A stretch of 64,000 nucleotides of DNA from an uncultured Dehalococcoidia bacterium (GCA_958296105.1 OY282441.1:2129800-2193799); one strand, 5' to 3'. Shown: positions 1 to 64,000, counted from the first letter of the stretch. Translations and numbers: made by a program. The notes: generated from the letters alone by a model not told the origin.

Positions 1-609
1 CTCTATCGCTTCCGATACCAGACCGCGAAAGATCTCCTCGTGCATCTTCGTCATCTCTCGGCAGACGGCGATTCGCCTGTCGCCAAGCGCTTCGCGGATG
101 TCTTTCAGAGCGCGCTCTACCCTGTGCGGAGACTCGAACGCCACCAGCGCCCTGGACTCGGTCGCCAGTCCCCGAAGCAGGCCGAGCCGCTCGGCTTGTC
201 GTCTTGGAAGGAAGCCCACGTACACGAACCCATCCGCCCGGATCCCCGACGCCGCCAGCGCAGTCGTCACAGCGGACGCGCCCGGCAGCGCCACGACCTC
301 GAACCCCATGTCCGCCGCCGCTGCGATCAGCTCTTGGCCAGGGTCGTTGATCGTTGGAGTGCCGGCGTCCGACACCAGCGCAATGTCGCAGTCCCTCAGC
401 CGCTCCGCCAGCTCTTCGAGCTTGCCCCTGCCGCTGTGCGCGTGGAACGATGTCAGCGGAGCGCCGATTTCGTACCGCGCCAGCAGCTTGCGCGTGACTC
501 GCGTATCTTCGGCGGCGATCAGGTCGGCCTCCTTCAGCGTCCGCAGCGCGCGCAGCGTGATGTCCTCTAGGTTGCCGATGGGCGTCGGAACTACGTAGAG
601 CGTACCCAA
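1..609 (-). CDS. rsmI: 16S rRNA (cytidine-2'-O)-methyltransferase RsmI, C-terminus cut off by window edge
   Basis: About 203 residues from the N-terminus are visible; the rest lies left of the window. The protein starts GTLYVVPTPIGNLEDIT, the hallmark of RsmI, followed by AEDTRVTRKLL, a SDAGTPTINDPG loop and LPGASAVTTAL, the SAM-binding tetrapyrrole-methylase fold. The family methylates the ribose of C1402 in 16S rRNA together with RsmH. I placed the start at a TTG (607-609) because it gives exactly the conserved N-terminus; no ATG or GTG lies in frame at that point. It is divergent from ruvB, with about 190 bases between. Confidence 0.93.
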   Translation of the reverse strand, partial: MGTLYVVPTPIGNLEDITLRALRTLKEADLIAAEDTRVTRKLLARYEIGAPLTSFHAHSGRGKLEELAERLRDCDIALVSDAGTPTINDPGQELIAAAADMGFEVVALPGASAVTTALAASGIRADGFVYVGFLPRRQAERLGLLRGLATESRALVAFESPHRVERALKDIREALGDRRIAVCREMTKMHEEIFRGLVSEAIE

Positions 610-800
610 CCCGCCATCCTGTCGCCGACCGCGCCCCGGATCACAGCAGCGCCCACCAGCGCCTCGACGCTCTCGAAACGCTGGCAGCTCATATTGCCCG
701 CTTCCGGTGAAACGCTGGAAGCCCCCATCGCCAACCCTCCGCGCCTTGTAACTCTGATAACATAGACCATATCTTACCACTCGCTGCGAGGCAGGCGAAC

Positions 801-1829
801 ATGACCCAAGCCGCGCGCGTCGTATCCGGCGCCGTTCAGGACGACGATCACCAGCTGGATACCAGCCTGCGCCCCCGAAGGCTCGCCGACTACGTGGGGC
901 AGAATCTGCTCAAGTCCAATCTGGACATCGCCATCAGGGCGGCGCGACAGCGCGGCGAGCCGCTCGACCACACCCTGCTGTACGGCCCCCCCGGCTTGGG
1001 AAAGACCACGCTGGCGAACATACTCGCCACCGAGATGGGAGTGCGCCTGAAGACGACGTCCGGCCCCGCAATCGAGAGACCGGGCGACATGGTGGCGATC
1101 CTGACGCAGCTGCGCGAGGACGACATCCTGTTCGTGGACGAGGTACACCGCCTGAGCCGCGTGGTCGAGGAGGTGCTGTACCCGGCTATGGAGGATGGGT
1201 TCGTCTCTTGGGTCATCGACAAGGGACTCAAGGCGCGCACGATGAATCTGACCATCAAGCCGTTCACCCTCGTAGGCGCCACCACCAGATTCGGCATGGT
1301 GAGCGCGCCGCTGAGAGACAGGTTCGGCTCGGTCTACCGCCTGGACTTCTACGACGACGAGGCGATGCGAACCATCGTCACCCGCTCGGCTAGAATCATG
1401 GAGATCGAGGCTGAGGCTCGAGGCGTTGCCGAGATCGCGCGCCGCTCTCGCGGCACGCCCAGAGTGGCAAACCGCCTGCTTCGCCGTGTGCGCGACTTCG
1501 CGCAGGTGATGGCAGACAACGTGATCACCGCCGACGTCGCCAGAGATGCGCTCGCGCGGCTGGAAGTCGACGCTCGCGGGCTGGACGACATAGACCGCCG
1601 TGTACTCGCCTCCATCATCGAGAAGTTCGATGGCGGCCCCGTCGGGCTGGACACGCTGGCAGCGTCCATCAGCGAAGACTCGGATACGATAGGGGATGTT
1701 TACGAGCCGTACCTGCTCCAGCTCGGATTTCTCGACCGCACCCCCAGAGGCAGGGTAGCCACCCGCCGCGCCTACGACCATCTGGGCGTGGAGTACGGCC
1801 CAGCCTCGCCGCAGGGAGCGCTGTTCTAG
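801..1829 (+). CDS. ruvB: Holliday junction branch-migration DNA helicase RuvB
   Basis: 342 residues, normal length for RuvB. Visible motifs are Walker [10 protein letters not shown] (residues 62-70), Walker B FVDEVHRL (111-118), sensor GATTRFG (159-165), the arginine finger RDRFG (172-176) and the C-terminal winged helix with RTPRGRVAT. RuvB forms hexameric rings that drive branch migration with RuvA and RuvC. Neither ruvA nor ruvC is adjacent here. Translation starts at ATG 801, preceded by gcgaggcaggcga, which carries a weak Shine-Dalgarno. The gene is monocistronic as far as seen; the Fur-family gene begins 130 bases downstream with its own promoter. Confidence 0.96.
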
Positions 1830-1864
1830 CGCCGCTTCAGGGCTGAGCGCGCTCCGCCCAGCGC

Positions 1865-1889
1865 TTCGCATGTTTCGCAAACATTCGCA
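1865..1889. promoter_or_regulatory. Possible operator: palindrome and three TTCGCA repeats upstream of the Fur/Zur gene
   Basis: ATGTTTCGCAAACAT (1870-1884) is a perfect 6-bp inverted repeat around CGC. The hexamer TTCGCA occurs at 1865, 1874 and 1884, spaced 9-10 bases, close to one helical turn. The element lies just upstream of the -35 box of the Fur-family gene, so autoregulation is plausible. No match to a known Fur or Zur box is claimed. Confidence 0.4.
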
Positions 1890-1921
1890 ATTCCAAGAAT
1901 ACGCTCCTGCTTCTATTCGTC

Positions 1922-1948
1922 TTGACATCAGCTTGTCGCGGCTATACC
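1922..1948 (+). promoter_or_regulatory. Sigma-A type promoter of the Fur/Zur gene, probably giving a leaderless mRNA
   Basis: TTGACA (1922-1927), a 15-base spacer, then TATACC (1943-1948). Transcription would begin near 1955, only about five bases before ATG 1960. No Shine-Dalgarno is present before that ATG, which fits leaderless translation. Confidence 0.55.
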
Positions 1949-1959
1949 ATTCCATTCCT

Positions 1960-2388
1960 ATGAGTTGCGAAGATCAGATGGTCGAGGCTCTCAAAGAGTC
2001 TGGACACAGGCCCACACCGCAGCGGCTGATGATCCTGTCCGCAGTCAGGCACGCTGGCGGTCATGTAACCGCGTCCGAAGTGCTGCGGAAGGTGAAGCGC
2101 TCGTACTCCTTCATAGACATGTCCACCGTCTACCGAACTCTGGAGATGCTGAAGCGGATGTGCTTGGTGTCCGAGACGCACATGGGCGGCGACCAGCACT
2201 CATACGAGTGGATAGATCAGGTCAGCCATCACCATCTGATCTGCGAGCAGTGCGACAGGGTCGTCGAGCTGGACGACAGATTCGTGGGGGCGCTGAGCTC
2301 CGAGATCCATGAGACATACGGATTCGACGCCCACATTCATCATCTGGCGCTCTTCGGGAGCTGCCGCGAGTGTCTTCAGACCTCGTGA
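1960..2388 (+). CDS. zur: Fur-family metalloregulator, probably zinc-uptake regulator Zur
   Basis: 142 residues. The N-terminal winged helix contains PTPQRLMIL (18-26) and the recognition helix STVYRTLEML (55-64). The C-terminal dimerisation domain has a HHH metal cluster (90-92), CEQC (95-98) and CREC (135-138), the Cys4 structural zinc site typical of Fur/Zur. Directly downstream are znuA, znuC and znuB, so zinc-dependent repression of zinc uptake is the most likely role; Mn (Mur) or Fe control cannot be excluded from sequence. I chose ATG 1960 rather than the longer frame at 1870 because homology starts there and a promoter lies within the extension. Confidence 0.85.
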   Translation: MSCEDQMVEALKESGHRPTPQRLMILSAVRHAGGHVTASEVLRKVKRSYSFIDMSTVYRTLEMLKRMCLVSETHMGGDQHSYEWIDQVSHHHLICEQCDRVVELDDRFVGALSSEIHETYGFDAHIHHLALFGSCRECLQTS

Positions 2389-2407
2389 CTGGGGAAGAGT
2401 GGGGCAA

Positions 2408-3421
2408 GTGGCATCGATTCGCGCTGCGCTGGCTCTGACGCTGTTCGCCGCCATCGCCCTCGCGGGATGCTCGCCCCCGGACGAGCCGCCACCGCCTGAG
2501 TCCGGCGGCGCGCTGAATGTGGTGACCACCGTTTCGCCAATAACCAGCATCGTAGAGAACATCGGAGGCGTGAAGATACGGCTTCGGGGAATCGTCCCCG
2601 AGGGCGTCAACTCGCACACGTTCGAGCCTGCCCCGTCGGTGGCTGTCGTGATGTCCGAGGCAGACCTCATCGTACTCAACGGCCTGTTTCTCGAAGAGCC
2701 GTCGCTGCAAATGGCAGAGGTGAACGCCAAGCCCGGAGCGGTCATCCTCACGCTCGGAGACCGCGCTATCTCCCGCGAGGACTGGGTGTTCGACTTCTCG
2801 TTCCCCGAGTCCGATGGACACCCGAACCCCCATCTGTGGACGAGTCCCATTCTGGCGCTGAAGTACGCGGAGATCGTTCGAGACGAGCTTTCCGAGCTGG
2901 ACCCCGACAACTCCGACTACTTTGGCGAGAACTACGACAAGTTCGAGCTGCGCATCGAAGACCTCGACTCGCGCATCTCCGCCGCCATAGCCACCGTTCC
3001 CCCGAGCGGCAGGAAGCTGCTGACGTATCACGACTCATTCCCGTTCTTCGGCTCGCGGTACGGCTTGGAGATCATCGGCGCGGTTCAGCCGTCCGACTTC
3101 ACCGAGCCTTCTGCGCGCGAGGTCGCGCGCCTGATAGATCAGGTGCGCAGCGCCGACGTTCCCGCGATCTTCGGCTCCGAAGTGTTCCCCAGCCCGATCA
3201 TGCGCCAGATAGCCAGAGAGTCGGGCGCGGCGTTCGTGGATCAGCTCAGGGACGACGACCTGCCCGGCTCCCACGGCGACCCCGCCCACTCTTATCTCGG
3301 CCTCATGGAAGCCAACGTCCGCGCAATAGTTCCCGCGCTTGGCGGCAGCGCCGCCCCGATGGACGGCTTCGACGCCAGCCCCGTCTTCGAGGGCGACAGC
3401 GCCGCCATATACCCGGAGTAG
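2408..3421 (+). CDS. znuA: Zinc/manganese ABC transporter substrate-binding lipoprotein (ZnuA-like)
   Basis: About 337 residues. The N-terminus is a lipoprotein signal with lipobox LAGC (residues 18-21), then a proline-rich linker, so the protein is tethered outside the membrane. Cluster A-I metal ligands are visible: NSHTFEP, NPHLW, YHDSFPFFG and a C-terminal VDQLRDDD. The usual His-rich loop of Gram-negative ZnuA is absent, as in lipoprotein homologues. The start is uncertain: GTG 2399 and GTG 2408 both follow GGGGAAGA at 2391; the second has better spacing. ATG 2309 would lie inside the regulator gene. Spacing of about 20 bases to the upstream regulator and the overlapping znuC indicate one transcript. 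Confidence 0.87.
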   Translation: MASIRAALALTLFAAIALAGCSPPDEPPPPESGGALNVVTTVSPITSIVENIGGVKIRLRGIVPEGVNSHTFEPAPSVAVVMSEADLIVLNGLFLEEPSLQMAEVNAKPGAVILTLGDRAISREDWVFDFSFPESDGHPNPHLWTSPILALKYAEIVRDELSELDPDNSDYFGENYDKFELRIEDLDSRISAAIATVPPSGRKLLTYHDSFPFFGSRYGLEIIGAVQPSDFTEPSAREVARLIDQVRSADVPAIFGSEVFPSPIMRQIARESGAAFVDQLRDDDLPGSHGDPAHSYLGLMEANVRAIVPALGGSAAPMDGFDASPVFEGDSAAIYPE

Positions 3422-4292
3422 TACCCTGCTTCACCCAACGCCACATCAGTACGAATACGAAGAGCCTATAGTCGAGCTGAAGTCCGTCACCAGCGGCTAC
3501 GGCGGCGATCCCATCCTGCGCGAAGTGGACATTACCATCAACCGCGGAGACTTCGTGGGCCTGCTGGGTCCGAGCGGCTCCGGCAAGACCACGCTCATCA
3601 AGACGATTCTGGGCGCGACCGACGTCTACGGCGGCGAGGTCAGGGTCGAAGGGCAGTCCATCGCCGAGAGACGGCCGCGAGTCGGATACGTGCCGCAGCT
3701 GGAGACCATAGACTGGAACTTTCCGGTCACGGTCGAGCAGGTGGTGACGATGGGGCGCGTCCGCCGAGGATGGTGGTACCCTTGGCAGAGGCGCGAGGAT
3801 CGCCTAGTTGCACACGAGATGATGAGCCGACTCGGAATCGCAGACTTCGCCGCGCGCCACGTCCGCGAGCTGTCCGGCGGTCAGAAGCAGCGCGCTCTAT
3901 TGGCGCGCGCTCTGGTGAGCAGCCCCAGGCTGCTGCTGCTGGACGAGCCGACCTCCGGCGTGGATATCAAGACGCGCGACGAGATCATGCACCTTCTGGA
4001 CGAGCTGAATCATCAGGACGTGACCGTGATTATGACCACGCACGAGATCAACGCGGTGGCGGCTCATCTCCCTTGGGTCGTGTGCCTCAACGGTGGGATA
4101 GTGGACTCCGGCCCCCCTGCGGACGTGTTCACCCCCGACACGCTGAGGCGCACCTACAACGCGGATATACTCGTGACCGAGTACATGGGGATGAAGCTGG
4201 TGGCGGAGTCGCCCCACTTCTTCGGCAGAAACGAGCGCGGCAGCGCCGATTCGAGCGAGCGAGGAGAGCATGTTCACGCCGCTTCAGTATGA
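3339..4292 (+). CDS. znuC: Zinc/manganese ABC transporter ATP-binding protein (ZnuC-like)
   Basis: Cytoplasmic ATPase of the metal importer. Motifs: Walker A GPSGSGKTT, Q-loop YVPQ, signature ELSGGQKQR, Walker B LLLLDEPTSGVD, and the H-loop in TTHEIN. Recognisable homology begins at IVELKSV (base 3468). No ATG, GTG or TTG lies in frame between TTG 3339 and that point, so either translation starts at 3339 with an 80-base overlap with znuA, or it uses a rare codon such as CTG 3426. It overlaps znuB by 23 bases. Confidence 0.88.
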   Translation: MAAAPPRWTASTPAPSSRATAPPYTRSSTLLHPTPHQYEYEEPIVELKSVTSGYGGDPILREVDITINRGDFVGLLGPSGSGKTTLIKTILGATDVYGGEVRVEGQSIAERRPRVGYVPQLETIDWNFPVTVEQVVTMGRVRRGWWYPWQRREDRLVAHEMMSRLGIADFAARHVRELSGGQKQRALLARALVSSPRLLLLDEPTSGVDIKTRDEIMHLLDELNHQDVTVIMTTHEINAVAAHLPWVVCLNGGIVDSGPPADVFTPDTLRRTYNADILVTEYMGMKLVAESPHFFGRNERGSADSSERGEHVHAASV

Positions 4293-5136
4293 GTTCTTCG
4301 TCAGAGCGCTGATAGTGGCAACGCTGGTTGGCGGACTGTGCGGCTTGATCGGAGTGTACGTAGTCCTCAGAAGAATGTCCTACATAGGACACGGGCTTTC
4401 GCACGCCATCTTCGGGGGCGCGGTTGCGAGCTATGTCCTGTCAGTCAACTTCTTCTTGGGCGCCAGCGTGTGGGGTTTCGTATCCGCGCTGCTGATAAAC
4501 CTTGCCACTCGCAAGCGGAGCATCAGCGCGGACGCCGCCATAGGCATCGTAACCACGTCCAGCTTCGCGCTCGGCGTCGCGCTCATCAGCAGGTTCAGGA
4601 GCTTCACGCGCAGCTTCGACGCCGCCCTGTTCGGCAACATACTGGGCATAACCCAAGCCGACGTCATAGCGATCGCCGCGGTCGCTCTGCTCGCCGCCGC
4701 CGCGCTGTTCGTGGGCTACAAGTATCTTCTGTTCACCACCTTCGAGCCGGAGGTCGCGCGCTTCTACGGCGTTCCCGCCGGCTGGACGGACGCCGGCTTC
4801 TCGCTGCTGCTGGCAGCCGTCATAGTGGTGTCCCTTCAGGTCTTGGGCGTAACGATGATCGCCGCCGCCATCGTGATCCCGCCCGTAGTGGCTCGCCTGC
4901 TGACCGACGAATTCGCCAGAATGCTGCTGCTGTCCGTCGTCATAGGCGCGCTGTGCGGACTCGGCGGACTCTATATGAGCTTCTACTTGGACATCTCCTC
5001 CGGCGCATCCGTGGTGCTGTTCTCGGCGGCGGTGTTCTTGATCGCGCTGAGCTATACCACCCTTCGCAGCCGTCTGGGATCCGCAAGATGGCGGAGAAGG
5101 TCAGCCGCCAGCGGCAAGCTGGAGCCGTTCCACTGA
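4270..5136 (+). CDS. znuB: Zinc/manganese ABC transporter permease (ZnuB-like)
   Basis: 288 residues with about eight hydrophobic segments, an ABC-3 family permease. Typical family features are the N-terminal VYVVLRRMSYIGHGLSHA, the IGIVTTSSFALG stretch and TMIAAAIVIPPVVARLL near residue 200. The ATG at 4270 has a strong Shine-Dalgarno, gaggag, six bases upstream and lies inside the 3' end of znuC, so the two are translationally coupled. With ZnuA and ZnuC it forms a complete importer. Confidence 0.91.
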   Translation: MFTPLQYEFFVRALIVATLVGGLCGLIGVYVVLRRMSYIGHGLSHAIFGGAVASYVLSVNFFLGASVWGFVSALLINLATRKRSISADAAIGIVTTSSFALGVALISRFRSFTRSFDAALFGNILGITQADVIAIAAVALLAAAALFVGYKYLLFTTFEPEVARFYGVPAGWTDAGFSLLLAAVIVVSLQVLGVTMIAAAIVIPPVVARLLTDEFARMLLLSVVIGALCGLGGLYMSFYLDISSGASVVLFSAAVFLIALSYTTLRSRLGSARWRRRSAASGKLEPFH

Positions 5137-5209
5137 AGTCTGGGAGGATGAGAAGATCTACTTCGACTGGAGACTGTTCGCGCTAACCAAGGGTGTCCGA
5201 CTTCGTATC

Positions 5210-8200
5210 TTGTTCGCCGCGCTTCTCGGCCTCATCGCCGTCGGCGCGGGCGTATCGCGGCTGGCAGTCTCCGGCGTCATCATCTACCGCGTGCTTACCG
5301 GCCAAGCCAGCTTCTCCGCGCTTGCGACTCCTCTGCTCGTCATCGCAGGCCTGATAGTCGTTCGAAGCCTCTTCCAGTATTGGCAGAACGCCTTCAGCCA
5401 CCACACCGCCAACGTTGTCAAGATCGCCCTTCGCAGGCGGCTGTACGCCCACTCCCTGGAGCTTGGCCCCGCCTACTTCGACCGCAACCGCACGGGCGAC
5501 GTGACGCTCACGATGGTCGAAGGCATCGAGAGGCTGGAGACCTTCTTCGGACAGTACCTGTCCCAGATCATCGTCTCCGCCGTCGCGCCTGTCGCCATCT
5601 TCATATACATGGCTTCCCTCGATCTGGTCATCGCCTTGGTCTTTCTGCTGTTCGCCTTCCTGACCCTTGCCGTACCCGCTATGTTCCACAGCTGGAACAA
5701 GCTGAGCAGCTTCCGGCGGCGCGAGTCTTACGGCGAGCTTGGAGCGGACTTCCTCGACAGCGTGCAGGGTCTGCCGACTCTCAAGGCGTTCGGACAGGGG
5801 AAGATTCGCGGCGCGGCGCTGGCGGAGCGCGCTAGGCATCTCTACCGCAGCACCATGGGAGTGGTCGCAGCCAACGGAGCCACCAGCGGCGCATCCATCT
5901 TCTTCATGGCGGCGGGCGCGGCGGCGGCCCTCGCGCTGGGCGCGGCGCGGGTCGGCAGCGGCGACATGGAGCTGCGACCGCTGCTGATAGTCCTCATGCT
6001 CGGCGTAGAGGTGTTCAGACCCATGCGCGAGCTGACCAACCTGTACCATCAGGGGATGACCGTCCTGTCCTCCGCCCAGAGCGTATTCGGCATGATGGAC
6101 GAACCCGCGAGCATACGCGATCCCGAACGGCCGGCGGCGCTGTCCGAAGACGCCGCCCGCGTCCGCGCCGAAGTGGTGTTCGAGGAAGTGTCTTTCGGAT
6201 ACGACGGCGGCAGCCGCCCCGCGCTTCGGGATATCTCTTTCGAGCTTCGACAAGGGGAGACGCTCGGAGTCGCAGGCCCGAGCGGAGCGGGCAAATCGAC
6301 CCTCGTCTGGCTGATGTACCGCTTCTACGACCCTCAGCGCGGGACAGTGCGACTGGGAGGCCACGACGTCCGCGATCTGCCCATCGAGGCGCTCAGAAGC
6401 AGCATCTCGGTGGTCACGCAGGACACGTACCTGTTTCACGGAAGCGTAGCCGACAACCTGCGATTTGGAAAGCCAGACGCCAGCCGACGCGAGATCGAGG
6501 CAGCCGCCCGCGCCGCCAACGCCCACGACTTCATCTCCGCGCTCCCGCGCGGGTACGATACTGTGGTGGGCGAGCGCGCCGTGAGGCTGTCCGGCGGACA
6601 GCGGCAGCGAGTAGCCATAGCTCGCGCCCTGCTGAAGGACGCGCCCATCCTCGTATTGGACGAGGCTCTATCCAGCGTGGACGCCGAGAACGAGGCAGCC
6701 ATACAGCAGGCGCTGGATCGGCTCATGGAAGGGCGAACGACCCTCGTCATCGCGCATAGGCTGTCGAGCATCGTCAGCGCGGACCGCATCTTGGTTCTCG
6801 ACGATGGCAGCCTCGCCGAAATAGGAAGCCATTCTGAGCTTATCGCCCAGAATGGCGTGTACTCCGAGCTGATGCGCCAGCAGACGGAGACGGGCGCGGC
6901 TATACCTTTGCTCCTCGCCCCCGATCATGGACATCGCCACATCCATTCAGTCCGCGCATCCGAGCCGCATCTTGCCGCTGGCAGCCACGACCACGCCCCT
7001 CCAGCGCGCTCCCGCGCCGCCGACCAAGACGCGGATATCCGTTCACTGTCGGTGTGGGCGCGGCTGTTCGGACTCGTCCGCCCGGTGAAATTCCAATTCT
7101 TGTTCACGCTGGCGCTTGGCATCCTCCATCACAGCTCCGTCATCGTGTTGGGCGCGGTGAGCGCGCTGCTCGTCGCCGCCGTGTTCCGAGGAGACGATCT
7201 GACCGCGCCCATCGTACTGGTGGCAGTGTTCGCCCCTCTGTCGGCGCTTCTCTTCTTCCTCGAATCGTGGCAGGCTCACGATATGGCGTATCGGCTGCTC
7301 GCCAGTATGCGCAGCGACCTCTACGACATGCTCGAGCCGCTTGCGCCCGCCTACATGGTGCGCCGACGCTCCGGAGACCTCGTTAGCGTAGTTGGCGGAG
7401 ACGTAGAGACTGTCGAATACTTCTTCGCCCACGCCATATCCCCGATGATCGTTGCCGTGCTGGTGCCGGGCGGCCTCCTAATCGCGCTCGCGTTCGTCTC
7501 ATGGCCCATCGCCGCGGTTCTACTGCCGTTCTTGGTAGCGGTGGCTGCCAGCCCGTTCTTCGCCAACTCCCGCGCCGAGAGGCTTGGCGCAGAGATACGA
7601 GGCCGCATGGGAGACATACACGCATTCATGGTCGACAGCATTCAGGGAATGCGCGAGATCTCCGCATTCGGCAGAGGCGCAGACAGGAACGACGATCTGG
7701 AACGTCGCGGCTGGGAGTACGCCGCCCATCTGGTGCGCTTCCAGAAGTCGCAGGCTTTTCAGATAGGGTTCATAGAAGCCATGATGGGGCTTGGAGGGCT
7801 GGCGGTGCTGGCTATGGGCGTGTGGCTGGTTCTCGAAGGCCAGTTCGTCCGCGCCCAGCTGCCGCTCGTAAGCGTTCTTGCGCTGTCGGCTTTCAGCCCC
7901 GTCACGGAGCTGGCGCGCACCATGAAGCAGCTTATGGAAACCTTGGCCGCCTCGCGCCGCATCCTCGCCGTCCACGACGAGCCGGTGCCGGTGCGCGACG
8001 GCCCGGGCGTACAGACCTCGCCCGCTCTCGCCTCCGCCGAGACGCGCGCGCCGTCCATCAGATTCCGCAGCGTGTCCTTCGCGTACTCGGAGAGCGACCC
8101 CGAGGCGCTGAGAGGCGTGTCGTTCCACATAGGTTCGGGGCAGACGGTGGCGCTAGTTGGAAGGTCCGGCGCGGGCAAGACCACCTGCGCCTACCTAGCC

Positions 8201-8809
8201 ATGAGGTTCTGGGACCCCGGAAGCGGCAGGGTGGAGCTTGGAGATCGCCCGCTGACCGACTTCGCGCTCGAAGACCTGCGAGGGCGCATCTCTCTGGTCG
8301 CCCAGGACACCTACCTGTTCAACGACTCCATACGCGAGAACATCCGACTCGGAAGGCACGGCGCGAGCGACGACGAAGTTCAGGAGGCGGCGAGGCAGGC
8401 CAACGCGCACGAGTTCATCACATCGTTTCCGGACGGCTACGATACTCTGGTCGGAGAGCGCGGGATGCAGCTGTCCGGAGGACAGAGGCAGCGCGTCTCC
8501 ATCGCTCGCGCCATCCTGAAGAACGCCCCCGTCCTCATCTTGGACGAGGCCACCTCCCATCTGGACGCCGTTAGCGAAGCCACAGTCCGCGAGGCGCTGG
8601 ACAGGCTCATGGAGGGCAGAACCACTCTGGTAATCGCCCACCGCCTCTCCACCGTCAGGGACGCCGACAACATCCTTGCGCTGGACGATGGCGTTCTGGT
8701 GGAGCAGGGCGCGCACGAGCAGCTGATAGCGAGCGGCGGCTTGTACGCCCAGCTCACAGCCGCCCAGATGGTCGCCGCCAGCCACGACCGAGCTCCAGAC
8801 AGCCCGTAG
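5210..8809 (+). CDS. Single-chain tandem ABC exporter (two TMD-NBD halves fused, CydDC-like), His-rich linker
   Basis: 1199 residues, two complete half-transporters in one chain. Half 1: six-helix membrane domain, Walker A GPSGAGKST (~356), signature LSGGQRQR (~460), Walker B LVLDEALSSVD, H-loop IAHRLSSI. Half 2: Walker A GRSGAGKTT (~984), LSGGQRQR (~1086), LILDEATSHLD, IAHRLSTV. Both ATP sites keep the catalytic Glu. The linker (~571-600) carries seven His, including DHGHRHIH and GSHDH. CydDC, which exports glutathione/cysteine for cytochrome bd assembly, is the nearest known architecture, but no cyd genes are seen and metal-related export is possible from context. The start is doubtful: in-frame sequence upstream of TTG 5210 (YFDWRLFALTKGVRL) looks like a genuine N-terminus; see findings. 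Confidence 0.82.
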   Translation: MFAALLGLIAVGAGVSRLAVSGVIIYRVLTGQASFSALATPLLVIAGLIVVRSLFQYWQNAFSHHTANVVKIALRRRLYAHSLELGPAYFDRNRTGDVTLTMVEGIERLETFFGQYLSQIIVSAVAPVAIFIYMASLDLVIALVFLLFAFLTLAVPAMFHSWNKLSSFRRRESYGELGADFLDSVQGLPTLKAFGQGKIRGAALAERARHLYRSTMGVVAANGATSGASIFFMAAGAAAALALGAARVGSGDMELRPLLIVLMLGVEVFRPMRELTNLYHQGMTVLSSAQSVFGMMDEPASIRDPERPAALSEDAARVRAEVVFEEVSFGYDGGSRPALRDISFELRQGETLGVAGPSGAGKSTLVWLMYRFYDPQRGTVRLGGHDVRDLPIEALRSSISVVTQDTYLFHGSVADNLRFGKPDASRREIEAAARAANAHDFISALPRGYDTVVGERAVRLSGGQRQRVAIARALLKDAPILVLDEALSSVDAENEAAIQQALDRLMEGRTTLVIAHRLSSIVSADRILVLDDGSLAEIGSHSELIAQNGVYSELMRQQTETGAAIPLLLAPDHGHRHIHSVRASEPHLAAGSHDHAPPARSRAADQDADIRSLSVWARLFGLVRPVKFQFLFTLALGILHHSSVIVLGAVSALLVAAVFRGDDLTAPIVLVAVFAPLSALLFFLESWQAHDMAYRLLASMRSDLYDMLEPLAPAYMVRRRSGDLVSVVGGDVETVEYFFAHAISPMIVAVLVPGGLLIALAFVSWPIAAVLLPFLVAVAASPFFANSRAERLGAEIRGRMGDIHAFMVDSIQGMREISAFGRGADRNDDLERRGWEYAAHLVRFQKSQAFQIGFIEAMMGLGGLAVLAMGVWLVLEGQFVRAQLPLVSVLALSAFSPVTELARTMKQLMETLAASRRILAVHDEPVPVRDGPGVQTSPALASAETRAPSIRFRSVSFAYSESDPEALRGVSFHIGSGQTVALVGRSGAGKTTCAYLAMRFWDPGSGRVELGDRPLTDFALEDLRGRISLVAQDTYLFNDSIRENIRLGRHGASDDEVQEAARQANAHEFITSFPDGYDTLVGERGMQLSGGQRQRVSIARAILKNAPVLILDEATSHLDAVSEATVREALDRLMEGRTTLVIAHRLSTVRDADNILALDDGVLVEQGAHEQLIASGGLYAQLTAAQMVAASHDRAPDSP

Positions 8810-8867
8810 GCATTGGGGCCTGCCCTGTTCTGCTGCATGGCTGGCTGGTTGGGCAGGAACGAGCGAG

Positions 8868-10721
8868 TTACGGCGCGTTGGCGCCGTTGGTCGAAACCGG
8901 CAGCGGCTCGTCTATGGCGGCGTAGTTCATCTGGTACAGGTGGGCGTACAGACCGTCTCGCGCCATCAGCTGCTCGTGGTTTCCCACTTCCATGACCTCG
9001 CCGAAGTTCAGCACCACTATCTTGTCCGCGCCCCTGATCGTGGATAGCCTGTGCGCTATCACGACTGCGGTCCGACCCTTCAGCAGCTCGGCAAGCGCGC
9101 GCTGGATCAGCAGCTCAGTGTAGCTGTCGATGTTGGCGGTGGCTTCGTCCAGAATCAGGATCTTCGGGTCCGCCACTATCGCGCGCGCGAAGCTGATCAG
9201 CTGTCGCTGCCCTTGACTCAGGTTCATTCCGCGCTCGGCCAGGAACGTGTCGTATCCCTCGTCCAGATCCGTGATGAACTCGTGCGCTCCAACCGCGCGC
9301 GCCGCCTCGATCATCTGCTCGTCGCTCGCCTCCGTGTGGTTGTACTTGATGTTCTCGCGCACCGTACCCGAAAACAGATACGGCTCTTGAAGAACCATGC
9401 TCATCTGCTTCGACAGCGAGCTTCGCACCACGTCGCGCACGTCGTGGCCATCCACCAGCACCGCCCCGCGCCCCTGTTCGACATCGTAGAAGCGCGCCAT
9501 CAGGCTGACGAGCGTGGTCTTGCCCGCGCCGGTCGGCCCGACCACCGCCGCCACCTCGCCGGGCGCGATCCGCAGGCTCACGTCCTTGAGGACGTCCTCG
9601 CCCGGCAGGTAGCTGAAGCTGACGTTCCTGAACTCTACCTCTCCCGAGATCTGCGTGAGCGTCTCGGCATCTTCCGCATCCACCAGATCGGGCTGCCAGT
9701 CGAGCAGGTCGAAGATGCGCGAGCCTGACGCCATCGAGCGCTGAAGCTGCGTGTACATCATCGTCAGGTTGCGGATGGGGTCGAAGAAGCGCTGGATGTA
9801 CAGGATGAAGGCGATCAGCACGCCCACTTCCATCTCGCCGCCGCTTATCATGCGCGCGCCGAAGTACAGCGCCAGCCCGATGGCGACCGCAGTCAGGATG
9901 TCTACCGGGGGCATCAGCCCCGCGCCCAGCCGACCGGTGCGCAGGTTCGCGCTGAGGTGGGTGTGGTTCAGACTGTAGAATCTCTCCATGTTCCGCTCTT
10001 GGCGGTTCATCGCCTGAACCACGCGGACGCCCGTAAGGTTCTGGTTCAGCTCGCCGTTGACTACCGAGATGGTGCGCCGCACCTCCATGAAAGCCCTGCG
10101 CATCAGCGGCTGCCAGACCACCATCGTGACAGCCAAGAGCGGCAGGACGATCATGGTTGTCAGCCCCAGCTGAAGGTCCATCAGCAGAAGCGCTATGACG
10201 ATGCCCACCAAGCCGAGCATCTCGCCCAGCGTCATCACCACCAGCGCGGCGAACTCCTGAAGCTGGCCCACGTCGCCCTGCACCCGCGACATCATGCGCC
10301 CGACCTCCGTCTTGTCGTAGAACGAGACGGACTGCTTCTGGACGTGATGGAACACGTCGCGCCGCAGGTTGTAGAGGATGCCCTGCCCGATCTTCTCCAT
10401 CAAGAACTGCTGGGTGAAGTTCATTACCAAGTTGACGCCTGCGATGGCGACGAACACGCCGAACATCCACGTCAGCCCGACCAGGTCGCCGGACGTTATG
10501 TAGCCGTCTATCGTCGTCCCCACCAGCCACGGAATCGCCACCTGCGTTCCCGTGTAGATGAGCATGGCAGCGGCGGCGATGAACGCGAGGCGCTTGAACG
10601 GCCATATGTACGGCAGCAGCCTCCTCACCACCTTCTGGTCGTAGACCGAGCCGAACATCTCTTCATCCGGGTGTCCGCGCCTCGCGCCTTGACCCCCGAA
10701 CCCGAATCCCCCCATCATCAT
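8868..10721 (-). CDS. ABC exporter half-transporter, canonical subunit of a heterodimer
   Basis: 617 residues: Gly/Arg-rich start, six-helix membrane domain, then an ATPase with Walker A GPTGAGKTT, signature LSQGQRQ, Walker B LILDEATANID and H-loop IAHRLST. The catalytic Glu is present. It lies three bases downstream of a second half-transporter on the same strand; that partner carries an Asp in place of the catalytic Glu. The pair therefore resembles asymmetric multidrug/lipid exporters such as TM287/288 and BmrCD. Substrate unknown. It is convergent with the fused exporter on the + strand, with about 58 bases between. Confidence 0.9.
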   Translation of the reverse strand: MMMGGFGFGGQGARRGHPDEEMFGSVYDQKVVRRLLPYIWPFKRLAFIAAAAMLIYTGTQVAIPWLVGTTIDGYITSGDLVGLTWMFGVFVAIAGVNLVMNFTQQFLMEKIGQGILYNLRRDVFHHVQKQSVSFYDKTEVGRMMSRVQGDVGQLQEFAALVVMTLGEMLGLVGIVIALLLMDLQLGLTTMIVLPLLAVTMVVWQPLMRRAFMEVRRTISVVNGELNQNLTGVRVVQAMNRQERNMERFYSLNHTHLSANLRTGRLGAGLMPPVDILTAVAIGLALYFGARMISGGEMEVGVLIAFILYIQRFFDPIRNLTMMYTQLQRSMASGSRIFDLLDWQPDLVDAEDAETLTQISGEVEFRNVSFSYLPGEDVLKDVSLRIAPGEVAAVVGPTGAGKTTLVSLMARFYDVEQGRGAVLVDGHDVRDVVRSSLSKQMSMVLQEPYLFSGTVRENIKYNHTEASDEQMIEAARAVGAHEFITDLDEGYDTFLAERGMNLSQGQRQLISFARAIVADPKILILDEATANIDSYTELLIQRALAELLKGRTAVVIAHRLSTIRGADKIVVLNFGEVMEVGNHEQLMARDGLYAHLYQMNYAAIDEPLPVSTNGANAP

Positions 10722-10724
10722 TGG

Positions 10725-12512
10725 CTAACGTCCTCCCACCGGAACCGGCGACTCGATCTCGCGCATCACCTCCTCCTGCGGGCGAAGCTGAAGGTCGTAG
10801 ATCTCTCGATACAGCCCGCCGAATTCCAGAAGCTCCTGATGCGTCCCCTGCTCGGCGATCTGTCCGTCTTTCATAACTATTATGCTGTCCGCGCGGTGGA
10901 CGGTACTCAGCCTGTGGGCGATTACGAAGGTCGTCCTGCCCTGCATCACCGCCTCCATCGCCCTTCGGATCAGCTCCTCGGTGCGCGCGTCCACACTGGA
11001 CGTAGAGTCGTCCAGAATCAGAATTGGCGGGTCGAGAAGAACCGCGCGCGCGATGGACATTCGCTGACGCTGCCCGCCCGACAGGGTGGATCCTCGCTCG
11101 CCCACGTGCGTGTCGTAGCCGTCTGGGAGCGAGCGGATGAACTCGTGCATCTGCGCGATCTTCGCTGCCCGCTCGATCATCTCGTCGGAAGCGTCCACGT
11201 TGCCGTAGGCGATGTTCTCGCGGATAGACGTAGTGAACAGATACACGTCCTGCTGGACGATTCCGATGTTCTGCCTCAGAGATTTCAGCGAGACGTTCCG
11301 AATATCGCTGCCGTCTATGGTAATGCGTCCGCCCGACACGTCGTAGAAGCGCGGAATCAGGTTGACCACGCTGCTCTTGCCGCTTCCAGGCGCCCCCAGC
11401 AGCGCGATCACCTGCCCCGGCTTCCCCTCCAGGTTCATGTTTCTCAGCACGCGCCGGGTGTCATCGTAGCTGAAGGTCACGTTCTCGAACCTTACGTGGC
11501 CGCGCGGTCGCTTCAGCTCTCTCGCGTTCGCCTCCTCCTGCACTGGAGACTCGATATCGAGTATCTCGAACAGACGCTGGCCCGCTGAGGCGGCGCGCGC
11601 GTATGAGTTCACCAGCCAGCCGGCCATTCTGACGGGCATCTGGAGTATCTGAAGATAGAAGATGAACTCTGCCAGCTCGCCCGGCGTCATGTGGCCGTCT
11701 ATCACCCGCCGCCCGCCGAAGAACAGGATCAGCCCCACCGCCAGAAGGTAGGTGAACAGCATGAAGGCGGTGCTGGACGCGCGCATCCGCTCGGCTTCTA
11801 TGAAGTGCGTCGCCACCTCTTGGTTGCGCCGCTCGAACTTCGCCTCCTCGTGCGGCTCCGCCGCGAACGCCTTCACTACGCGAATGCCAGTGAAGTTCTC
11901 CTGTAAGACCGTACTCATCTCCGCCATCTTCTCTTGGACGATCAGCCAGATGTTGCGCATCTTCAGCCTGATCACGGCGGAGTAGATCATTACTACAGGC
12001 ATGAAGCTCGCGCTTATCAGGCCGAGCCGCCAGTCCTGAATGAACAGGATCACCGCGACCGCCACGAACAGCGCGAGGAAGTAGGGCGTTCGCACCAAGC
12101 CCATGTTGATGAACATGCGGATGTTCTCCACGTCCGTTATCGCGCGGGACATGATCGCCCCAGTGTGATGGCGGTCGTGGAATCCGAAGCTCATGTGCTG
12201 CACGTGGTCGTACAGCATGTTTCTCAGATCGAAGGAGACGAGCTGCGACAGCGCCTCCCCGAGGTAGGTCTGGAAGTAGGACAGCACCCCCCTTATGACG
12301 CTCAGCGCCAGGATGATGCCCACTACGGTCAGTATCGCGTTCTGGTCATAGACGCCGTCCTCGAGCATGTCCGTTATCTGGTCGACTGCCTCGCCCAGAT
12401 ACTGAGGTATCAGCACAAACGCGATAAGCGCTCCAACCATGCTTATGTAGGCTCCTATGAGCCTCCACTTGTGGTGGAGCGCGACTCCGATGATCCGGGC
12501 GATTTCTCTCAT
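10725..12512 (-). CDS. ABC exporter half-transporter with degenerate catalytic site, partner subunit
   Basis: 595 residues: membrane domain then ATPase with Walker A GAPGSGKSS, signature LSGGQRQRMSIARA and Walker B LILDDSTSSVD. The residue after the Walker B Asp is Asp, not Glu, the known mark of the degenerate nucleotide site in heterodimeric exporters. It is the first gene of a two-gene operon with the canonical subunit three bases downstream. A possible promoter lies at 12594-12624. The start ATG 12512 follows gaaggaga about 20 bases upstream, so the ribosome site is not ideal. Confidence 0.9.
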   Translation of the reverse strand: MREIARIIGVALHHKWRLIGAYISMVGALIAFVLIPQYLGEAVDQITDMLEDGVYDQNAILTVVGIILALSVIRGVLSYFQTYLGEALSQLVSFDLRNMLYDHVQHMSFGFHDRHHTGAIMSRAITDVENIRMFINMGLVRTPYFLALFVAVAVILFIQDWRLGLISASFMPVVMIYSAVIRLKMRNIWLIVQEKMAEMSTVLQENFTGIRVVKAFAAEPHEEAKFERRNQEVATHFIEAERMRASSTAFMLFTYLLAVGLILFFGGRRVIDGHMTPGELAEFIFYLQILQMPVRMAGWLVNSYARAASAGQRLFEILDIESPVQEEANARELKRPRGHVRFENVTFSYDDTRRVLRNMNLEGKPGQVIALLGAPGSGKSSVVNLIPRFYDVSGGRITIDGSDIRNVSLKSLRQNIGIVQQDVYLFTTSIRENIAYGNVDASDEMIERAAKIAQMHEFIRSLPDGYDTHVGERGSTLSGGQRQRMSIARAVLLDPPILILDDSTSSVDARTEELIRRAMEAVMQGRTTFVIAHRLSTVHRADSIIVMKDGQIAEQGTHQELLEFGGLYREIYDLQLRPQEEVMREIESPVPVGGR

Positions 12513-12593
12513 ATAGCGTTCGCTCTGGCGAATCTCCTTCGGTTAGCTGGAGGAATCGGGCGCAAGCCCGCCCGCGAACCCCTCTGGCTCAGT

Positions 12594-12624
12594 ATTGTAC
12601 TACTCTTCGGTGGGTGAAATGCAA
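12594..12624 (-). promoter_or_regulatory. Possible promoter of the heterodimeric exporter operon
   Basis: On the minus strand, TTGCAT (12624-12619) is followed after 19 bases by TACAAT (12599-12594), about 80 bases before the start of the first exporter gene. The spacer is longer than ideal. A GGGC-GCAA-GCCC hairpin lies in the predicted leader near 12558-12569. Confidence 0.35.
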
Positions 12625-12666
12625 GACCGATGTATAGTCCAATTATGAAATTCGCTTCAGTGTTCG

Positions 12667-12704
12667 CAAAAGAGGGCTGGGCGATTCTCCCACAGCCAGC
12701 CCTC
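12667..12704 (-). terminator. Rho-independent terminator of the MacA/MacB-like operon
   Basis: GAGGGCTGG (12672-12680) pairs perfectly with CCAGCCCTC (12696-12704). Read on the minus strand, the stem is followed by CTTTTGCG, a short T-run. It lies 20 bases past the permease stop codon, correctly oriented to end the efflux operon. Confidence 0.75.
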
Positions 12705-12724
12705 CAATGTGAATTCGTCAGCCG

Positions 12725-14008
12725 CTACTCGTATCTCAGCGCGTCTATGGGGTGCAGGCGCGCGGCGCGCGTGGCAGGGTAGATGCCGAAGAACAGGCCG
12801 ATCCCCACCGAGACGCCCAGAGCGAGCATGACGATGCCCCGATCTATTACGGAGACGAACGGCTCGCTTCCCTCCCCGAATATCTGCTGTCCATCGAGCA
12901 AGGCTCCGACGCCGTAGGCTAGCGCGAGGCCAATCAGACCGCCCGTCAGGCTCAGCAGGGCGGACTCGACTATGAACTGGAAGAGGATGTCCCGCCGCTT
13001 GGCGCCCATCGCCTTGCGTATGCCGATCTCCCGCGTGCGCTCGGTGACCGTTACCAGCATGATGTTCATTATGCCGATGCCGCCCACCAGCAGACTTATG
13101 CCCGCTATCGAGCCTAGGAACACCACGATGGCGTTGGTAGCCTGTTGAATGGATTGGATGGTCTGCTGCTGGCTGGTGACGGTGAAGTCGTCATCGCCGG
13201 TTATTCTGTGGCTGATGCGCAGCGCGGCGGTGACCTCTTCGATAGTCTTGTCCACAGATTCCACGTCCGAGGCTTGCACGTTGATCGTATCCACCGGAAT
13301 ATCGCCTCGAGTGGTGCGGTCGAACGACATCCTGTAATGGACGGTCGTCAGTGGAGCGTACACCTGCTGGTCTAGGAAGCCGCCGAAGAAGCCGCCGCCC
13401 TGACTCTCCATGACGCCTATGACGGTGAACTGCTTCCCGTTGATTCGCACGGTCTGCCCAACGGGGCTGCGCATCCCGAACAGCGTCTCGGAAACGCCGG
13501 ACCCAAGCACGACTACGGAGGAGTTGTTCCTGACGTGGCCGGCCGAGACGAACTCACCCCATTTGACCTTGCTGTTGCGCACGTCGGCGTACTCCGGCGT
13601 CACCCCAAGAACCTGCGCGCCGAAGTCCGTGCCGCCGGCTACTATCTGGCCGCCGGACGACTTCTCAGGAGCCACGGCGACTACGGACGGCGCCATGACC
13701 GGGTCCAGAAGGGCGTAGGCGTCGGTGAGAGTGAGTTTGGCCTCTTGCCGCCCCGCCCCCGCCCTGCCCGCAAGCAGGCGCACCTCGCCGAATCCGCCCG
13801 TCTCGGACGAGCCGGGCGTGATGGTGACGAGGTTCGTTCCCAGCGCTTCGATACTGGACGTGATGGACGTCTGCACCCCGCGCCCGAGCGCCATCAGCAC
13901 TATGACGGCTGTGACGCCTATTATGATTCCGAGCAGCGTAAGCCCCGCGCGCATCTTGTTGGACGTGAGAGCGGACAGGGCGGTTATGAATGTGTCGAGA
14001 GGGTTCAT
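12725..14008 (-). CDS. macB: MacB-type ABC transporter permease
   Basis: 427 residues with the MacB/FtsX layout: N-terminal helix (NKMRAGLTLLGIIIGVTAVI, residues 17-36), a large extracytoplasmic MacB_PCD domain, then three C-terminal helices with GGIGIMNIMLVTVTERTREI and IGIRKAMGAKR. It is the membrane component of a tripartite-like efflux pump and the last gene of a three-gene operon behind the ATPase and the adaptor. In this organism type there may be no outer membrane channel; the pump could act on peptides, lipids or antibiotics. ATG 14008 lies 19 bases downstream of the ATPase stop. Confidence 0.92.
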   Translation of the reverse strand: MNPLDTFITALSALTSNKMRAGLTLLGIIIGVTAVIVLMALGRGVQTSITSSIEALGTNLVTITPGSSETGGFGEVRLLAGRAGAGRQEAKLTLTDAYALLDPVMAPSVVAVAPEKSSGGQIVAGGTDFGAQVLGVTPEYADVRNSKVKWGEFVSAGHVRNNSSVVVLGSGVSETLFGMRSPVGQTVRINGKQFTVIGVMESQGGGFFGGFLDQQVYAPLTTVHYRMSFDRTTRGDIPVDTINVQASDVESVDKTIEEVTAALRISHRITGDDDFTVTSQQQTIQSIQQATNAIVVFLGSIAGISLLVGGIGIMNIMLVTVTERTREIGIRKAMGAKRRDILFQFIVESALLSLTGGLIGLALAYGVGALLDGQQIFGEGSEPFVSVIDRGIVMLALGVSVGIGLFFGIYPATRAARLHPIDALRYE

Positions 14009-14027
14009 TGGCGCTCCATGTTACCTG

Positions 14028-14858
14028 TTACCTCGATTGCCTGCTCGTCCGCCCATCGCGCACCACTTTGCCGTCCAGCATGGAGATCACCCTGTCGGTC
14101 TGGGCGGCTATGTCTTCTTCGTGGGTCACGATTATCACCGTGAGCCGCTGATCTCTGTTGAGCGACTTCAGCACGTCCATGATCTCCTCGCTGGATCGGC
14201 TGTCGAGGTTGCCGGTCGGCTCGTCTGCCAGCATGATGGCAGGCTCCTTGACCAGCGCGCGCGCTATGCCGACCCGCTGCTGCTGCCCGCCCGAAAGCTC
14301 AGTTGGCTTGTGGCTGGCGCGGTCTGCCAAGCCGACCCTCTCCAGCGCCTCCTGCGCGCGCCTCCTGCGCCCGCGCCCGCTCGTGTACGTCAGCGGAAGC
14401 TCCACGTTGGCGCGCGCGCTCATGCGCGGCAGCAGGTTGTACGTCTGGAACACGAACCCGATCTGCCTGCCGCGTATATCCGCCAGACGATTGTCAGACA
14501 GCGCGCCAACGTCTCGCTCGTCCAAGAAGTAGCTCCCGCTGGTGGGAACGTCCAGACAGCCGATTATGTTCATCAGCGTGGACTTGCCCGATCCGGACGG
14601 CCCCATGATGGACACCATCTCGCCCTTGCCTATCTCCAGAGACACGCCCTGAAGAGCGCCGACCTCCACCTCGCCCATCTGGTAGGTCTTGGTTACCTCT
14701 TCCAGCCGCAGCAGGGGGGCGGATCCCGAGCGCCGCTCGGCCGGACGCCTGTCGGCGCGGGCGCGCGCGCGCTTTCGAGAAGTCATACTGCTGTCCTCGG
14801 GTACCTGCCTGACCACCGTGTCGGCTGTGGATTTCCGCCTCCTGCGCTTTCGAGCCAT
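14028..14858 (-). CDS. MacB-type ABC transporter ATP-binding protein
   Basis: 276 residues. An Arg/Lys-rich N-terminal tail ([10 protein letters not shown] and [11 protein letters not shown], ~45 residues) precedes a LolD/MacB-type ATPase: Walker [10 protein letters not shown], signature [16 protein letters not shown], Walker [15 protein letters not shown]-loop IVTHEED. ATG 14858 overlaps the neighbourhood of the adaptor stop (14860-14862), so it is translationally coupled. The basic tail is unusual for the family and could contact membrane lipids or nucleic acid; a start after it is not supported by an obvious ribosome site. Confidence 0.91.
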
Positions 14859-14859
14859 C

Positions 14860-17355
14860 TTACTGTTCTCTCCTTCCACGTGGGCCTTCGCCGTTGCCTC
14901 CGGGAGGCGCGCCTTCTTCTCCTTCGTCGAATTCGAAGAAATCACCGCCAACCGTATCGCTGGATTCGATCACCACCATGTCGCCCTCCGACACGCCCGA
15001 GACTATCACCGCCTCGAAGTCGTCGCCCTCGCCGAGCTCGACGGCCGTCTCCACGATCTCGCCGTTCACCATTACGTTGAGCGTGGGCGCGTTGAACGGG
15101 CCGCGCAGCGCGCGCTGCGGAACCAGCAGCACGTCTCTCAGCTCGCTTACGGTTATGGACGCCACCGCGCTCAGCCCCTTGGGAATGTCCAGGTCTTCCG
15201 GCATGTCCAGGCGGACGCGCACGCCGTAGCTGACGATTCCCTGCTGAGAGTCCGCCTGCGCGTCTATGAAGGATACACTGCCCGGAATCGTCTGGCCCGG
15301 CAGCGCGTCCAGCGTGACCTCGGCGGCGGTGCCGGTCTCTATCAGCAGGACATCGACTTCGTCCACCGAGCCGTCGATCTCCACCACGCCGGTGTCCACC
15401 AGATCGACGATCAGAGTGGTGGCTTCGACCTTCTCTCCAGCCTTGACGCTCACCTCGGATACGAAGCCGTCCCATGGCGCGGTCAGGCTGGCGTCCGCGA
15501 GCCGCTTTTCGGCTTCGGAGACTCCCGCCTGCGCCGCTGTCACGTTCCTTTCGAGCAGCGTCTGCTGAAGCGTGTCCCTGCCCTCCGGCAGCAGCTCGGC
15601 GATGTCCTTCTCGCGCTCGGCAAGCGTCTGACGCGCGGTTTCCACGTCCTGAAGCCTGGCGGCGTAGTCCGGGTGGTCTTCGCCCGACAGCAGCTCCTCC
15701 ATGTCTTTCTCGGCCTGCTCGATCTTGGTTCTCGCCAGGGCGATGCGCTCGCGCGTGTCTGCGACCTCGATTTCACGGCTTTCGCTAGTCAGCTCTTCCA
15801 GCGCCTCGACAGCGTCGGCAAGGTCCTTCTCCGCCAGCGCCACCTTCGCGCGCATGTCCTCGATCTCCAGGGAGGTCGAGGACTCAGCGCCCTTCTCCTG
15901 AGCGTCGAGCGCGCCGTCGAGCGCAGTCTTGGCGTCTTGGAGAGACACCTCGAGGTTGGCGATCTTGGCGTCGTCCGTCAGATCTTCGAGCGCCTTGCGC
16001 GCCTGCTCCAGCCCGCCCTCCGCGCTCAGCACGGCGTTTTCAGACGTGGCGAGGGTGCTGGCGAGCGAGGACTGGGCGGCTTCCCAGTCGTCTAGCGCAT
16101 CGCTGTACGCCTTGCCCCTCGTGCGGAATTCGTCCTCTACGCATACACCTTGGAAGGGCGGTTCATCGTCTTCGTCGCAGGTGGCGACGATCTTGATTGG
16201 AGATGTGTTGATCCATGAGAATATGACCGTCTCGTTCCATGACGTGCTGGGGTCGTCGGCAGGCAGTGGCGAGTCCAGCCCGCGCAGGTCCGGGACCCTG
16301 TTGGACGAGGCGAACAGCGCGTCGAGATCGACGCCCAGAGCGGAGAGCGCCGCCTCGTGGTCCGCGCTGACCTCGCTGGGATCGACCTTTATGCCCAGCC
16401 ACTTGGGGAACTGATCGGCGTACTCCTCCGCGAGCTTGTCCAGCGAGTCTTCGGTGTCGGACGTCTGCTCCGCCGCGTCACGCTCGACCATGCGAAGGTT
16501 GCGCTCGGCGTTTTCGAGCGTGGTCTCTGCCATCTCCACCGACCGCCGCGCGCTTGGCGTGTCTATACCCTCCATGTAATCGTCGAGCTCTGCCTGCGCC
16601 GTGTTCATCGCCACGCGCGCATTGTCCACCCTCGCCTGCGCCTGCGCCACGCTGAGATCGGAGAGGGGCGCGAGCGCGTCTTCGAGCGCCTCTTCAGCCT
16701 GTTCGATTGTCAGTCGCGCCGCCGCCACCCTCGCCTGCGCCTGCGCCACGCTGAGATCGGAGGGGAGCGCGAGCAGGTCTTCGAGAGACTTCTCGGCCCT
16801 CTCCTGCTCCAGACGCGCCGCGGATATGGCGGCGCGCGCCTCCATCTGCCTCTGATTGGATGGATTCAGAATGGCGTCCAGCGCATCTTCGGCTGTTTCG
16901 ATAGCCGATGCCGCGTTGACAGCGGCCTGCCGCGCCTCGACCATCGTCAGGGCGGGCGTTTCGAGGAAGTCCCTGAGCGCGTCGGATGCGTCTCGCAGGT
17001 CTATGTTGGCTTGCGCCACTTCCTGCTCCAGCTTGACTATCGTCTCCGGATCGAGGCTTGCGAGCCTGTCACCCGCCGCCACGCGCTGCCCCTCTTCGAC
17101 CAGAACCTCCTCCACGATCCCCGCCGTGCCGAACGAAAGCCGCTCGTTTTCCGGAAAGTCCACGCTGCCGCTGATGGATACGGTGGTGATCAGATCGCCC
17201 CGACGGACGGGGACGAGCTGCTGGGTTTCGGTCAGCTCGCTGGGTTCGGAGCGGAAGAATGCGGTATATGCAAAGTAACCGCCCGCGACGACTACGACGA
17301 GGGCGACGACGATCGCGGCGATTCGCCACGTCTTGGGTGAACGTAGAAAGCTCAT
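14860..17355 (-). CDS. Long HlyD/MacA-type efflux adaptor with extended coiled coil
   Basis: 831 residues, nearly twice the usual MacA length. One N-terminal membrane helix (~11-33), a half-lipoyl motif (VEEGQRVAAGDRLASLDPE), a huge Ala/Glu-rich coiled-coil hairpin, the second half-lipoyl (APWDGFVSEVSVKAGEKV), beta-barrel and membrane-proximal domains, and an acidic Gly/Pro tail. Within the coiled coil, the unit DLSVAQAQARV plus ~25 residues is duplicated. At the hairpin middle (~360-420) is a non-coiled insertion with two Cys (ATCDED and GVCVED), possibly a disulfide-closed tip domain. First gene of the operon; two tandem palindromes lie at its promoter. Confidence 0.88.
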   Translation of the reverse strand: MSFLRSPKTWRIAAIVVALVVVVAGGYFAYTAFFRSEPSELTETQQLVPVRRGDLITTVSISGSVDFPENERLSFGTAGIVEEVLVEEGQRVAAGDRLASLDPETIVKLEQEVAQANIDLRDASDALRDFLETPALTMVEARQAAVNAASAIETAEDALDAILNPSNQRQMEARAAISAARLEQERAEKSLEDLLALPSDLSVAQAQARVAAARLTIEQAEEALEDALAPLSDLSVAQAQARVDNARVAMNTAQAELDDYMEGIDTPSARRSVEMAETTLENAERNLRMVERDAAEQTSDTEDSLDKLAEEYADQFPKWLGIKVDPSEVSADHEAALSALGVDLDALFASSNRVPDLRGLDSPLPADDPSTSWNETVIFSWINTSPIKIVATCDEDDEPPFQGVCVEDEFRTRGKAYSDALDDWEAAQSSLASTLATSENAVLSAEGGLEQARKALEDLTDDAKIANLEVSLQDAKTALDGALDAQEKGAESSTSLEIEDMRAKVALAEKDLADAVEALEELTSESREIEVADTRERIALARTKIEQAEKDMEELLSGEDHPDYAARLQDVETARQTLAEREKDIAELLPEGRDTLQQTLLERNVTAAQAGVSEAEKRLADASLTAPWDGFVSEVSVKAGEKVEATTLIVDLVDTGVVEIDGSVDEVDVLLIETGTAAEVTLDALPGQTIPGSVSFIDAQADSQQGIVSYGVRVRLDMPEDLDIPKGLSAVASITVSELRDVLLVPQRALRGPFNAPTLNVMVNGEIVETAVELGEGDDFEAVIVSGVSEGDMVVIESSDTVGGDFFEFDEGEEGAPPGGNGEGPRGRREQ

Positions 17356-17398
17356 CTCGGTGGAGACTCCTTGAAAGGGTCATGGGCTGATGATGGGA

Positions 17399-17445
17399 AG
17401 TATAGGCAGTCGTTCGCTCTGCGAACAGTCATTCGCTCTGCGAAC
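17399..17445 (-). promoter_or_regulatory. Promoter of the efflux operon with two tandem GTTCGC-N3-GCGAAC palindromes
   Basis: Two perfect inverted repeats GTTCGC-TCT-GCGAAC (17412-17426) and TTCGC-TCT-GCGAA (17431-17445) are 19 bases apart. On the minus strand they run into a -10 box TATACT (17404-17399), so the nearer palindrome covers the -35/spacer region of the adaptor gene promoter, about 45 bases before its ATG. The design suits a dimeric repressor bound twice on one face of the helix. The regulator is unknown. Confidence 0.6.
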
Positions 17446-17542
17446 GTCCGCGCGCGTTCGCCCCGACGCGGGGCTGGAAACGCGGAGACGCAAGCGGAGG
17501 ATATCCTTTGCGGCTGGCTGGCTCGCGCCTCGCGCCGACTGG

Positions 17543-18418
17543 TCATCTATGTTCTCCAGTATTGGGGCGGCTGTTCTGCATGGCGTCTATGAGCAGCCAG
17601 TAGCCCAGCTCGGTTTTCCACAGCATGTGCTGAGCGCGCTCTCTGTCCTGCGGTGGAAGCTGCCCCATCAGGTGAATCACGCTGACCTTGAACACTGCGC
17701 GGTCTTTTTCGAGCTGGTCTGTCAGCTGGCGCGCGTTCTGAAATCCGATACGCGCCGCCGGACGCAGCGGCATCTCCACCGGAGTCACCACGATAGTTAC
17801 GCCCGCGTACTTGGCGGATCGGCCCAAGTGGTGGTTCATGCGCTCCATGGTCTTGTCCGCCTTGCTGAAGTAGCCGCGCTTCATCAGCGCGCGAACCTCG
17901 TCTCCGCGAGTCTGCGCCAAGCGGACTTCGTAGTTGGCGCGGCCAGTATCGGAGCGCGGGATGCGCCGCTCGATGCTCTCCCGAGTCGTCTTGACCCAGT
18001 ACAGCGCCTCGCCCGGAAGCGAGTTGGACGCCGCCGCCGTGGTCGCGCCGATTCCACTGGCGAACACGATCAGGCACAGAGCCGCCACCGTCACGGGTCG
18101 GGCTACAGGCCCCCACAGCTTGACAAGCCACGACCAGCGGCTGCGCGCGGCATGTTCCGCTTGCTTCGTCCGCGATGCCTGCGCTCGCGCCTCCACGGCT
18201 TGGCTGAACCTCTGGAAGCTGCGCGCCTTGGCGGACTCGTCCGGCCTCACGCTCTCGGCGGCGCGCATCGTCGCCACCGCCACTTCGAGCAGCGGCTCCA
18301 GGTCTGCCGCGCTCTCGGGGTGGCGCGCGAGGCAGTCGTAGACGCTCTCGCCCCTCGCCAGTCGATCTAGGCAGTCGTTCAGCGCTTCACTGAAATGCTG
18401 GCTCACCTGTCGCCTCAC
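17543..18418 (-). CDS. DUF5667-type membrane protein paired with ECF sigma factor
   Basis: 291 residues. The N-terminal ~110 residues are cytoplasmic with a CLARHPESAADLEPLL stretch that looks like a zinc-less anti-sigma N-terminal region. One membrane helix follows (VAALCLIVFASGIG), then SNSLPGEALYWVKTTRESIE, the signature of DUF5667 domains, and an outer helical part. In Actinobacteria and Chloroflexota such proteins sit beside ECF sigma factors and are presumed to regulate them; the adjoining upstream gene here is exactly that. Start ATG 18418, about 92 bases after the sigma gene, same strand. Confidence 0.72.
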   Translation of the reverse strand: MRRQVSQHFSEALNDCLDRLARGESVYDCLARHPESAADLEPLLEVAVATMRAAESVRPDESAKARSFQRFSQAVEARAQASRTKQAEHAARSRWSWLVKLWGPVARPVTVAALCLIVFASGIGATTAAASNSLPGEALYWVKTTRESIERRIPRSDTGRANYEVRLAQTRGDEVRALMKRGYFSKADKTMERMNHHLGRSAKYAGVTIVVTPVEMPLRPAARIGFQNARQLTDQLEKDRAVFKVSVIHLMGQLPPQDRERAQHMLWKTELGYWLLIDAMQNSRPNTGEHR

Positions 18419-18510
18419 ACATTGCAGAAAGTCTATCGGTTTTCATATCTGCGCGCGCCCCTGCTTCTGCGGGGCGTCCGGGTATGGCTCTCGCCCCACT
18501 TCCCCTGTCC

Positions 18511-19107
18511 TCATATCTTCTGCTTAGCGGCGGACACTGGGGCAGGCTCGGGCGGAACCAGCATTCGGCGCAGCTTCTTGATGCCCGCGTGCTGTAGCGC
18601 CTTGACCGCGTTCTCCTTCCTGCCCACCGCCTTGGCGGTCTCTGCCACCGACAGACCCGCCGCGAACCTCAGCGTAATCACCTCACGCTGAAGATCGGTC
18701 AGACCGTCCATCGCGCTGACGACTTCGTCCATGCTCCAGCTGATCTGCGCGCGCGCCTCCATCTCGCCCTCTCCCGTTCCCGTCACGCGCATGGCATCGT
18801 CCAGCGGCACGGTGGGCCTTCGTCCCTTGCGTCGGAAGTTGTCCACGACCACGTTGTGGGCGATCCGATACAGCCACGAAGTGAACGGAAAGCCGCGAAA
18901 CTCGAACTTGTCTATAGATTCCAGCATCTTCAGAAAGACTTCCCCCGTCAGGTCTTCGGCTTCGACCGCACTGCCGCACTTGAACGAGACATACCTGTAT
19001 ATCTGATCGTAGTACATCTCGTACAGACAGCCAAACGCCGCCTGCTCGCCCGCCTGAGCGCGCGTCACCACTTCTTCTATAGCCTGCTTGGGGGGGCTTT
19101 CGTCCAT
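18511..19107 (-). CDS. ECF-type RNA polymerase sigma factor
   Basis: 198 residues from ATG 19107. Region 2: AFGCLYEMYYDQIYRYVSFKCGS, with EDLTGEVFLKMLE and FTSWLYRIAHNVVVDNFRRK. Region 4: LTDLQREVITLRFAAGLSVAETAKAVGRKENAVKALQHAGIKKLRR, a complete helix-turn-helix. There is no region 1 or 3, so it belongs to group IV (ECF). A longer frame begins at TTG 19179 but the extra residues are not family-like. Its likely antagonist is the DUF5667 membrane protein downstream. Targets are not obvious; the nearby efflux operon is a candidate. Confidence 0.9.
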   Translation of the reverse strand: MDESPPKQAIEEVVTRAQAGEQAAFGCLYEMYYDQIYRYVSFKCGSAVEAEDLTGEVFLKMLESIDKFEFRGFPFTSWLYRIAHNVVVDNFRRKGRRPTVPLDDAMRVTGTGEGEMEARAQISWSMDEVVSAMDGLTDLQREVITLRFAAGLSVAETAKAVGRKENAVKALQHAGIKKLRRMLVPPEPAPVSAAKQKI

Positions 19108-19228
19108 AGACGCCCTAGTTTCGACTGCGATCACGGCATCTGAACCCCTTCGTATTCTGTAACGCTCTCGGCTGCCCAAAAGTTAGGCTGCGCGCGCGAC
19201 ATGCCGAATCGCGCTACCATCACGAGGC

Positions 19229-19256
19229 TTGATTCCGTAAACTGCTTTCATAATAA
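19229..19256 (+). promoter_or_regulatory. Possible promoter of queA-alkA
   Basis: TTGATT (19229-19234), 16-base spacer, TAATAA (19251-19256). It lies about 70 bases before the queA start in the divergent region with the sigma gene. A palindrome CTCGAA-CA-TTCGAG (19308-19321) sits directly in front of the queA ATG and could act as an operator. Confidence 0.45.
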
Positions 19257-19326
19257 CCGCATTTGTCACGCGAACATAGGGAAGATTCCGAGCATCCGCG
19301 CCGCTCACTCGAACATTCGAGCCGCC

Positions 19327-20367
19327 ATGAAGACCTCCGACTTCGATTACGAGCTGCCCCCAGACCTCATCGCGCAGACGCCGATGGAGCCTCGCGACGC
19401 CTCGCGCCTTCTCGTGCTGGACAGGTATCAGGGGGAGCCGTCGCACGCCGCCTTTCGAGATCTGCCGCATATTCTTCGGCGCGGAGACCTGCTGGTGTTC
19501 AACGACAGCCGCGTCTTTCCCGCAAGGCTGCGCGGAGTCGAGCGCGCGGGAGGGCGCGCCGTGGAGCTTCTCCTGCTGTCGCGGCTTGGGGATGACGTCT
19601 GGCGCGCGCTCGTCAAGCCCGGCCGCCGTATGCGCGGCGGGGCGCGGTTCACCGTGTCCGACCCGTCGGGCGAGCGGGAAGCTCAGGGCGAAGTCGTCTC
19701 CGTCGACCCGTCGGGCGCGAGGATAGCGCGCTTCGACAGCCCCGAATCGCTGGCGGATATCGGCATCGTCCCACTGCCTCCGTACATACACAGCCGCCTA
19801 GACGACCCGGAGCGCTACCAGACGGTTTACGCCAGCGCAGAGGGCAGCGTGGCGGCGCCCACGGCGGGCCTTCACTTCACGCAGCCGCTGCTGGACGCGC
19901 TCGACTCCATGGGCGTCGAAAAGGCTTTCGTCACGCTGCACGTGGGCTGGGACTCCTTCAAGCCCGTCAGGTCCGAAGACCCCGCCGAACACGCCATGCA
20001 CTCCGAATACTGGGAGCTTTCCGAGAGCGCCGCGCTCGGAATCAATGCGGCGAAGGCAGAGGGCAGGCGCGTCATCTCGGTGGGTACTACAGCCGTCCGT
20101 CTGCTCGAAAACGCCGCCCTGTCCAGCGGCGGCGCGGACGTCGCGCTGAGCGCGGGATCGGGATGGGTGGACCTGTTCATCACCCCCGGCTTCCGGTTCA
20201 GGGTCATAGACGGGCTGATAACCAACTTCCACCTGCCGCGCTCGACCCTGCTGATGCTCGTATCAGCCTTCACGGGCAGGGAGCGCGTTCTGGCGGCATA
20301 CGAACAGGCGGTGAACGAGCGATACAGATTCTACAGCTTCGGCGATGCGATGCTGATAGCTCGATGA
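19327..20367 (+). CDS. queA: S-adenosylmethionine:tRNA ribosyltransferase-isomerase QueA
   Basis: 346 residues, typical length. Motifs along the chain: YELPPDLIAQTPMEPRDASRL near the start, LVFNDSRVFPARLRG (~50-65), SVAAPTAGLHFT (~177-189), HVGWDSFKPV (~205), and C-terminal GLITNFHLPRSTLLMLVSAF. The enzyme transfers and isomerises ribose from SAM to 7-aminomethyl-7-deazaguanine in tRNA, making epoxyqueuosine. Start ATG 19327 gives the conserved N-terminus; the frame is open back to 19201 but that part is not family-like. The stop overlaps the alkA start as ATGA. Confidence 0.96.
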   Translation: MKTSDFDYELPPDLIAQTPMEPRDASRLLVLDRYQGEPSHAAFRDLPHILRRGDLLVFNDSRVFPARLRGVERAGGRAVELLLLSRLGDDVWRALVKPGRRMRGGARFTVSDPSGEREAQGEVVSVDPSGARIARFDSPESLADIGIVPLPPYIHSRLDDPERYQTVYASAEGSVAAPTAGLHFTQPLLDALDSMGVEKAFVTLHVGWDSFKPVRSEDPAEHAMHSEYWELSESAALGINAAKAEGRRVISVGTTAVRLLENAALSSGGADVALSAGSGWVDLFITPGFRFRVIDGLITNFHLPRSTLLMLVSAFTGRERVLAAYEQAVNERYRFYSFGDAMLIAR

Positions 20368-21290
20368 AGATGAAGACCTTCACGCGGCGGATCGAACCCG
20401 CCCCTCCATACGACTTTCGCCTGAGCGCGGACTACGCCGCCTACGGTGGCGGCAGACACGCCGCGCACACGTTCCAAGGCGGCGTCTTCTCCCGCGCGCT
20501 GGAGATCGAAGGCGAAACGGTCGCCGTCTCGATCCGATCCAGCGGCGCGGTTGACGCCCCATCCCTCGACATCGAGATAACCGGCGCGCGTCTCGGCGCG
20601 GACGTCGCGGACAGAGCCTTCGATATCGCCATCAGGCTGGTCGGCGCGCACGCGGAGCTTGCGCCGTTCTACCACTCCGTGCGCTCGGACGACCCCGTAG
20701 CCCCATTTCTGCGAACGCTTCGGGGGCTGGGCGTTCCACAGTCTGCCACCCCCTTCGAGGGGCTTGCGCTGTCCATACTTGGACAGCAGATAAGCAGCCA
20801 CGTAGCCCGGATCTTGCGCGACCTTCTGGTGGACACGCTCGGAGCGGACGTGGAGATAGGCGGCGCGGCGCGCAAGGCGTTTCCCTCGCCGCAGTCCATA
20901 GCCGATGCCGGGCCGGACGCGCTGCGCGCCATCAAGTTCAGCGCGCGCAAGGCGGAGTACCTCTGCGACATCGCCTCTGGCGTCGCGTCCGGCGCGCTCG
21001 ATCTCGACGGACTCGGCGCGCTGCCGTCCGAGTCGATAGTGGATGAGCTGGTCGGCTTGCGCGGAGTCGGCCCTTGGACCGCCCACTGGATGCTCGTCCG
21101 AGCCTACGCCCACCCGGACGGCTTCCCGAGCGGCGACCTCGCGGTGCAGCGCAACTTGGGCGCGCTGTTCGGAGACGGCTCACGCCTCAGCGCAGACGCC
21201 GCCCTGAAGCTGTCGGAGCGCTGGAAGCCGTTCCGCAGCTTCCTCACCACCCACCTGTTCGCCGCGTACAGAGCGGGGATGATCGGGTGA
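20364..21290 (+). CDS. alkA: DNA-3-methyladenine glycosylase II-like (AlkA family)
   Basis: 308 residues. The N-terminal alpha/beta AlkA_N-like part is followed by the HhH-GPD glycosylase fold: EGLALSILGQQIS (~137), then the helix-hairpin-helix LRGVGPWTAHWML with the catalytic Asp in SGDLAVQRNLG (~265). The family excises alkylated purines in base excision repair. There is no C-terminal iron-sulfur cysteine set. The start ATG 20364 overlaps the queA stop in an ATGA arrangement, indicating translational coupling, although the two products act in unrelated pathways. Confidence 0.9.
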   Translation: MKMKTFTRRIEPAPPYDFRLSADYAAYGGGRHAAHTFQGGVFSRALEIEGETVAVSIRSSGAVDAPSLDIEITGARLGADVADRAFDIAIRLVGAHAELAPFYHSVRSDDPVAPFLRTLRGLGVPQSATPFEGLALSILGQQISSHVARILRDLLVDTLGADVEIGGAARKAFPSPQSIADAGPDALRAIKFSARKAEYLCDIASGVASGALDLDGLGALPSESIVDELVGLRGVGPWTAHWMLVRAYAHPDGFPSGDLAVQRNLGALFGDGSRLSADAALKLSERWKPFRSFLTTHLFAAYRAGMIG

Positions 21291-21356
21291 CGCCCCCAGC
21301 CACGCGATTGAGATATTTAGGTTAGGATCGAGATATCGAGATGGAGAGCGGAGAAA

Positions 21357-21386
21357 TTGCGCTCTTGCGATTCTCTGCTGTACTAT
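21357..21386 (+). promoter_or_regulatory. Possible promoter of the YihY-family gene
   Basis: TTGCGC (21357-21362), 18-base spacer, TACTAT (21381-21386). If used, the mRNA begins after ATG 21341, which supports the shorter start at 21455. Confidence 0.4.
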
Positions 21387-21454
21387 CTTGCGAACCATTG
21401 CCGCCATTGCCGCCATTGCCGGAAGAAGAAGCGCCCGCCGCAGGCTGGTCACCC

Positions 21455-22369
21455 ATGTACATGCTGAGATTCATATTCCTGTGCGTCGATATGGTCAACG
21501 ACTTTCTGCGCAAGAACTGCCCATACGTGGCAGGAGCCATAGCCTTCTACGCCCTCTTTTCCATGTTTCCCCTCGTTCTCGCCATCATCTCCGTCTGGGG
21601 ATTCTTCATAGGGCATGAGGCCGACCGCGCGGAGCTGGCGGCGGAGATCGCAGAGGTCATCCCCGTCTCCAGCGACTTCATCAGCCAGACTATGGCAGGC
21701 GTCGCCTCGGCCAGAGCCATCACGTCCGTAGCCGCCTTCTTCGGGCTGATGTGGGCATCGTCCGCCGCGTTCGGGGCAATTCGCAAGGGCATCAACAACG
21801 CATGGGGCATCACCAAGACGAGGCCGTTCTTGAGAGAGCGCATGATAGATTTCGCGCTGGTGGCGGGAGCCGGAGTTCTGCTGCCCTCGCTGCTGTACAT
21901 CACGCCGATGGTGGGCAGGCTCGAAAAGCTGGTGGAGTTCGTCTTTCCCGCCGTCGATTTCTCGCTCGTGGCGCGGCTCATCTCCGAAGTGGCGTCTCCG
22001 ATGATCTCGTTCACGGTCTTTCTCATTCTGTACAGGTACATGCCCAACACACGGGTTCGCTTCGGCGACGTGTGGCTCGGAGCGCTGGCGGCTTCTCTCG
22101 CGTTCGACGCCGCCAAGTGGGGTTTCCTCCTGTACCTGGATACATTCCCCGTTTACAATGTGATATACGGCGCTGTAGGCGCGATAATGGCTCTTTTGAC
22201 TTGGATATACGTTTCGGCGATCGTACTGCTGTTTGGCGCGTTGGCTACCTCGCGGCTCGCCAAGTTCCGAAACGAGCTGGGCGGTGAGGTACATGGATTC
22301 AGATTGCTGTGGATGGGGGTTGCGCGTGTCAGGCTCAGGGCTGTGGCAGTTGGCGAAGCGGGGGCATAG
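21455..22369 (+). CDS. YihY/BrkB-family inner-membrane protein
   Basis: About 304 residues with six hydrophobic helices. Family features are the N-terminal AGAIAFYALFSMFPLVLAI, GPIRKGINNAWG-like AIRKGINNAWGITKTRPFLRERMIDF, and the later LYRYMPNTRVRFGDVWLGAL and YGAVGAIMALLTWIYVSAIVLLFGA. YihY proteins are often mis-named ribonuclease BN; their function is unknown, possibly transport. The frame is open to ATG 21341, but the 38 extra residues (LPPLPPLPEEE) come from a CCATTG repeat and lie over a likely promoter, so ATG 21455 is preferred. The gene overlaps the start of the following protease gene. Confidence 0.85.
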   Translation: MYMLRFIFLCVDMVNDFLRKNCPYVAGAIAFYALFSMFPLVLAIISVWGFFIGHEADRAELAAEIAEVIPVSSDFISQTMAGVASARAITSVAAFFGLMWASSAAFGAIRKGINNAWGITKTRPFLRERMIDFALVAGAGVLLPSLLYITPMVGRLEKLVEFVFPAVDFSLVARLISEVASPMISFTVFLILYRYMPNTRVRFGDVWLGALAASLAFDAAKWGFLLYLDTFPVYNVIYGAVGAIMALLTWIYVSAIVLLFGALATSRLAKFRNELGGEVHGFRLLWMGVARVRLRAVAVGEAGA

Positions 22370-23519
22370 CCTGTTCGCCGCCCTCGCGTCGCTCGTGGGC
22401 GCGGGCTTGCTCGCTGCGCTCGCGTGCAGCTCGCCCGCGCCCGCGAGCGTTCCCACTCCTCCGCCCGCGCCCCCCGCGCCCATAGAGGTGCAGATACCGA
22501 TACCGCCGGTTCTGCCGCCTGCGATCATCGACGAAGCGGCATCCCAGGCAATCTCCGGCGCGGTGAACGCCCTCCTGCCGCCGCCTCCGACTCGCCTGCC
22601 CTCCATAGCCGACCTCGTCGAAGACGTCGAGCCTGCCGTCGCTTCCATATCGGTCGAGTCCATCAACCGCGGACTGTTCTTCGACTTCACCGATCAGGGC
22701 GCAGGATCCGGCATAATCGCGCGCCCAGACGGCTACATCGTCACCAACTTCCACGTTATTCAGGATGTGGTTGGCATCAAGGTTCATCTGCCCAACAGAG
22801 AGACTTACGACGCCGAGATAGTCGGCTGGGACGTGGTGTCCGACCTGGCGGTTCTCAAGATCGAGCCGGACGAGGCGCTCCCGGTGGTCGACTGGGGCAA
22901 CTCCGACGACGTCAGGGTGGGCGACTGGGTGGTGGCAGTCGGCAACGCCCTCGCCCTCAAGGGAGGCCCCACCGTGACGCTGGGCATCATCAGCGCGCTA
23001 GGCCGCACCGTCAGAACCGAGCGCGAACCGCTCTACGACATGATCCAGACAGACGCCGCCATCAACGACGGCAACAGCGGCGGGCCGCTCGTGAATCTCG
23101 ATGGCGAGGTGGTTGGAATCAGCACCGCCATGCTCAGACAGGCGCAGGGCATCGGATTCGCCATAAGCTCCGAGACCGCTCTCCCGATCATCGACAGCCT
23201 GATCGAGCATGGCAGGGTCGTCAGGCCGCTGATGGGGCTGAACGCCGAGGACGTCACCCCCGCCATCGCCAACCGTCTGGGCCTCAGCGTGAGCGAGGGC
23301 ATCATAATCACCAGAATCACCAGCAGCGGCCCCGCGTTCGACGCCGGCCTTCAGGTGGGCGACGTCGTGATGAGCTTGGACGGCATCCCAACTTCGGACA
23401 TGGGCCGATTCCTGACCCTGCTGTGGACCTACGAGGTGGGAGACTCGGTTCAGGTCGAATACACCAGAGAGGACAAGCTGTTCGAGACATCCGTCGAGCT
23501 TGCCGAGCGCACGCAGTAG
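22326..23519 (+). CDS. HtrA/DegP-like trypsin-fold serine protease, lipid-anchored, one PDZ domain
   Basis: About 397 residues from GTG 22326 (TTG 22350 is an alternative). A signal peptide ends in LAALACSS, a plausible lipobox, followed by a Pro-rich linker. The catalytic triad is clear: His in VTNFHVIQD, Asp in SDLAVLKI, Ser in GNSGGPL. A single C-terminal PDZ domain follows, with GIIITRITSSGPAFDAGLQVGDVV. The family degrades or refolds damaged proteins outside the membrane. Lipid anchoring instead of a transmembrane anchor is less common. The start overlaps the end of the YihY gene, so coupled expression is likely. Confidence 0.9.
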   Translation: MSGSGLWQLAKRGHSLFAALASLVGAGLLAALACSSPAPASVPTPPPAPPAPIEVQIPIPPVLPPAIIDEAASQAISGAVNALLPPPPTRLPSIADLVEDVEPAVASISVESINRGLFFDFTDQGAGSGIIARPDGYIVTNFHVIQDVVGIKVHLPNRETYDAEIVGWDVVSDLAVLKIEPDEALPVVDWGNSDDVRVGDWVVAVGNALALKGGPTVTLGIISALGRTVRTEREPLYDMIQTDAAINDGNSGGPLVNLDGEVVGISTAMLRQAQGIGFAISSETALPIIDSLIEHGRVVRPLMGLNAEDVTPAIANRLGLSVSEGIIITRITSSGPAFDAGLQVGDVVMSLDGIPTSDMGRFLTLLWTYEVGDSVQVEYTREDKLFETSVELAERTQ

Positions 23520-23530
23520 ACGCGCCCCGC

Positions 23531-24664
23531 TCAGTACGCCTCGAACAGACGCCCCCACTCGGTCTTCATCGCCTCTCGAACGCGCTTGCGGCCTATCGTC
23601 CTCAGCCAGTAGGCGTTGTGGTACAGGTTGGACGCGGCGTAGGCCCAGGGCGCCGCCGGAGACCTGAGAAGAAGATTCTCCAGTGGCTTGAGAGGTCCCC
23701 AGTAGATCAGCTTCTGCCCTCTGCTGGCGAGGGTATTCTCGGATGCTTCGAACCGCCAGTTGACTTCGGCGACGTCCTCCCCAACGACCTCGATCTCGTC
23801 CAAGGATCCACTGCCCAGACCTCGCTCGCTCGCCAGCCGTATGAAGCGGATCGACATTGGATCGAAACCCATGATGCTGGCTGCCACCGCGTCGATTGCC
23901 ACCTGATCCGCGCTCGCCAGAACGACGTTCTTGACGTGCCACCGCATCGCGCGCGGACCCGGCCCGTCCCCCGCGAACGTTCCATCGGTAACGGCGAATA
24001 CACCCGGGTGGATCTCCTTCTGGATGCTGAGAAGGTCAACCAGAGTCTCGTGAATGACCGAATGCGTCCAGTGGCGCTGGTAGTTGAGCAGACCGCCGAA
24101 AGCGTTCTTCATCGCGCCCGTGATGGTAGTGAATACGTGGGTCTTGACTGTGGGCAGATGCACTACGTTCTTGCCGAGAAGCAGGCTCGGAATCTGAAAC
24201 CCGTCCGGATATACCTTGTCGAGAACGAGCATCGGAGATTTCGGCGTGAAATCCACCCACTCCACATCCTCTAGGAAGACCGAATCCAGCCCGTGCAGCT
24301 CGGTTACGTCCTCATGCTTGTTGTTTACTGCCCCCTCTCTGGGGTCCACTACGACCGTGCCGTTGTGTATGGGCGTCAGATCGTCATATCCGGCCGCCCC
24401 GAGCGCGCGGATCACGCCGTCCAGCTGCCAGGGGGTGGTAGAGCAAGCTGGGTAGTAGTGCTGCCACGAGATGTTTATCTTCAGCAGCGTCTCGAGATTG
24501 GAGGGCAAGGCCGACCTGAAGCCAGCCAGCTCCATGGCGCGCTGGATGTCTTCCAAGACAGTCTCCGGCCGAGTATAGACGACTGCGACCTTGGGCTTGG
24601 CGTGAGACCGTCGCGCCTCGCCGCGTTCACGTTCGCGGATGGCTGTTTGCGCTGTGGTGGTCAT
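23531..24664 (-). CDS. DUF362-family protein
   Basis: 378 residues. Recognised by the order of VAVVYTRPETVLEDIQ near the start, KINISWQHYYPACSTTPW (~70), a VHLPTVKTHVFTTITGAMKNAFG core (~185) and the DQVAIDAVAASIMGFDP stretch (~270), all typical of DUF362. Some DUF362 proteins carry a ferredoxin domain; none is present here, and only one Cys is seen in the core. The biochemical role is unknown. ATG 24664 is well preceded by GGTTGGAG, and its start overlaps the stop of a tiny upstream reading frame. Convergent with the protease gene, only 11 bases between. Confidence 0.82.
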   Translation of the reverse strand: MTTTAQTAIRERERGEARRSHAKPKVAVVYTRPETVLEDIQRAMELAGFRSALPSNLETLLKINISWQHYYPACSTTPWQLDGVIRALGAAGYDDLTPIHNGTVVVDPREGAVNNKHEDVTELHGLDSVFLEDVEWVDFTPKSPMLVLDKVYPDGFQIPSLLLGKNVVHLPTVKTHVFTTITGAMKNAFGGLLNYQRHWTHSVIHETLVDLLSIQKEIHPGVFAVTDGTFAGDGPGPRAMRWHVKNVVLASADQVAIDAVAASIMGFDPMSIRFIRLASERGLGSGSLDEIEVVGEDVAEVNWRFEASENTLASRGQKLIYWGPLKPLENLLLRSPAAPWAYAASNLYHNAYWLRTIGRKRVREAMKTEWGRLFEAY

Positions 24665-24828
24665 CGAACTCCAACCTGCATGTAACTGCGCGCGTCTCGA
24701 TAGCCCCCGCGCCGAAGCTCGAAGGCAGGCTTGCCGCCCTCTCGGCTTGCTCGGAGACTCTCGGCTGCGTCGGCTTCGGACTCTTGAAAGTCTATCTGGT
24801 CTGGCGGTTTCGTCCCGTGCGCTGACAT
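24661..24828 (-). CDS. Small hypothetical protein coupled to the DUF362 gene
   Basis: 55 residues, hydrophilic: begins MSAHGTKPPDQIDFQESE and ends YRDARSYMQVGVR. No family recognised. Support for a real gene: GAGG lies seven bases before ATG 24828, and the stop codon overlaps the DUF362 start as ATGA, which is a common signature of coupled genes in this window. It fills most of the 203-base space between rpoD and the DUF362 gene. It could still be chance. Confidence 0.4.
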   Translation of the reverse strand: MSAHGTKPPDQIDFQESEADAAESLRASREGGKPAFELRRGGYRDARSYMQVGVR

Positions 24829-24867
24829 TGCGCGCCTCGTGGTCAGGGGCGATGTGAAAGTCATCCC

Positions 24868-26406
24868 CTATTCCAAGAAGTCCTTGAGCTTCTTGGAGCG
24901 GCTGGGCTGGCGCAGCTTGCGAAGCGCCTTCGCCTCTATCTGTCGGATTCGCTCTCTCGTGACCCCGAAGTCTCGACCGACCTCTTCCAGCGTTCTGGCG
25001 CGCCCGTCTTCGAGTCCGAAGCGCAGCTGAAGCACCTGCGCTTCCCGGTCGCTCAGCGTGTACAGCACGTCGTCCACCTGCTCCTTCAGCAGCTGATAAG
25101 AAGCCGCCTCTGCCGGCGCGAGCGCGGTGGTGTCTTCGATGAAGTCTCCCAGGTGGCTGTCCTCCTCCTCGCCGATTGGAGTGTTGAGCGAGACGGGCTC
25201 CTGAGATATCTTCAGTATCTCCCTGACCTTCTCCGCCGGAATGTCCATGCCGCGCCCTATCTCCTCGCTGGTGGGTTCTCGACCGTACTCCTGCACCAGC
25301 CTTCTGGTGACCCTGAGCAGCTTGTTGATCGTCTCGACCATGTGGACGGGAATGCGAATCGTTCGCGCTTGGTCTGCAATCGACCTCGTGATGGCTTGGC
25401 GTATCCACCACGTGGCATACGTAGAGAACTTGTAGCCTTTGCGGTAATCGAACTTCTCTACGGCGCGGATGAGGCCTATGTTGCCCTCTTGAATCAGATC
25501 GAGCAGCGACATTCCTCTACCGATGTACTTCTTCGCAACGCTCACTACGAGCCTGAGATTGGCTTCCGCCAGGTGTCTCTGAGCGCCTTCGCTCATCACT
25601 TTCACGCGCTCCAGGTGACAGTGGAAGACCAGCTCGTAAGACTCCAGCGATCTGGCGATTTCGGGCCGCCGCAAGATGGCTTGTATATCTCCGATCTTCG
25701 GGTCGTGATCGAGAGCGTCCATGACCGCCTCTTCCGGCAGCAGCCTGCTGCTCAGAGAGAATAGCTGGAGCTGGAGCTTCCCGGTGTCCGGCTCGGTGTT
25801 GAGCGCGTCGGCGAGGAAGTTCATCACCTCTTCGGGCAGCTCGCTGTCCAGCGCCTTTCGCAGCTCTGGATGCACCATGACCTCCGAGAGCCTGCCCGAG
25901 AACGGGATTCCGTGGTATCTGGCGACCGCGCCGGCAACATCTTGGTGGGCGGATATGTATCTGAGGAAGTGCGCTATGATCATCCATGCGCTTGGGCTGC
26001 GCCCCTCCGGGGATGCCAGCTCCGCCTCGATCTCGCAGATGTGTCTTCCTGCCTCGAAGTGCCGCGCCAGCATCTGCTCCTCGGCGGCTTTCAGCAGGTT
26101 CACCCTGCCGATCTCGCGCAGGTACATGCGCACCGGGTCGTCGATGACCTCGTTGGCGCTCATGTCCTTCTCCCACTCCGCAGGGGGAGCCGTGCCGTTC
26201 GCTCCCGCCATCAGTGACGACCCGTTGGGGGAGCCTTTCAGCGCGTCGTACACCCCTTCGGATCTGTCGGAGTTCACATGCTCTCCGGTCCTGAAACCGT
26301 CTTCCGTCGTCCGTGTCGTACTGATCAGGTCAGCAGTTGTAGATGCCTCGGGAATTAATCCTGTTACAATACCGTCCGCGCCGTCGGTGCTGATGCTTCT
26401 ATTCAT
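24868..26406 (-). CDS. rpoD: Primary RNA polymerase sigma factor (RpoD/SigA)
   Basis: About 512 residues. Region 1.2 begins [17 protein letters not shown]; region 2 has [41 protein letters not shown] and the -10 binding helix [19 protein letters not shown]; region 3 [13 protein letters not shown]; region 4 [39 protein letters not shown]. An acidic, low-conservation N-terminus (~100 residues) replaces classic region 1.1. ATG 26406 is preferred to 26508 because the latter lies inside dnaG. Clustered with dnaG and dgt, the bacterial macromolecular-synthesis arrangement. The -35/-10 boxes noted elsewhere in the window fit this sigma factor. Confidence 0.95.
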
Positions 26407-26470
26407 AAACGCAACCCCAGAGTCCTTTGACTTGATACCTTGCAGTTCGACCAGATCATGCGTCGTTGGC

Positions 26471-28306
26471 TCAACGCCGCATCCTCGCGTTCGCGGCCTG
26501 CCGTACACCCATAGGCTCCAGCTCCCTTATCCTCTGATTCACCTGTCGTATATGCGCCTCCACCTCCCAAGAGGGAGGATCGCCCGGTTCGTCAGTCTGC
26601 GACAGCGTCTCCTGCTTCTCGCGCTCGTGCTGAAGTTCCAGTCGTCGCAGACACTCTTTCAGCGCATCGTGGCTTTCGCGCTGCGCGCTCTGCGGAGACT
26701 CCGCCGCCCGCAGTCGATCCAGATGAGCGACCAGCTCCGGCTCCACGGCGTCCCTGAGTTCCACAATTGTAGGATAGGCGAGCAGCGTGGTAAACAGCTC
26801 TCTGTTCTCCGTGTGCCTGAAACACTCGGGGCTCACCTCTCCAGCGCTGTCGATCAGGCTCGGACGCTGAATGAGCAGCGCCAAGACGTACTCTTCGACC
26901 GTGTTCGTCCCCCCTTGCCGAAGCACCTTCGAGCTGACCTCGACCGCCTGATCGCTCTGCCATCCGTCCGGATCGCGGCGCCTCCCGCGGCGCGGCCTCG
27001 TGCTGGCTATCGCGGCTGAGAGAGTGTCGAGCGGAACCCCCAGCGCATCCGCCAGCCGTCCCCAGTATTCGTACTGGTCCATCTCGTCCAGCTGATTTAT
27101 GAGCCGTCCCAGCTCGCGCACCACCGCCGCGCGGCTGTCTGGAATCGTCAGATCCGTCCGCTCCACCAGCGCGGGGATCACGAAGTCGAGCAGAGGCAGC
27201 GCATCGGACAGCGCGGCATCCCACCTGTCCACGTCGCTTCTTATGAGAGCGTCCGGGTCGAGTCCCGCCGGAAGCGCGGCGATCTTGAGCGCAGGCGGCT
27301 TCCACTGGCTCAACACGCTCTGACCGCTCCGACCCCTGCGCGCTGCCACACTGCGAAACACGCGCCAGGAAGATTCCAGGCTGCGCAGGGTCGCCTCCTG
27401 CCCCGCCGCGTCCGGGTCGAGCGCCAGAACGAAGTCCTGCGCCAGAGATCGCATCTGCGAGACCTGATTCTCCGTCAGCGCCGTTCCCATGGACGCCACC
27501 ACGTTGGCGTAGCCTCGCTCGTGCGCGGCGATCGCGTCCATGTAACCTTCGACGATTATCGCCGTCCCGCTCTGCCTGATCGTAGGCGCGGCGAAGTTGA
27601 GCGCGTAGAGTATATTGCGCTTGTCGAACACCTCAGTCTGCGCGGTGTTGATGTACTTGGGGTTGGAGTCGTCCAGAGCGCGACCGCCAAACCCGGCGAT
27701 GTTGTGGTCGCGGTCGAAGATCGGAAACATCAGCCTGTTTCTGAAGAAATCCCACGTCCTGCCGTCCTCGCCCTGCCGCGCCAGTCCGGCCTCTATCGCA
27801 TCTTCGAGCTTCAGCCCATGAGTCTGAAGATACCGCTTCAGTCCGTCCCAGCCGCTCGGACTCAGCCCCAGCTTGAACTGCTCCCGCGCCCTCTGTCCAA
27901 CGCCTCGCTCGTCCAGATAGCCGCGCGCCCGCGCCCCCGTCTCTGACGCGAGCGTCTCCTGATAGTAGGTGGCTGCGGCGCTGTTTACGCTGTGAATGGC
28001 GTTGGACTGAGCGCGCTCGCCCGAAGTCTGAAGCTCCACCCCCGCGCGTCTTGCCAGCAGCCTCAGCGCGTCGCCGAACTGTAGGTTCTCCGCGCGCATG
28101 ACGAAGCTGAAGATGTCCCCACCGGTGGCGCACGCCCCGAAGCATCGCCAGCTCTGCCTCTCCGGACTCACGATGAAGGACGGCGTCCGCTCCGTGTGGA
28201 ACGGGCAGTTCGCCTTGAAAGTGCGCCCGGATTTCTGGATGGTCGCGTAGGGGGCGACCACGTCCAGAATGTCCAGCTTCGCCTTGATGTCGTCAGTTAC
28301 GCTCAT
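26471..28306 (-). CDS. dnaG: DNA primase DnaG
   Basis: 611 residues. The N-terminal CHC2 zinc domain has [11 protein letters not shown] (~40) and [10 protein letters not shown] (~60). The RNA polymerase core shows [16 protein letters not shown], and the TOPRIM domain shows [13 protein letters not shown] and the acidic [15 protein letters not shown]. The C-terminal ~150 residues form the weakly conserved helicase-binding region. It primes Okazaki fragments at the replication fork. It follows two small genes and dgt on the same strand and precedes rpoD by 64 bases. Confidence 0.95.
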
Positions 28307-28315
28307 CGCCCCGTT

Positions 28316-28693
28316 CTATTCCTCGCACTGCCCATACGCCCAGCGCGTAATCTGCCCCATCGGGCTGCGGACGCCTTTCATGTGCCACTCCATGTGGTCG
28401 ATCGTCGCTCTGAGATCGACCAGACTGTCGCCGACTGCGTCCCAGTCGTCCGGCGACTTCAGAAACGCCTCTACCTGCTTTGCGAGCGTGTTCTGCGCGC
28501 TCCATAGGTCTCCCAGATCGGTGCATAGCTGCGAAAGCTGCCCGTCCATGTCGTCCGGCAGGCCCATCTCCTTGAGCTTGATCACCACCTGATGCGCCAT
28601 CAGCGAGGCGCGCCGCGCCTGATCCAGCCCGGGGCTGCGCTCCAGGTGTCTGTCGAGAGATTCGCCGTTGTCGCTGTTGTCGCTATTGTCCAA
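28316..28693 (-). CDS. Hypothetical protein in the dgt-dnaG operon
   Basis: 125 residues. The start is a short Asn/Asp/Ser repeat (DNSDNSDNGES), then mostly helical sequence with HLERSPGLDQARRASLM and a C-terminus rich in Trp and acidic residues (PDDWDAVGDSLVDLR). No signal peptide or membrane helix, and no family recognised. It lies 9 bases upstream of dnaG and 13 bases after the next small gene. The conserved position suggests an accessory role around replication or nucleotide metabolism, but this is only context. Confidence 0.7.
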   Translation of the reverse strand: MDNSDNSDNGESLDRHLERSPGLDQARRASLMAHQVVIKLKEMGLPDDMDGQLSQLCTDLGDLWSAQNTLAKQVEAFLKSPDDWDAVGDSLVDLRATIDHMEWHMKGVRSPMGQITRWAYGQCEE

Positions 28694-28706
28694 GTGCGCG
28701 TTCCCT

Positions 28707-28961
28707 TCAGTTGAGTCCCACGCCGTAGTGGGTTATGTAAGTCATCCACAGCTCCCGAACCGACTCCAGCGCGGCGGGCTGAAGCTCGGGGTCTATCTTG
28801 TTCACGTTGGTGAATACGCCCTTCCACAGCTCATCCACCTCGGCGCGCCAGGGCGCGTACTCCAAGCCGTGAGCGTCGCGCTGCATGGCTTCCAGATGCT
28901 CTCGTATCATCCTGATCTGATTTCCGACTGTGCGAATGCGAATTCGGTCTTGTGGCTTCAA
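28707..28961 (-). CDS. Small hypothetical helical protein in the dgt-dnaG operon
   Basis: 84 residues: RIRIRTVGNQIRMIREHLEA at the start, then an amphipathic helical chain with aromatic residues (LEYAPWRAEVDELWKG, ELWMTYITHYGVGLN). Soluble, no Cys, no family recognised. The ATG at 28961 overlaps the end of dgt by four bases (ATGA), so it is translated with dgt. Its length and charge pattern resemble the neighbouring 125-residue protein in being helical and acidic; the two may be partners. Confidence 0.65.
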   Translation of the reverse strand: MKPQDRIRIRTVGNQIRMIREHLEAMQRDAHGLEYAPWRAEVDELWKGVFTNVNKIDPELQPAALESVRELWMTYITHYGVGLN

Positions 28962-30064
28962 CTGAAACGCCGCTCCTGAAACTCAGCCGTGACGCCGGGT
29001 TCGAGAGACTCGGCAACCCTCAGCGCGTAGTGATCGGTCATGCCGGATACGAAGTCCGCCGCCGCCATATCTTCCGATCTGCTGCGCTGCCCGTACTCGG
29101 CGGGGATGAGATGGCGGTTGGCGTCGAAGTGGGTGTAGAGAAGCCGAATGATCTCACTGGCGGCTTGTCCGAGCGCGCCCATGTCCTCCGGGATGTACAC
29201 ATTGTCGAACATGAACTCGCGCAGCGTGTAGAACGCATGGCGCGCCTCGTCTCCCATGGAGATCGTGGGCGTCTCGCTCGTATCCACGCCGTCAGCGCCG
29301 GAAGCGCGCCACGAGCTGGCGATTATGTCCGACACCAGAGCGTCGATTCGCTGAGCGTGGGTCTCGCCCAAGACTTCCGCCACCTCCGCAGGCAGAATGT
29401 CGCTGGCGAGGACGCCCGCCCTGAATGCGTCAGCCAGATCGTGGTTCAGATACGCCACCGCGTCCGCGAGGCGGCAGATCTGGCCTTCGAGAGAGAGCAT
29501 GGAGGCCGTATCTTCGCTCAGGAACTCCCCTCTCGGCTTGGAGTGTCGAAGAATCCCCTGCCTGACCTCCCACGTCAGGTTCAGCCCCCGCCCCTCCTTT
29601 TCGATCTGCTCCACGATTCTGAGGCTCTGGCGGCTGTGGCGAAAGCCGCCGCGATGCAGCTTTCCCAGCTCGTGTTCGCCGATGTGTCCGAAGGGCGGAT
29701 GCCCCAGATCGTGACCGAGCGCTATGGCTTCTGTCAGATCCTCGTTCAGATCGAGAGCGCGCGCTATGGTTCGCCCGATCTGCGCCACCTCCAGGGTGTG
29801 CGTGAGCCGGGTCGCGTAGTGGTCGCCAATCGGCGCGATGAACACCTGCGTCTTGTGCTTGAGCCTGCGGAACGCCTTGGAGTGCAGTATTCGGTCTCGG
29901 TCTCGCTGATACTCCGTGCGCGTGTCCGAAGGACGCTCCGGAAGCGCCCGTCCCAGGCTGGTCTCGACCCGGGCCGCGTATGGCGACAGCGACCGTTCCC
30001 GCTCTGCCATGCGCGAGGCGATTGCGCCCGCCACGTGGGGGGGAAGTCTGCGCGATGTCGCCAT
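28958..30064 (-). CDS. dgt: Deoxyguanosinetriphosphate triphosphohydrolase-like HD protein
   Basis: 368 residues from ATG 30064, which gives MATSRRLPPHVAG. HD-domain metal ligands: RLTHTLEVAQIGR (His), ALGHDLGHPPFGHIGE (His-Asp pair) and later YLNHDLADAFRAG. The sequence YQRDRDRILHSKAFRRLKHKTQVF is diagnostic for dNTP triphosphohydrolases. The enzyme removes triphosphate from dNTPs, controlling the dNTP pool. A longer frame to 30115 is open but not family-like. First gene of the dgt-dnaG-rpoD set. Confidence 0.92.
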   Translation of the reverse strand: MATSRRLPPHVAGAIASRMAERERSLSPYAARVETSLGRALPERPSDTRTEYQRDRDRILHSKAFRRLKHKTQVFIAPIGDHYATRLTHTLEVAQIGRTIARALDLNEDLTEAIALGHDLGHPPFGHIGEHELGKLHRGGFRHSRQSLRIVEQIEKEGRGLNLTWEVRQGILRHSKPRGEFLSEDTASMLSLEGQICRLADAVAYLNHDLADAFRAGVLASDILPAEVAEVLGETHAQRIDALVSDIIASSWRASGADGVDTSETPTISMGDEARHAFYTLREFMFDNVYIPEDMGALGQAASEIIRLLYTHFDANRHLIPAEYGQRSRSEDMAAADFVSGMTDHYALRVAESLEPGVTAEFQERRFS

Positions 30065-30147
30065 GCGGATCGAGATGGAGCCGTGCCTCCCAATGTGGTT
30101 GTGGCATTGTAGCACGGGTTGATCGGTTGGTGGCTAGGGGAAAACAG

Positions 30148-31044
30148 CTAGTCGGCGGCTATCGTCACCCCCGCCATGTCTTCGATGAAGTTGGCTATAG
30201 CGGAGTGATCCGAGTTTCCCTTGCCTTCGTTGATCAGCGAGACGAGCATCTGCTGAACCAGCGAAGTCACCGGAAGACCTACCCCCAGCTCTCTGGCGGT
30301 CAGGATGGCGTTGTTCAGGTCTTTGTGATGCAGAACGATTCTGAAACCCGGGTCGAAGTTGCCCGCTATCATCATAGGCCCCTTGGCGTCCAGCACGTTC
30401 GAGCCTGCCAGCCCGCCCCTGATCGCCTCGAAGACCGTGTTCGGATCCAGCCCAGCCTTCTTCGCCAGCGTCAGCGCCTCTCCCACCGCCTCTATGTTGG
30501 CGGCGACCATGATCTGGTTCGCCAGCTTCGTGGTGTTCCCCGCGCCGTATCCGCCGCAAAGCACGATGCTGGAACCCACAGCCTCCAGCAGCCCGAAGTG
30601 GGCGTCGAACACCTCTCGCTTGCCGCCCACCATTATCGCCAGCGTGCCGGAGACAGCGCCCGGCTCTCCCCCGGACACCGGCGCATCGAGGAACTCCACC
30701 CCCTGCGCCTCGCAGGCAGCCGCTATCTTCTGCGAGCTTGCGGGCGCGATGGAGCTCATGTCGATCACCACCGACCCCTCTTTCGCCCCCTCCAAGACTC
30801 CGTTCGGACCGAGAATAGCCGCCTCGGAGTCGGCCGAGTCCGGCACCATGGTGATCACGATTGGCGCGGCAGTCGCCACCTCCGCCGCGGACGAGGCGGG
30901 CTTCGCCCCGTCCCCCACGATCTCCTCCATCGCCGAACCCACCACGTCATATACTGTCAGCGAGTACCCGGCCGTCATCAGGTTCCGCGCCATTGGACGG
31001 CCCATGATTCCCAGACCGACGAATCCAATATCTCCACTTGGCAT
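30148..31044 (-). CDS. garR: NAD(P)-dependent beta-hydroxyacid dehydrogenase (tartronate semialdehyde reductase / 3-hydroxyisobutyrate dehydrogenase family)
   Basis: 298 residues. Rossmann start IGFVGLGIMGRPMARNLM (GxGxxG), substrate-binding DAPVSGGEPGAVSGTLAIMVGG (~120), catalytic Lys in GAGNTTKLANQ (~172), and LHHKDLNNAI toward the end. These match GarR/GlxR and 3-hydroxyisobutyrate dehydrogenases; which hydroxyacid is used cannot be read from the sequence. Divergent from the OsmC/RraA/hydroxyacid dehydrogenase genes to the right, which fits a role in small hydroxyacid catabolism. Confidence 0.87.
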   Translation of the reverse strand: MPSGDIGFVGLGIMGRPMARNLMTAGYSLTVYDVVGSAMEEIVGDGAKPASSAAEVATAAPIVITMVPDSADSEAAILGPNGVLEGAKEGSVVIDMSSIAPASSQKIAAACEAQGVEFLDAPVSGGEPGAVSGTLAIMVGGKREVFDAHFGLLEAVGSSIVLCGGYGAGNTTKLANQIMVAANIEAVGEALTLAKKAGLDPNTVFEAIRGGLAGSNVLDAKGPMMIAGNFDPGFRIVLHHKDLNNAILTARELGVGLPVTSLVQQMLVSLINEGKGNSDHSAIANFIEDMAGVTIAAD

Positions 31045-31202
31045 ATCCGCTCTCCTTGTTCACCCTGTTCACTCTGAGGGTAGGTCAAAGGTTAATGCCG
31101 CTTGGGTGAACGGTCAAGTGTGGGGATTGACTGGGGATTGCTTGGGGATTGACTGAGAAAACGGTGGTGGATAACATGCGAACATCCCCTTTGGGAAATA
31201 CG

Positions 31203-31547
31203 ATGGAAGGCGTAGTCACTCGCCCAATGAGCAGCCAATCTGTAAACTGGACACGGGTAAACGAGCTTCTGAGCGGCATCATGGCGCGCTGGGAGCGCAA
31301 AGAGGGGCGCAAGGGGCTGCCCGGCATCCACTCCTACGAGTGGGCGACGCCGCGCGATCTCGCCAACGACCAATCCATGGGATCCAAGTTCATCGAACCC
31401 GGCCTGCCCGCCGAGGAGACGGCGCTGATCGTCTCGCTGCGCAAGGGCTTCGGCTCGATACCGAGAATGCCCATGGGCGGCCCGTTCCTCAAACCCCACG
31501 AAATAGACGAAATCGCACAGTGGATAGACTCTGGAATGCCCGAGTAG
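31203..31547 (+). CDS. Hypothetical small protein, cytochrome c-like C-terminal motif without haem site
   Basis: About 114 residues from ATG 31203; the frame is open back to TTG 31149. The C-terminal half, FGSIPRMPMGGPFLKPHEIDEIAQWIDSGMPE, resembles the last helix region of class I cytochromes c (MPMGG and IxxWIxxGxP), but no CxxCH haem motif and no Cys at all is present. No signal peptide. It is five bases ahead of the OsmC gene, so they are probably one operon. Function unknown; it may be a cytosolic relic or unrelated look-alike. Confidence 0.55.
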   Translation: MEGVVTRPMSSQSVNWTRVNELLSGIMARWERKEGRKGLPGIHSYEWATPRDLANDQSMGSKFIEPGLPAEETALIVSLRKGFGSIPRMPMGGPFLKPHEIDEIAQWIDSGMPE

Positions 31548-31552
31548 GAGAT

Positions 31553-31993
31553 GTGACGTTGGACGACAGGCCAAGCAGCTCGGTATCCCTCAGCTGGGAG
31601 GGCGGATTCAGATTCCAGTCCAAGGACGGCTACGGCCACTCCCTCACGTTGGACGCGCCGCAGTCCGAAGGCGACTCGTTCGAGGGGTTCATGCCCGGCG
31701 ACATGCTCCTAACCGCGCTCGCCGGATGCAGCGGAATAGACGTGGCGAACATCCTGCTCAAGCAGCGCCAGAACATAGCGGGCATTGAGATCCGCGTCAG
31801 CGGCAAGCAAGCCCCCGACCCGCCCTGGACGTGGGAGGACATCGCTCTCCACTACGTCATTCGCGGCGAAGCCGTCAACCCGAATCTCGTCCGCCGCGCC
31901 ATCGACCTTTCCGAAAACAGATACTGCTCCATCGGCGCGACCGTCAGCGGACGCGCGCGGATCAGCAGCACTTTCGAGATACTCGACAGCTAG
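31553..31993 (+). CDS. OsmC/Ohr-family protein
   Basis: 146 residues from GTG 31553, which has the ribosome site taggag three bases before it. The family's two redox-active Cys are present: ALAGCSGIDVANIL (~60) and RYCSIGATVSG (~130). OsmC-like proteins reduce organic hydroperoxides or act in thiol redox chemistry. Downstream is an RraA-family gene (27 bases). Confidence 0.85.
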   Translation: MTLDDRPSSSVSLSWEGGFRFQSKDGYGHSLTLDAPQSEGDSFEGFMPGDMLLTALAGCSGIDVANILLKQRQNIAGIEIRVSGKQAPDPPWTWEDIALHYVIRGEAVNPNLVRRAIDLSENRYCSIGATVSGRARISSTFEILDS

Positions 31994-32020
31994 ATTTCCC
32001 AAACCCCAAAGGAGCTTCAA

Positions 32021-32716
32021 GTGAGCGACATAGCCCCCATAGCCCCCGATCTTCTGGAGACTCTCAGAGTCATCCCCTCCTGCTCCATCGCCAACGCGAT
32101 AGAGACTTTCGGCTATCAGCCCCGCAACGTGGGCTTCATGGGTCCTGAGATCAAGAGCATCTTCCCGAATATGGGACACATGATAGGCTACGCCGTCACC
32201 GCCAAGATCGCGGCGGACGCGCCGCCGTCCGCTCACATGAACGTCTCGCGCGCCGAGTGGGTGGACGAGATCATGAAGATACCCGCCCCGCGCGTTCTGG
32301 TTCTCGAAGACATAGACTGGCCCAACCCCATAGGCTCCTTCTGGGGCGAGGTGCAAGCCAACCTGCACAGAGCGCTGGGAGCCGTCGGCACCGTCACCAA
32401 CGGCGGCGTTCGAGATCTGGACGAGATGCAGGAAGTGGGCTTCTTCGCCTTCGCCTCTTGCGTTCTCGTCTCCCATGCCTACGTTCACATCGCGGACGTG
32501 GGAACGCCTGTCAAGATCGGCGGCTTGGAAGTAAGCCCCGGCGACATCATGCAAGGCGACCAGCACGGCGTGATCAAGGTTCCCCGAGATCTGGCAGCCG
32601 ACATCCCCGAGGCGGTCAGGAGAGTCGAGCGCGGCGAGCAGGAGCTGATCGGCTACGCCAACTCCGAAGGCTTCACCGTAGAGGGGCTGAAGCAGATGCT
32701 GGCGCAGAGGTACTAG
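32021..32716 (+). CDS. RraA-family aldolase/decarboxylase-like protein
   Basis: 231 residues from GTG 32021, preceded by aaaggagcttcaa, a good ribosome site. RraA hallmarks: SIANAIETFGYQPRNVGFMGPEI near the start, the ring-forming ALGAVGTVTNGGVRDLDEM (~115-133) and GDIMQGDQHGVIKVP (~170). Known members are RNase E inhibitors or 4-hydroxy-4-methyl-2-oxoglutarate/oxaloacetate aldolases. In this gene set (hydroxyacid dehydrogenase next door) an aldolase or decarboxylase role is more likely than RNase regulation. Confidence 0.85.
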   Translation: MSDIAPIAPDLLETLRVIPSCSIANAIETFGYQPRNVGFMGPEIKSIFPNMGHMIGYAVTAKIAADAPPSAHMNVSRAEWVDEIMKIPAPRVLVLEDIDWPNPIGSFWGEVQANLHRALGAVGTVTNGGVRDLDEMQEVGFFAFASCVLVSHAYVHIADVGTPVKIGGLEVSPGDIMQGDQHGVIKVPRDLAADIPEAVRRVERGEQELIGYANSEGFTVEGLKQMLAQRY

Positions 32717-32802
32717 GCGGCGCGCAAGCGACCGATTCGCCACTGCCGGCCGCTGTGAATAGATGTGAACGGCAATAGATATAGAGGTGTGAAGTCCCGC
32801 GT

Positions 32803-33786
32803 ATGTCCAGTCCCAAAGTAGTATTCCTCACCGGGCTTCCGCCCGAGATAGTCGACGTGGTGATCGGTCACAGCCCTGACGGGTGGACGACCGAAGTCGT
32901 CTACGCCGACGCTCCCCTGGCCGCTCAGACCCGCGCCGTCTCGGATGCCGATTTCCTCATGGTCTATCGCGCCCATCTGAGCGATGATGTTCTGCGCTCG
33001 GCATCGAAGGCGCGAACAGTCCAGACGCTCGCCGCCGGCTACGACAGCATGAACCTGCGGCTGATGCGCGAGCTGGAAATCCCCTGCTGCAACAACGGCG
33101 GCGCGAACTCGCTCGCCGTCGCCGATCACGCCGTCCTCCTCATGCTGGCGGTCTACAAGCAGCTGATGGCAGCGGACGCATCGACGCGGCGGGGACGCTG
33201 GAGCCAGCCCATAGACGGCTTCAACACGTTCGAGATGGCGGGCAAGCTGGTCGGCATACTCGGGCTGGGAAACATCGGCAGGCAGGTAGCCAAGCGCGTG
33301 CAGGGGTTCGACGCCAGAGCGCAGTATTACGATCTGTTTCCGCAGACGCCGGAGCGCGAGCGCGAGCTTGGAGTGGCGCGAGTCGGCATCGAAGACCTGT
33401 TCGCCACGTCCGACATAGTTACCGTCCACACGCCGCTCACGCCCGATACGCGCCACATCGTCAGCGCCGATCTCATCGCCATGATGAAGCCGACGGCAGT
33501 TCTCATCAACACCAGCCGCGGCCCCACGGTGGACGAGCGCGCGCTGATCGAGGCGCTCCGACGGGGGCGCATCGCAGCCGCCGGCCTCGACGTGTTCGAG
33601 AAGGAGCCTGTCGATCCCAACAACCCGCTCCTGTCGATGGATAACGTGGTCGTAACCCCTCACTCCGCAGGCACCACGTGGGACACGTGGTTCAGGCGCG
33701 CGCAGTTCGCATACCGCAACATGAAGGGCGTGTGGGACGGCAAGCCGCCTATGGCAGTGGCGCAGGACTACGACATACAGAGCTGA
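32803..33786 (+). CDS. D-2-hydroxyacid dehydrogenase (NAD-binding)
   Basis: 327 residues. NAD-binding GILGLGNIGRQVAKR (~150-165), the catalytic Arg in INTSRGPTVDERAL (~232), the Glu in GLDVFEKEPVD (~265) and the His in VTPHSAGTTWDT (~285), the full triad of the family. The substrate could be glycerate, lactate, hydroxypyruvate or a larger hydroxyacid. It lies 86 bases after the RraA gene on the same strand. Together with RraA and the divergent reductase it suggests a hydroxyacid/ketoacid catabolic block. Confidence 0.88.
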   Translation: MSSPKVVFLTGLPPEIVDVVIGHSPDGWTTEVVYADAPLAAQTRAVSDADFLMVYRAHLSDDVLRSASKARTVQTLAAGYDSMNLRLMRELEIPCCNNGGANSLAVADHAVLLMLAVYKQLMAADASTRRGRWSQPIDGFNTFEMAGKLVGILGLGNIGRQVAKRVQGFDARAQYYDLFPQTPERERELGVARVGIEDLFATSDIVTVHTPLTPDTRHIVSADLIAMMKPTAVLINTSRGPTVDERALIEALRRGRIAAAGLDVFEKEPVDPNNPLLSMDNVVVTPHSAGTTWDTWFRRAQFAYRNMKGVWDGKPPMAVAQDYDIQS

Positions 33787-33843
33787 ACACAGGACACGGG
33801 AGCGACGCCGCAGCGCGCAGCTCGGAAAGGTGGAAAGGCGGAA

Positions 33844-34170
33844 ATGACTGATATGGACCCGGTGATCAAGAGCGTCGAAGGCTCGACCAACCCCGTTCTC
33901 GGCCCCCAAGACGGGACGCCCAGCTACGTCATGCTGTGGGTTCAGCACCCGCCCGGAGGCGCGAGCGCGCAGCACGTCCACGCATGGGAGCATCAGGCTT
34001 ACATCGTGGAGGGCGAGGGCGTCCTGTGGGTCGAGGGAGTCGAGCATCCCATAAAGTCTGGCGATGCCGTTCTCGTGCCGCCGCGCGTCGAGCATCAGTT
34101 CAGGAACACCGGAGACGTCACCCTGAGCCGCGTCACCGTCAACCCGCTCAGCTCGGTCGGACAGGAGTAG
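33844..34170 (+). CDS. Small cupin-domain protein
   Basis: 108 residues, a single cupin. Motif 1: QHVHAWEHQAYIVEGEG with the His/His/Glu ligands; motif 2: GDAVLVPPRVEHQFRNTG with the later His. It likely binds a divalent metal. The ATG at 33844 has a good ribosome site, ggaaaggcgg. It ends four bases before the first nitrile hydratase-like gene, so it is part of that transcription unit and may serve as an accessory isomerase, dioxygenase or sensor; the actual activity cannot be read off. Confidence 0.82.
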   Translation: MTDMDPVIKSVEGSTNPVLGPQDGTPSYVMLWVQHPPGGASAQHVHAWEHQAYIVEGEGVLWVEGVEHPIKSGDAVLVPPRVEHQFRNTGDVTLSRVTVNPLSSVGQE

Positions 34171-34174
34171 CGCC

Positions 34175-34477
34175 ATGCCCGCGATTCACGACATGGGCGG
34201 GATGCCCAGCGACCAGCCGATAGACCAGTCCTCCCACGAGTGGGCAGACTGGGAGCATATGACCAACGCGCTCGTCGGCGCGCTGAGACATCGCGGCATG
34301 ATGAACGTGGACGAGCTGCGCAGGGGCATCGAGGCGATGCGTCCAGACGAGTACCATTCTGCCACCTACTATGAGCGCTGGTCGGCATCGCTCGAAACGC
34401 TGCTCGTAGAGAAGGGCATCCTGACCACAGAAGAGATAGACGCGCGCGCCGCGGAGGTGGGCGAGAGATGGGCGTAA
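34175..34477 (+). CDS. Nitrile hydratase beta-like subunit, N-terminal half (split gene)
   Basis: 100 residues. IHDMGGMPSDQ at the start, and TYYERWSASLETLLVEKGIL at the end, match the N-terminal half of nitrile hydratase beta. The C-terminal half is encoded by the next gene, overlapping by ten bases. Such splitting is known in thiocyanate hydrolase (three different subunits) and in ToyJKL. The related small activator/metallochaperone proteins also resemble this domain, so it may double as one; no separate activator gene is seen. ATG 34175 follows caggagtag. Confidence 0.82.
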   Translation: MPAIHDMGGMPSDQPIDQSSHEWADWEHMTNALVGALRHRGMMNVDELRRGIEAMRPDEYHSATYYERWSASLETLLVEKGILTTEEIDARAAEVGERWA

Positions 34478-34785
34478 CGCTGTCCGCCGCCCCCGGACTG
34501 TTCGAGCCGGGCGATACAGTCGTCATACGCTCGGACTCCGTGCCGCATCACCACCGCACCCCTTGGTTCATAAAAGGCAAAACCGGCGTGGTGCGCGCCG
34601 TCAGCGGCCCGTTCCACAACCCCGAGTCGCGCGCGCATGGCGGGACGGGCGCGCCCAAGCGACTCCTCTATCAGGTAGAATTCCGCCAGACGGACGTATG
34701 GGGCGGCGTGCGCGCCGAAAACCGCGCCGACGTCCTGCTGGTGGACGTGTATGAACAGTGGCTCGAACGCGAGGACTCCCAATGA
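34468..34785 (+). CDS. Nitrile hydratase beta-like subunit, C-terminal half (split gene)
   Basis: 105 residues, the SH3-like C-terminal half of nitrile hydratase beta: FEPGDTVVIRSDSVPHHHRTPWF, KGKTGVVRAVSGPFHNPE and RLLYQVEFRQTDVWG, then DVLLVDVYEQWLE. The arrangement is the same as the alpha subunit of thiocyanate hydrolase. It overlaps both neighbours (ten bases upstream, four downstream), so the three subunits are made in step. Confidence 0.85.
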   Translation: MGVTLSAAPGLFEPGDTVVIRSDSVPHHHRTPWFIKGKTGVVRAVSGPFHNPESRAHGGTGAPKRLLYQVEFRQTDVWGGVRAENRADVLLVDVYEQWLEREDSQ

Positions 34786-35441
34786 CCGACAACCACGACC
34801 ACGAATCCGAACACCCCGGCGTCCAGCCCGATTCGGAGCTTAGCCGCCGCGCCCGCCGCGCCATCGCAATGCGCGAGCTGCTCGTCCAGAAAGGAGTCGT
34901 GGCGGCGGAAGAGGTGCGCGAGCAGATCGAGCGCACCCGCGCCAGAACGCCCGCGCACGGATCCAGAGTCGTGGCTAGGGCGTGGGTCGATCCCGACTTC
35001 AAGGCGCGCCTGCTCGCGGACGCTCGGGCCGCAGTGTACGAGCTTGGATACACACTGACGCACGACGCCGAGCTTGCCGTAGTCGAAAACACAGACGAGG
35101 TTCATCACGTCATAGTCTGTACGCTCTGCTCGTGCTACCCGACCTCGCTGCTCGGCCCGCCGCCGGACTGGTACAAGAGCTTCGCCTACCGCAAGCGCGC
35201 CGTCGTCGAACCCAGAGCGGTGATGCGCGAGTTCGGACTGGATCTTGGCGACCACGTTCAGGTTCGCGTCATAGACAGCGCCGCGGACCTGCGCTACCTC
35301 GTCCTCCCCCGCCGACCTGTGGGTTCGGATGGCATGTCCGAAGGCGAGCTTGCCGCGCTCGTCACCCGTGACAGCATGATCGGCGTGACGAGCGCGCTCG
35401 AACCGTCCCAGACCCGCGTCGCCGCATCAGGGACGCGCTGA
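34782..35441 (+). CDS. Nitrile hydratase alpha / thiocyanate hydrolase gamma-like subunit, cobalt type
   Basis: 219 residues. The metal-binding claw motif is VCTLCSCYP (~114-122). The Thr after the first Cys is the residue found in cobalt-type enzymes (iron-type has Ser). The two later Cys are normally oxidised to sulfenate/sulfinate. Downstream conserved parts are GPPPDWYKSFAYRKRAVVEPRAV, RYLVLPRRPVGSDGMSE and LVTRDSMIGV. The reaction is hydration of a nitrile to amide, or thiocyanate to carbonyl sulfide and ammonia. Substrate not decidable by reading; the Tyr after CSC follows common nitrile hydratases. Confidence 0.88.
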   Translation: MTDNHDHESEHPGVQPDSELSRRARRAIAMRELLVQKGVVAAEEVREQIERTRARTPAHGSRVVARAWVDPDFKARLLADARAAVYELGYTLTHDAELAVVENTDEVHHVIVCTLCSCYPTSLLGPPPDWYKSFAYRKRAVVEPRAVMREFGLDLGDHVQVRVIDSAADLRYLVLPRRPVGSDGMSEGELAALVTRDSMIGVTSALEPSQTRVAASGTR

Positions 35442-35614
35442 GCCGCTATAATGGAACAGCGCGAGATATTGGATTTCCAGCGAAAGGCGGACTGACAGCT
35501 GACATGGCGGCTCTATCGTGTCTATCGTGACGCCGAGCGAGGATGACGTTCTCGACGGCGGCAGCGCTCTTTCGGGCTTCACCTGCCCCGTAAGAGACGG
35601 TTTAGAACTCTAGA

Positions 35615-36994
35615 ATGGCGCACGTCCCACCGCGCAGCAGAGGTATGCTCAGGGCGCAGGCAGAGCGCTCGTATGTCACCCGCGCCATAGGCTTGCCCGT
35701 TCAGCGGTACATCTACACCGAGTCCATCAGCGGCGTCGTCCTGCTTGCGGCTGCGCTCGCCGCGCTGATATGGGCAAACTCCCCTTGGAGCGAGGACTAC
35801 CATCACATCTTGGAGACGCACCTGACCCTGAACGCCGCCCTGTTCAGAGTCGATCTGTCCATCGAGGAGTGGATAAACGACGGCCTCATGGCGATCTTCT
35901 TCTTCGTCGTCGGCCTCGAGATCAAGCGCGAGCTTCTGCGCGGCCAGCTTTCCACCATGCGCCGCGCCGCGCTTCCGGCGATAGCCGCGCTCGGCGGCAT
36001 GGTCGTTCCCGCAGCCTTCTACCTCTCACTGAACACCTCCGGAGAGGGCGTGCGCGGCTGGGGCATCCCCATGGCAACGGACATCGCCTTCGCGCTCGGC
36101 ATCCTCGCCCTGCTCGGACGCCGCGTTCCGATGGAGCTGCGCGTCTTTCTGCTCGGCCTGGCGGTGATGGACGATCTCGGCGCGATAGCGGTCATAGCCA
36201 TCGCTTACACCGAATCGCTCGACTTCGTTATGCTGGCGATAGCCGGCGCGCTGGTGGGAGGGCTGATCGCCGCCAACCGACTCGGATTCAGCTACGCCGT
36301 CATCACGGCGGCACTCGCGTTCTTGATCTGGGTGGCAATACTCAAGTCCGGCATCCACGCCACCATCGCCGGAGTCGTGATCGGCGCGCTGACGCCATCC
36401 CGCCCATACCTCAGCCGCGAGGAGTTCGCCGAAGAGTCCCAAGCGCTCGTGGCTGAGTACCACACCGCCATAGTCGCCGGAGACTACGACCGCTCCGAAG
36501 CCATACTGGGCGAGCTGGAGGCGTTGAGCCAAGCGACCGAAGCCCCCCTCGTCCGCCTCGAGCGCCTGATCCACCCTTGGTCCAGCTACGTCATCCTTCC
36601 AATATTCGCACTGGCGAACGCCGGCATCGAGTTCGCCGGAAACTCGCTCGAAGAAGCCCTGTCCAACGGCGTCACCATCGGAATCGTAGTCGGACTGGTG
36701 CTTGGAAAGCTGCTGGGGATAACGCTGCTGCCTTGGATCGCCTCGCGGCTCGGCTGGGTCGAGCTTCCCGACAGCGTCACGTGGACGCACGTCGCCGGCG
36801 TCGGGCTGGTTGGCGGAATCGGATTCACAGTCGCCATCTTCGTCGCCGGCTTGGCGTTCGAAGACCCCATCTTGATCGCCAGCGCCAAGATGGGCGTCCT
36901 CGCCGCATCCCTCATCGCCGGACTTCTGGGATACCTCGTTCTCAGATTCATCGCGCGGCCAGCAGCGGGCGGAGCGCAGCATTCCTCTCATTGA
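35615..36994 (+). CDS. nhaA: Na+/H+ antiporter NhaA
   Basis: 459 residues with about twelve hydrophobic helices. NhaA features: GLMAIFFFVVGLEIKREL, the cation-binding MATDIAFALGILALLG (Asp) and GLAVMDDLGAIAVIA (two Asp), and a C-terminal WTHVAGVGLVGGIGFTVAIFV. A ~70-residue acidic cytoplasmic loop (EEFAEESQAL to EAPLVRLERL) separates helices and could be the pH or partner-sensing region; it is longer than in E. coli. The protein exchanges Na+ for protons across the inner membrane. The 173 bases upstream carry an isolated TATAAT at 35447; no clear -35 is visible. Confidence 0.93.
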   Translation: MAHVPPRSRGMLRAQAERSYVTRAIGLPVQRYIYTESISGVVLLAAALAALIWANSPWSEDYHHILETHLTLNAALFRVDLSIEEWINDGLMAIFFFVVGLEIKRELLRGQLSTMRRAALPAIAALGGMVVPAAFYLSLNTSGEGVRGWGIPMATDIAFALGILALLGRRVPMELRVFLLGLAVMDDLGAIAVIAIAYTESLDFVMLAIAGALVGGLIAANRLGFSYAVITAALAFLIWVAILKSGIHATIAGVVIGALTPSRPYLSREEFAEESQALVAEYHTAIVAGDYDRSEAILGELEALSQATEAPLVRLERLIHPWSSYVILPIFALANAGIEFAGNSLEEALSNGVTIGIVVGLVLGKLLGITLLPWIASRLGWVELPDSVTWTHVAGVGLVGGIGFTVAIFVAGLAFEDPILIASAKMGVLAASLIAGLLGYLVLRFIARPAAGGAQHSSH

Positions 36995-37000
36995 CGATGG

Positions 37001-37150
37001 TCACTTGCTCCCCACGTGGCGGATGACCATAGTGACGCCGAGCGCGATCACCAGCACAGGCCAGTAGGTGCTGAAGCCCCCCTCGATCACACCCAGCCGT
37101 TCCAGCAGCAGGATCGCGCCGACGAATACGAGAACGATTCCGATGAACAA
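37001..37150 (-). CDS. Tiny two-helix membrane protein, DUF5668/LiaI-like
   Basis: 49 residues from TTG 37150, with GGGGAG six to eight bases upstream as a strong ribosome site. Reading: FIGIVLVFVGAILLLERLG, then a turn VIEGGFSTYW, then PVLVIALGVTMVIRHVGSK and stop. This is the two-helix LiaI-LiaF transmembrane type pattern (first helix, aromatic-rich turn with a Trp-Pro, second helix with basic end). It is too short to be found without inspecting codons. A CTG 37186 start would add 12 residues. Convergent with nhaA, only six bases between. Role unknown. Confidence 0.6.
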   Translation of the reverse strand: MFIGIVLVFVGAILLLERLGVIEGGFSTYWPVLVIALGVTMVIRHVGSK

Positions 37151-37262
37151 AAGACTCTCCCCATCGTGCCTGCGGCTCGAAAGCAGCCATTAGCATACAC
37201 CCATAGAGCGTTCCGCTCGGAGGGGTCTGAGACTGGAGAAGATCGCATTTTGCCGCCACAGC

Positions 37263-37318
37263 TTGCCGCGCGCTGGCAGTCCCAATATAATGCCGCCAGC
37301 GGCGGGCGCGAACCCGCC
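37263..37318 (+). promoter_or_regulatory. Promoter and leader hairpin of the LLM gene at 37340
   Basis: TTGCCG (37263-37268), 17-base spacer, TATAAT (37286-37291), the best sigma-A promoter in the window. A hairpin GGCGGG-CGCGAA-CCCGCC (37301-37318) lies at the start of the predicted leader, 21 bases before the ATG. It could stabilise the mRNA or be a binding site. Confidence 0.6.
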
Positions 37319-37339
37319 CATCTTCACAGAGGTTCGAAC

Positions 37340-38395
37340 ATGGAAATTGGAGTTGGTCTCGATCCAACACTCGGTCTCGACTGGGATCAGCAGCGCGATG
37401 TATCCAAAGAAGCAGCGCGACTCGGCTACACCAGCATATGGACGCCCGAAGGCAACGGGCAGGACTCGTTCCACCTGTGCGTCCAGCGCTGGCAGGCAAG
37501 CGCCGAGGCGGTCGACGGCGGGCTGACTACGGGCATAGCCGTATCGCCAGTCATGTACCGCACGCCGCTGTCGTTCGCCATGGAGGGCGGCACGGTGAGC
37601 GACATCACCGGCGGCAAGTTCATCATGGGGATCGGATCGGGCGGCGCGTACCGCCCGCGCGCCCGCGCTCAGCTCGGAGTCGGGCGCATGTCCGCGCTCT
37701 CCCTCATGCGCGACTACCTGACAGTCGTGCGCGGCCTCGTCAACGGCGAGCGAGTGAGCCACGAGGGCGAGACAGTCACGCTCAGGGGCATGAGGCTCGC
37801 CATGCGCCCCGCTCCGCGCACGCCCGTATATCTCGGCGCGCTCGGCCCCAAGATGCTGGAGATGAGCGGCGAGCTTGCGGACGGCGCGAGCCTCAACTGG
37901 TGTACCCCCGAGCAGATAGCTTGGAGCCGCGAGCGCATCGCCGCCGGAGCCGCCGCCGCTGGCAGAGACCCTTCCGAGATCAACGTGGCAGAGTACATCC
38001 GCGTCTGCGTGGATGAAGACGTGGACGCCGCGCGCATCGCCCTGGCCAAGGCCACCATGGGCTACGCGCTCGGCGCGGCCGTCCCGACCGAGCGCGAGCG
38101 ACAGCTTGGATACCGCGCCCACTTCGAGCGCATGGGCTTCTCGGACGAGCTGGCGCGTCTGGACGAGATGCGAAAGAGCGGAGCCTCCAACGACGAGGTC
38201 GCAGATGCGTTCCCGGCAGAGATTCTTCTCAGCGTGGGCTACTTCGGAAGAGCCGAAGGCGCAGCCGCCGCATTCGCGCGCCTGTCCGAGGGACTCGACA
38301 CTGCCATCGTCCGCGTGGTCGCAGCGAGAAGGGGAGTCGAATCGACCCTGTCCGTCATGCGCGCATGTAGCCCCGAAGCCATCCGAGCGGCTTGA
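37340..38395 (+). CDS. LLM-class (luciferase-like) FMN/F420-dependent oxidoreductase
   Basis: 351 residues. TIM-barrel flavoenzyme with the EAARLGYTSIWTPEG beta-strand, a GGKFIMGIGSGGAYRPR phosphate loop (~93-110), ARPAPRTPVYLGALGPKMLEMSGELADG and C-terminal YFGRAEGAAAAFARL. This layout matches both FMN monooxygenases and F420-dependent reductases; the cofactor cannot be decided by reading. It is the first of three LLM genes in the window. It starts its own transcript at a strong promoter and is followed 76 bases downstream by an NHL-repeat protein. Confidence 0.84.
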   Translation: MEIGVGLDPTLGLDWDQQRDVSKEAARLGYTSIWTPEGNGQDSFHLCVQRWQASAEAVDGGLTTGIAVSPVMYRTPLSFAMEGGTVSDITGGKFIMGIGSGGAYRPRARAQLGVGRMSALSLMRDYLTVVRGLVNGERVSHEGETVTLRGMRLAMRPAPRTPVYLGALGPKMLEMSGELADGASLNWCTPEQIAWSRERIAAGAAAAGRDPSEINVAEYIRVCVDEDVDAARIALAKATMGYALGAAVPTERERQLGYRAHFERMGFSDELARLDEMRKSGASNDEVADAFPAEILLSVGYFGRAEGAAAAFARLSEGLDTAIVRVVAARRGVESTLSVMRACSPEAIRAA

Positions 38396-38471
38396 CAGCC
38401 CACCCCCTGACGAGACGCGCTTACCCCCTCGATCTTCACCGAAACAGCTGAAAGCCACAGGAGCGTTGACA

Positions 38472-39374
38472 ATGCCCACAGAAGGCGCGGGACACCACAC
38501 GTTCGAGGTCATCAGCCACTGGGCAAAGCTCCCCGACGGGTGGGACGCGCCCATGGCCGCCGTCGCCGTCGACTCCCATGATCGCGTGTACGGATTCAAT
38601 CGCGGCGAGCGCGGCGTCATCGTGTTCGACGCGAACGGCAGCGTCATCAGCCACTGGGACGGCGTGGAGTTCGTCTTTCCCCACGCCATCTACGCCGACC
38701 CGTCAGACAACATCTGGATAGTGGACAGAGACGCCGGACAGGTGCTGAAGTACACTGCCGAAGGCGAGCTGCTCATGGCGATCGGCGAGCGCGGCCACCG
38801 CTCCGACACCGGCGCGGACAACTCCGCGTTCAGCTCCAACGGCTGGGTGGACGTGACCCACGGCGGCGAGCCGTTCAACCTGCCCGCCGGAGTAGCCGTC
38901 GCCCCGAACGGAGACATATTCGTTGCGGACGGCTACGCCAACTGCCGCGTCCACAAGTTCTCGTCAGACGGAGCGCATCTGAAGAGCTGGGGCGACCCCG
39001 GAGACGGCCCCGGCCAGTTCAATCTGCCTCACGGCGTTTGGGTGGACGGCAGAGGACAAGTCCTCGTGGCAGACCGCGAGAACGACCGCGTGCAGGTGTT
39101 CGACCAAGACGGCATTCACCTAGCCCAGTGGCCCGCAGAGCTGATAGGCCCTGCCGCGATCTGGATGGACGCCGACGGCGCCGCATACGTTGCCGAACAC
39201 AACGGAGGCTTCTTCAGCGTACTGGACGCCGACGGCGCCCCGCTCGCTCGCTGGGGCGGCCCCGAATTCCGAAGCTGCCACGGCGCGGCAGGCGACTCCG
39301 AAGGCAGCATCTACTTCGTCCAGCCCGTCGAAGGACAGTCTGGACGGCGGATAGTAAAATACGTTAGAAAGTAG
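38472..39374 (+). CDS. NHL-repeat beta-propeller protein
   Basis: 300 residues without signal peptide or membrane helix. Repeated blades of the type PAGVAVAPNGDIFVADGYANCRVHKF, PHGVWVDGRGQVLVADRENDRVQVF and PAAIWMDADGAAYVAEHNG show a six-bladed NHL propeller. Similar proteins include peptidyl-hydroxyglycine amidating lyases and SMP30-like lactonases. His and Asp residues on the inner strands could bind metal. ATG 38472 follows ggagcg. The gene lies between an LLM enzyme and a zinc-ribbon gene; a lactonase or lyase role is possible. Confidence 0.82.
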   Translation: MPTEGAGHHTFEVISHWAKLPDGWDAPMAAVAVDSHDRVYGFNRGERGVIVFDANGSVISHWDGVEFVFPHAIYADPSDNIWIVDRDAGQVLKYTAEGELLMAIGERGHRSDTGADNSAFSSNGWVDVTHGGEPFNLPAGVAVAPNGDIFVADGYANCRVHKFSSDGAHLKSWGDPGDGPGQFNLPHGVWVDGRGQVLVADRENDRVQVFDQDGIHLAQWPAELIGPAAIWMDADGAAYVAEHNGGFFSVLDADGAPLARWGGPEFRSCHGAAGDSEGSIYFVQPVEGQSGRRIVKYVRK

Positions 39375-39384
39375 CCCCAGTCCA

Positions 39385-39582
39385 TTGGCATCCGAACAGC
39401 AAATCCAGCAAGCCATAGACAGCCTCGACTGGATACAGCCCTGCCCGACCTGCGGGATGCGCTACTGCGTTGGCGACTACGAATGTCCCCACTGCGGCAG
39501 CGATCTGTACGACAACCTCCATGCGTGGGCAGATGCGCTCGTCAACCGCATCATGGCCCTCGCGCCCGAGACGGAATCCTGA
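39385..39582 (+). CDS. Small zinc-ribbon protein
   Basis: 65 residues from TTG 39385. Two Cys pairs, PCPTCGMRYCVG and ECPHCGS, form a zinc ribbon in the middle; the ends are helical and acidic (EQQIQQAIDSLDW, HAWADALVNRIMALA). It begins 10 bases after the NHL gene, so it is co-transcribed. Such small ribbons serve as protein- or nucleic-acid-binding adaptors; no specific family recognised. Confidence 0.7.
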   Translation: MASEQQIQQAIDSLDWIQPCPTCGMRYCVGDYECPHCGSDLYDNLHAWADALVNRIMALAPETES

Positions 39583-39766
39583 GCGCAGCGCCCCTAGGTT
39601 CTGCCCACCCTCTCTTCGCCTACCCTCTCTTCGCCTACCTTCTCTTTGATTGACTCAGCCGTCGCCCCATGTCTCCCCGTCTCGGAGCGCGCCGTCGGCA
39701 GCCCGCGCCATCCTGTGCTACACTGGCGGAGCTGTCCGACGACCGTAGACTCCGGGGGCCACCGAT

Positions 39767-40915
39767 ATGAAGATAACCGCAGTCGATCACTTCTTGGCAA
39801 ACCCGGGCAGGGGCAAGAACCTGTGCTTTGTCAAGGTGCAGACGGACGAGGGAATCCACGGCTGGGGCGAAGCCTATACGCAGTCCGACCGCGATATACA
39901 GGTGACGGCGCACATAGACCAGCTCAGACGCTACCTGATAGGGCGAGACCCCCGCAACATCAAGCACTTCGTCCAGTGGGCATACGACGACTTCGCCGGT
40001 CGGCGCGGCGCGATGGATCTATGGTGCGCCGTCAGCGGCATCGAACATGCCCTTTGGGACATCACCGGCAAGGCGGCGGGTATGCCCGTCCACATGCTGC
40101 TGGGGGGCGCCTGCCGAGACAGGATTCGCGTCTACGCCAACGGCTGGAGCGGCGGCGCATCGCCGCAGGAGCTGGCGGAGCGCGCCCAGTCCGTAGTCGA
40201 AATGGGCTTCACCGCCATGAAGTTCGACCCCATCCCCGGCCCATGGCGCACCTTCGTAGGCAAGGACGTAGAGAACGCCGCCATCGAGAACGTCCGCGCC
40301 GTGCGCGAGGCAGTGGGATGGGACGTAGACATACTCGTGGAGATGCACCGTCGGCTCGCGCCCATGCACGCCCGACGCATCGGCAGAGAGATCGAACGGT
40401 ACAGACCATTCTGGTACGAGGAGCCCGTCCTCGCCGAGAACATAGACGCGCTGGCGGCGGTCAGGCGCGACGTGAACATACCAATCGTTACGGGCGAGGA
40501 GCTGTACACCAAGTTCGAGTTCAGAGAGGTCTTCGAAAAGCAGGCGGCGGACATCCTCAATCCGGACGTGTGCAACGTGGGCGGCATACTGGAGCTGAAG
40601 GAGATAGCGGCGATGGCAGAGCCTTACTACGTGGTCGTATCGCCCCACAACTTCAACAGCACCACGCTGGGCTTGGCTGCGACCATACAGGTTTCTGCCG
40701 CCATCCCCAACTTCCTGATCACCGAGTACTTCGTCAACCTCGAAGACTTCGGCAAAGACATAGCCATCGAACCCTTCGCGGTGGAGAACGGATACATTCG
40801 CGTTCCGGACACCCCCGGAATCGGCATCGACTTGGACGAGGAGCGGCTGGCGGCGTACCCGTACAGGCAGTTCGCCCCCCGATCTCCGCTGCAATACTGG
40901 GAGGAAGGCCCCTAG
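39767..40915 (+). CDS. Enolase-superfamily (mandelate racemase/galactonate dehydratase-like) enzyme
   Basis: 382 residues: N-terminal capping domain (ITAVDHFLANPGRGKNLCFVKV, GIHGWGEAY) then the barrel. Catalytic features: FTAMKFDPIPG (Lys-x-Asp strand 2), ILVEMHRR (Glu-x-His on strand 3), WYEEPV (strand 4), VTGEELY (strand 5) and SPHNFNS (late His). The Glu-x-His pair and the late His point to acid sugar dehydratases. The enzyme dehydrates a sugar acid to a 2-keto-3-deoxy acid. A -10-like TACACT at 39719 is the only promoter hint. Convergent with the VOC gene through a short tandem duplication. Confidence 0.85.
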   Translation: MKITAVDHFLANPGRGKNLCFVKVQTDEGIHGWGEAYTQSDRDIQVTAHIDQLRRYLIGRDPRNIKHFVQWAYDDFAGRRGAMDLWCAVSGIEHALWDITGKAAGMPVHMLLGGACRDRIRVYANGWSGGASPQELAERAQSVVEMGFTAMKFDPIPGPWRTFVGKDVENAAIENVRAVREAVGWDVDILVEMHRRLAPMHARRIGREIERYRPFWYEEPVLAENIDALAAVRRDVNIPIVTGEELYTKFEFREVFEKQAADILNPDVCNVGGILELKEIAAMAEPYYVVVSPHNFNSTTLGLAATIQVSAAIPNFLITEYFVNLEDFGKDIAIEPFAVENGYIRVPDTPGIGIDLDEERLAAYPYRQFAPRSPLQYWEEGP

Positions 40916-40980
40916 CCTTAGCCTTCTGGGATGGACTCTCCGCGCCGCGCCTTAGCCTTCTGGGATGGACTCTCCGCGCC
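40915..40980. repeat. Tandem duplication of a 34-bp unit between convergent genes
   Basis: The unit starting GCCTTAGCCTTCTGGGATGG occurs at 40915 and again at 40949 with identical sequence over at least 32 bases. The right copy codes the last residues and stop of the VOC gene; the left copy begins at the last base of the enolase-like stop. A recent slippage or small duplication. Confidence 0.85.
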
Positions 40981-41341
40981 GCTCTGGGGGCTGCTCCAGT
41001 AGCTGCACGATGTTGCCGTCCGGGTCCTCGAAGGATGCGACCCACCCTCCCCAATGCTCTCGCTCAGGCTGGCGGATGAACTCCACCCCTTCGCCTGCCA
41101 GCCGCTGGTGAACCGCGTGGATGTCGTCTACGTCGAAGTTGACCATGATCCGATAAGGCTCCCGCGTCTGGCCGCTCACCGCGTCGTGGCTGCCGATGGA
41201 GAAGCGCAGCCCGCCCCACTTGAACGATACGAAATGGGGGCGGTCGGAGTGCGGACGCAGCCCCAGCGTCTCGCAGTAGAATTTTCTGAGAACCGGCAGA
41301 TTGCCCGTCCAGACTATCACGCCGTTCATGTGACCGATCAT
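40952..41341 (-). CDS. VOC/glyoxalase-superfamily protein
   Basis: 129 residues. Two paired beta-alpha-beta-beta-beta units: the first with GVIVWTGNLPVLRKFYCETLGL, the second with VNFDVDDIHAVHQRL and ASFEDPDGNIVQLLE. The terminal Glu of NIVQLLE and the early His are the usual metal ligands. Members include glyoxalase I, ring-cleavage dioxygenases and fosfomycin resistance proteins; the activity is not decidable here. ATG 41341 has GGAG nine bases upstream. Confidence 0.82.
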   Translation of the reverse strand: MIGHMNGVIVWTGNLPVLRKFYCETLGLRPHSDRPHFVSFKWGGLRFSIGSHDAVSGQTREPYRIMVNFDVDDIHAVHQRLAGEGVEFIRQPEREHWGGWVASFEDPDGNIVQLLEQPPERRGESIPEG

Positions 41342-41363
41342 AAACTCGAACTCCGTTAGCCGT

Positions 41364-41425
41364 CAGTCTCTAGCCGCAAGTCCCTAGGTCTCTAGCCGCA
41401 AGCCCCTAAGCCTCTAGCCGTAAAC
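41364..41425. repeat. Three degenerate copies of a 20-22 bp CTCTAGCCGCAAG repeat
   Basis: GTCTCTAGCCGCAAGTCC, GTCTCTAGCCGCAAGCCC and GCCTCTAGCCGTAAAC follow one another directly upstream of the VOC gene. The spacing is 20-22 bases. It may bind a protein or be a slippage product; no coding potential. Confidence 0.7.
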
Positions 41426-41437
41426 TGGCGCACCATC

Positions 41438-41604
41438 TATAATACACTCTAGGGAATCGGGCGGATGATGATGACAGCCTTCGGAAGTGTCCCTGGAAAG
41501 GAGGATGTGCGCATTGGACAGTAGTATCAGGAGGTGCTCCAAGTAGGTGTTCTTTGGAGCGCCTCTAAAATGCGCGGGGACTCTGCTTTGCGGAGTCCCC
41601 GCGC
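41438..41604 (+). other. Non-coding 170-base segment: TATAAT, strong Shine-Dalgarno with 13-codon frame, and two perfect hairpins
   Basis: TATAAT at 41438 has a weak -35. A Shine-Dalgarno AAAGGAGG (41497-41504) abuts an ATG (41505) opening 13 codons that end in the loop of hairpin 1 (41531-41565, 12-bp stem with one wobble pair). Hairpin 2 (41572-41604, 12-bp perfect stem) follows. The arrangement resembles a leader-peptide attenuator or small RNA, but no + strand gene follows. Hairpin 2 also ends the - strand gene. Confidence 0.4.
41567..41604 (-). terminator. Rho-independent terminator of the phosphotriesterase-like gene
   Basis: GCGCGGGGACTC (41572-41583) pairs perfectly with GAGTCCCCGCGC (41593-41604). 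On the minus strand the stem is followed by ATTTTAG. It starts six bases after the stop codon of the phosphotriesterase-like gene. Confidence 0.75.
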
Positions 41605-41610
41605 TGTTCG

Positions 41611-42567
41611 TTACCGCCCGCCTTCGAAGAACCGCCGTGGATTGTCCACGAATATGTTGGCGATGTCCTCGTCGCTCGCTCCCAGCTCTTTCAGCCTCGG
41701 AATCACCCTGCGCGTGATGAACAGGTAGCCGTCTGGGTTGTACCGCTGCCGCTGCTCCTGCATCTCCCTGCTCGCTATGCTCAGCGTCACCGACCAGTCA
41801 TGGCCCAGCATGATCCGCCGTCCCCAGCCCGCCTCTATCAGCTTCCATGCCGTCTGCGTGCGCCCCTCCCAGTCGGGCGTCAGCTCGGTTTGCCGCCCCG
41901 GGTAGCGGTCCAGCCCTATCCAAACCCCCTTCTCCAGCAGCCCGATCAGGTATTCGGTGTCTGTCGTATCGTTGCTGTGTCCCACGTAGACGCGGTTCAG
42001 GTCTACCCCTTCGTCTTCGAAGACAGCCACCTGCTGCTCGCCCACACGCTCCGGCGCCCAGGTATGCGTGGAGATGGGGACCCCAGTCGCCTTCTGCGCC
42101 CGTGCCGCCGCGCGCAGGATTATCTCGCCCTCCGGCGTCACGCCGCCCATGTCGTTGGCGACCTTTATGATGCCCGCCTTTATGCCGGTGTCTTCGATTC
42201 CGACCTCGATTTCGCGGATGTACAGACCCGCCACCACGTCCGGCTCCACCGTCCAGAACACTCGGGGGATGTCGCGCCAAGTGCCAGTGGCGCAGACGAT
42301 GTTGATTCCCGACTCGCGCGAAACCTGCTCCAGCATACGGATGTCGCGTCCGAGGTCTATCGTGGTCACGTCGATGATCGTTCTCAGCCCCTCGCCATGC
42401 GCCGCGCCAAGCTCGGAAACCCCCTTGGATATCGTGCCTTCGCGGTCTATGAACTCCGGATACACGTACTGAATGCCGGCAGAAGACACCAGAACGTGTT
42501 CGTGGGACAGAGTGAATCCCAAGTCTGCCGTGTCCATTGGGCCGAGAACCGAGTTGATGATCGCCAT
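41611..42567 (-). CDS. Phosphotriesterase-family amidohydrolase (PHP/lactonase-like)
   Basis: 318 residues from ATG 42567. Metal ligands: TLSHEHVLVS (His-x-His), the lysine position in KAGIIKVAND (probable carbamate), VPISTHTWAP, VYVGHSND and MLGHDWSV (Asp). Members hydrolyse lactones, phosphotriesters or amides; true phosphotriesterases are rare, and a lactonase or formyl-hydrolase is more likely. The frame is open to 42669 but the extension is not family-like. The 213 bases upstream (42568-42780) hold no recognisable gene. Terminated by a clear hairpin. Confidence 0.85.
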   Translation of the reverse strand: MAIINSVLGPMDTADLGFTLSHEHVLVSSAGIQYVYPEFIDREGTISKGVSELGAAHGEGLRTIIDVTTIDLGRDIRMLEQVSRESGINIVCATGTWRDIPRVFWTVEPDVVAGLYIREIEVGIEDTGIKAGIIKVANDMGGVTPEGEIILRAAARAQKATGVPISTHTWAPERVGEQQVAVFEDEGVDLNRVYVGHSNDTTDTEYLIGLLEKGVWIGLDRYPGRQTELTPDWEGRTQTAWKLIEAGWGRRIMLGHDWSVTLSIASREMQEQRQRYNPDGYLFITRRVIPRLKELGASDEDIANIFVDNPRRFFEGGR

Positions 42568-42780
42568 GCTGCGCTCTCCAAAGATGCTTGTATCTGTGCC
42601 GTATCGCTCCGCGCGAGCGGCTGTTCCTGACGGAGCCGACCCCAGGGGCGGCTCCCTGTCGCACTTCATCCGTCTTGCCCGTCTCGACGTTAGGCGAGAC
42701 GAGCGCCCTCAGCGGAGGGGCAATACGGCGGTGTCCGTTTGCGCAGCCGTCGAAAGCGGCATCCTCCGCCGCCTTTTGGC

Positions 42781-43563
42781 TCAGCCCGCGCGAGCTACGG
42801 GATTGCTCAGCGTGCCTATTCCGCTTATCTCCACGTCCACCGTGTCGCCCGCCTCGATGTTTTGGGTAGCGCCGTCCGTTCCCATCCAGATCATATCTCC
42901 GGGGTGGAGCGTCAGGTATCTGGACATCTCGCTTATGTAGTGGGCGACTCCGAATATCATGTTGTTGGTGGCGAACTGCGAGACCGCCTCGCCGTTGACT
43001 CTGATGACAGTCTCCATGCTGTCCAGATCGAAGTCCGTCTCTATCCACGGACCCATCGGCTTGAACGTGTCGCTGTTCTTGGCGCGCCATAGTGTGCGGT
43101 CGCCTGCCTGCCACGTTCGCTCGCTGACGTCGTTGCCTATCGTGCAGCCCAGAACGCAGCTCAGAGCCTCGTCTTCGGAGACGTTCTTGGCTCTCTTGCC
43201 GATGACCACCACCAGCTCGCCCTCGTACTGCACCTGCTCGGTGGCGTCGGCGGGTATGATTATCGGCTCGCCGTGCGCTATCAGCGCGTTGTTCGCGCGG
43301 TAGCCGATGTCCGCCTTGTCGGGCAGGTCGGGCTCCCGTCCGAGCAGCGCCGCCGCTTCCCTAACATGCTCCTCGTAGTTGATGCCCGCCGCGTAGAAGG
43401 TGAGCGGAACCAGCGGAACGCCCAGACGAACAGCCGTCAGCGGGAAGCGATGCCCCGTCCGCCGGTGTTCGCCGAACGGCGTTCCGGACACCTCCTCGAC
43501 CTGATCTCCCTCGACGATTCCGTAGCTCGCGCTTCCGCCATACTGGTATCGTATCCATCTCAT
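42781..43563 (-). CDS. Fumarylacetoacetate hydrolase-family protein
   Basis: 260 residues. FAH-fold features: PLTFYAAGINYEEHVREAA (~55-73), VQYEGELVVVIGKRAKNV with metal-binding Glu residues (~110-125), GCTIGNDVSERTWQ (~140) and RYLTLHPGDMIWMGTDGAT (~215). The family cleaves C-C bonds of beta-diketo acids or decarboxylates oxaloacetate-type substrates in aromatic and sugar-acid catabolism. The start overlaps the stop of the AI-2E gene (ATGA), so the two are coupled. It fits the catabolic theme of this region. Confidence 0.87.
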   Translation of the reverse strand: MRWIRYQYGGSASYGIVEGDQVEEVSGTPFGEHRRTGHRFPLTAVRLGVPLVPLTFYAAGINYEEHVREAAALLGREPDLPDKADIGYRANNALIAHGEPIIIPADATEQVQYEGELVVVIGKRAKNVSEDEALSCVLGCTIGNDVSERTWQAGDRTLWRAKNSDTFKPMGPWIETDFDLDSMETVIRVNGEAVSQFATNNMIFGVAHYISEMSRYLTLHPGDMIWMGTDGATQNIEAGDTVDVEISGIGTLSNPVARAG

Positions 43564-44741
43564 GTCTCAGCCTCCGCTCGTGAATGTTCGGGCATACTCT
43601 GGCTCTCTTCTCTCTGCGCGGCTGGCGTCTGTCCCTCGTCCCGCCTGCTCCACTCTCTGTGGAAGTACACGAACACGTCCCTCAGCATCGCCGTCAGCGG
43701 TACGCCGATCAGCACGCCCCACAGCCCCATAACTTGGCTCGCTATCACGAGGATGGCCATTATCAGGACGGGATGAAGCCTTACCGCGTTGCCGTGTATG
43801 CGTGGCGAGAGCAGGTTGTTCTCTATGATCTGGACTACGACGTACACGCCAACGACCCATATTATCTGATCGGGCGCGGTGGCGAGGGATACCAGAACGC
43901 CGGGCACCGCGCCGAGTATGGGGCCGATTATTGGGATGAGTCCGAACATCCCCGCCAGCAGGCCCAGCGTGGCGGCGAAGGGTATGCCCAGCAGCAGCAT
44001 ACCCACGAACACCATGGAGCCGACTATCAGCGCGCTGAGCAGCTGAGCGCGAACGTAGGCGCGAACGACGCCGTGGATTATCCCCAGCACGCTGCGCGTG
44101 TGCGCCCTGCCGCCCTTCGGAATCATTCCTATGAAGCCTTCCCTGAGACGCTCCCCATCCCTGAGCAGGTAGAACAGCACGAACGGAACCACGAGCAAGC
44201 CGATGAGCAGCGTGAGCATGTTGGACGCGCCCCGCAGCATACGCAAGAGCATCCCCCGCCCCGCGTTCGCCAGAGAAGTCCCAGCGCCTGCCACCCATTC
44301 GTTTATCTGCTCCCGAATCTCCGGCGTGAACTCGAAGCGCGTTTCCAAATCCTGCGACATGACCTCCATGGTGTTGCGCGCGCTTTCGTAGATTTGGGGA
44401 AGGCGCTGAGCGAAGTCCCTTCCCTGAGAGAACAGAGGCGGGACGGTCACGGCAATGAACAGGATGAGTACGACCAAGCATCCAACGTAGGTGAGCAGCA
44501 CCGCCCCGACTCGGGATGCGTTGGGCCAGCGCTCCCTAAAGGGGAGCCTGCTCTCGACGGAGGCGACGAAGGGGTACATGAGATCGGCGAGGATGAGGCT
44601 GATTATGAACGGGAACAGCGCCGCCCTTGCAAGGTACAGCGCGTATCCGATGCCCAGAATGCCGACCGCAATCAGCAGGGTCAGCCGCCATCTGGCCCAT
44701 AGGCCGGTCAATTCCGTACTGTCTGAGGCTGCATCGGACAT
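43560..44741 (-). CDS. AI-2E (PerM/YdiK) family transporter
   Basis: 393 residues with about eight hydrophobic helices and a long extracytoplasmic segment (residues ~85-150) after helix 3. Typical parts are VLFYLLRDGERLREGFIGMIP, GVVRAYVRAQLLSALIVG, GLIPIIGPILGAVPGVLVSLA and VIENNLLSPRIHGNAVRLHPV. Members export autoinducer-2, Na+ or other solutes; the real substrate is unknown. The acidic C-terminal tail is cytoplasmic. It is part of a run of - strand genes with the SsuD-like enzyme (12 bases upstream). Confidence 0.87.
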   Translation of the reverse strand: MSDAASDSTELTGLWARWRLTLLIAVGILGIGYALYLARAALFPFIISLILADLMYPFVASVESRLPFRERWPNASRVGAVLLTYVGCLVVLILFIAVTVPPLFSQGRDFAQRLPQIYESARNTMEVMSQDLETRFEFTPEIREQINEWVAGAGTSLANAGRGMLLRMLRGASNMLTLLIGLLVVPFVLFYLLRDGERLREGFIGMIPKGGRAHTRSVLGIIHGVVRAYVRAQLLSALIVGSMVFVGMLLLGIPFAATLGLLAGMFGLIPIIGPILGAVPGVLVSLATAPDQIIWVVGVYVVVQIIENNLLSPRIHGNAVRLHPVLIMAILVIASQVMGLWGVLIGVPLTAMLRDVFVYFHREWSRRDEGQTPAAQREESQSMPEHSRAEAET

Positions 44742-44753
44742 TTTGACCTCCGA

Positions 44754-45869
44754 TCACGGGTGGGTGTCTAACGAGTCGCGGAGCATCCGCTCGAACGTCG
44801 GGATCAGCTCCTCCGCGACCCTGTCGCACTCCTCTACGTGTGGGAACCCTGACAGGATGAACTCGTCTATGCCAAGCCGCCAGTATCCAATCAGCTCGTT
44901 CGCCACCTGCTCGGGCGTTCCCACTATCGCCGTTCCGCAGTTGACGCGCACTGTGGATATGCCGTTCCACAGATGCGCGCCCAGCCTGTGTTCCGCCACC
45001 GTCTGAGACTGCGCCCGCTGCCCGACCATCGCCGTTCCGGCGAACGCCGCCTGCCTCTGCGTTCTCACCACGCCGTCGGCCTGCGACAGCAGATCCTCCG
45101 CCGCCGCCCACGCTTCGCTCTCGCTGCGCCTGACGATGACGTGTGTGCGAAGGCCATACGAGCCGACCCTGCCCGCGAGATCGAACTTCGCGTTCGCCCG
45201 CTGGATATGAGCGGCAATCTGATCATGCGGGAGAATCCACGCCAGATACACGTCCGACTGCTTCCCCGCGAGATCGAGCGCGCGCTCGGACGCGCCGCCG
45301 AGGTAGAACTTCGGACCGCCGTTCACCACCCCGGGAGCGGCAAGCGCGCCCCGCAGATTGACGAACCGCCCCTCGAAGTCCACAGGCTCGGGCTTGCGCC
45401 AGAGCGTTCGGAGGGCGGCTATGAACTCCTCTGCGCGCTCGTAGCGGTGGGCGTGGTCGCTCGTCTCCCCGAATCGCTCGAAGTCGCCCTGTATGCCGCC
45501 GGGGACTACGTTGAGATCTATGCGTCCGCCGCTGATCTGGTCCAGAGTCGCCGCCATCTGCCCGAACAGACCCGGCGATACGAAGCCGGGTCGAATCGCC
45601 GTCAGGAATCGTATGCGCCTCGTCACCGCCGCGAGCGCGGTAACCGTAGTCCACGTCTCCGCCAGCGGCGCCGTCTCCTCGAACAGGCCATTGGCGAACC
45701 TCGTGGGGATGAGCAGCGAGTGGAATCCGTTTCGCTCGGCAGTCTCGACCACCTCTCGCAGATACTCGAACGTGGGCGGACGCTCCGCGCGCAGCGTGCC
45801 GATGCGCGCCCCGTCCCCGTCTATTGGGATGAACCAGTCGAATTTTGGCTGTGGCCTATGGGATTCCAT
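44754..45869 (-). CDS. SsuD-like LLM-class flavin-dependent monooxygenase
   Basis: 371 residues. Close in layout to alkanesulfonate monooxygenase: FDWFIPIDGDGARIGT at the N-terminus, LTAIRPGFVSPGLFGQMAATLDQISGGRIDLNVVPGG, HAHRYERAEEFIAALRTLW, and KFYLGGASERALDLAGKQSDVYL. It uses reduced FMN and O2 to cleave a C-S or other heteroatom bond. No flavin reductase or sulfonate transporter gene adjoins, so the real substrate is open. It sits between an AI-2E transporter and an esterase gene. Confidence 0.85.
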   Translation of the reverse strand: MESHRPQPKFDWFIPIDGDGARIGTLRAERPPTFEYLREVVETAERNGFHSLLIPTRFANGLFEETAPLAETWTTVTALAAVTRRIRFLTAIRPGFVSPGLFGQMAATLDQISGGRIDLNVVPGGIQGDFERFGETSDHAHRYERAEEFIAALRTLWRKPEPVDFEGRFVNLRGALAAPGVVNGGPKFYLGGASERALDLAGKQSDVYLAWILPHDQIAAHIQRANAKFDLAGRVGSYGLRTHVIVRRSESEAWAAAEDLLSQADGVVRTQRQAAFAGTAMVGQRAQSQTVAEHRLGAHLWNGISTVRVNCGTAIVGTPEQVANELIGYWRLGIDEFILSGFPHVEECDRVAEELIPTFERMLRDSLDTHP

Positions 45870-45872
45870 TCA

Positions 45873-46763
45873 TCAGCCTCGCCTCCCTCGTATGAACGCG
45901 GCGACGCTCTCTATCGCCTGCTGCCCCTCGTCCAGCATCGGCGCGAACAGATGCCACACGTGAATCATCTCCGCCCACGGCTCGAACCGCGTCGCCACCT
46001 CCGCCCGATTGGCGCGGTCAGCCAGTCTGACGGCGTCGTCGTACAGCGTCTCGCGCGTGCCGACCTGTATCAGCAGCGGCGGCAGTCCCGCTAGGTCAGC
46101 GTATATCGGCGCAGCCAGCGGGCTTTTCGGGTCTGCCCCGTCAAGGTACACCCCGCCCATTGCCACCAGCCCTTCGCGCTGCGTGATCGGGTCCAGCGCC
46201 GAACGGCTGTCCATCGAGCCGCCGACGCCCTCCATGTCGACCCAGGGAGACAGGCACACGCCGCAAGACGGCAGCGGCAGCCCCCGATCTCTCAGGCTGA
46301 CCAGCGCGGCGGCGGTCAGCCCGCCGCCAGCCGAGTCCCCCGCGATGGACAGCGCGCGCGGATCGTGTCCCTGCTCCAGCAGCCACCCGTAGGCTGATAC
46401 CGCGTCCTCTACGGCTGCCGGAAACGGGTTCTCAGGCGCCATGCGGTAGTCTATGACGAGCGCCGCCCCGCCGCTGGCGGCGGACAGCCGCCTGGCAAGC
46501 TCGCGATGAGTGGCGGGCGAGCCTATGATGTATCCGCCCCCGTGCAGGTAGAGCGTGACGCTGGACGTGGAAGATCCGTCCGCCACGACCATCTCGCCCG
46601 GAACGCCGCCGGCGTCGACGCCTTCGACACTCGCCGGCGTGTCTCCGCCGACCAGCTTCGCCATCCGCTCGAACCCATCCCGAGACTCTTCGACCGTTGG
46701 ATTCTCCGGCCTCTCCCGACTCGTCAGAATCTCGATTACGCTATCGAGCTGGTCTATGGACAT
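45873..46763 (-). CDS. Hormone-sensitive lipase-type alpha/beta-hydrolase
   Basis: 296 residues. The oxyanion-hole motif is YLHGGGYIIGS (~71-80), the nucleophile elbow is AGDSAGGGLTAAAL (Ser), the acid is the Glu in VGTRETLYDDA and the His is in EMIHVWHLF. These define bacterial HSL (family IV) esterases, which split short-chain esters. The ATG is preceded by gaggag. It runs three bases before the SsuD-like gene, so they may be translated together. No signal peptide; cytosolic. Confidence 0.88.
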   Translation of the reverse strand: MSIDQLDSVIEILTSRERPENPTVEESRDGFERMAKLVGGDTPASVEGVDAGGVPGEMVVADGSSTSSVTLYLHGGGYIIGSPATHRELARRLSAASGGAALVIDYRMAPENPFPAAVEDAVSAYGWLLEQGHDPRALSIAGDSAGGGLTAAALVSLRDRGLPLPSCGVCLSPWVDMEGVGGSMDSRSALDPITQREGLVAMGGVYLDGADPKSPLAAPIYADLAGLPPLLIQVGTRETLYDDAVRLADRANRAEVATRFEPWAEMIHVWHLFAPMLDEGQQAIESVAAFIRGRRG

Positions 46764-46978
46764 GCTTGACTCCTCTGCCTTGCGATTAGGCGATTAGCTA
46801 GATGTATGCGCTCTTCACTGTGGGAGCGCTCGCATCGTCGGGCGTTCACTGTGTGAATCATCGCTCCATCGGCGTTCGGACTGCGTTCGGACCTGTGTTC
46901 GGACTGCCGGAACGCTCTGGCGACATGAGCCTTGCGCCGACTCTTCGCCCGACTTTGTCGATGGATGGTTCATTCGGG

Positions 46979-48250
46979 TCAGGAAGGGGAATCATCCGCC
47001 TCCGCGCCGAGCAGGGAGAATATGCTCGCCCCGTTTTGGCTTCGATCTTCCTGTGGCGTTCCGAGCTTCTCCATGAGAACCGGGTAGGATTCGACCTGTG
47101 GAACGCTCTCCATCGGCTGCGCGCGAGAGATGCGACGCTCGGCAGCTTGGATGAACGGCGCCAGCCTCTCCGCCTTCGCCTTCTCCCGCGCTCGTTCGCG
47201 CTCGGCGAACTCCGGCATGACCTCGCGCGCGAACAGCCTGAGAGACTCGCATATATGCTCATGGTCGTTGCGCCCGCCCTGCTGGATGAACACCACCTGA
47301 TCCACGCCGGCCTTCTCGTACTTGAGCAGCGTCTCGCGCACTTGCTGCGGGCTGCCGATGCACCCCGTAGGCCCAAGCTCCTTCGGCCCGTTGGCTTGGA
47401 AGTCTTCCCAGATATCGAATCGGCCCGGAAGATGCGTTCCTGTGGCGTAGTAGTGGCTCAGCGCGTACCCGAAGAACTGGAAGCCCTGAAGTCCGCGCGC
47501 CACCGCCGTTTCGCTGTCCTCGTGGCACATGAAGCCCGTCACCATGGCGATGTTGGGGTTCACCGCTTGGCCTATGGGTTCGCACTCCGACTCGAATGTG
47601 TCGTAGTACTCCGATACCCAGCGGCTCGCCTCGTCGCCGTCCACGAACGCGAACGTCAGCGCGCCGATCCCAAGTTTGGCAGCCAGCTTTATCGTCTCCC
47701 TGTTCGAGCAGGCGACCCAGATCGGCGGGTGCGGCTTTTGCAGCGGCTTCGGCACCACGTTGCGATGGGGCATCGAAAAGTACGCCCCCTCGTATCCCGG
47801 ATACGGGTTGGACGACATCATCTTGGCTGTCTCGCGCACGGACTCGGTCCACATCTCCCGCTTCTGCTGCGGATCGACGCCGAACCCCTCCAGCTCGATG
47901 CGCGAGCTGGACTCCCCCGTTCCCCAGTCCACCCTGCCGTCGCTGACGAGATCGAGCGTGGCGATGCGCTCAGCCACTCTCGCCGGATGGTTGTATCCCG
48001 GCGGCATCAGGACTATGCCGTGTCCCAGCCTGATCCGACTGGTGCGCTGGCTGCACGCCGCAAGAAACACCTCCGGCGCCGACGAGTGCGAATACTCCTC
48101 CAAGAAGTGGTGTTCCACCTCCCAAACGTAGTCTATTCCGAGCGCGTCCGCCAGCTCGACCTGTTCGAGCGCGTCCCTGAACAGCCGATGCTCGTCGCCG
48201 TCTCGCCACGGCCTCGGTATCTGATGCTCGTAGAAGATGCCAAACTTCAT
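46979..48250 (-). CDS. LLM-class flavin-dependent oxidoreductase (bacterial luciferase-like)
   Basis: About 423 residues from ATG 48250 (an in-frame ATG at 48256 adds two residues). Luciferase-like parts: MKFGIFYEHQIPRPW, LGIDYVWEVEHHFLEEYSHSSAPEVFLA, ARVAERIATLDLVSDGRVDWGTGESSSRIE and PHPPIWVACSNRETI. It probably uses FMNH2. The extra C-terminal ~70 residues after EKAGVDQVVFIQQGG are unusual, charged and low in conservation. The 215 bases to the esterase gene hold three TTCGGAC repeats but no gene. Confidence 0.84.
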   Translation of the reverse strand: MKFGIFYEHQIPRPWRDGDEHRLFRDALEQVELADALGIDYVWEVEHHFLEEYSHSSAPEVFLAACSQRTSRIRLGHGIVLMPPGYNHPARVAERIATLDLVSDGRVDWGTGESSSRIELEGFGVDPQQKREMWTESVRETAKMMSSNPYPGYEGAYFSMPHRNVVPKPLQKPHPPIWVACSNRETIKLAAKLGIGALTFAFVDGDEASRWVSEYYDTFESECEPIGQAVNPNIAMVTGFMCHEDSETAVARGLQGFQFFGYALSHYYATGTHLPGRFDIWEDFQANGPKELGPTGCIGSPQQVRETLLKYEKAGVDQVVFIQQGGRNDHEHICESLRLFAREVMPEFAERERAREKAKAERLAPFIQAAERRISRAQPMESVPQVESYPVLMEKLGTPQEDRSQNGASIFSLLGAEADDSPS

Positions 48251-48410
48251 AGCCAATCCTGCGCGCGGAGTGGCGCGAGTGTATCAACGGGCTTGCGATG
48301 CGTCAACATGGCGGCCGTCGCTCGGTGTCTGGGGTGAGGGCGCTCGTCGGAATCAGAGCTTTCGGCATCGGGGGATTGGCTGGGCGACTCTTCGCGCCGC
48401 CGCGCGCCGC

Positions 48411-50342
48411 TTACGGCTCGACGACCTCCGCGTTGGGCAGCGGGTAGATTTCGCCGTTTCGGGGCGCGATGCCGATTCCGCCGGCGATGAATACGCTTCC
48501 GTTCGCCAGCAGCGTAGCGGAGTGCGACATGCGCCGCTCGGACATGTCCGGCCCGCGCGACCACGAGTTGGAGCGTGGATCGAATATCTCGGTGGTGGAG
48601 TGGATGAGGTAATCGCTGGATCTCTGGTCAGAGCCGCCCGCCGCCAAGACCCTGTCGTCAGGCAGCAGCGTCAGCGAGTGCAGGTCGCGGTACTCCGACA
48701 TTGCCTCTGTGCGCGTCCACGTGTCCGATGCCGGGTCGTATATCTCGGCGACGCCCGCGCCTGTGACGAGAACGCGCCCATCTGCCAAGAGCAGCGCCAC
48801 CGGCTGAGCGCGCGGGGATTCGGGCTGTCGAACTTCACTCCATGCGTCCGCTTTGGGGTCATACACTTGGGCGGCGGTCGTATTCTCGGAGTCTTGGCCA
48901 GTCAGCGCCAGCGCGCGCCCGTCTTCGAGCGCGATCAGCGCCATGTTCGCCGCCGCGCCGCCGTTCATCTGCGCCGCTTCGCTCCAAGCGCCGGACTTGG
49001 GGTCGAATATCTCGACTGCGTCCACTGGCATAGCCGACGATTCCAAATCGCTGGCGTCCAGTCCGCCGACTGTCAGCAGTCTTCCATCCGACAGGAGCGC
49101 GAGCGCAGGGCTGACCCTCGCCGTGACCAGACCGGGCAGCGCTTCCCAAGATTCGGCGTCAGCGTCGAGCGCGCTGACGTGTCCAACGATATTCTGCCCA
49201 CTGTCGTCCGGCGCGATTCCCACCGCAATCACGCCGCCGCCTTGCATCCGAACCGCCGAGCTGTACATTCCATCTGGAAACACCAAGCCCTCCACTGTTT
49301 CCCCATCTATCGGCTGACCGAGCGACCACGTGGACTTGGAAAAATCGTAGAACTGCGGGAACGGAATCGGAAAATTCGCTATGACGTTGTTGTTGGCGAT
49401 TCCGGTAACGCCGCCGCTGAGCATGACGCGCCCATCCGCCAGCAGAAAAGAGACATGATCGAACGGCGCGAATATCATCGTTGGGGCGGCGACCAAGACA
49501 GGCTTGCCGAAGTCCGAAAAGCGCGCTGTGGCTTTCATCGAGGCGGGCTGAGCGCCCCAGTCGCCCAGCAGAGTTTCGAGCGTGGCGGCTTCCATCTCTC
49601 CCTCGATTCGGACTTCCCGAAGTGATCCGTCATCGGCATCGAACAGGTAGACCGCGTCGAGCTCGCCGCCGCCGTAGGGCTTCACCTTCCCCGCCACCAC
49701 GTCCGTTTTCACGCCGCCGACGGTCTCCTGTCCCAGAATCTGCAAGCCGCTGCCGCGAAGAAGGGCGCTTGCGTCCGTGAAGAAGTCGAATGGCGGCGGG
49801 TTCTCGATCCGCTGCCACTCCCGATTCGCCGCGTTCATAACGTAGCGCGTGTCCTCGAATCTGGACAGGCGCAGATCGACAGCCTCGCCTTCGCTCTCTG
49901 CCGACCCCTCGGCGTACAGATATGCGCCGTCTATGTAGTCCCCAGCGAGCGCAATCGTGATCTCTCGCGCGCCGTCGTTCGAGACCACGTTCAGATCGAA
50001 CGCCCAAGTCTCTGATTCCTCCAATGCTGCGCGCGCCGACTGCATGAGCGCCGCGGCTGGCTCGGGCGTTGGCGATGGCGTGAACGTGGGCGGCGGGGTT
50101 GGCGTGGAGATGGGAGCCGGCGTGGGGATGGGGATGTTGGATGCGGGCATGGGAGCCATCGTGGAGGTGGGGGATGGCGTGGGAGCCACCGTAGGGGCGA
50201 AGGTGGCGGTCGGCGCGGCTGCGGCGAGGACGGTCGGAGACGGATCCGGCGCAGGTTGGCTCTCGTCCCCGCAGGCGGCTAGAACGAGCGCAAGCGCGGC
50301 AACGGCTATGGCGACACGGGCGGCGGCTCTTGTCGGCTTCAT
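48411..50342 (-). CDS. Secreted Kelch-repeat lipoprotein with LppX-like N-terminal domain
   Basis: 643 residues. Lipoprotein signal (AALALVLAACGDE), then a ~65-residue Pro/Thr spacer (PTPSPTS, PTPPPTFTPSP), a ~190-residue LppX/LolA-like domain (WAFDLNVVSNDGAREITIALAG), and a C-terminal six-blade Kelch propeller with repeated LLSDGRLLTVGG, LLADGRVLVTGAG and LLPDDRVLAAGG. The protein is anchored at the cell surface and may bind carbohydrate or protein partners. Its start overlaps the stop of thyX as ATGA, an unexpected pairing of a surface protein with nucleotide metabolism. Confidence 0.84.
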   Translation of the reverse strand: MKPTRAAARVAIAVAALALVLAACGDESQPAPDPSPTVLAAAAPTATFAPTVAPTPSPTSTMAPMPASNIPIPTPAPISTPTPPPTFTPSPTPEPAAALMQSARAALEESETWAFDLNVVSNDGAREITIALAGDYIDGAYLYAEGSAESEGEAVDLRLSRFEDTRYVMNAANREWQRIENPPPFDFFTDASALLRGSGLQILGQETVGGVKTDVVAGKVKPYGGGELDAVYLFDADDGSLREVRIEGEMEAATLETLLGDWGAQPASMKATARFSDFGKPVLVAAPTMIFAPFDHVSFLLADGRVMLSGGVTGIANNNVIANFPIPFPQFYDFSKSTWSLGQPIDGETVEGLVFPDGMYSSAVRMQGGGVIAVGIAPDDSGQNIVGHVSALDADAESWEALPGLVTARVSPALALLSDGRLLTVGGLDASDLESSAMPVDAVEIFDPKSGAWSEAAQMNGGAAANMALIALEDGRALALTGQDSENTTAAQVYDPKADAWSEVRQPESPRAQPVALLLADGRVLVTGAGVAEIYDPASDTWTRTEAMSEYRDLHSLTLLPDDRVLAAGGSDQRSSDYLIHSTTEIFDPRSNSWSRGPDMSERRMSHSATLLANGSVFIAGGIGIAPRNGEIYPLPNAEVVEP

Positions 50343-51139
50343 GCTTTGGAGTACTTTGGAGACGCCACCTTCGTACCGTCCGCCAGCTCCGACACCTCGA
50401 AATCCCCGAACATCAGCGGCGCCTCTCTTCTCAGCAGCGCCAGCGCCTCGATGGCGAGCGCGCGTATCTCCCAGTCAGCGAACGGCGCGGCGCGCATCTC
50501 GATGAAGTGCCGCCACGCGCGAACGTTGCCCGTCACGAATATCTTGGTCTCGGTCGCGTTGGGAAGCACCGCCCGCGCAGTCTGGCGGATGGCTTTGCGC
50601 CGGTCCGTGGCGTGATCGAACCCGTCTCTTGGAATCTCCGCCTCCAGCTCAGCAACCAGCCTTGCGTAGCTGTTCGCCGCCGACTCCAGCGCGTCCTCCA
50701 AGATAGCCCTTGCGCCGTCCCGCTTCGGATCCTCCATGACCAGAGCGGGCGGAAGCACGAATGCCCCCTCCGTCTCGTCAACGTACCTCTGCGAACGCTG
50801 GCTGTACGCGAACCCCGCCCTGTGCCTTACCAGCTCGTGCGTGAGGCTGCGCGATACCCCCGTGAATACGAACCCGTAGTTCACATGCTCAAACACAGAG
50901 CCGTCCTTCGAGTTGAGCAGATTGTGAATGAATGCCGCGATGTCGCGCCGTCCGCGCCCGAAGCTCATGTAGCACAGCCGAGCCGAGACCTCTATGATCG
51001 CGTTCGCGTCGTCAGTTCCTGCGCGAATGCTGTCCGGCATCTCCGGAAGCCCTTCGTCCGCGAGAAACGCCGCGATCTGCTCCCAATCGACCTGCGGCCT
51101 GCTGACCAGATAGACCTTCGGATTCGTCCTGTACATCAT
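50339..51139 (-). CDS. thyX: Flavin-dependent thymidylate synthase ThyX
   Basis: 266 residues. ThyX motif RHRAGFAYSQRSQRY (~95-109), matching RHRxxSxxxxSxR with Ala-Gly-Phe-Ala in the variable part. NVNYGFVFTGVSRSLTHELVRHR precedes it, and NVRAWRHFIEMRAAPFADWEIR is the C-terminal substrate region. The enzyme makes dTMP from dUMP with FAD, NADPH and methylene-THF. Coupled by ATGA to the Kelch lipoprotein gene. It is divergent from the SecA-like operon, with about 130 bases between. Confidence 0.95.
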   Translation of the reverse strand: MMYRTNPKVYLVSRPQVDWEQIAAFLADEGLPEMPDSIRAGTDDANAIIEVSARLCYMSFGRGRRDIAAFIHNLLNSKDGSVFEHVNYGFVFTGVSRSLTHELVRHRAGFAYSQRSQRYVDETEGAFVLPPALVMEDPKRDGARAILEDALESAANSYARLVAELEAEIPRDGFDHATDRRKAIRQTARAVLPNATETKIFVTGNVRAWRHFIEMRAAPFADWEIRALAIEALALLRREAPLMFGDFEVSELADGTKVASPKYSKA

Positions 51140-51274
51140 ATCAGAATCTCCATGAACATGCCTGTTGCTGGAATCTACTACTGTGGGCTGAAGCGTGAAA
51201 TTTTTCTAGCTAATATTTGGAACGATTAGGAGACAGTGCGGCTCGATCCGTGGATGTGTGCTACATTTATGGGG

Positions 51275-52474
51275 ATGAGCAGCCTCGAGTTTGACCGTCT
51301 GATCGAATCGCAGTCCCGGCTTGCGCTGGGAGCGCCGACCACGCCCGCTTACGTCTATTCCGAGCAGGCGCTGGAGACTGCCGCCGCGCGCGCCGCCTCC
51401 ATCGCCTCGGATGCAGGCTGCAAGCTGCTGTACACCCTGAAGTCCTGCGCCCTGTCCCCGGCGCTGGAAACGCTCTCCGCTTGGGTGGAGGGCTTCTCGT
51501 GCAGCTCCACGTTCGAGGCGCGGCTGGCGCGGGAGTCTGCGAGGACGGGGCAGCTCCTTCACTGCTACTCGCCCGCGTTCTCGGATTCGGATATGGCGGA
51601 GGCGCTGTCGATCGTCGATTTTCTGTCGCTCAACTCGTTCGCGCAGCTGGGAAGGGCGCTCGCGCTGAGGCGCGGCGAAGCATCTCTCGGAATCAGGCTG
51701 AACCCCGAGATCGGGTTCGCGGACGATGTCCGCTACGACCCGTGCCGCCCCCACTCGAAGCTCGGCGTGCCGCTGTCGCTGTTCGACGCGCTGGCGGAGC
51801 GCTCGCGCTCGGCTGTGAGCATAGACGGCATACACGTTCATAACAACTGCGAGTCGGAAGACCTCGCAGAGCTGGCGCTCACGGTCGAGGCGATGTCGAG
51901 CGCGCTCAGGACGCTGCCGAACCTCAGATGGGTCAACCTCGGAGGGGGCTACTATCTCGGCCCCGACACCGACGCCGCCCCGCTCCGAGAGGCGACGGCT
52001 TGGCTGAAGTCCGAGTACGGCGCGAGCGTGTTCATCGAGCCTGGAACCGCGCTCGTTCAGGAGGCGGGTTTTCTGGTGGCGGAGGCGCTGGACGTGTTCG
52101 AGAACGACGGGGTGGACGTCGCCGTGCTTGACGCTTCCACCAGTCACGCGCCGGAGGTGTTCGAGTACTCATACGCGCCCCGAACGACCCTGTCCACGAT
52201 GAAAGGCGGCCGCAGGACGATACTGGCGGGCCGCTCGTGCCTTGCGGGTGACGTGTTCGGCAGCTACGAGCTCAGCGAGCCGCTGGCGGCGCGCCAGAGG
52301 GTTGGCATGATGGCGGCGGGATCGTACAGCCATTCGAGAGCCGCGCCCTTCAACGGGATACCAGAGCCGCACAGCTACCTGCTGAAGCGAAACGGCACAT
52401 TCGAGCTGGCGTCGGAGTACAGATACGCCGACTTCGCGCGTAGGAACGGAGCCGCCGCCGTTGCGACTTCTTGA
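51275..52474 (+). CDS. Carboxynorspermidine/diaminopimelate decarboxylase-like PLP enzyme (NspC-like)
   Basis: 399 residues from ATG 51275 (ATG 51269 also possible). Fold-type III PLP enzyme: AYVYSEQALE near the start, LLYTLKSC with the PLP Lys (~55), GLRLN-like GIRLNPEIGF, DGIHVHNNCES, WVNLGGGYYLG, FIEPGTALVQEAGF and SCLAGDVFGSYE with the catalytic Cys. The last motif and NNCES are closest to NspC, which makes norspermidine. An extended -10 (TGTGCTACATTT) sits just before the start, suggesting a leaderless or very short leader. It is the first gene of a four-gene operon with DUF3326, an adenylate-forming enzyme and a SecA-like ATPase. True substrate unknown. Confidence 0.8.
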   Translation: MSSLEFDRLIESQSRLALGAPTTPAYVYSEQALETAAARAASIASDAGCKLLYTLKSCALSPALETLSAWVEGFSCSSTFEARLARESARTGQLLHCYSPAFSDSDMAEALSIVDFLSLNSFAQLGRALALRRGEASLGIRLNPEIGFADDVRYDPCRPHSKLGVPLSLFDALAERSRSAVSIDGIHVHNNCESEDLAELALTVEAMSSALRTLPNLRWVNLGGGYYLGPDTDAAPLREATAWLKSEYGASVFIEPGTALVQEAGFLVAEALDVFENDGVDVAVLDASTSHAPEVFEYSYAPRTTLSTMKGGRRTILAGRSCLAGDVFGSYELSEPLAARQRVGMMAAGSYSHSRAAPFNGIPEPHSYLLKRNGTFELASEYRYADFARRNGAAAVATS

Positions 52475-53780
52475 GCGCTCAGCCCAAATCGTTCACGCGC
52501 CCGCGCAAACGCCCCTGCTGGACTCTCTGGAGCGCGGGATCGACGACGTCCTGCCGCAGGGACACACGCCCGTTCGTCTGGCGGTCACCAGCTCGGCGAA
52601 CGGCGTCTACGAGTGCGAGATTGGGGTTATCGAAGGCGAGACCCCCTACACCGCATCCCCGCTGTTCGGATTCAGGCGTCGGGAGTTCGAGTCCCAGTCC
52701 GAGTTCAACGTGGTCTTCGTCGTGCCAACCGGCATCGGAGCCGAGATAGGCGGTCACGCCGGAGACGCCACGCCCGCCGCCATTCTGATGGCGCAGGTCG
52801 CCGACACGCTCATAACCCACCCGAACGTGGTGAACGCCTCGGACATAAACGAGCTTCCCGCCAACGGAATGTACGTAGAGGGAAGCGTGCTGTCGCGGCT
52901 GATGATGGGAACCGTCGGTCTGCGAGCCGCGAGGTCGAACAGGGTGTTGGTGGCTCTGGATATGAGCTGCACCGAACGGTTCGCCAAGTATTCGATGAAC
53001 GCCGTGAACGCGGCGCGCTCGACGTATGGCATGAGCTGCGCGGGCATCGTCAGGATAGATCCCCCGCTGCGGCTTGTCGGCGCGTACACTGCCGCCGGGC
53101 GCGCATCCGGCACGGTCGAAGGGGTGTCTGGCTTGCTGAGGCTGCTGACCGACCTGCGCGACTCCTACGACGCGGTGGCTCTCGCTTCCGTTGTGGATGT
53201 GCCTTTGCGCTATCACTACGAATATTTCACGAGCGGCGGCGAGATGGTCAACCCCTGGGGAGGAGTGGAGGCGCTGCTCACTCATGCGGTCTCCTCGATC
53301 CTCGACGTGCCTGCCGCGCACGCGCCTATGATGGAGTCCGACGACATCTCGGCGGTGGACCCCGGCATCGTGGACGCTCGAATGGCAGCCGAGATCATCT
53401 CGATAACGTTCCTCCAGTCCGTGCTGAAAGGCCTTCAGCGCGCGCCGCGCATCGAGACCGACCAGTCGCGGCTGGAACGCTCGGACGTGCTGAGCGCGGA
53501 GGACGTGTCTTGTCTTGTGATTCCCGACTCATGTCTGGGCTTGCCCACCCTCGCCGCGCTGCATCAGGGGATCAGAGTCGTGGCTGTGCGCGAGAACCGC
53601 AGCCTGATGAGAAACGACCTTGCCAGCCTGCCCTGGGCGTCTGATCAGCTGTACTTCGCCGAGAACTACTGGGAGGCGGCGGGCATCGTCGCCGCGCTGA
53701 GGGCTGGGCTGGACCCCAACTCGGTCAGACGCCCTATATCGACCATGAGGGTGCGGAACAGTGACCGAGTCGATCTCTAG
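52461..53780 (+). CDS. DUF3326-family protein
   Basis: 439 residues from TTG 52461. The core matches DUF3326: VPTGIGAEIGGHAGDATP (~97-114), LITHPNVVNASD, NGMYVEGSVLSRLMMG, then TYGMSCAGIVRIDPPL, WGGVEALLTHAVSS and VIPDSCLGLPTLAAL. Biochemical function is unknown in the family, which occurs mainly in cyanobacteria and plants; a Rossmann-like or nucleotide-binding role is only a guess. It overlaps the upstream PLP enzyme by 14 bases and the downstream gene by 20 bases, so it is tightly coupled. A conserved glycine-rich stretch near the start (GIGAEIGGHAGD) is the likely active or ligand site. Confidence 0.78.
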   Translation: MRLLERSAQIVHAPAQTPLLDSLERGIDDVLPQGHTPVRLAVTSSANGVYECEIGVIEGETPYTASPLFGFRRREFESQSEFNVVFVVPTGIGAEIGGHAGDATPAAILMAQVADTLITHPNVVNASDINELPANGMYVEGSVLSRLMMGTVGLRAARSNRVLVALDMSCTERFAKYSMNAVNAARSTYGMSCAGIVRIDPPLRLVGAYTAAGRASGTVEGVSGLLRLLTDLRDSYDAVALASVVDVPLRYHYEYFTSGGEMVNPWGGVEALLTHAVSSILDVPAAHAPMMESDDISAVDPGIVDARMAAEIISITFLQSVLKGLQRAPRIETDQSRLERSDVLSAEDVSCLVIPDSCLGLPTLAALHQGIRVVAVRENRSLMRNDLASLPWASDQLYFAENYWEAAGIVAALRAGLDPNSVRRPISTMRVRNSDRVDL

Positions 53781-55068
53781 CCCAGCGGCGCGCGCGCGTC
53801 TGCGCTCGCTCGGCGAGGTATCCCGCGAGGAGTCGCGCACGCTTCGCCGCGTGATGCTGCGCTGCTTCGACGGCTTCCCCACGTATGCGCGGATATTCGC
53901 CGAAGCCGGCGTGGACAGGCGCGCGCTGCTGTTCGACGATCCTCTGGCATTGCTGCGGAAACTGCCGCCGATAGGCGCTGACGAGCTGGCAGACATCAGC
54001 TTCGAAGCGCTGGCGACGGACGTCGCGATGGTCGATACCGAGACCTCGTCCGCCACCACCGGCGGAAAGAAGATCCGTTTCATCTCGTACAGAGACGACA
54101 TCGCCGAGCATGAGTTCTTGGCTCGTCTGCTGTCCGTCTGCGGGGTGGGCGAGACGGACAGGGTCGCCTGCGTGGACACCGACCCCGTAGCGGTGATGGT
54201 GTCGTTTCCAAAGGCTTGCGAGCTTCTCGGCGCGGCGGAGTCCTACTGCATCAGCACAGGCGCCGGATTCGCCCGCGCCCTGCCCGTACTCGCTCGGCTG
54301 GAGCCGACCGTCCTGATAAGCGTGCCGTCGATCATCGAGCGTATGCTGGATGCCGCGCCTCCCGGGCGCTTGCCTGCGCTGGAGTCTATTCGGAAGGTCG
54401 TCTGCATTGGCGAGGGGCTGGGCGAGGGGCTGAGAGCTAGGATCCAGTCAGGCTTTGGGGCGGAGGCGTTCTCCTACTACGGATCGAGCGAAACCTCCGC
54501 GCTCGGCATCGAATGCCCCGCGCATGATGGGATACACCTGTTCCGCTCGCGCCATATCTTCGAGCTGGAGGACTCGGACTCCGAGGACTGCCGTCTGGTC
54601 GTCACGACTCTGATGCAGGAGGGGCTGCCGCTGCTGAGGTACAGGCTGGGCGACGTGGTGAGAGTATGTGGCGGCTCGTGCGCCTGCGCGCTGGACGAGC
54701 CGAGAGTGGACGTGATCGGTCGCTCGGAGATGATGGCTTCGATACTCGGCTCCAAGATCCACCACAAGGCGATTCACGACACGATCCAGCGAATCGGCAT
54801 GACAGGCCCCCTGCAAATACTGCTGGATCTGGACGGACAGACTGAGGTCATGCGCCTTCGCGTATCCGAGTCCAACGCGCGGCTGGCAGACAGCGCGATG
54901 GATGCGCTGCTCGGAGATCATGCAGACGTGGAGTTCCTGTTTGCCAGCGGGCTGCTCGACATTCGCTTCGAGATGCTCCCGTCGAGTCGATTGCCGCAAG
55001 AGCGCAAGCCCAACACTCTGGTGGACCTTCGACACGCGCGGGAATGCGCGAGATCGGGGCAGGCATAA
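53761..55068 (+). CDS. PaaK/LuxE-like adenylate-forming enzyme
   Basis: 435 residues from GTG 53761. ANL-type motifs: TSSATTGGKKIRF (phosphate loop; usual SSGTTG has Gly, here Ala), YYGSSETSALGIEC (~242), LLRYRLGDVVRVCG (~300) and VIGRSEMMASILGSK (~322). A Lys near the end (LPQERKPNTLVDLR) fits the acceptor-domain lysine. Nearest are phenylacetate-CoA ligase and LuxE-type acyl-protein synthetases, so it probably activates a carboxylic acid as an adenylate; acceptor (CoA, protein, amine) unknown. No CoA-specific features can be read off. Overlaps DUF3326 and ends four bases before the SecA-like gene. Confidence 0.8.
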   Translation: MTESISSPAARARLRSLGEVSREESRTLRRVMLRCFDGFPTYARIFAEAGVDRRALLFDDPLALLRKLPPIGADELADISFEALATDVAMVDTETSSATTGGKKIRFISYRDDIAEHEFLARLLSVCGVGETDRVACVDTDPVAVMVSFPKACELLGAAESYCISTGAGFARALPVLARLEPTVLISVPSIIERMLDAAPPGRLPALESIRKVVCIGEGLGEGLRARIQSGFGAEAFSYYGSSETSALGIECPAHDGIHLFRSRHIFELEDSDSEDCRLVVTTLMQEGLPLLRYRLGDVVRVCGGSCACALDEPRVDVIGRSEMMASILGSKIHHKAIHDTIQRIGMTGPLQILLDLDGQTEVMRLRVSESNARLADSAMDALLGDHADVEFLFASGLLDIRFEMLPSSRLPQERKPNTLVDLRHARECARSGQA

Positions 55069-55072
55069 GCCC

Positions 55073-58000
55073 ATGCTCGGATTTTCAGGGAAGACGAAAC
55101 CCGCTCGCAGCCTACGCGATGCAATGGCGCTTGCCGCGCGCGCCAGAGCGATGAATCTGGACACTCTCGACGACCCTGAGCTGGACCTTCGACTGTGGAC
55201 GGTGGCGGCTGAAGCCTGCGAGAGATCGGCGGACGCCGCGATGTCCACCGCTTTGGGACTGGTGGACGCTGCCGTGAGGCGGCGTCTGGGCATATGGAAG
55301 GCGGTTCTTTCCGATTCCGCTGATCTGACTGGCGAGATCAGGATGTTGCGAGAGATGGCAGACGACCTGCTGGCGGCATTCTTGCATTCCCGACCGCTCG
55401 GAAGCGATGGGCGGGAGTGGACGCGCCGCATCCCTGCGCTGGCGGACGCTGCCGCCGTCGGTGGCGGCAGCCGCGAAGCCCTGCGCTGGCTGCTGACGGT
55501 TCGGGCAAGGCTGGCGACCGAGCGCCCGTCGGAAATCCCGCTGCCGTCCGACTTCTACCGCTCCATCGAAGCGGTGGACGATGGGCGCTGCTTGGTGTTC
55601 CAGCCCACCCAGCGCCAGCTTGCCGCCGCAGCGCTGCTGATAGACGGCGCCATAGTCGAGATGGACGCCGGCGAGGGGAAGTCGCTCACGGCGGGAATGG
55701 CAGCGGCGATTCTAGCCGCGTCCGGGCGAAGCGTACACGTCCTGACAGCCAACGACTACCTCGCCGCCCGCGACTGCGAAGACCTCGCCCCCGTGCTGGA
55801 ATCGCTCGGCGTCACGCTCGGACTGATCACCGACAACATGGACAGATACGAACGGCTGCACCAGTACACCCGCCGGGTGGTGTTCACTACGGCCAGGGAG
55901 GTGGGCTTCGATTACCTGCGCGACAGCGTGGCGCGCTCCATGGTAGATCGGGTGAACCCGGTGTTCGACGTGGCGATCGTGGACGAGGCGGACCACCTGC
56001 TGATAGACCAAGCGCGAGTGCCGCTGATCATATCGGGAGACCCCTCCCCCGAGTCCGTGATGGGGGTGGAGTGCGAGAGCGTGGCGGTGGAGCTGATCGA
56101 GGAGCAGGCGCGGCGCGTGGATGAGATGTACGATGCGCTTGCGAGCGCCGTCGGCGGATCGCGCGATGCGCGCCTGCATCTGGCGAAGATACTGTTGGCT
56201 GGCGGTCTGTCTGGCAGGCTGATCTCGGCGCTGGAGATGCACGGCGTCTCCGCGCGCGAGTCGTTCGCGGACATGGCGCGAATGAACGACGACGAAGATG
56301 GCCGCCCCCTCGAACGAGACCTGCTGTTCACCGTCGATCCGCGCGCGCCCTCTCTGATGCTGACGGACGAGGGCTGGGATGTGGTGGCTCGCCGCTTGGA
56401 GCATCAGGCGATGGCGTTCGAGGTGGTTCAGATGCTGCGGGCAAGGGTGGTTCACGAAGCCGACGAGGATTACGTGGTGGCAGAAGGCGGCATAACGCTG
56501 GTCGATCAGCTCGACGGCAGACCGATGTACGCGCACAGATACATGGGCGGGCTGCAAGAGGCGCTCGAAGCGAAGGAGGGAATCGAGGGGCGCGGATGGG
56601 CGGACACCAAAGCGCGGACGACGATCCACGCGCTGATGTCCCGCTACTCCGCCATCTCCGGCCTTACGGGAACAGCCCAAGAGTCGGCTGACATATTCGC
56701 CAGCGACTTCCGAGCGCCGGTTGTCAGGGTTCGCCCCGAGACCGAATCCAAGCGCGTCGATCTGGCCCCCGTCGTGTTCTTCGACCGCGCCGAACATATC
56801 CGATGCGTTGCCGAAGAGGTGGCGAAGTGGCATCGAGTCGGAAGGCCCGTGCTGCTGAGCGTGGGGAGTGTCAGCGACTCGTCCACGTTCAGCGACGAGC
56901 TGACTTCGCGGGGAGTGTCTCACCGCGTGCTGAGCGCCTCCAACCCGTTTCACGAAACGGAGATCGTGGCTGGCGCGGGCAGATTCGGAGCGGTCACGGT
57001 ATCGACCGGAATGGCGGGGCGCGGCACGGACATCATCGTCGGGCGCGAGACCGACTCGCGCACAGTGTCCGCCTTCGTGGACGAGGCAGCGCGCCGCATC
57101 CGAAGAGGGCAGAGACTGATCTTCAGGAGCGACTCGCCCGAACAGGCGTCCATCTTGGAGGCGGCGATGGCAGAGGCTGCGGACGCGGACACGAGCCGCG
57201 CAGGTACGCAGGTCGTCGTCAAAAGGCGTGGCTGGCAATCCGAGACTACTGTAAGGCTGGACTTCGGGCTGGGCTTGATCGTCGTCATCGCCTCCCTGCC
57301 CGCTTCCGTCCGCGTGGAGCGCCAGATCAGGGGACGCACCGCCAGACAGGGCAGCTTCGGGGCGACCAAGACGATGGCGCGCGTCAACGACCCCGTCATA
57401 GCGTTCTCCAGACAGCAGAGCGCGCTGATGGACTTGAAGCGACCCGCGGCGACCCACGCCGGAGGCGCTGAGGTGGAAAGGCTGCTGCGCCAAATTCAGA
57501 TAGAGGCGGAGACTCAGCGCCGCGCAGCCGCTGGGGTCAGCGCGGAGCTGGCGGCGATCATCGAGGCGGAATGCCGCGCCCACTACGCCGCGCGCGAGCG
57601 GCTGATGCACGGCGCAAGAGCGTCGGCTTGGCTGGCAGTACTCGTCGCCGACTGGGTGGAGCGCGTGACTGCAACGCTGGACGACGCGAGCGTCGGCTAC
57701 GCGGAGAGATTCGATTCGGTCGCCGACTCGCTCTGGGACGAATGGGGCATCGACGTCGGCGCGAGCGCGGGACTCGCGCCCCCCGAAGTGCGCGAGACTC
57801 TGAGCGACGAGGTGAACAGACGACTGTTTCGCCACCGAGACAGGCTCGGAGCGCGTCGGCTTGGCTGCGTCCTCGCCGAGATGTATCTGGACGCCGTGGA
57901 TGCGCTGTGGCCCGACCGCCTGATGGAGCTTCAGGACATGGCGCTGTCGGTGACGCTGGGCGCGCATTCGCGCAGAGCGGCGTTCGCGCAGCTTTCCGAG

Positions 58001-58144
58001 CAGATCGAAGAATCTCGCCCCGCATTCTGGCGCAGGGCGGACGATATGGCGCTGGGATGCCTTCTAGTCGTTGAATCGTATGGCGATATGGGCGACAATC
58101 AGATTGAGCGGCTGCCCTCGAATCTGTCGGCGCTGCTCGACTGA
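55073..58144 (+). CDS. Divergent accessory SecA-type ATPase (SecA2-like)
   Basis: 1023 residues. SecA hallmarks: MDAGEGKSLTAGMA (Walker A), VHVLTANDYLAARD, VGFDYLRDSVARSM, IVDEADHLLIDQARVPLIISG (DEAD box), ISGLTGTAQES, STGMAGRGTDIIVG and RQIRGRTARQGSFG (arginine region). The preprotein-binding insertion and helical wing/scaffold parts (DALWPDRLMELQDM) are visible. The N-terminal ~150 residues are unlike canonical SecA, and the C-terminal zinc-binding Cys tail is missing. All catalytic motifs are intact but altered in places (TARQG for AGRQG), so an active ATPase that recognises special substrates is likely. Last of four coupled genes; a secreted Ser-rich protein follows at 58223. Confidence 0.83.
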   Translation: MLGFSGKTKPARSLRDAMALAARARAMNLDTLDDPELDLRLWTVAAEACERSADAAMSTALGLVDAAVRRRLGIWKAVLSDSADLTGEIRMLREMADDLLAAFLHSRPLGSDGREWTRRIPALADAAAVGGGSREALRWLLTVRARLATERPSEIPLPSDFYRSIEAVDDGRCLVFQPTQRQLAAAALLIDGAIVEMDAGEGKSLTAGMAAAILAASGRSVHVLTANDYLAARDCEDLAPVLESLGVTLGLITDNMDRYERLHQYTRRVVFTTAREVGFDYLRDSVARSMVDRVNPVFDVAIVDEADHLLIDQARVPLIISGDPSPESVMGVECESVAVELIEEQARRVDEMYDALASAVGGSRDARLHLAKILLAGGLSGRLISALEMHGVSARESFADMARMNDDEDGRPLERDLLFTVDPRAPSLMLTDEGWDVVARRLEHQAMAFEVVQMLRARVVHEADEDYVVAEGGITLVDQLDGRPMYAHRYMGGLQEALEAKEGIEGRGWADTKARTTIHALMSRYSAISGLTGTAQESADIFASDFRAPVVRVRPETESKRVDLAPVVFFDRAEHIRCVAEEVAKWHRVGRPVLLSVGSVSDSSTFSDELTSRGVSHRVLSASNPFHETEIVAGAGRFGAVTVSTGMAGRGTDIIVGRETDSRTVSAFVDEAARRIRRGQRLIFRSDSPEQASILEAAMAEAADADTSRAGTQVVVKRRGWQSETTVRLDFGLGLIVVIASLPASVRVERQIRGRTARQGSFGATKTMARVNDPVIAFSRQQSALMDLKRPAATHAGGAEVERLLRQIQIEAETQRRAAAGVSAELAAIIEAECRAHYAARERLMHGARASAWLAVLVADWVERVTATLDDASVGYAERFDSVADSLWDEWGIDVGASAGLAPPEVRETLSDEVNRRLFRHRDRLGARRLGCVLAEMYLDAVDALWPDRLMELQDMALSVTLGAHSRRAAFAQLSEQIEESRPAFWRRADDMALGCLLVVESYGDMGDNQIERLPSNLSALLD

Positions 58145-58222
58145 TGGACTGATGGACTGCGTTGACTGTATTGATGGACTGTACAGAGGGATTTCGGCTG
58201 CCCCTGCGGGAAGGAAGATTCC

Positions 58223-59050
58223 ATGAGAGCGAAAAGAGCGAGTAGATCTACGATGGCGGCGCTGGCTGGCGTCTCGCTGCTGGCAGCGCCCGTGGCCGCC
58301 GCTTGCAGCTCCGAGCCGACCTACGAGGAGTGGGCGGCGACGGACGGCGCGGCGGGCAGAATCAATTTGGACGAGGTTCAGGATGCGTTCAAGAAGTCCA
58401 GCAGCGCGACTGAGTTCGAGGAGCGGGTCAACGAGATATACGAGGGCGACGGAATCATCCTCGTTCGCGTGGATCAGGACGGCGACAGGCTCACGCTGGA
58501 AGGCTGGGAAGACCTCGACAAATCCAAGCAGATCGAGGACGGCTCGGATGACCTCCTCTTCTCCATAGTCCAGAACAACGAACAGCACGAGATGCGCGGC
58601 TACGGCGCGAACGGCTACTATCACAGCTCGTTCGGCGCGGGAGACTTCCTGTTTACCTACATGCTGCTCAGCGCGTTCAATCCCATAGGCGGACGCTACT
58701 ACTACTCGACGCCCATAAACCGCTACGACTCTATCAGCCGCAGCCGCGCGCAGTACCGGAACTCGAACGCCTACCAGAGTCAGGTCGGCAAGAACACCAG
58801 CTACTTCAGCAGACAGAAGTCGTTCGCCGGCTCCAGCTACGACCAAGCGGCTAGGAACGTCAGCTCATCGCGCCAGACCTACCTCAGCTCCCAGCGCTCG
58901 ACGGGGTCGTTCAGGTCGAGCGCAACCGGTGTGCGCTCCAGCTGGGGAAGCAGCAGCCGAAGCAGCACGCTCGGACGCTCGACCTCCGGGTTCACCGGCG
59001 GCGGCGGATCCGCGCGGCTGATCGGCTTTCGGAGGAGAAGCCTCGACTGA
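58223..59050 (+). CDS. Secreted or lipid-anchored protein with Ser/Tyr/Arg-rich tail
   Basis: 275 residues. Signal sequence (ALAGVSLLAAPVAAACSSEP) with a weak lipobox AAAC. The middle part (~35-125) is acidic and folded-looking: VDQDGDRLTLEGWEDLDKSK, NNEQHEMRGYGANGYYHSS. The C-terminal ~130 residues are low complexity in Ser, Tyr, Arg and Gly (SSRQTYLSSQRSTGSFRSS, SWGSSSRSSTLGRSTSGFTG). No domain recognised; it resembles by context the secreted partner of DUF350/DUF4178 clusters. It is 78 bases after the SecA-like gene on the same strand, and convergent with the DUF350 gene. Possible export client of the SecA-like protein. Confidence 0.7.
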   Translation: MRAKRASRSTMAALAGVSLLAAPVAAACSSEPTYEEWAATDGAAGRINLDEVQDAFKKSSSATEFEERVNEIYEGDGIILVRVDQDGDRLTLEGWEDLDKSKQIEDGSDDLLFSIVQNNEQHEMRGYGANGYYHSSFGAGDFLFTYMLLSAFNPIGGRYYYSTPINRYDSISRSRAQYRNSNAYQSQVGKNTSYFSRQKSFAGSSYDQAARNVSSSRQTYLSSQRSTGSFRSSATGVRSSWGSSSRSSTLGRSTSGFTGGGGSARLIGFRRRSLD

Positions 59051-59102
59051 ACACTTGCGATGCGCTTGCGATGCGCTTGCGATCTGCGAGTCCGGCGCGC
59101 GC

Positions 59103-59990
59103 TCAGATGGCGAAGAACAGGATCAGGCTGATGCCAATTAGCGCCGAGCTTTCTATGAAGGCGGCGCCCAGGTTGCGGTCCACCGTCAGCTCGTCAGCCA
59201 GCTTGACGTGTGGAAACAGCACCCTGTCCACCACGAACCTCATCACGTACAGCAGGACGAAGCCGAGTACGGCGTAGGTTGCGAATCCGGCGATGCTGTC
59301 CGCCCATCCCGTGAACTCGCCGAAGACCGCCTTGAACACCACTATGCCTATGGCGATCAGGTTGCCCCCGAGCGCGACGCCCACGGCGACGTTGTCACTC
59401 TCGATCTGCTCGTGGATGCTGTACGGAGTCGTCCACTCATAGACCAGCGTATAGACTATGAGGGCGACCAGCCCCAGCCCGAGGAACGCCAGCGCCGTCT
59501 CCGGCCCGCCGCTGTCTCCCGATATCGCGCCCGCGATGACCAGCCCGACCGCCACGTAGACGGCGAACTCCACCGCGCCCGTTCCGGCGTTGTGATCGTT
59601 GATTATCTCGTCCTCGGTTCTGAAATCGTGAAGCACCAGCTTGTCCACGATTACCCGCGCGATGTTGAGAACTGCGATGCCGACTATCGAATATCCGAAC
59701 ACCAGCCCGACCTCGCGCCAGTATTCGGCGGTGAACCCCAGATTGTCGTCGGCTATTACCAAGAACGGCTGGTACAGACCGCCTAGGAACACCAGAATCA
59801 CGCCCAGGTAGTAGCCCGATATGCTCACCGCCAGAGCGACGTTGTCCTTATGGTTCAGCTGCTCCTGAATGCGATACGGCGTGATCAGGTCCTGCGCCAG
59901 CCTTGCGATGGCGAGGACGACCACGCCCATGACCACGTACACGAGGCCGCGCGGTATCTGCTCGAACACGTTTATGAATGACTCGATCAT
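59103..59990 (-). CDS. Tandem DUF350 membrane protein
   Basis: 295 residues with about eight hydrophobic helices, two DUF350-like halves. Each half has a helical pair with acidic and amide residues: YRIQEQLNHKDNVALAVSISGYYLG in the first and YSIHEQIESDNVAVGVALGGNLIAIG in the second. Internal duplication is clear from these matching stretches. Members are inner-membrane proteins of unknown function that sit with DUF4178 and phage-shock-like genes in other bacteria. The DUF4178 gene is immediately upstream (16 bases). Confidence 0.8.
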   Translation of the reverse strand: MIESFINVFEQIPRGLVYVVMGVVVLAIARLAQDLITPYRIQEQLNHKDNVALAVSISGYYLGVILVFLGGLYQPFLVIADDNLGFTAEYWREVGLVFGYSIVGIAVLNIARVIVDKLVLHDFRTEDEIINDHNAGTGAVEFAVYVAVGLVIAGAISGDSGGPETALAFLGLGLVALIVYTLVYEWTTPYSIHEQIESDNVAVGVALGGNLIAIGIVVFKAVFGEFTGWADSIAGFATYAVLGFVLLYVMRFVVDRVLFPHVKLADELTVDRNLGAAFIESSALIGISLILFFAI

Positions 59991-60006
59991 ACTGCGCCTT
60001 TCGTGC

Positions 60007-60576
60007 CTACTTGTGATACACGGTAACCAGATGTGGCGAGACAGCCGCCGAAGCGTACACCTCGAACGGCAGACCCTCCCACTTTACCACCGTTATACTG
60101 CCTTCGTCGTCCTCCCTGTGGAACTCCCAGCTGTAGAATCCCTCCCCTTCCCTGTCGTCTCCCTTGAAGTACATGGTCTCGCAGCTGTTCCGATAGTAGT
60201 ACGTGTGACCTTCGTACTCGATGCTGTTTTCCAGAGACTTGAAGTCGTCCCACTGCACGAGCGTATCGTAGTCGAGTCCGACGGAGGATAGCCCCATTGG
60301 CCTGTCCTGACAGGTTATCGAGATGTGAAGCCCGTCGTGGTCCGACCACTCGATCGTGGCGCGGCGCTCCCCGTCTTCGCCCACTATCTCCCGCGACTCC
60401 CCAAAGGCAGACTCCAGACGGCTGATCTGCTCCACTATCAGGTAGGCGTCCTCGCCGGTGTCCCACAGCCCGGGAATGAACACCACGTCCCCGACCCGCG
60501 CCGAGCGGATGGAGTCGTCGGCGGGCGCGGATGCCGCCCTCTTCTTCTTGCGTCTTCCAAACAGTGCGTTCAACAT
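60007..60576 (-). CDS. DUF4178-family protein
   Basis: 189 residues. A basic N-terminus (NALFGRRKKKRAAS) precedes the DUF4178-type domain: SIRSARVGDVVFIPG, EWSDHDGLHISITCQD, TYYYRNSCETMYFKGDD and the conserved GEGFYSWEFHREDDEGSITVVKW near the end. Function unknown; in other genomes DUF4178 sits with DUF350 membrane proteins and polyamine aminopropyltransferase-like genes. The paired DUF350 gene follows at 16 bases, so the two are one operon. It is a cytoplasmic or membrane-peripheral protein. Confidence 0.78.
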   Translation of the reverse strand: MLNALFGRRKKKRAASAPADDSIRSARVGDVVFIPGLWDTGEDAYLIVEQISRLESAFGESREIVGEDGERRATIEWSDHDGLHISITCQDRPMGLSSVGLDYDTLVQWDDFKSLENSIEYEGHTYYYRNSCETMYFKGDDREGEGFYSWEFHREDDEGSITVVKWEGLPFEVYASAAVSPHLVTVYHK

Positions 60577-60682
60577 GCGTTGCCCTCTCAGGGTGCGTTA
60601 GGCTATTCTATAGCCGTGCGATTGGTTTGCCAATGCAGATACCGGTTGCTATAATTTGGCTCGTTGGAAGCGATCATGCCTG

Positions 60683-60756
60683 TGGGGATTCGTCTAGTGG
60701 TAGGACGACAGACTCTGGATCTGTAAGCAGAGGTTCGAATCCTCTATCCCCAGCCA
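60683..60756 (+). tRNA. tRNA-Gln (CTG), 74 nt, CCA encoded
   Basis: Acceptor TGGGGAT (60683-60689) pairs with ATCCCCA (60746-60752), discriminator G, then CCA. The anticodon loop CTCTGGA gives anticodon CTG, with stem ACAGA/TCTGT. The T-loop GTTCGAATC is normal. Confidence 0.95.
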
Positions 60757-60803
60757 AGCCAAGAATGTTCGGAGGCGGCTTCCCAAGCTCTCTCAAACTG
60801 CGT

Positions 60804-60880
60804 GGCCCGTTCGTCTAGCGGCCAAGGACACCGCCCTCTCAAGGCGGAGATCACGGGTTCGAATCCCGTACGGGCTACCA
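60804..60880 (+). tRNA. tRNA-Glu (CTC), 77 nt, CCA encoded
   Basis: Acceptor GGCCCGT (60804-60810) pairs with ACGGGCT (60870-60876) including one G-U pair; discriminator A, then CCA. Anticodon loop CTCTCAA with stem CCGCC/GGCGG gives CTC. Confidence 0.94.
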
Positions 60881-60934
60881 TCTCTCTCTGTCCGAGTAGT
60901 CCCAATCGCGCAGTGGGCGCGAACCGATCTGTGC

Positions 60935-61010
60935 GGCGCATTCGTCTAGGGGTCTAGGATACCACCCTTTCAAGGTGGAGACACGGGTTCGAGTCCCGTA
61001 TGCGCTACCA
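60935..61010 (+). tRNA. tRNA-Glu (TTC), 76 nt, CCA encoded
   Basis: Acceptor GGCGCAT (60935-60941) pairs with ATGCGCT (61000-61006), one G-U pair; discriminator A, then CCA. Anticodon loop CTTTCAA with stem CCACC/GGTGG gives TTC. Confidence 0.94.
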
Positions 61011-61040
61011 ACGCCCCCGCCCAGATCCCCCTTGATTACA

Positions 61041-61272
61041 GGACGCTTGACAGCCTAGACACGCAGCCATACCCGCGAACATGCGGATACCGCCTCTCCC
61101 CCTCGGCCACAGTGCGCTTGGCGGCATAGAACACGCAGCCACACCCGCGAACATGCGGATACCGCCTCTCCCCCTCGGCCACAGTGCGCTTGGCGGCATA
61201 GAACACGCAGCCATACCCGCGAACATGCGGATACCGCCTCTCCCCTTGTACACGGGGCGTTTGGCGGGGTGT
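61041..61272. repeat. Tandem 72-bp repeat, three copies with degenerate flanks
   Basis: Copies start at 61059, 61131 and 61203 (ACACGCAGCCA) and are near identical until about 61254; partial degraded copies lie on both sides. Each unit contains CCGC-GAACAT-GCGG, a small palindrome. The region lies between the tRNAs and a transporter operon, in a 475-base stretch (61011-61485) without any other supported gene. Confidence 0.9.
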
Positions 61273-61485
61273 ACGAACCCGAACCCAGCGGCGACAAACG
61301 CCGGGTGCGCAGCCTGCGTTCGAGCGGCATATTGACACCCCTTCGGATGCGCTGTATTATCCGATTTGCGGATTATGACTATCATGCCCCCCAATCCATC
61401 GACTGGATGGGCGGCTTGCGATCTGACTCTCGGCATAGTTTGGACTGCGACACCGATTTGGACCGAACTGGTGAGGAGACGACAA

Positions 61486-63339
61486 ATGAAATTCTTGGGT
61501 CGAAGTCGAATAGGAATCGCCTCCGCGCTGGTCGCTGGAAGCCTGCTGGCGGCGCTGCTCGTGGTGGCGGCTTGCGCAGGTCAGGAGGACCCCGCTCCTG
61601 CGCCGACCGCGGCTCCGGCGGCCCCCGCCCCCGCGGCTCCCGCCCCTGCCGCGCCCACCATGGCGCCCGCTCAGCCCGCTCCGGCTATGCAGGAGTCCAT
61701 GCTTGGAGACGAGACGCTCACGCTGCTAGTCGCCAACGTGGGCGCAACCGGCGGCTGGGATCCCACGCGGTCGGGCGGCGCCGAGTTCATGAAGGTGAGC
61801 AGGTACTACAACTGCACGCTGGTCAGCGGCGGCGGCGGCGGAACGCTGCTGCCCGGAGTAGCCGAAAACTGGACCGTGAGCGCCGACGGCAGGACGATAG
61901 ACTTCGTAATCGCCGAGGGCATAAAGGCGCACGACGGCAGCGACATCGACTTGGAAGATGCCTGGTGGCGCATGGAGTTCGGCTTCGGAGAGTCTGCCGC
62001 CAAGCGCCCCGGCGTCGATCCCACATCGCTCGGACTCGCCAGCGTGACGGACTCCATAGAGAAGGTGGACGAGAGGACGCTGAGGCTGGTCTTCCAGAAT
62101 CCACGCCCGGACACGCCGTTCCTGATGTCCGAGAACTCGCAGGGTGAGGACGGCCAGATATTCAACGCCGACTACTGGAAGGAGATCACCGGCTACAACG
62201 CCGCCGGCGGCGACATCTCCCAGACGGACGACCAAGCCTATCAGAACGCGCCTTCCAGCTGCGGCTCGATGAAGTTCGTCTCGCAGGTGCCGGGCCAGAA
62301 GTTCGTGCTGGAGCGATTCGACGACTACTTCTACCAGCCCGCCAACGGCTACCCCGAAGACCGCAGACCGAAGTTCCGCCAGTACGTCACGGAGGTCGTC
62401 CCCGAATCCGCAACGCGCATCGCCGCGCTTCAGGCGGGACAGGCGGACATGATCGAAGCCAACGTGTTCATGCTCGAAGACATCGAGGGCGCGGGCGGGC
62501 AGGTCGTCTATCAGCCCGAAGCCGCGTACTCGTGGATCGTGTACGTGGACTGCTGGGACCCCGAGCTCTGGTGCTACGACAAGAGGGTGCGCCAAGCGCT
62601 CGAATACGCCATCGACAAAGAGGCGATCATAGACAGCCTGTACAACCGCGAAATGGCGGAGCCAAGGGGCTGGCAGCATGTCACGCCAAGCACCATCGGG
62701 TACAGAGAAGGCGTGGCAGACCCTCGCCCCTACGATCTCGAGATGGCTAAGCAGCTTCTGGAAGAGGCGGGGCACCCCAACGGCGAGGGCATACCGCCGT
62801 TCGAGATATGGACGTGGGAAGCCGGAGACCTCCCGCTTCAGCCGCAGCTGGCTGAGGTGTTCGGCCAAACGTGGCGCTCCGATCTGGGGCTGGACGTGAC
62901 CGTGAGAGCCGGAGACGCCACCTCCGTTCGCCAGCAGTGGAACGAGCGCAAGCTGCCCGGCAACGTGCTGGTTCGCACCAACGAGACGCGCTGGAACGGC
63001 CTGAGCATAACGCGCGGCATGTACACCTACGCCGCAGGACAGAAGCCGTGGCGCATCTGCGACCCCGAATGGGTCTCGGACGCGCACCCGGCTGGCGATC
63101 CGGTCTGCCAGCGACTGAATGACCTCGTCACCGATAAGCTGGTGAACGAAGTCACGGTGGACGCTTGGGAGCGCAACTTCCCAGAGGTGTACAGCCAGCT
63201 TCGAGAGGAGAACCACGCATTCACCCCGTTCTTCGTCAACCTGCCTTGGGGCATGGGTCCGAAGATCGAGCCGGGCAGCTGGAAGCCGTGGCCTGTGGTC
63301 ACGTACAACACCGCCATGTGGACAATCGAATTCAAGTAG
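61486..63339 (+). CDS. Peptide/nickel-type ABC transporter substrate-binding lipoprotein (family 5)
   Basis: 617 residues. Lipoprotein signal ending VAACAGQE, a Pro/Ala-rich linker (PAPTAAPAAPAP), then the family 5 fold. Visible parts: RYYNCTLVSGGGGG, LLPGVAENWTVSADGRTIDF, IKAHDGSDIDLEDAWWRMEF, VRQALEYAIDKEAIID and YDLEMAKQLLEEAGHP. It binds oligopeptides, glycosides or other solutes outside the membrane. The ATG has gaggag about eight bases upstream. The next gene, a permease, follows after 252 bases with a long hairpin between. Confidence 0.88.
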   Translation: MKFLGRSRIGIASALVAGSLLAALLVVAACAGQEDPAPAPTAAPAAPAPAAPAPAAPTMAPAQPAPAMQESMLGDETLTLLVANVGATGGWDPTRSGGAEFMKVSRYYNCTLVSGGGGGTLLPGVAENWTVSADGRTIDFVIAEGIKAHDGSDIDLEDAWWRMEFGFGESAAKRPGVDPTSLGLASVTDSIEKVDERTLRLVFQNPRPDTPFLMSENSQGEDGQIFNADYWKEITGYNAAGGDISQTDDQAYQNAPSSCGSMKFVSQVPGQKFVLERFDDYFYQPANGYPEDRRPKFRQYVTEVVPESATRIAALQAGQADMIEANVFMLEDIEGAGGQVVYQPEAAYSWIVYVDCWDPELWCYDKRVRQALEYAIDKEAIIDSLYNREMAEPRGWQHVTPSTIGYREGVADPRPYDLEMAKQLLEEAGHPNGEGIPPFEIWTWEAGDLPLQPQLAEVFGQTWRSDLGLDVTVRAGDATSVRQQWNERKLPGNVLVRTNETRWNGLSITRGMYTYAAGQKPWRICDPEWVSDAHPAGDPVCQRLNDLVTDKLVNEVTVDAWERNFPEVYSQLREENHAFTPFFVNLPWGMGPKIEPGSWKPWPVVTYNTAMWTIEFK

Positions 63340-63384
63340 TCAGCCAGTGGCTGGCGGCGGCGCGGCGGGTTGCCGCTGATTGGT

Positions 63385-63418
63385 CGCGGGGGCGATTCGT
63401 GAATCGACCGCCCCCGCG
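63385..63418 (+). terminator. Stable GC hairpin between the binding-protein and permease genes
   Basis: CGCGGGGGCG (63385-63394) pairs perfectly with CGCCCCCGCG (63409-63418). No T-run follows, so it is probably an mRNA-stabilising or partially attenuating stem that allows more binding protein than permease, not a full terminator. Confidence 0.5.
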
Positions 63419-63591
63419 TGGGATGCGCCCCCGCCGTGGCAGGCGTCGGACCTTCTGGCAGGCAAGCCTGCGCGGGAGCGCGGGTTTCGCCCCACACTTG
63501 GCATCGTCACGACATCCCATCGAGCGCGCCCCCATTCGAGCCTATCGAGTCGCAGAGCATCTCTGAGTAGCCAACAGACGCGGGCAGTTCC

Positions 63592-64000
63592 ATGACACGT
63601 TACATTCTGAGGAAAGTAGCCGAGGCGATAGTCACGCTTTTGGGCTTGAGCCTCGTGGTGTTCTCCGCCGTCCATATGACGGGCGATCCGGCGCGGCTGC
63701 TCCTGCCTGTGCGAATCGACGCCTCCGAAGAGGTGTACGAGCAGCTGAAGGAGGAGCTTGGGCTGAACCGCCCCTTCATGGTGCAGTACTACACCTTCAT
63801 GCGCGATCTGCTGACGAAGGGAGACTTCGGAAGATCCGTCCGCAGCCAGAAGGAGGCGCGCCATCTGTTGGTGGAGCGCATCCCCGCCACGCTCCAGCTC
63901 GCGGCGGCGGGGCTGTTCCTGTCGTTCATCATCGGGGTGCCTGCGGGCATACTGTCCGCTGTGAAGCGCGACTCGATAGCGGACAAGATCGGCAAGGCCG
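63592..64000 (+). CDS. DppB/OppB-type ABC transporter permease, C-terminus cut off by window edge
   Basis: 136 residues visible. Begins MTRYILRKVAEAIVTLLGLSL, typical of DppB (helix 1), followed by TGDPARLLLP, LNRPFMVQYYTFMRDLL, GDFGRSVRSQKEARHLLVERIPATLQL and FLSFIIGVPAGILSAVK. It is one of two permeases expected for the transporter whose binding protein precedes it; the rest of the operon lies right of the window. ATG 63592 has no strong ribosome site. Confidence 0.9.
   Translation, partial: MTRYILRKVAEAIVTLLGLSLVVFSAVHMTGDPARLLLPVRIDASEEVYEQLKEELGLNRPFMVQYYTFMRDLLTKGDFGRSVRSQKEARHLLVERIPATLQLAAAGLFLSFIIGVPAGILSAVKRDSIADKIGKA

Follow-up and report, generated by a model that had tools for sequence, protein, structure and literature searches.

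In uncultured Chloroflexota, a deep clade of divergent SecA-family ATPases is co-inherited with a protein of arylamine N-acetyltransferase (NAT) fold, with a DUF350 membrane protein, and, at genome level, with PspA. These partners, together with acid-activating enzymes, suggest that the extra SecA of these organisms has been given a new job at the cell membrane. Our tentative reading is that the locus represents, in Chloroflexota, a variant of the polyamine-linked envelope operons that carry PspA, YjfL/DUF350, and DUF4178, in which PaaK and NAT supply an amide-forming arm and a SecA derivative supplies the motor; we consider this reading nearly as likely to be right as wrong. SecA is usually viewed as a single-purpose motor, SecA2 being the usual exception, and we know of no earlier case of a SecA recruited into a polyamine/PSP-type envelope system. 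If the reading is true, a catalytically intact SecA has been drawn into such a system, and the clade separates the parts of SecA that serve translocation (the finger) from those that serve ATP-driven clamping.

The locus lies in a 64,000-nucleotide stretch of DNA from an uncultured Dehalococcoidia bacterium (the window). An ORF check confirmed the four + strand genes of the initial annotation at 51275-58144 (NspC-like, DUF3326, PaaK-like, and SecA-like), which overlap by 14 nt (NspC-like/DUF3326) and 20 nt (DUF3326/PaaK-like) and are separated by 4 nt (PaaK-like/SecA-like), and Pfam and NCBIfam matches agree with the families assigned there. The features are as follows.

51275..52474, + strand: NspC-like PLP decarboxylase (399 aa, ATG start; Pfam and NCBIfam matches)
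52461..53780, + strand: DUF3326 protein (439 aa, TTG start; PF11805, E=1.3e-92)
53761..55068, + strand: PaaK/LuxE-like adenylate-forming ligase (435 aa, GTG start; AMP-binding, E=1e-9)
55073..58144, + strand: divergent SecA-family ATPase (1023 aa, ATG start; SecA_DEAD, P-loop_SecA, SecA_PP_bind)
57940..57985, + strand: two-helix-finger loop region of the SecA-like gene, placed by alignment (signature lost)
58223..59050, + strand: putative lipoprotein with a Ser-rich tail (275 aa; adjoins SecA in nearly all related loci; without a Pfam family)
59103..59990, - strand: double DUF350 (YjfL-type) membrane protein (295 aa; PF03994, E=3e-54, two copies)
60007..60576, - strand: DUF4178-like protein (189 aa; PF13785, E=4.5e-4, under the curated cut-off; conserved neighbour)

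The NspC-like gene has an alternative in-frame GTG start upstream at 51236, and its product matches Orn_Arg_deC_N in Pfam (E=2.5e-6); the SecA-like protein matches SecA_DEAD (E=8e-63), P-loop_SecA (E=6e-33), and SecA_PP_bind (E=3e-13). Promoter-like and terminator-like sites did not rise above their level in shuffled sequence, and the only Rfam matches were tRNAs. A role in anti-phage defence was dropped, as PADLOC returned zero matches for ten proteins.

The four genes were initially taken for one dedicated unit, and that boundary was drawn wrongly. They are two joined modules: a decarboxylase-DUF3326 pair, which is widespread without the divergent SecA, and a SecA module, whose closest partners (NAT, DUF350, DUF4178, the lipoprotein, and a K+ channel) fall outside the four-gene unit. 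Three relatives (G001, G004, and G006) do have the four genes in exactly this order, and in a fourth (G003) a 3-kb insert interrupts them. Scanning one genome per species over 84,980 species gave 80 DUF3326 loci. DUF3326 neighbours an NspC-like gene in 47 of these and an AdoMetDC gene in 29, with both in none (76/80 in total); the remaining four, which have neither decarboxylase, all lie at contig ends. The DUF3326 family thereby gains a firm partner rule: one decarboxylase, NspC-like or AdoMetDC, never both. Of 55 loci spread over many phyla, 40 share the 14-nt NspC/DUF3326 overlap and a further nine overlap by 20 nt (gene starts in relatives were assigned by simple ORF rules). Because the 14-nt overlap recurs across phyla, the gene coupling proposed in the initial annotation goes beyond chance. 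In Alphaproteobacteria, the NspC/AdoMetDC-DUF3326 pair is accompanied by a glutathionylspermidine-synthase-like ATP-grasp ligase, PspA, DUF2170, DUF1190, and an ion channel with TrkA-N.

The initial annotation proposed looking for SecA-like genes around DUF3326 in Chloroflexota and other phyla; they turned up in the former. The divergent SecA is present in 18 of the DUF3326 loci, and the record of every one bears the name Chloroflexi, Chloroflexota, SAR202, or Dehalococcoidia; the 80 loci were selected by DUF3326, so that SecA without DUF3326 is visible only from the other genome sets. It occurs in none of 25 ATP-grasp loci, and none of 16 DUF3326-bearing genomes from other phyla has a SecA in the divergent score range.

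In genomes without DUF3326, the SecA cluster encodes the NAT-fold protein, a short PaaK-like protein, a K+ channel with RCK, PaaK, a GNAT-like protein, a universal stress protein, SecA, the lipoprotein, c10 (a protein without a family), DUF350, and DUF4178. Membership varies by locus, and some loci with SecA have no PaaK. A distant version in a genome of the same class and another order (G114) comprises NAT, PaaK, SecA, the lipoprotein, and c10. We analysed co-inheritance in 60 relatives, their genomes partly incomplete, 17 with the divergent SecA (200-270 bits) and 43 without it; p-values were counted by family because relatives are not independent. NAT accompanies the divergent SecA in 16/17 genomes versus 0/43 without it (p=9e-8), DUF350 in 16/17 versus 2/43 (p=4e-6), PspA in 17/17 versus 7/43 (p=3e-5), and DUF3326 in 11/17 versus 0/43 (p=1e-3). 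At the sole absence of DUF350 (G042), the contig stops at SecA. Among 393 genomes of the class, 4 have NAT, as do 2 of 400 of the phylum. In the window's own genome, the NAT-fold gene lies 1.15 Mb away from the locus, so the coupling between SecA and NAT is more than linkage. PspA is unlinked to the divergent SecA in SecA-bearing genomes, and therefore its association is one of genome level only; no conserved PspA neighbourhood was found in these genomes.

These data make it very improbable that the genes are chance neighbours, that is, ordinary metabolic genes beside a SecA duplicate in decay, sharing no function. The NspC-DUF3326 and SecA modules are indeed apart in many genomes, and 6 of the 17 SecA-bearing relatives lack DUF3326, but the 14-nt overlap is fixed, catalytic residues are invariant in 26 SecA proteins, and SecA, NAT, and DUF350 are strictly inherited together in nine families, which is a strong counter-argument.

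Neither circumstance that, in the view of the initial annotation, would have made a dedicated system unlikely applies: the four genes do co-occur in relatives, and the divergent SecA is not the only SecA of its genome. There are three SecA_DEAD loci overall, the other two being a full-length housekeeping secA (949 aa) and a truncated duplicate in tandem with it. A tree from a short search places the 26 divergent proteins in one clade (SH-aLRT 100) on a stem of 1.44 changes per site, and the housekeeping proteins of Chloroflexota in another; the divergent count omits the SecA fragments that lie at contig ends in G015. A first tree had grouped the second SecA of a planctomycete (L184) with the divergent proteins, but on a long branch, and its locus has M50/HlyD genes, so it was treated as another paralogue and omitted from the second tree. 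A SecA-like domain of Amoebophilus effectors (PMC3482391) is unrelated. The protein from the window scores 390 bits against the housekeeping SecA equivalog model (cut-off 800) and 331, 330, 311, and 264 bits against the SecA2 models (cut-offs 725-1100), below the cut-off in every case.

The SecA superfamily features NBD1, PPXD, and NBD2 are all present. The Walker A Lys, Walker B Asp-Glu, and motif VI Arg and Gln are invariant in 26/26 sequences, the Walker A Thr is replaced by Ser in one, and the residues of the PPXD, the substrate clamp, are conserved. The unfamiliar N-terminus and the missing zinc tail noticed at the outset are both real: NBD1 is preceded by about 100 extra residues, which follow an N-terminal segment that is weakly recognisable as SecA (E. 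coli SecA positions 40-86 are 47 residues versus 148 in the divergent SecA), and the zinc-tail Cys motif is absent, whereas the housekeeping SecA ends in CPCGSGKKYKRCCGA. Further inserts lie where NBD1 meets the PPXD (about 50-80 residues) and within NBD2 (about 40).

The two-helix-finger loop of SecA enters the SecY funnel (PMC6599042); it reads RQGIHLRGYAQKDP in E. coli versus ALSVTLGAHSRRAA in the divergent SecA. The finger signature GIxLxxYxQ[KR][DN]P is lost, with Tyr794 retained in 4/26, Q796 in 1/26, and P799 in 0/26, whereas housekeeping sequences retain all three. Judged by sequence, the altered loop speaks against canonical translocation, and the protein could be non-translocating. 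One explanation would be a SecA-derived ATPase that has lost translocation and instead remodels membranes or serves as a clamp motor, taking the place of the PspA/CesT-Tir dyad of related operons. It would fit the loss of the signature in 26/26, the long inserts before NBD1 and within NBD2, and the finding that operons of the PspA/Yjf kind hold PspA or the divergent SecA, never both. We think it improbable, as PspA occurs elsewhere in all 17 SecA-bearing genomes, which argues against replacement at genome level, and the PPXD, which binds the substrate polypeptide, is conserved.

SecA2 proteins that have a SecY2 also lose the finger proline and sometimes the tyrosine (PMC7503281), so finger loss in the divergent SecA is no proof of lost translocation. 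Accessory SecA2 systems of Gram-positives resemble the locus in having an extra SecA without the zinc tail beside the housekeeping one, and those with SecY2 share the finger-loop changes (PMC7503281), but the divergent SecA has other partner genes and no SecY2. By analogy, the locus could be a dedicated accessory Sec export line in which SecA exports the adjacent Ser-rich lipoprotein while PaaK, NAT, and the GNAT-like protein acylate it before or during export, the polyamine link being incidental. The conserved ATPase motor and PPXD, the SecA2 precedent for finger loss, and the lipoprotein gene that adjoins SecA in nearly all loci are consistent with this explanation. It is nevertheless unlikely: the genome has one SecY gene and hence no SecY2-type system, every SecA2 model is under its cut-off, and DUF350, DUF4178, and the K+ channel are left unexplained. 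We give rather more weight, still well short of an even chance, to the possibility that the clade is a further accessory SecA lineage, distinct from SecA2 and without SecY2, that acts as the ATP-driven motor of an acid-activating and amide-forming envelope system, its reworked finger serving a new way of moving a dedicated polypeptide or, instead, membrane remodelling.

The reading of the locus as a variant of polyamine-linked envelope operons draws on the match of its membrane parts to PspA/CesT-Tir polyamine operons, which hold DUF350, DUF4178, and a lipoprotein or K+ channel (PMC11237479), and on a genome of the same order without the divergent SecA (G022), which carries DUF2170-PspA-spermidine synthase-DUF350. 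The initial view that no described system has this combination was therefore too strong, the membrane part being known. Like the second and third groups of PspA/Yjf operons (PMC11237479), the locus has a double DUF350, a DUF4178-like protein, a lipoprotein, and, in its relatives, a K+ channel; a polyamine-type decarboxylase is nearby, and PspA is in the same genomes as the divergent SecA. Unlike them, it lacks the PspA/CesT-Tir dyad, spermidine synthase-TM, and the ATP-grasp ligase, and has SecA, the NAT-fold protein, and PaaK. The second-group combination of DUF350 (8-TM type), lipoprotein, and DUF4178 is found here, with DUF350 clear, DUF4178 under its cut-off, and the lipoprotein conserved and a candidate Ctha_1186-domain protein. 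The CesT/Tir-PspA dyad and spermidine synthase-TM that group carries in its operon are absent from the locus; PspA and a spermidine synthase are encoded elsewhere in the genome. SecA is unmentioned in PMC11237479, and no paper in the literature searched combines SecA with DUF4178, nor does any join SecA, carboxynorspermidine decarboxylase, and a gene cluster.

The PaaK-like protein matches PaaK structures (E=8e-19), and its adenylation motifs, shared with phenylacetate-CoA ligase PaaK, are conserved in 20 sequences. Unlike PaaK, it falls far under the cut-off of the PaaK equivalog model (TIGR02155, 61 bits versus 646), and no phenylacetate genes were noted near its gene. The AlphaFold2 model of the NAT-fold protein (pLDDT 85) gave NATs in the top rows of a VIA comparison (Z 12.6, rmsd 5.3, 260 residues), with a further match to the GdmF amide synthase, and the Pfam NAT model matches weakly (E=0.04). 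A transglutaminase identity was dropped because the structure ranks NATs higher (Z 12.6 versus 8.5). The protein shares with NATs and GdmF-type amide synthases the fold, the Cys-His-Asp triad (Cys227, His284, and Asp299, invariant in 18 sequences), and the spacing of 15 residues from His to Asp; unlike NATs, it is extended at the N-terminus by about 140 residues, for a total length of about 465 aa. The intact folds and residues of the two proteins fit a predicted acid activation followed by amide formation.

The NspC-like protein matches solved carboxynorspermidine decarboxylases (E=2.8e-61, 9eaf) and shares their fold and catalytic residues; PLP Lys56, His189, GGG, EPG, CxAGD, and Tyr351 are invariant in 55 relatives. 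It differs from NspC in scoring below the equivalog cut-off (TIGR01047, 232 bits versus 409) and in its tie to DUF3326, with AdoMetDC substituting in other loci. The genome encodes a spermidine synthase with a weak AdoMetDC-like ORF beside it, about 9 kb outside the window; ordinary spermidine is therefore probably independent of the NspC-like enzyme. The chemistry of the earlier proposal, attachment of an acyl or amine unit to a substrate, gains support from the NAT-fold triad and the intact decarboxylase and ligase residues. The further step of that proposal, in which the SecA would move the modified substrate, is conjectural, and the altered finger loop is an argument against it in its canonical form.

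For the polyamine-operon reading we count the co-inheritance of NAT, DUF350, and PspA, the conserved cluster, the NAT fold and triad, the intact decarboxylase and ligase motifs, and the Alphaproteobacterial NspC/AdoMetDC-DUF3326 pair in ATP-grasp/PspA loci. Against it we count the unlinked PspA, the absence of PaaK from some loci, the DUF4178 score under the cut-off, the changed finger, and the presence of the lipoprotein in PspA operons without SecA (PMC11237479). Under the polyamine-operon reading, PaaK would activate an acid, and NAT would accept the activated acid on its cysteine and hand it to an amine, which NspC/DUF3326, where present, would make or mature. The amide, or its formation, may report on or adjust a membrane complex of DUF350, K+ channel, and lipoprotein. 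The SecA-derived motor, driven by ATP, would thread a dedicated polypeptide through the single SecYEG at the inner membrane, most simply the neighbouring Ser-rich lipoprotein, which is our guess for a first candidate substrate. Gene content and co-inheritance are observed directly, whereas the envelope role is inferred by analogy with the known operons and the chemistry from intact folds and residues. The envelope setting and the amide-forming chemistry form the firmer part of the proposed mechanism; the substrate of the motor is its least certain part.

The AlphaFold2 model of DUF3326 (pLDDT 88) had no Foldseek match under E 0.001; its best VIA match (Z 9.7 over 135 residues) was among mixed Rossmann-like folds, and we infer no function from it. 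DUF3326 is seldom named in the literature searched, and the family is also present in Synechococcus.

Among the 80 DUF3326 loci obtained by scanning one genome per species (L026-L105), an NspC-like gene lies beside DUF3326 in 47 and AdoMetDC in 29, and the two never occur together. This is a clean non-orthologous replacement, and the exchange could offer a lead to DUF3326 function. The window's own genome also encodes spermidine genes near the operon, about 9 kb beyond the window end:

C1:2,202,513-2,203,700 (locus L225), spermidine synthase and an adjoining weak AdoMetDC-like ORF

These form an ordinary spermidine pair that is not part of the operon.

Next to the gene for NAT, the arylamine-N-acetyltransferase-fold protein co-inherited with the divergent SecA, lie genes for short proteins (about 280 aa) that resemble PaaK:

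L124:8540-9385, short PaaK-like protein
L126:11073-11882, short PaaK-like protein
L127:8486-9358, short PaaK-like protein

None of the three has a Pfam match, and they look like degenerate PaaK relatives.

In the window's genome, a truncated, nearly identical tandem copy of the 5' part of the housekeeping secA precedes that gene, and short repeats lie where the two join:

L025:4698-6410 and 6191-9037 (C1, about 344,700-349,040), truncated tandem copy and housekeeping secA

Either the copy arose by duplication recently, or it is an artefact of assembly. In a Planctomycetes genome (G793, locus L210), a second, short SecA (frame of about 668 aa) adjoins M50 peptidase/HlyD-type genes; it appears to be a further paralogue of SecA that has partners of its own.

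Repeats also occur within the window, just after the tRNA-Gln/Glu/Glu genes:

window:61005-61436, short direct repeats with RGRGGIRMFAGMAACSMPPSALWP-type units

ORFs on both strands run through these units, which likely constitute a non-coding repeat array.
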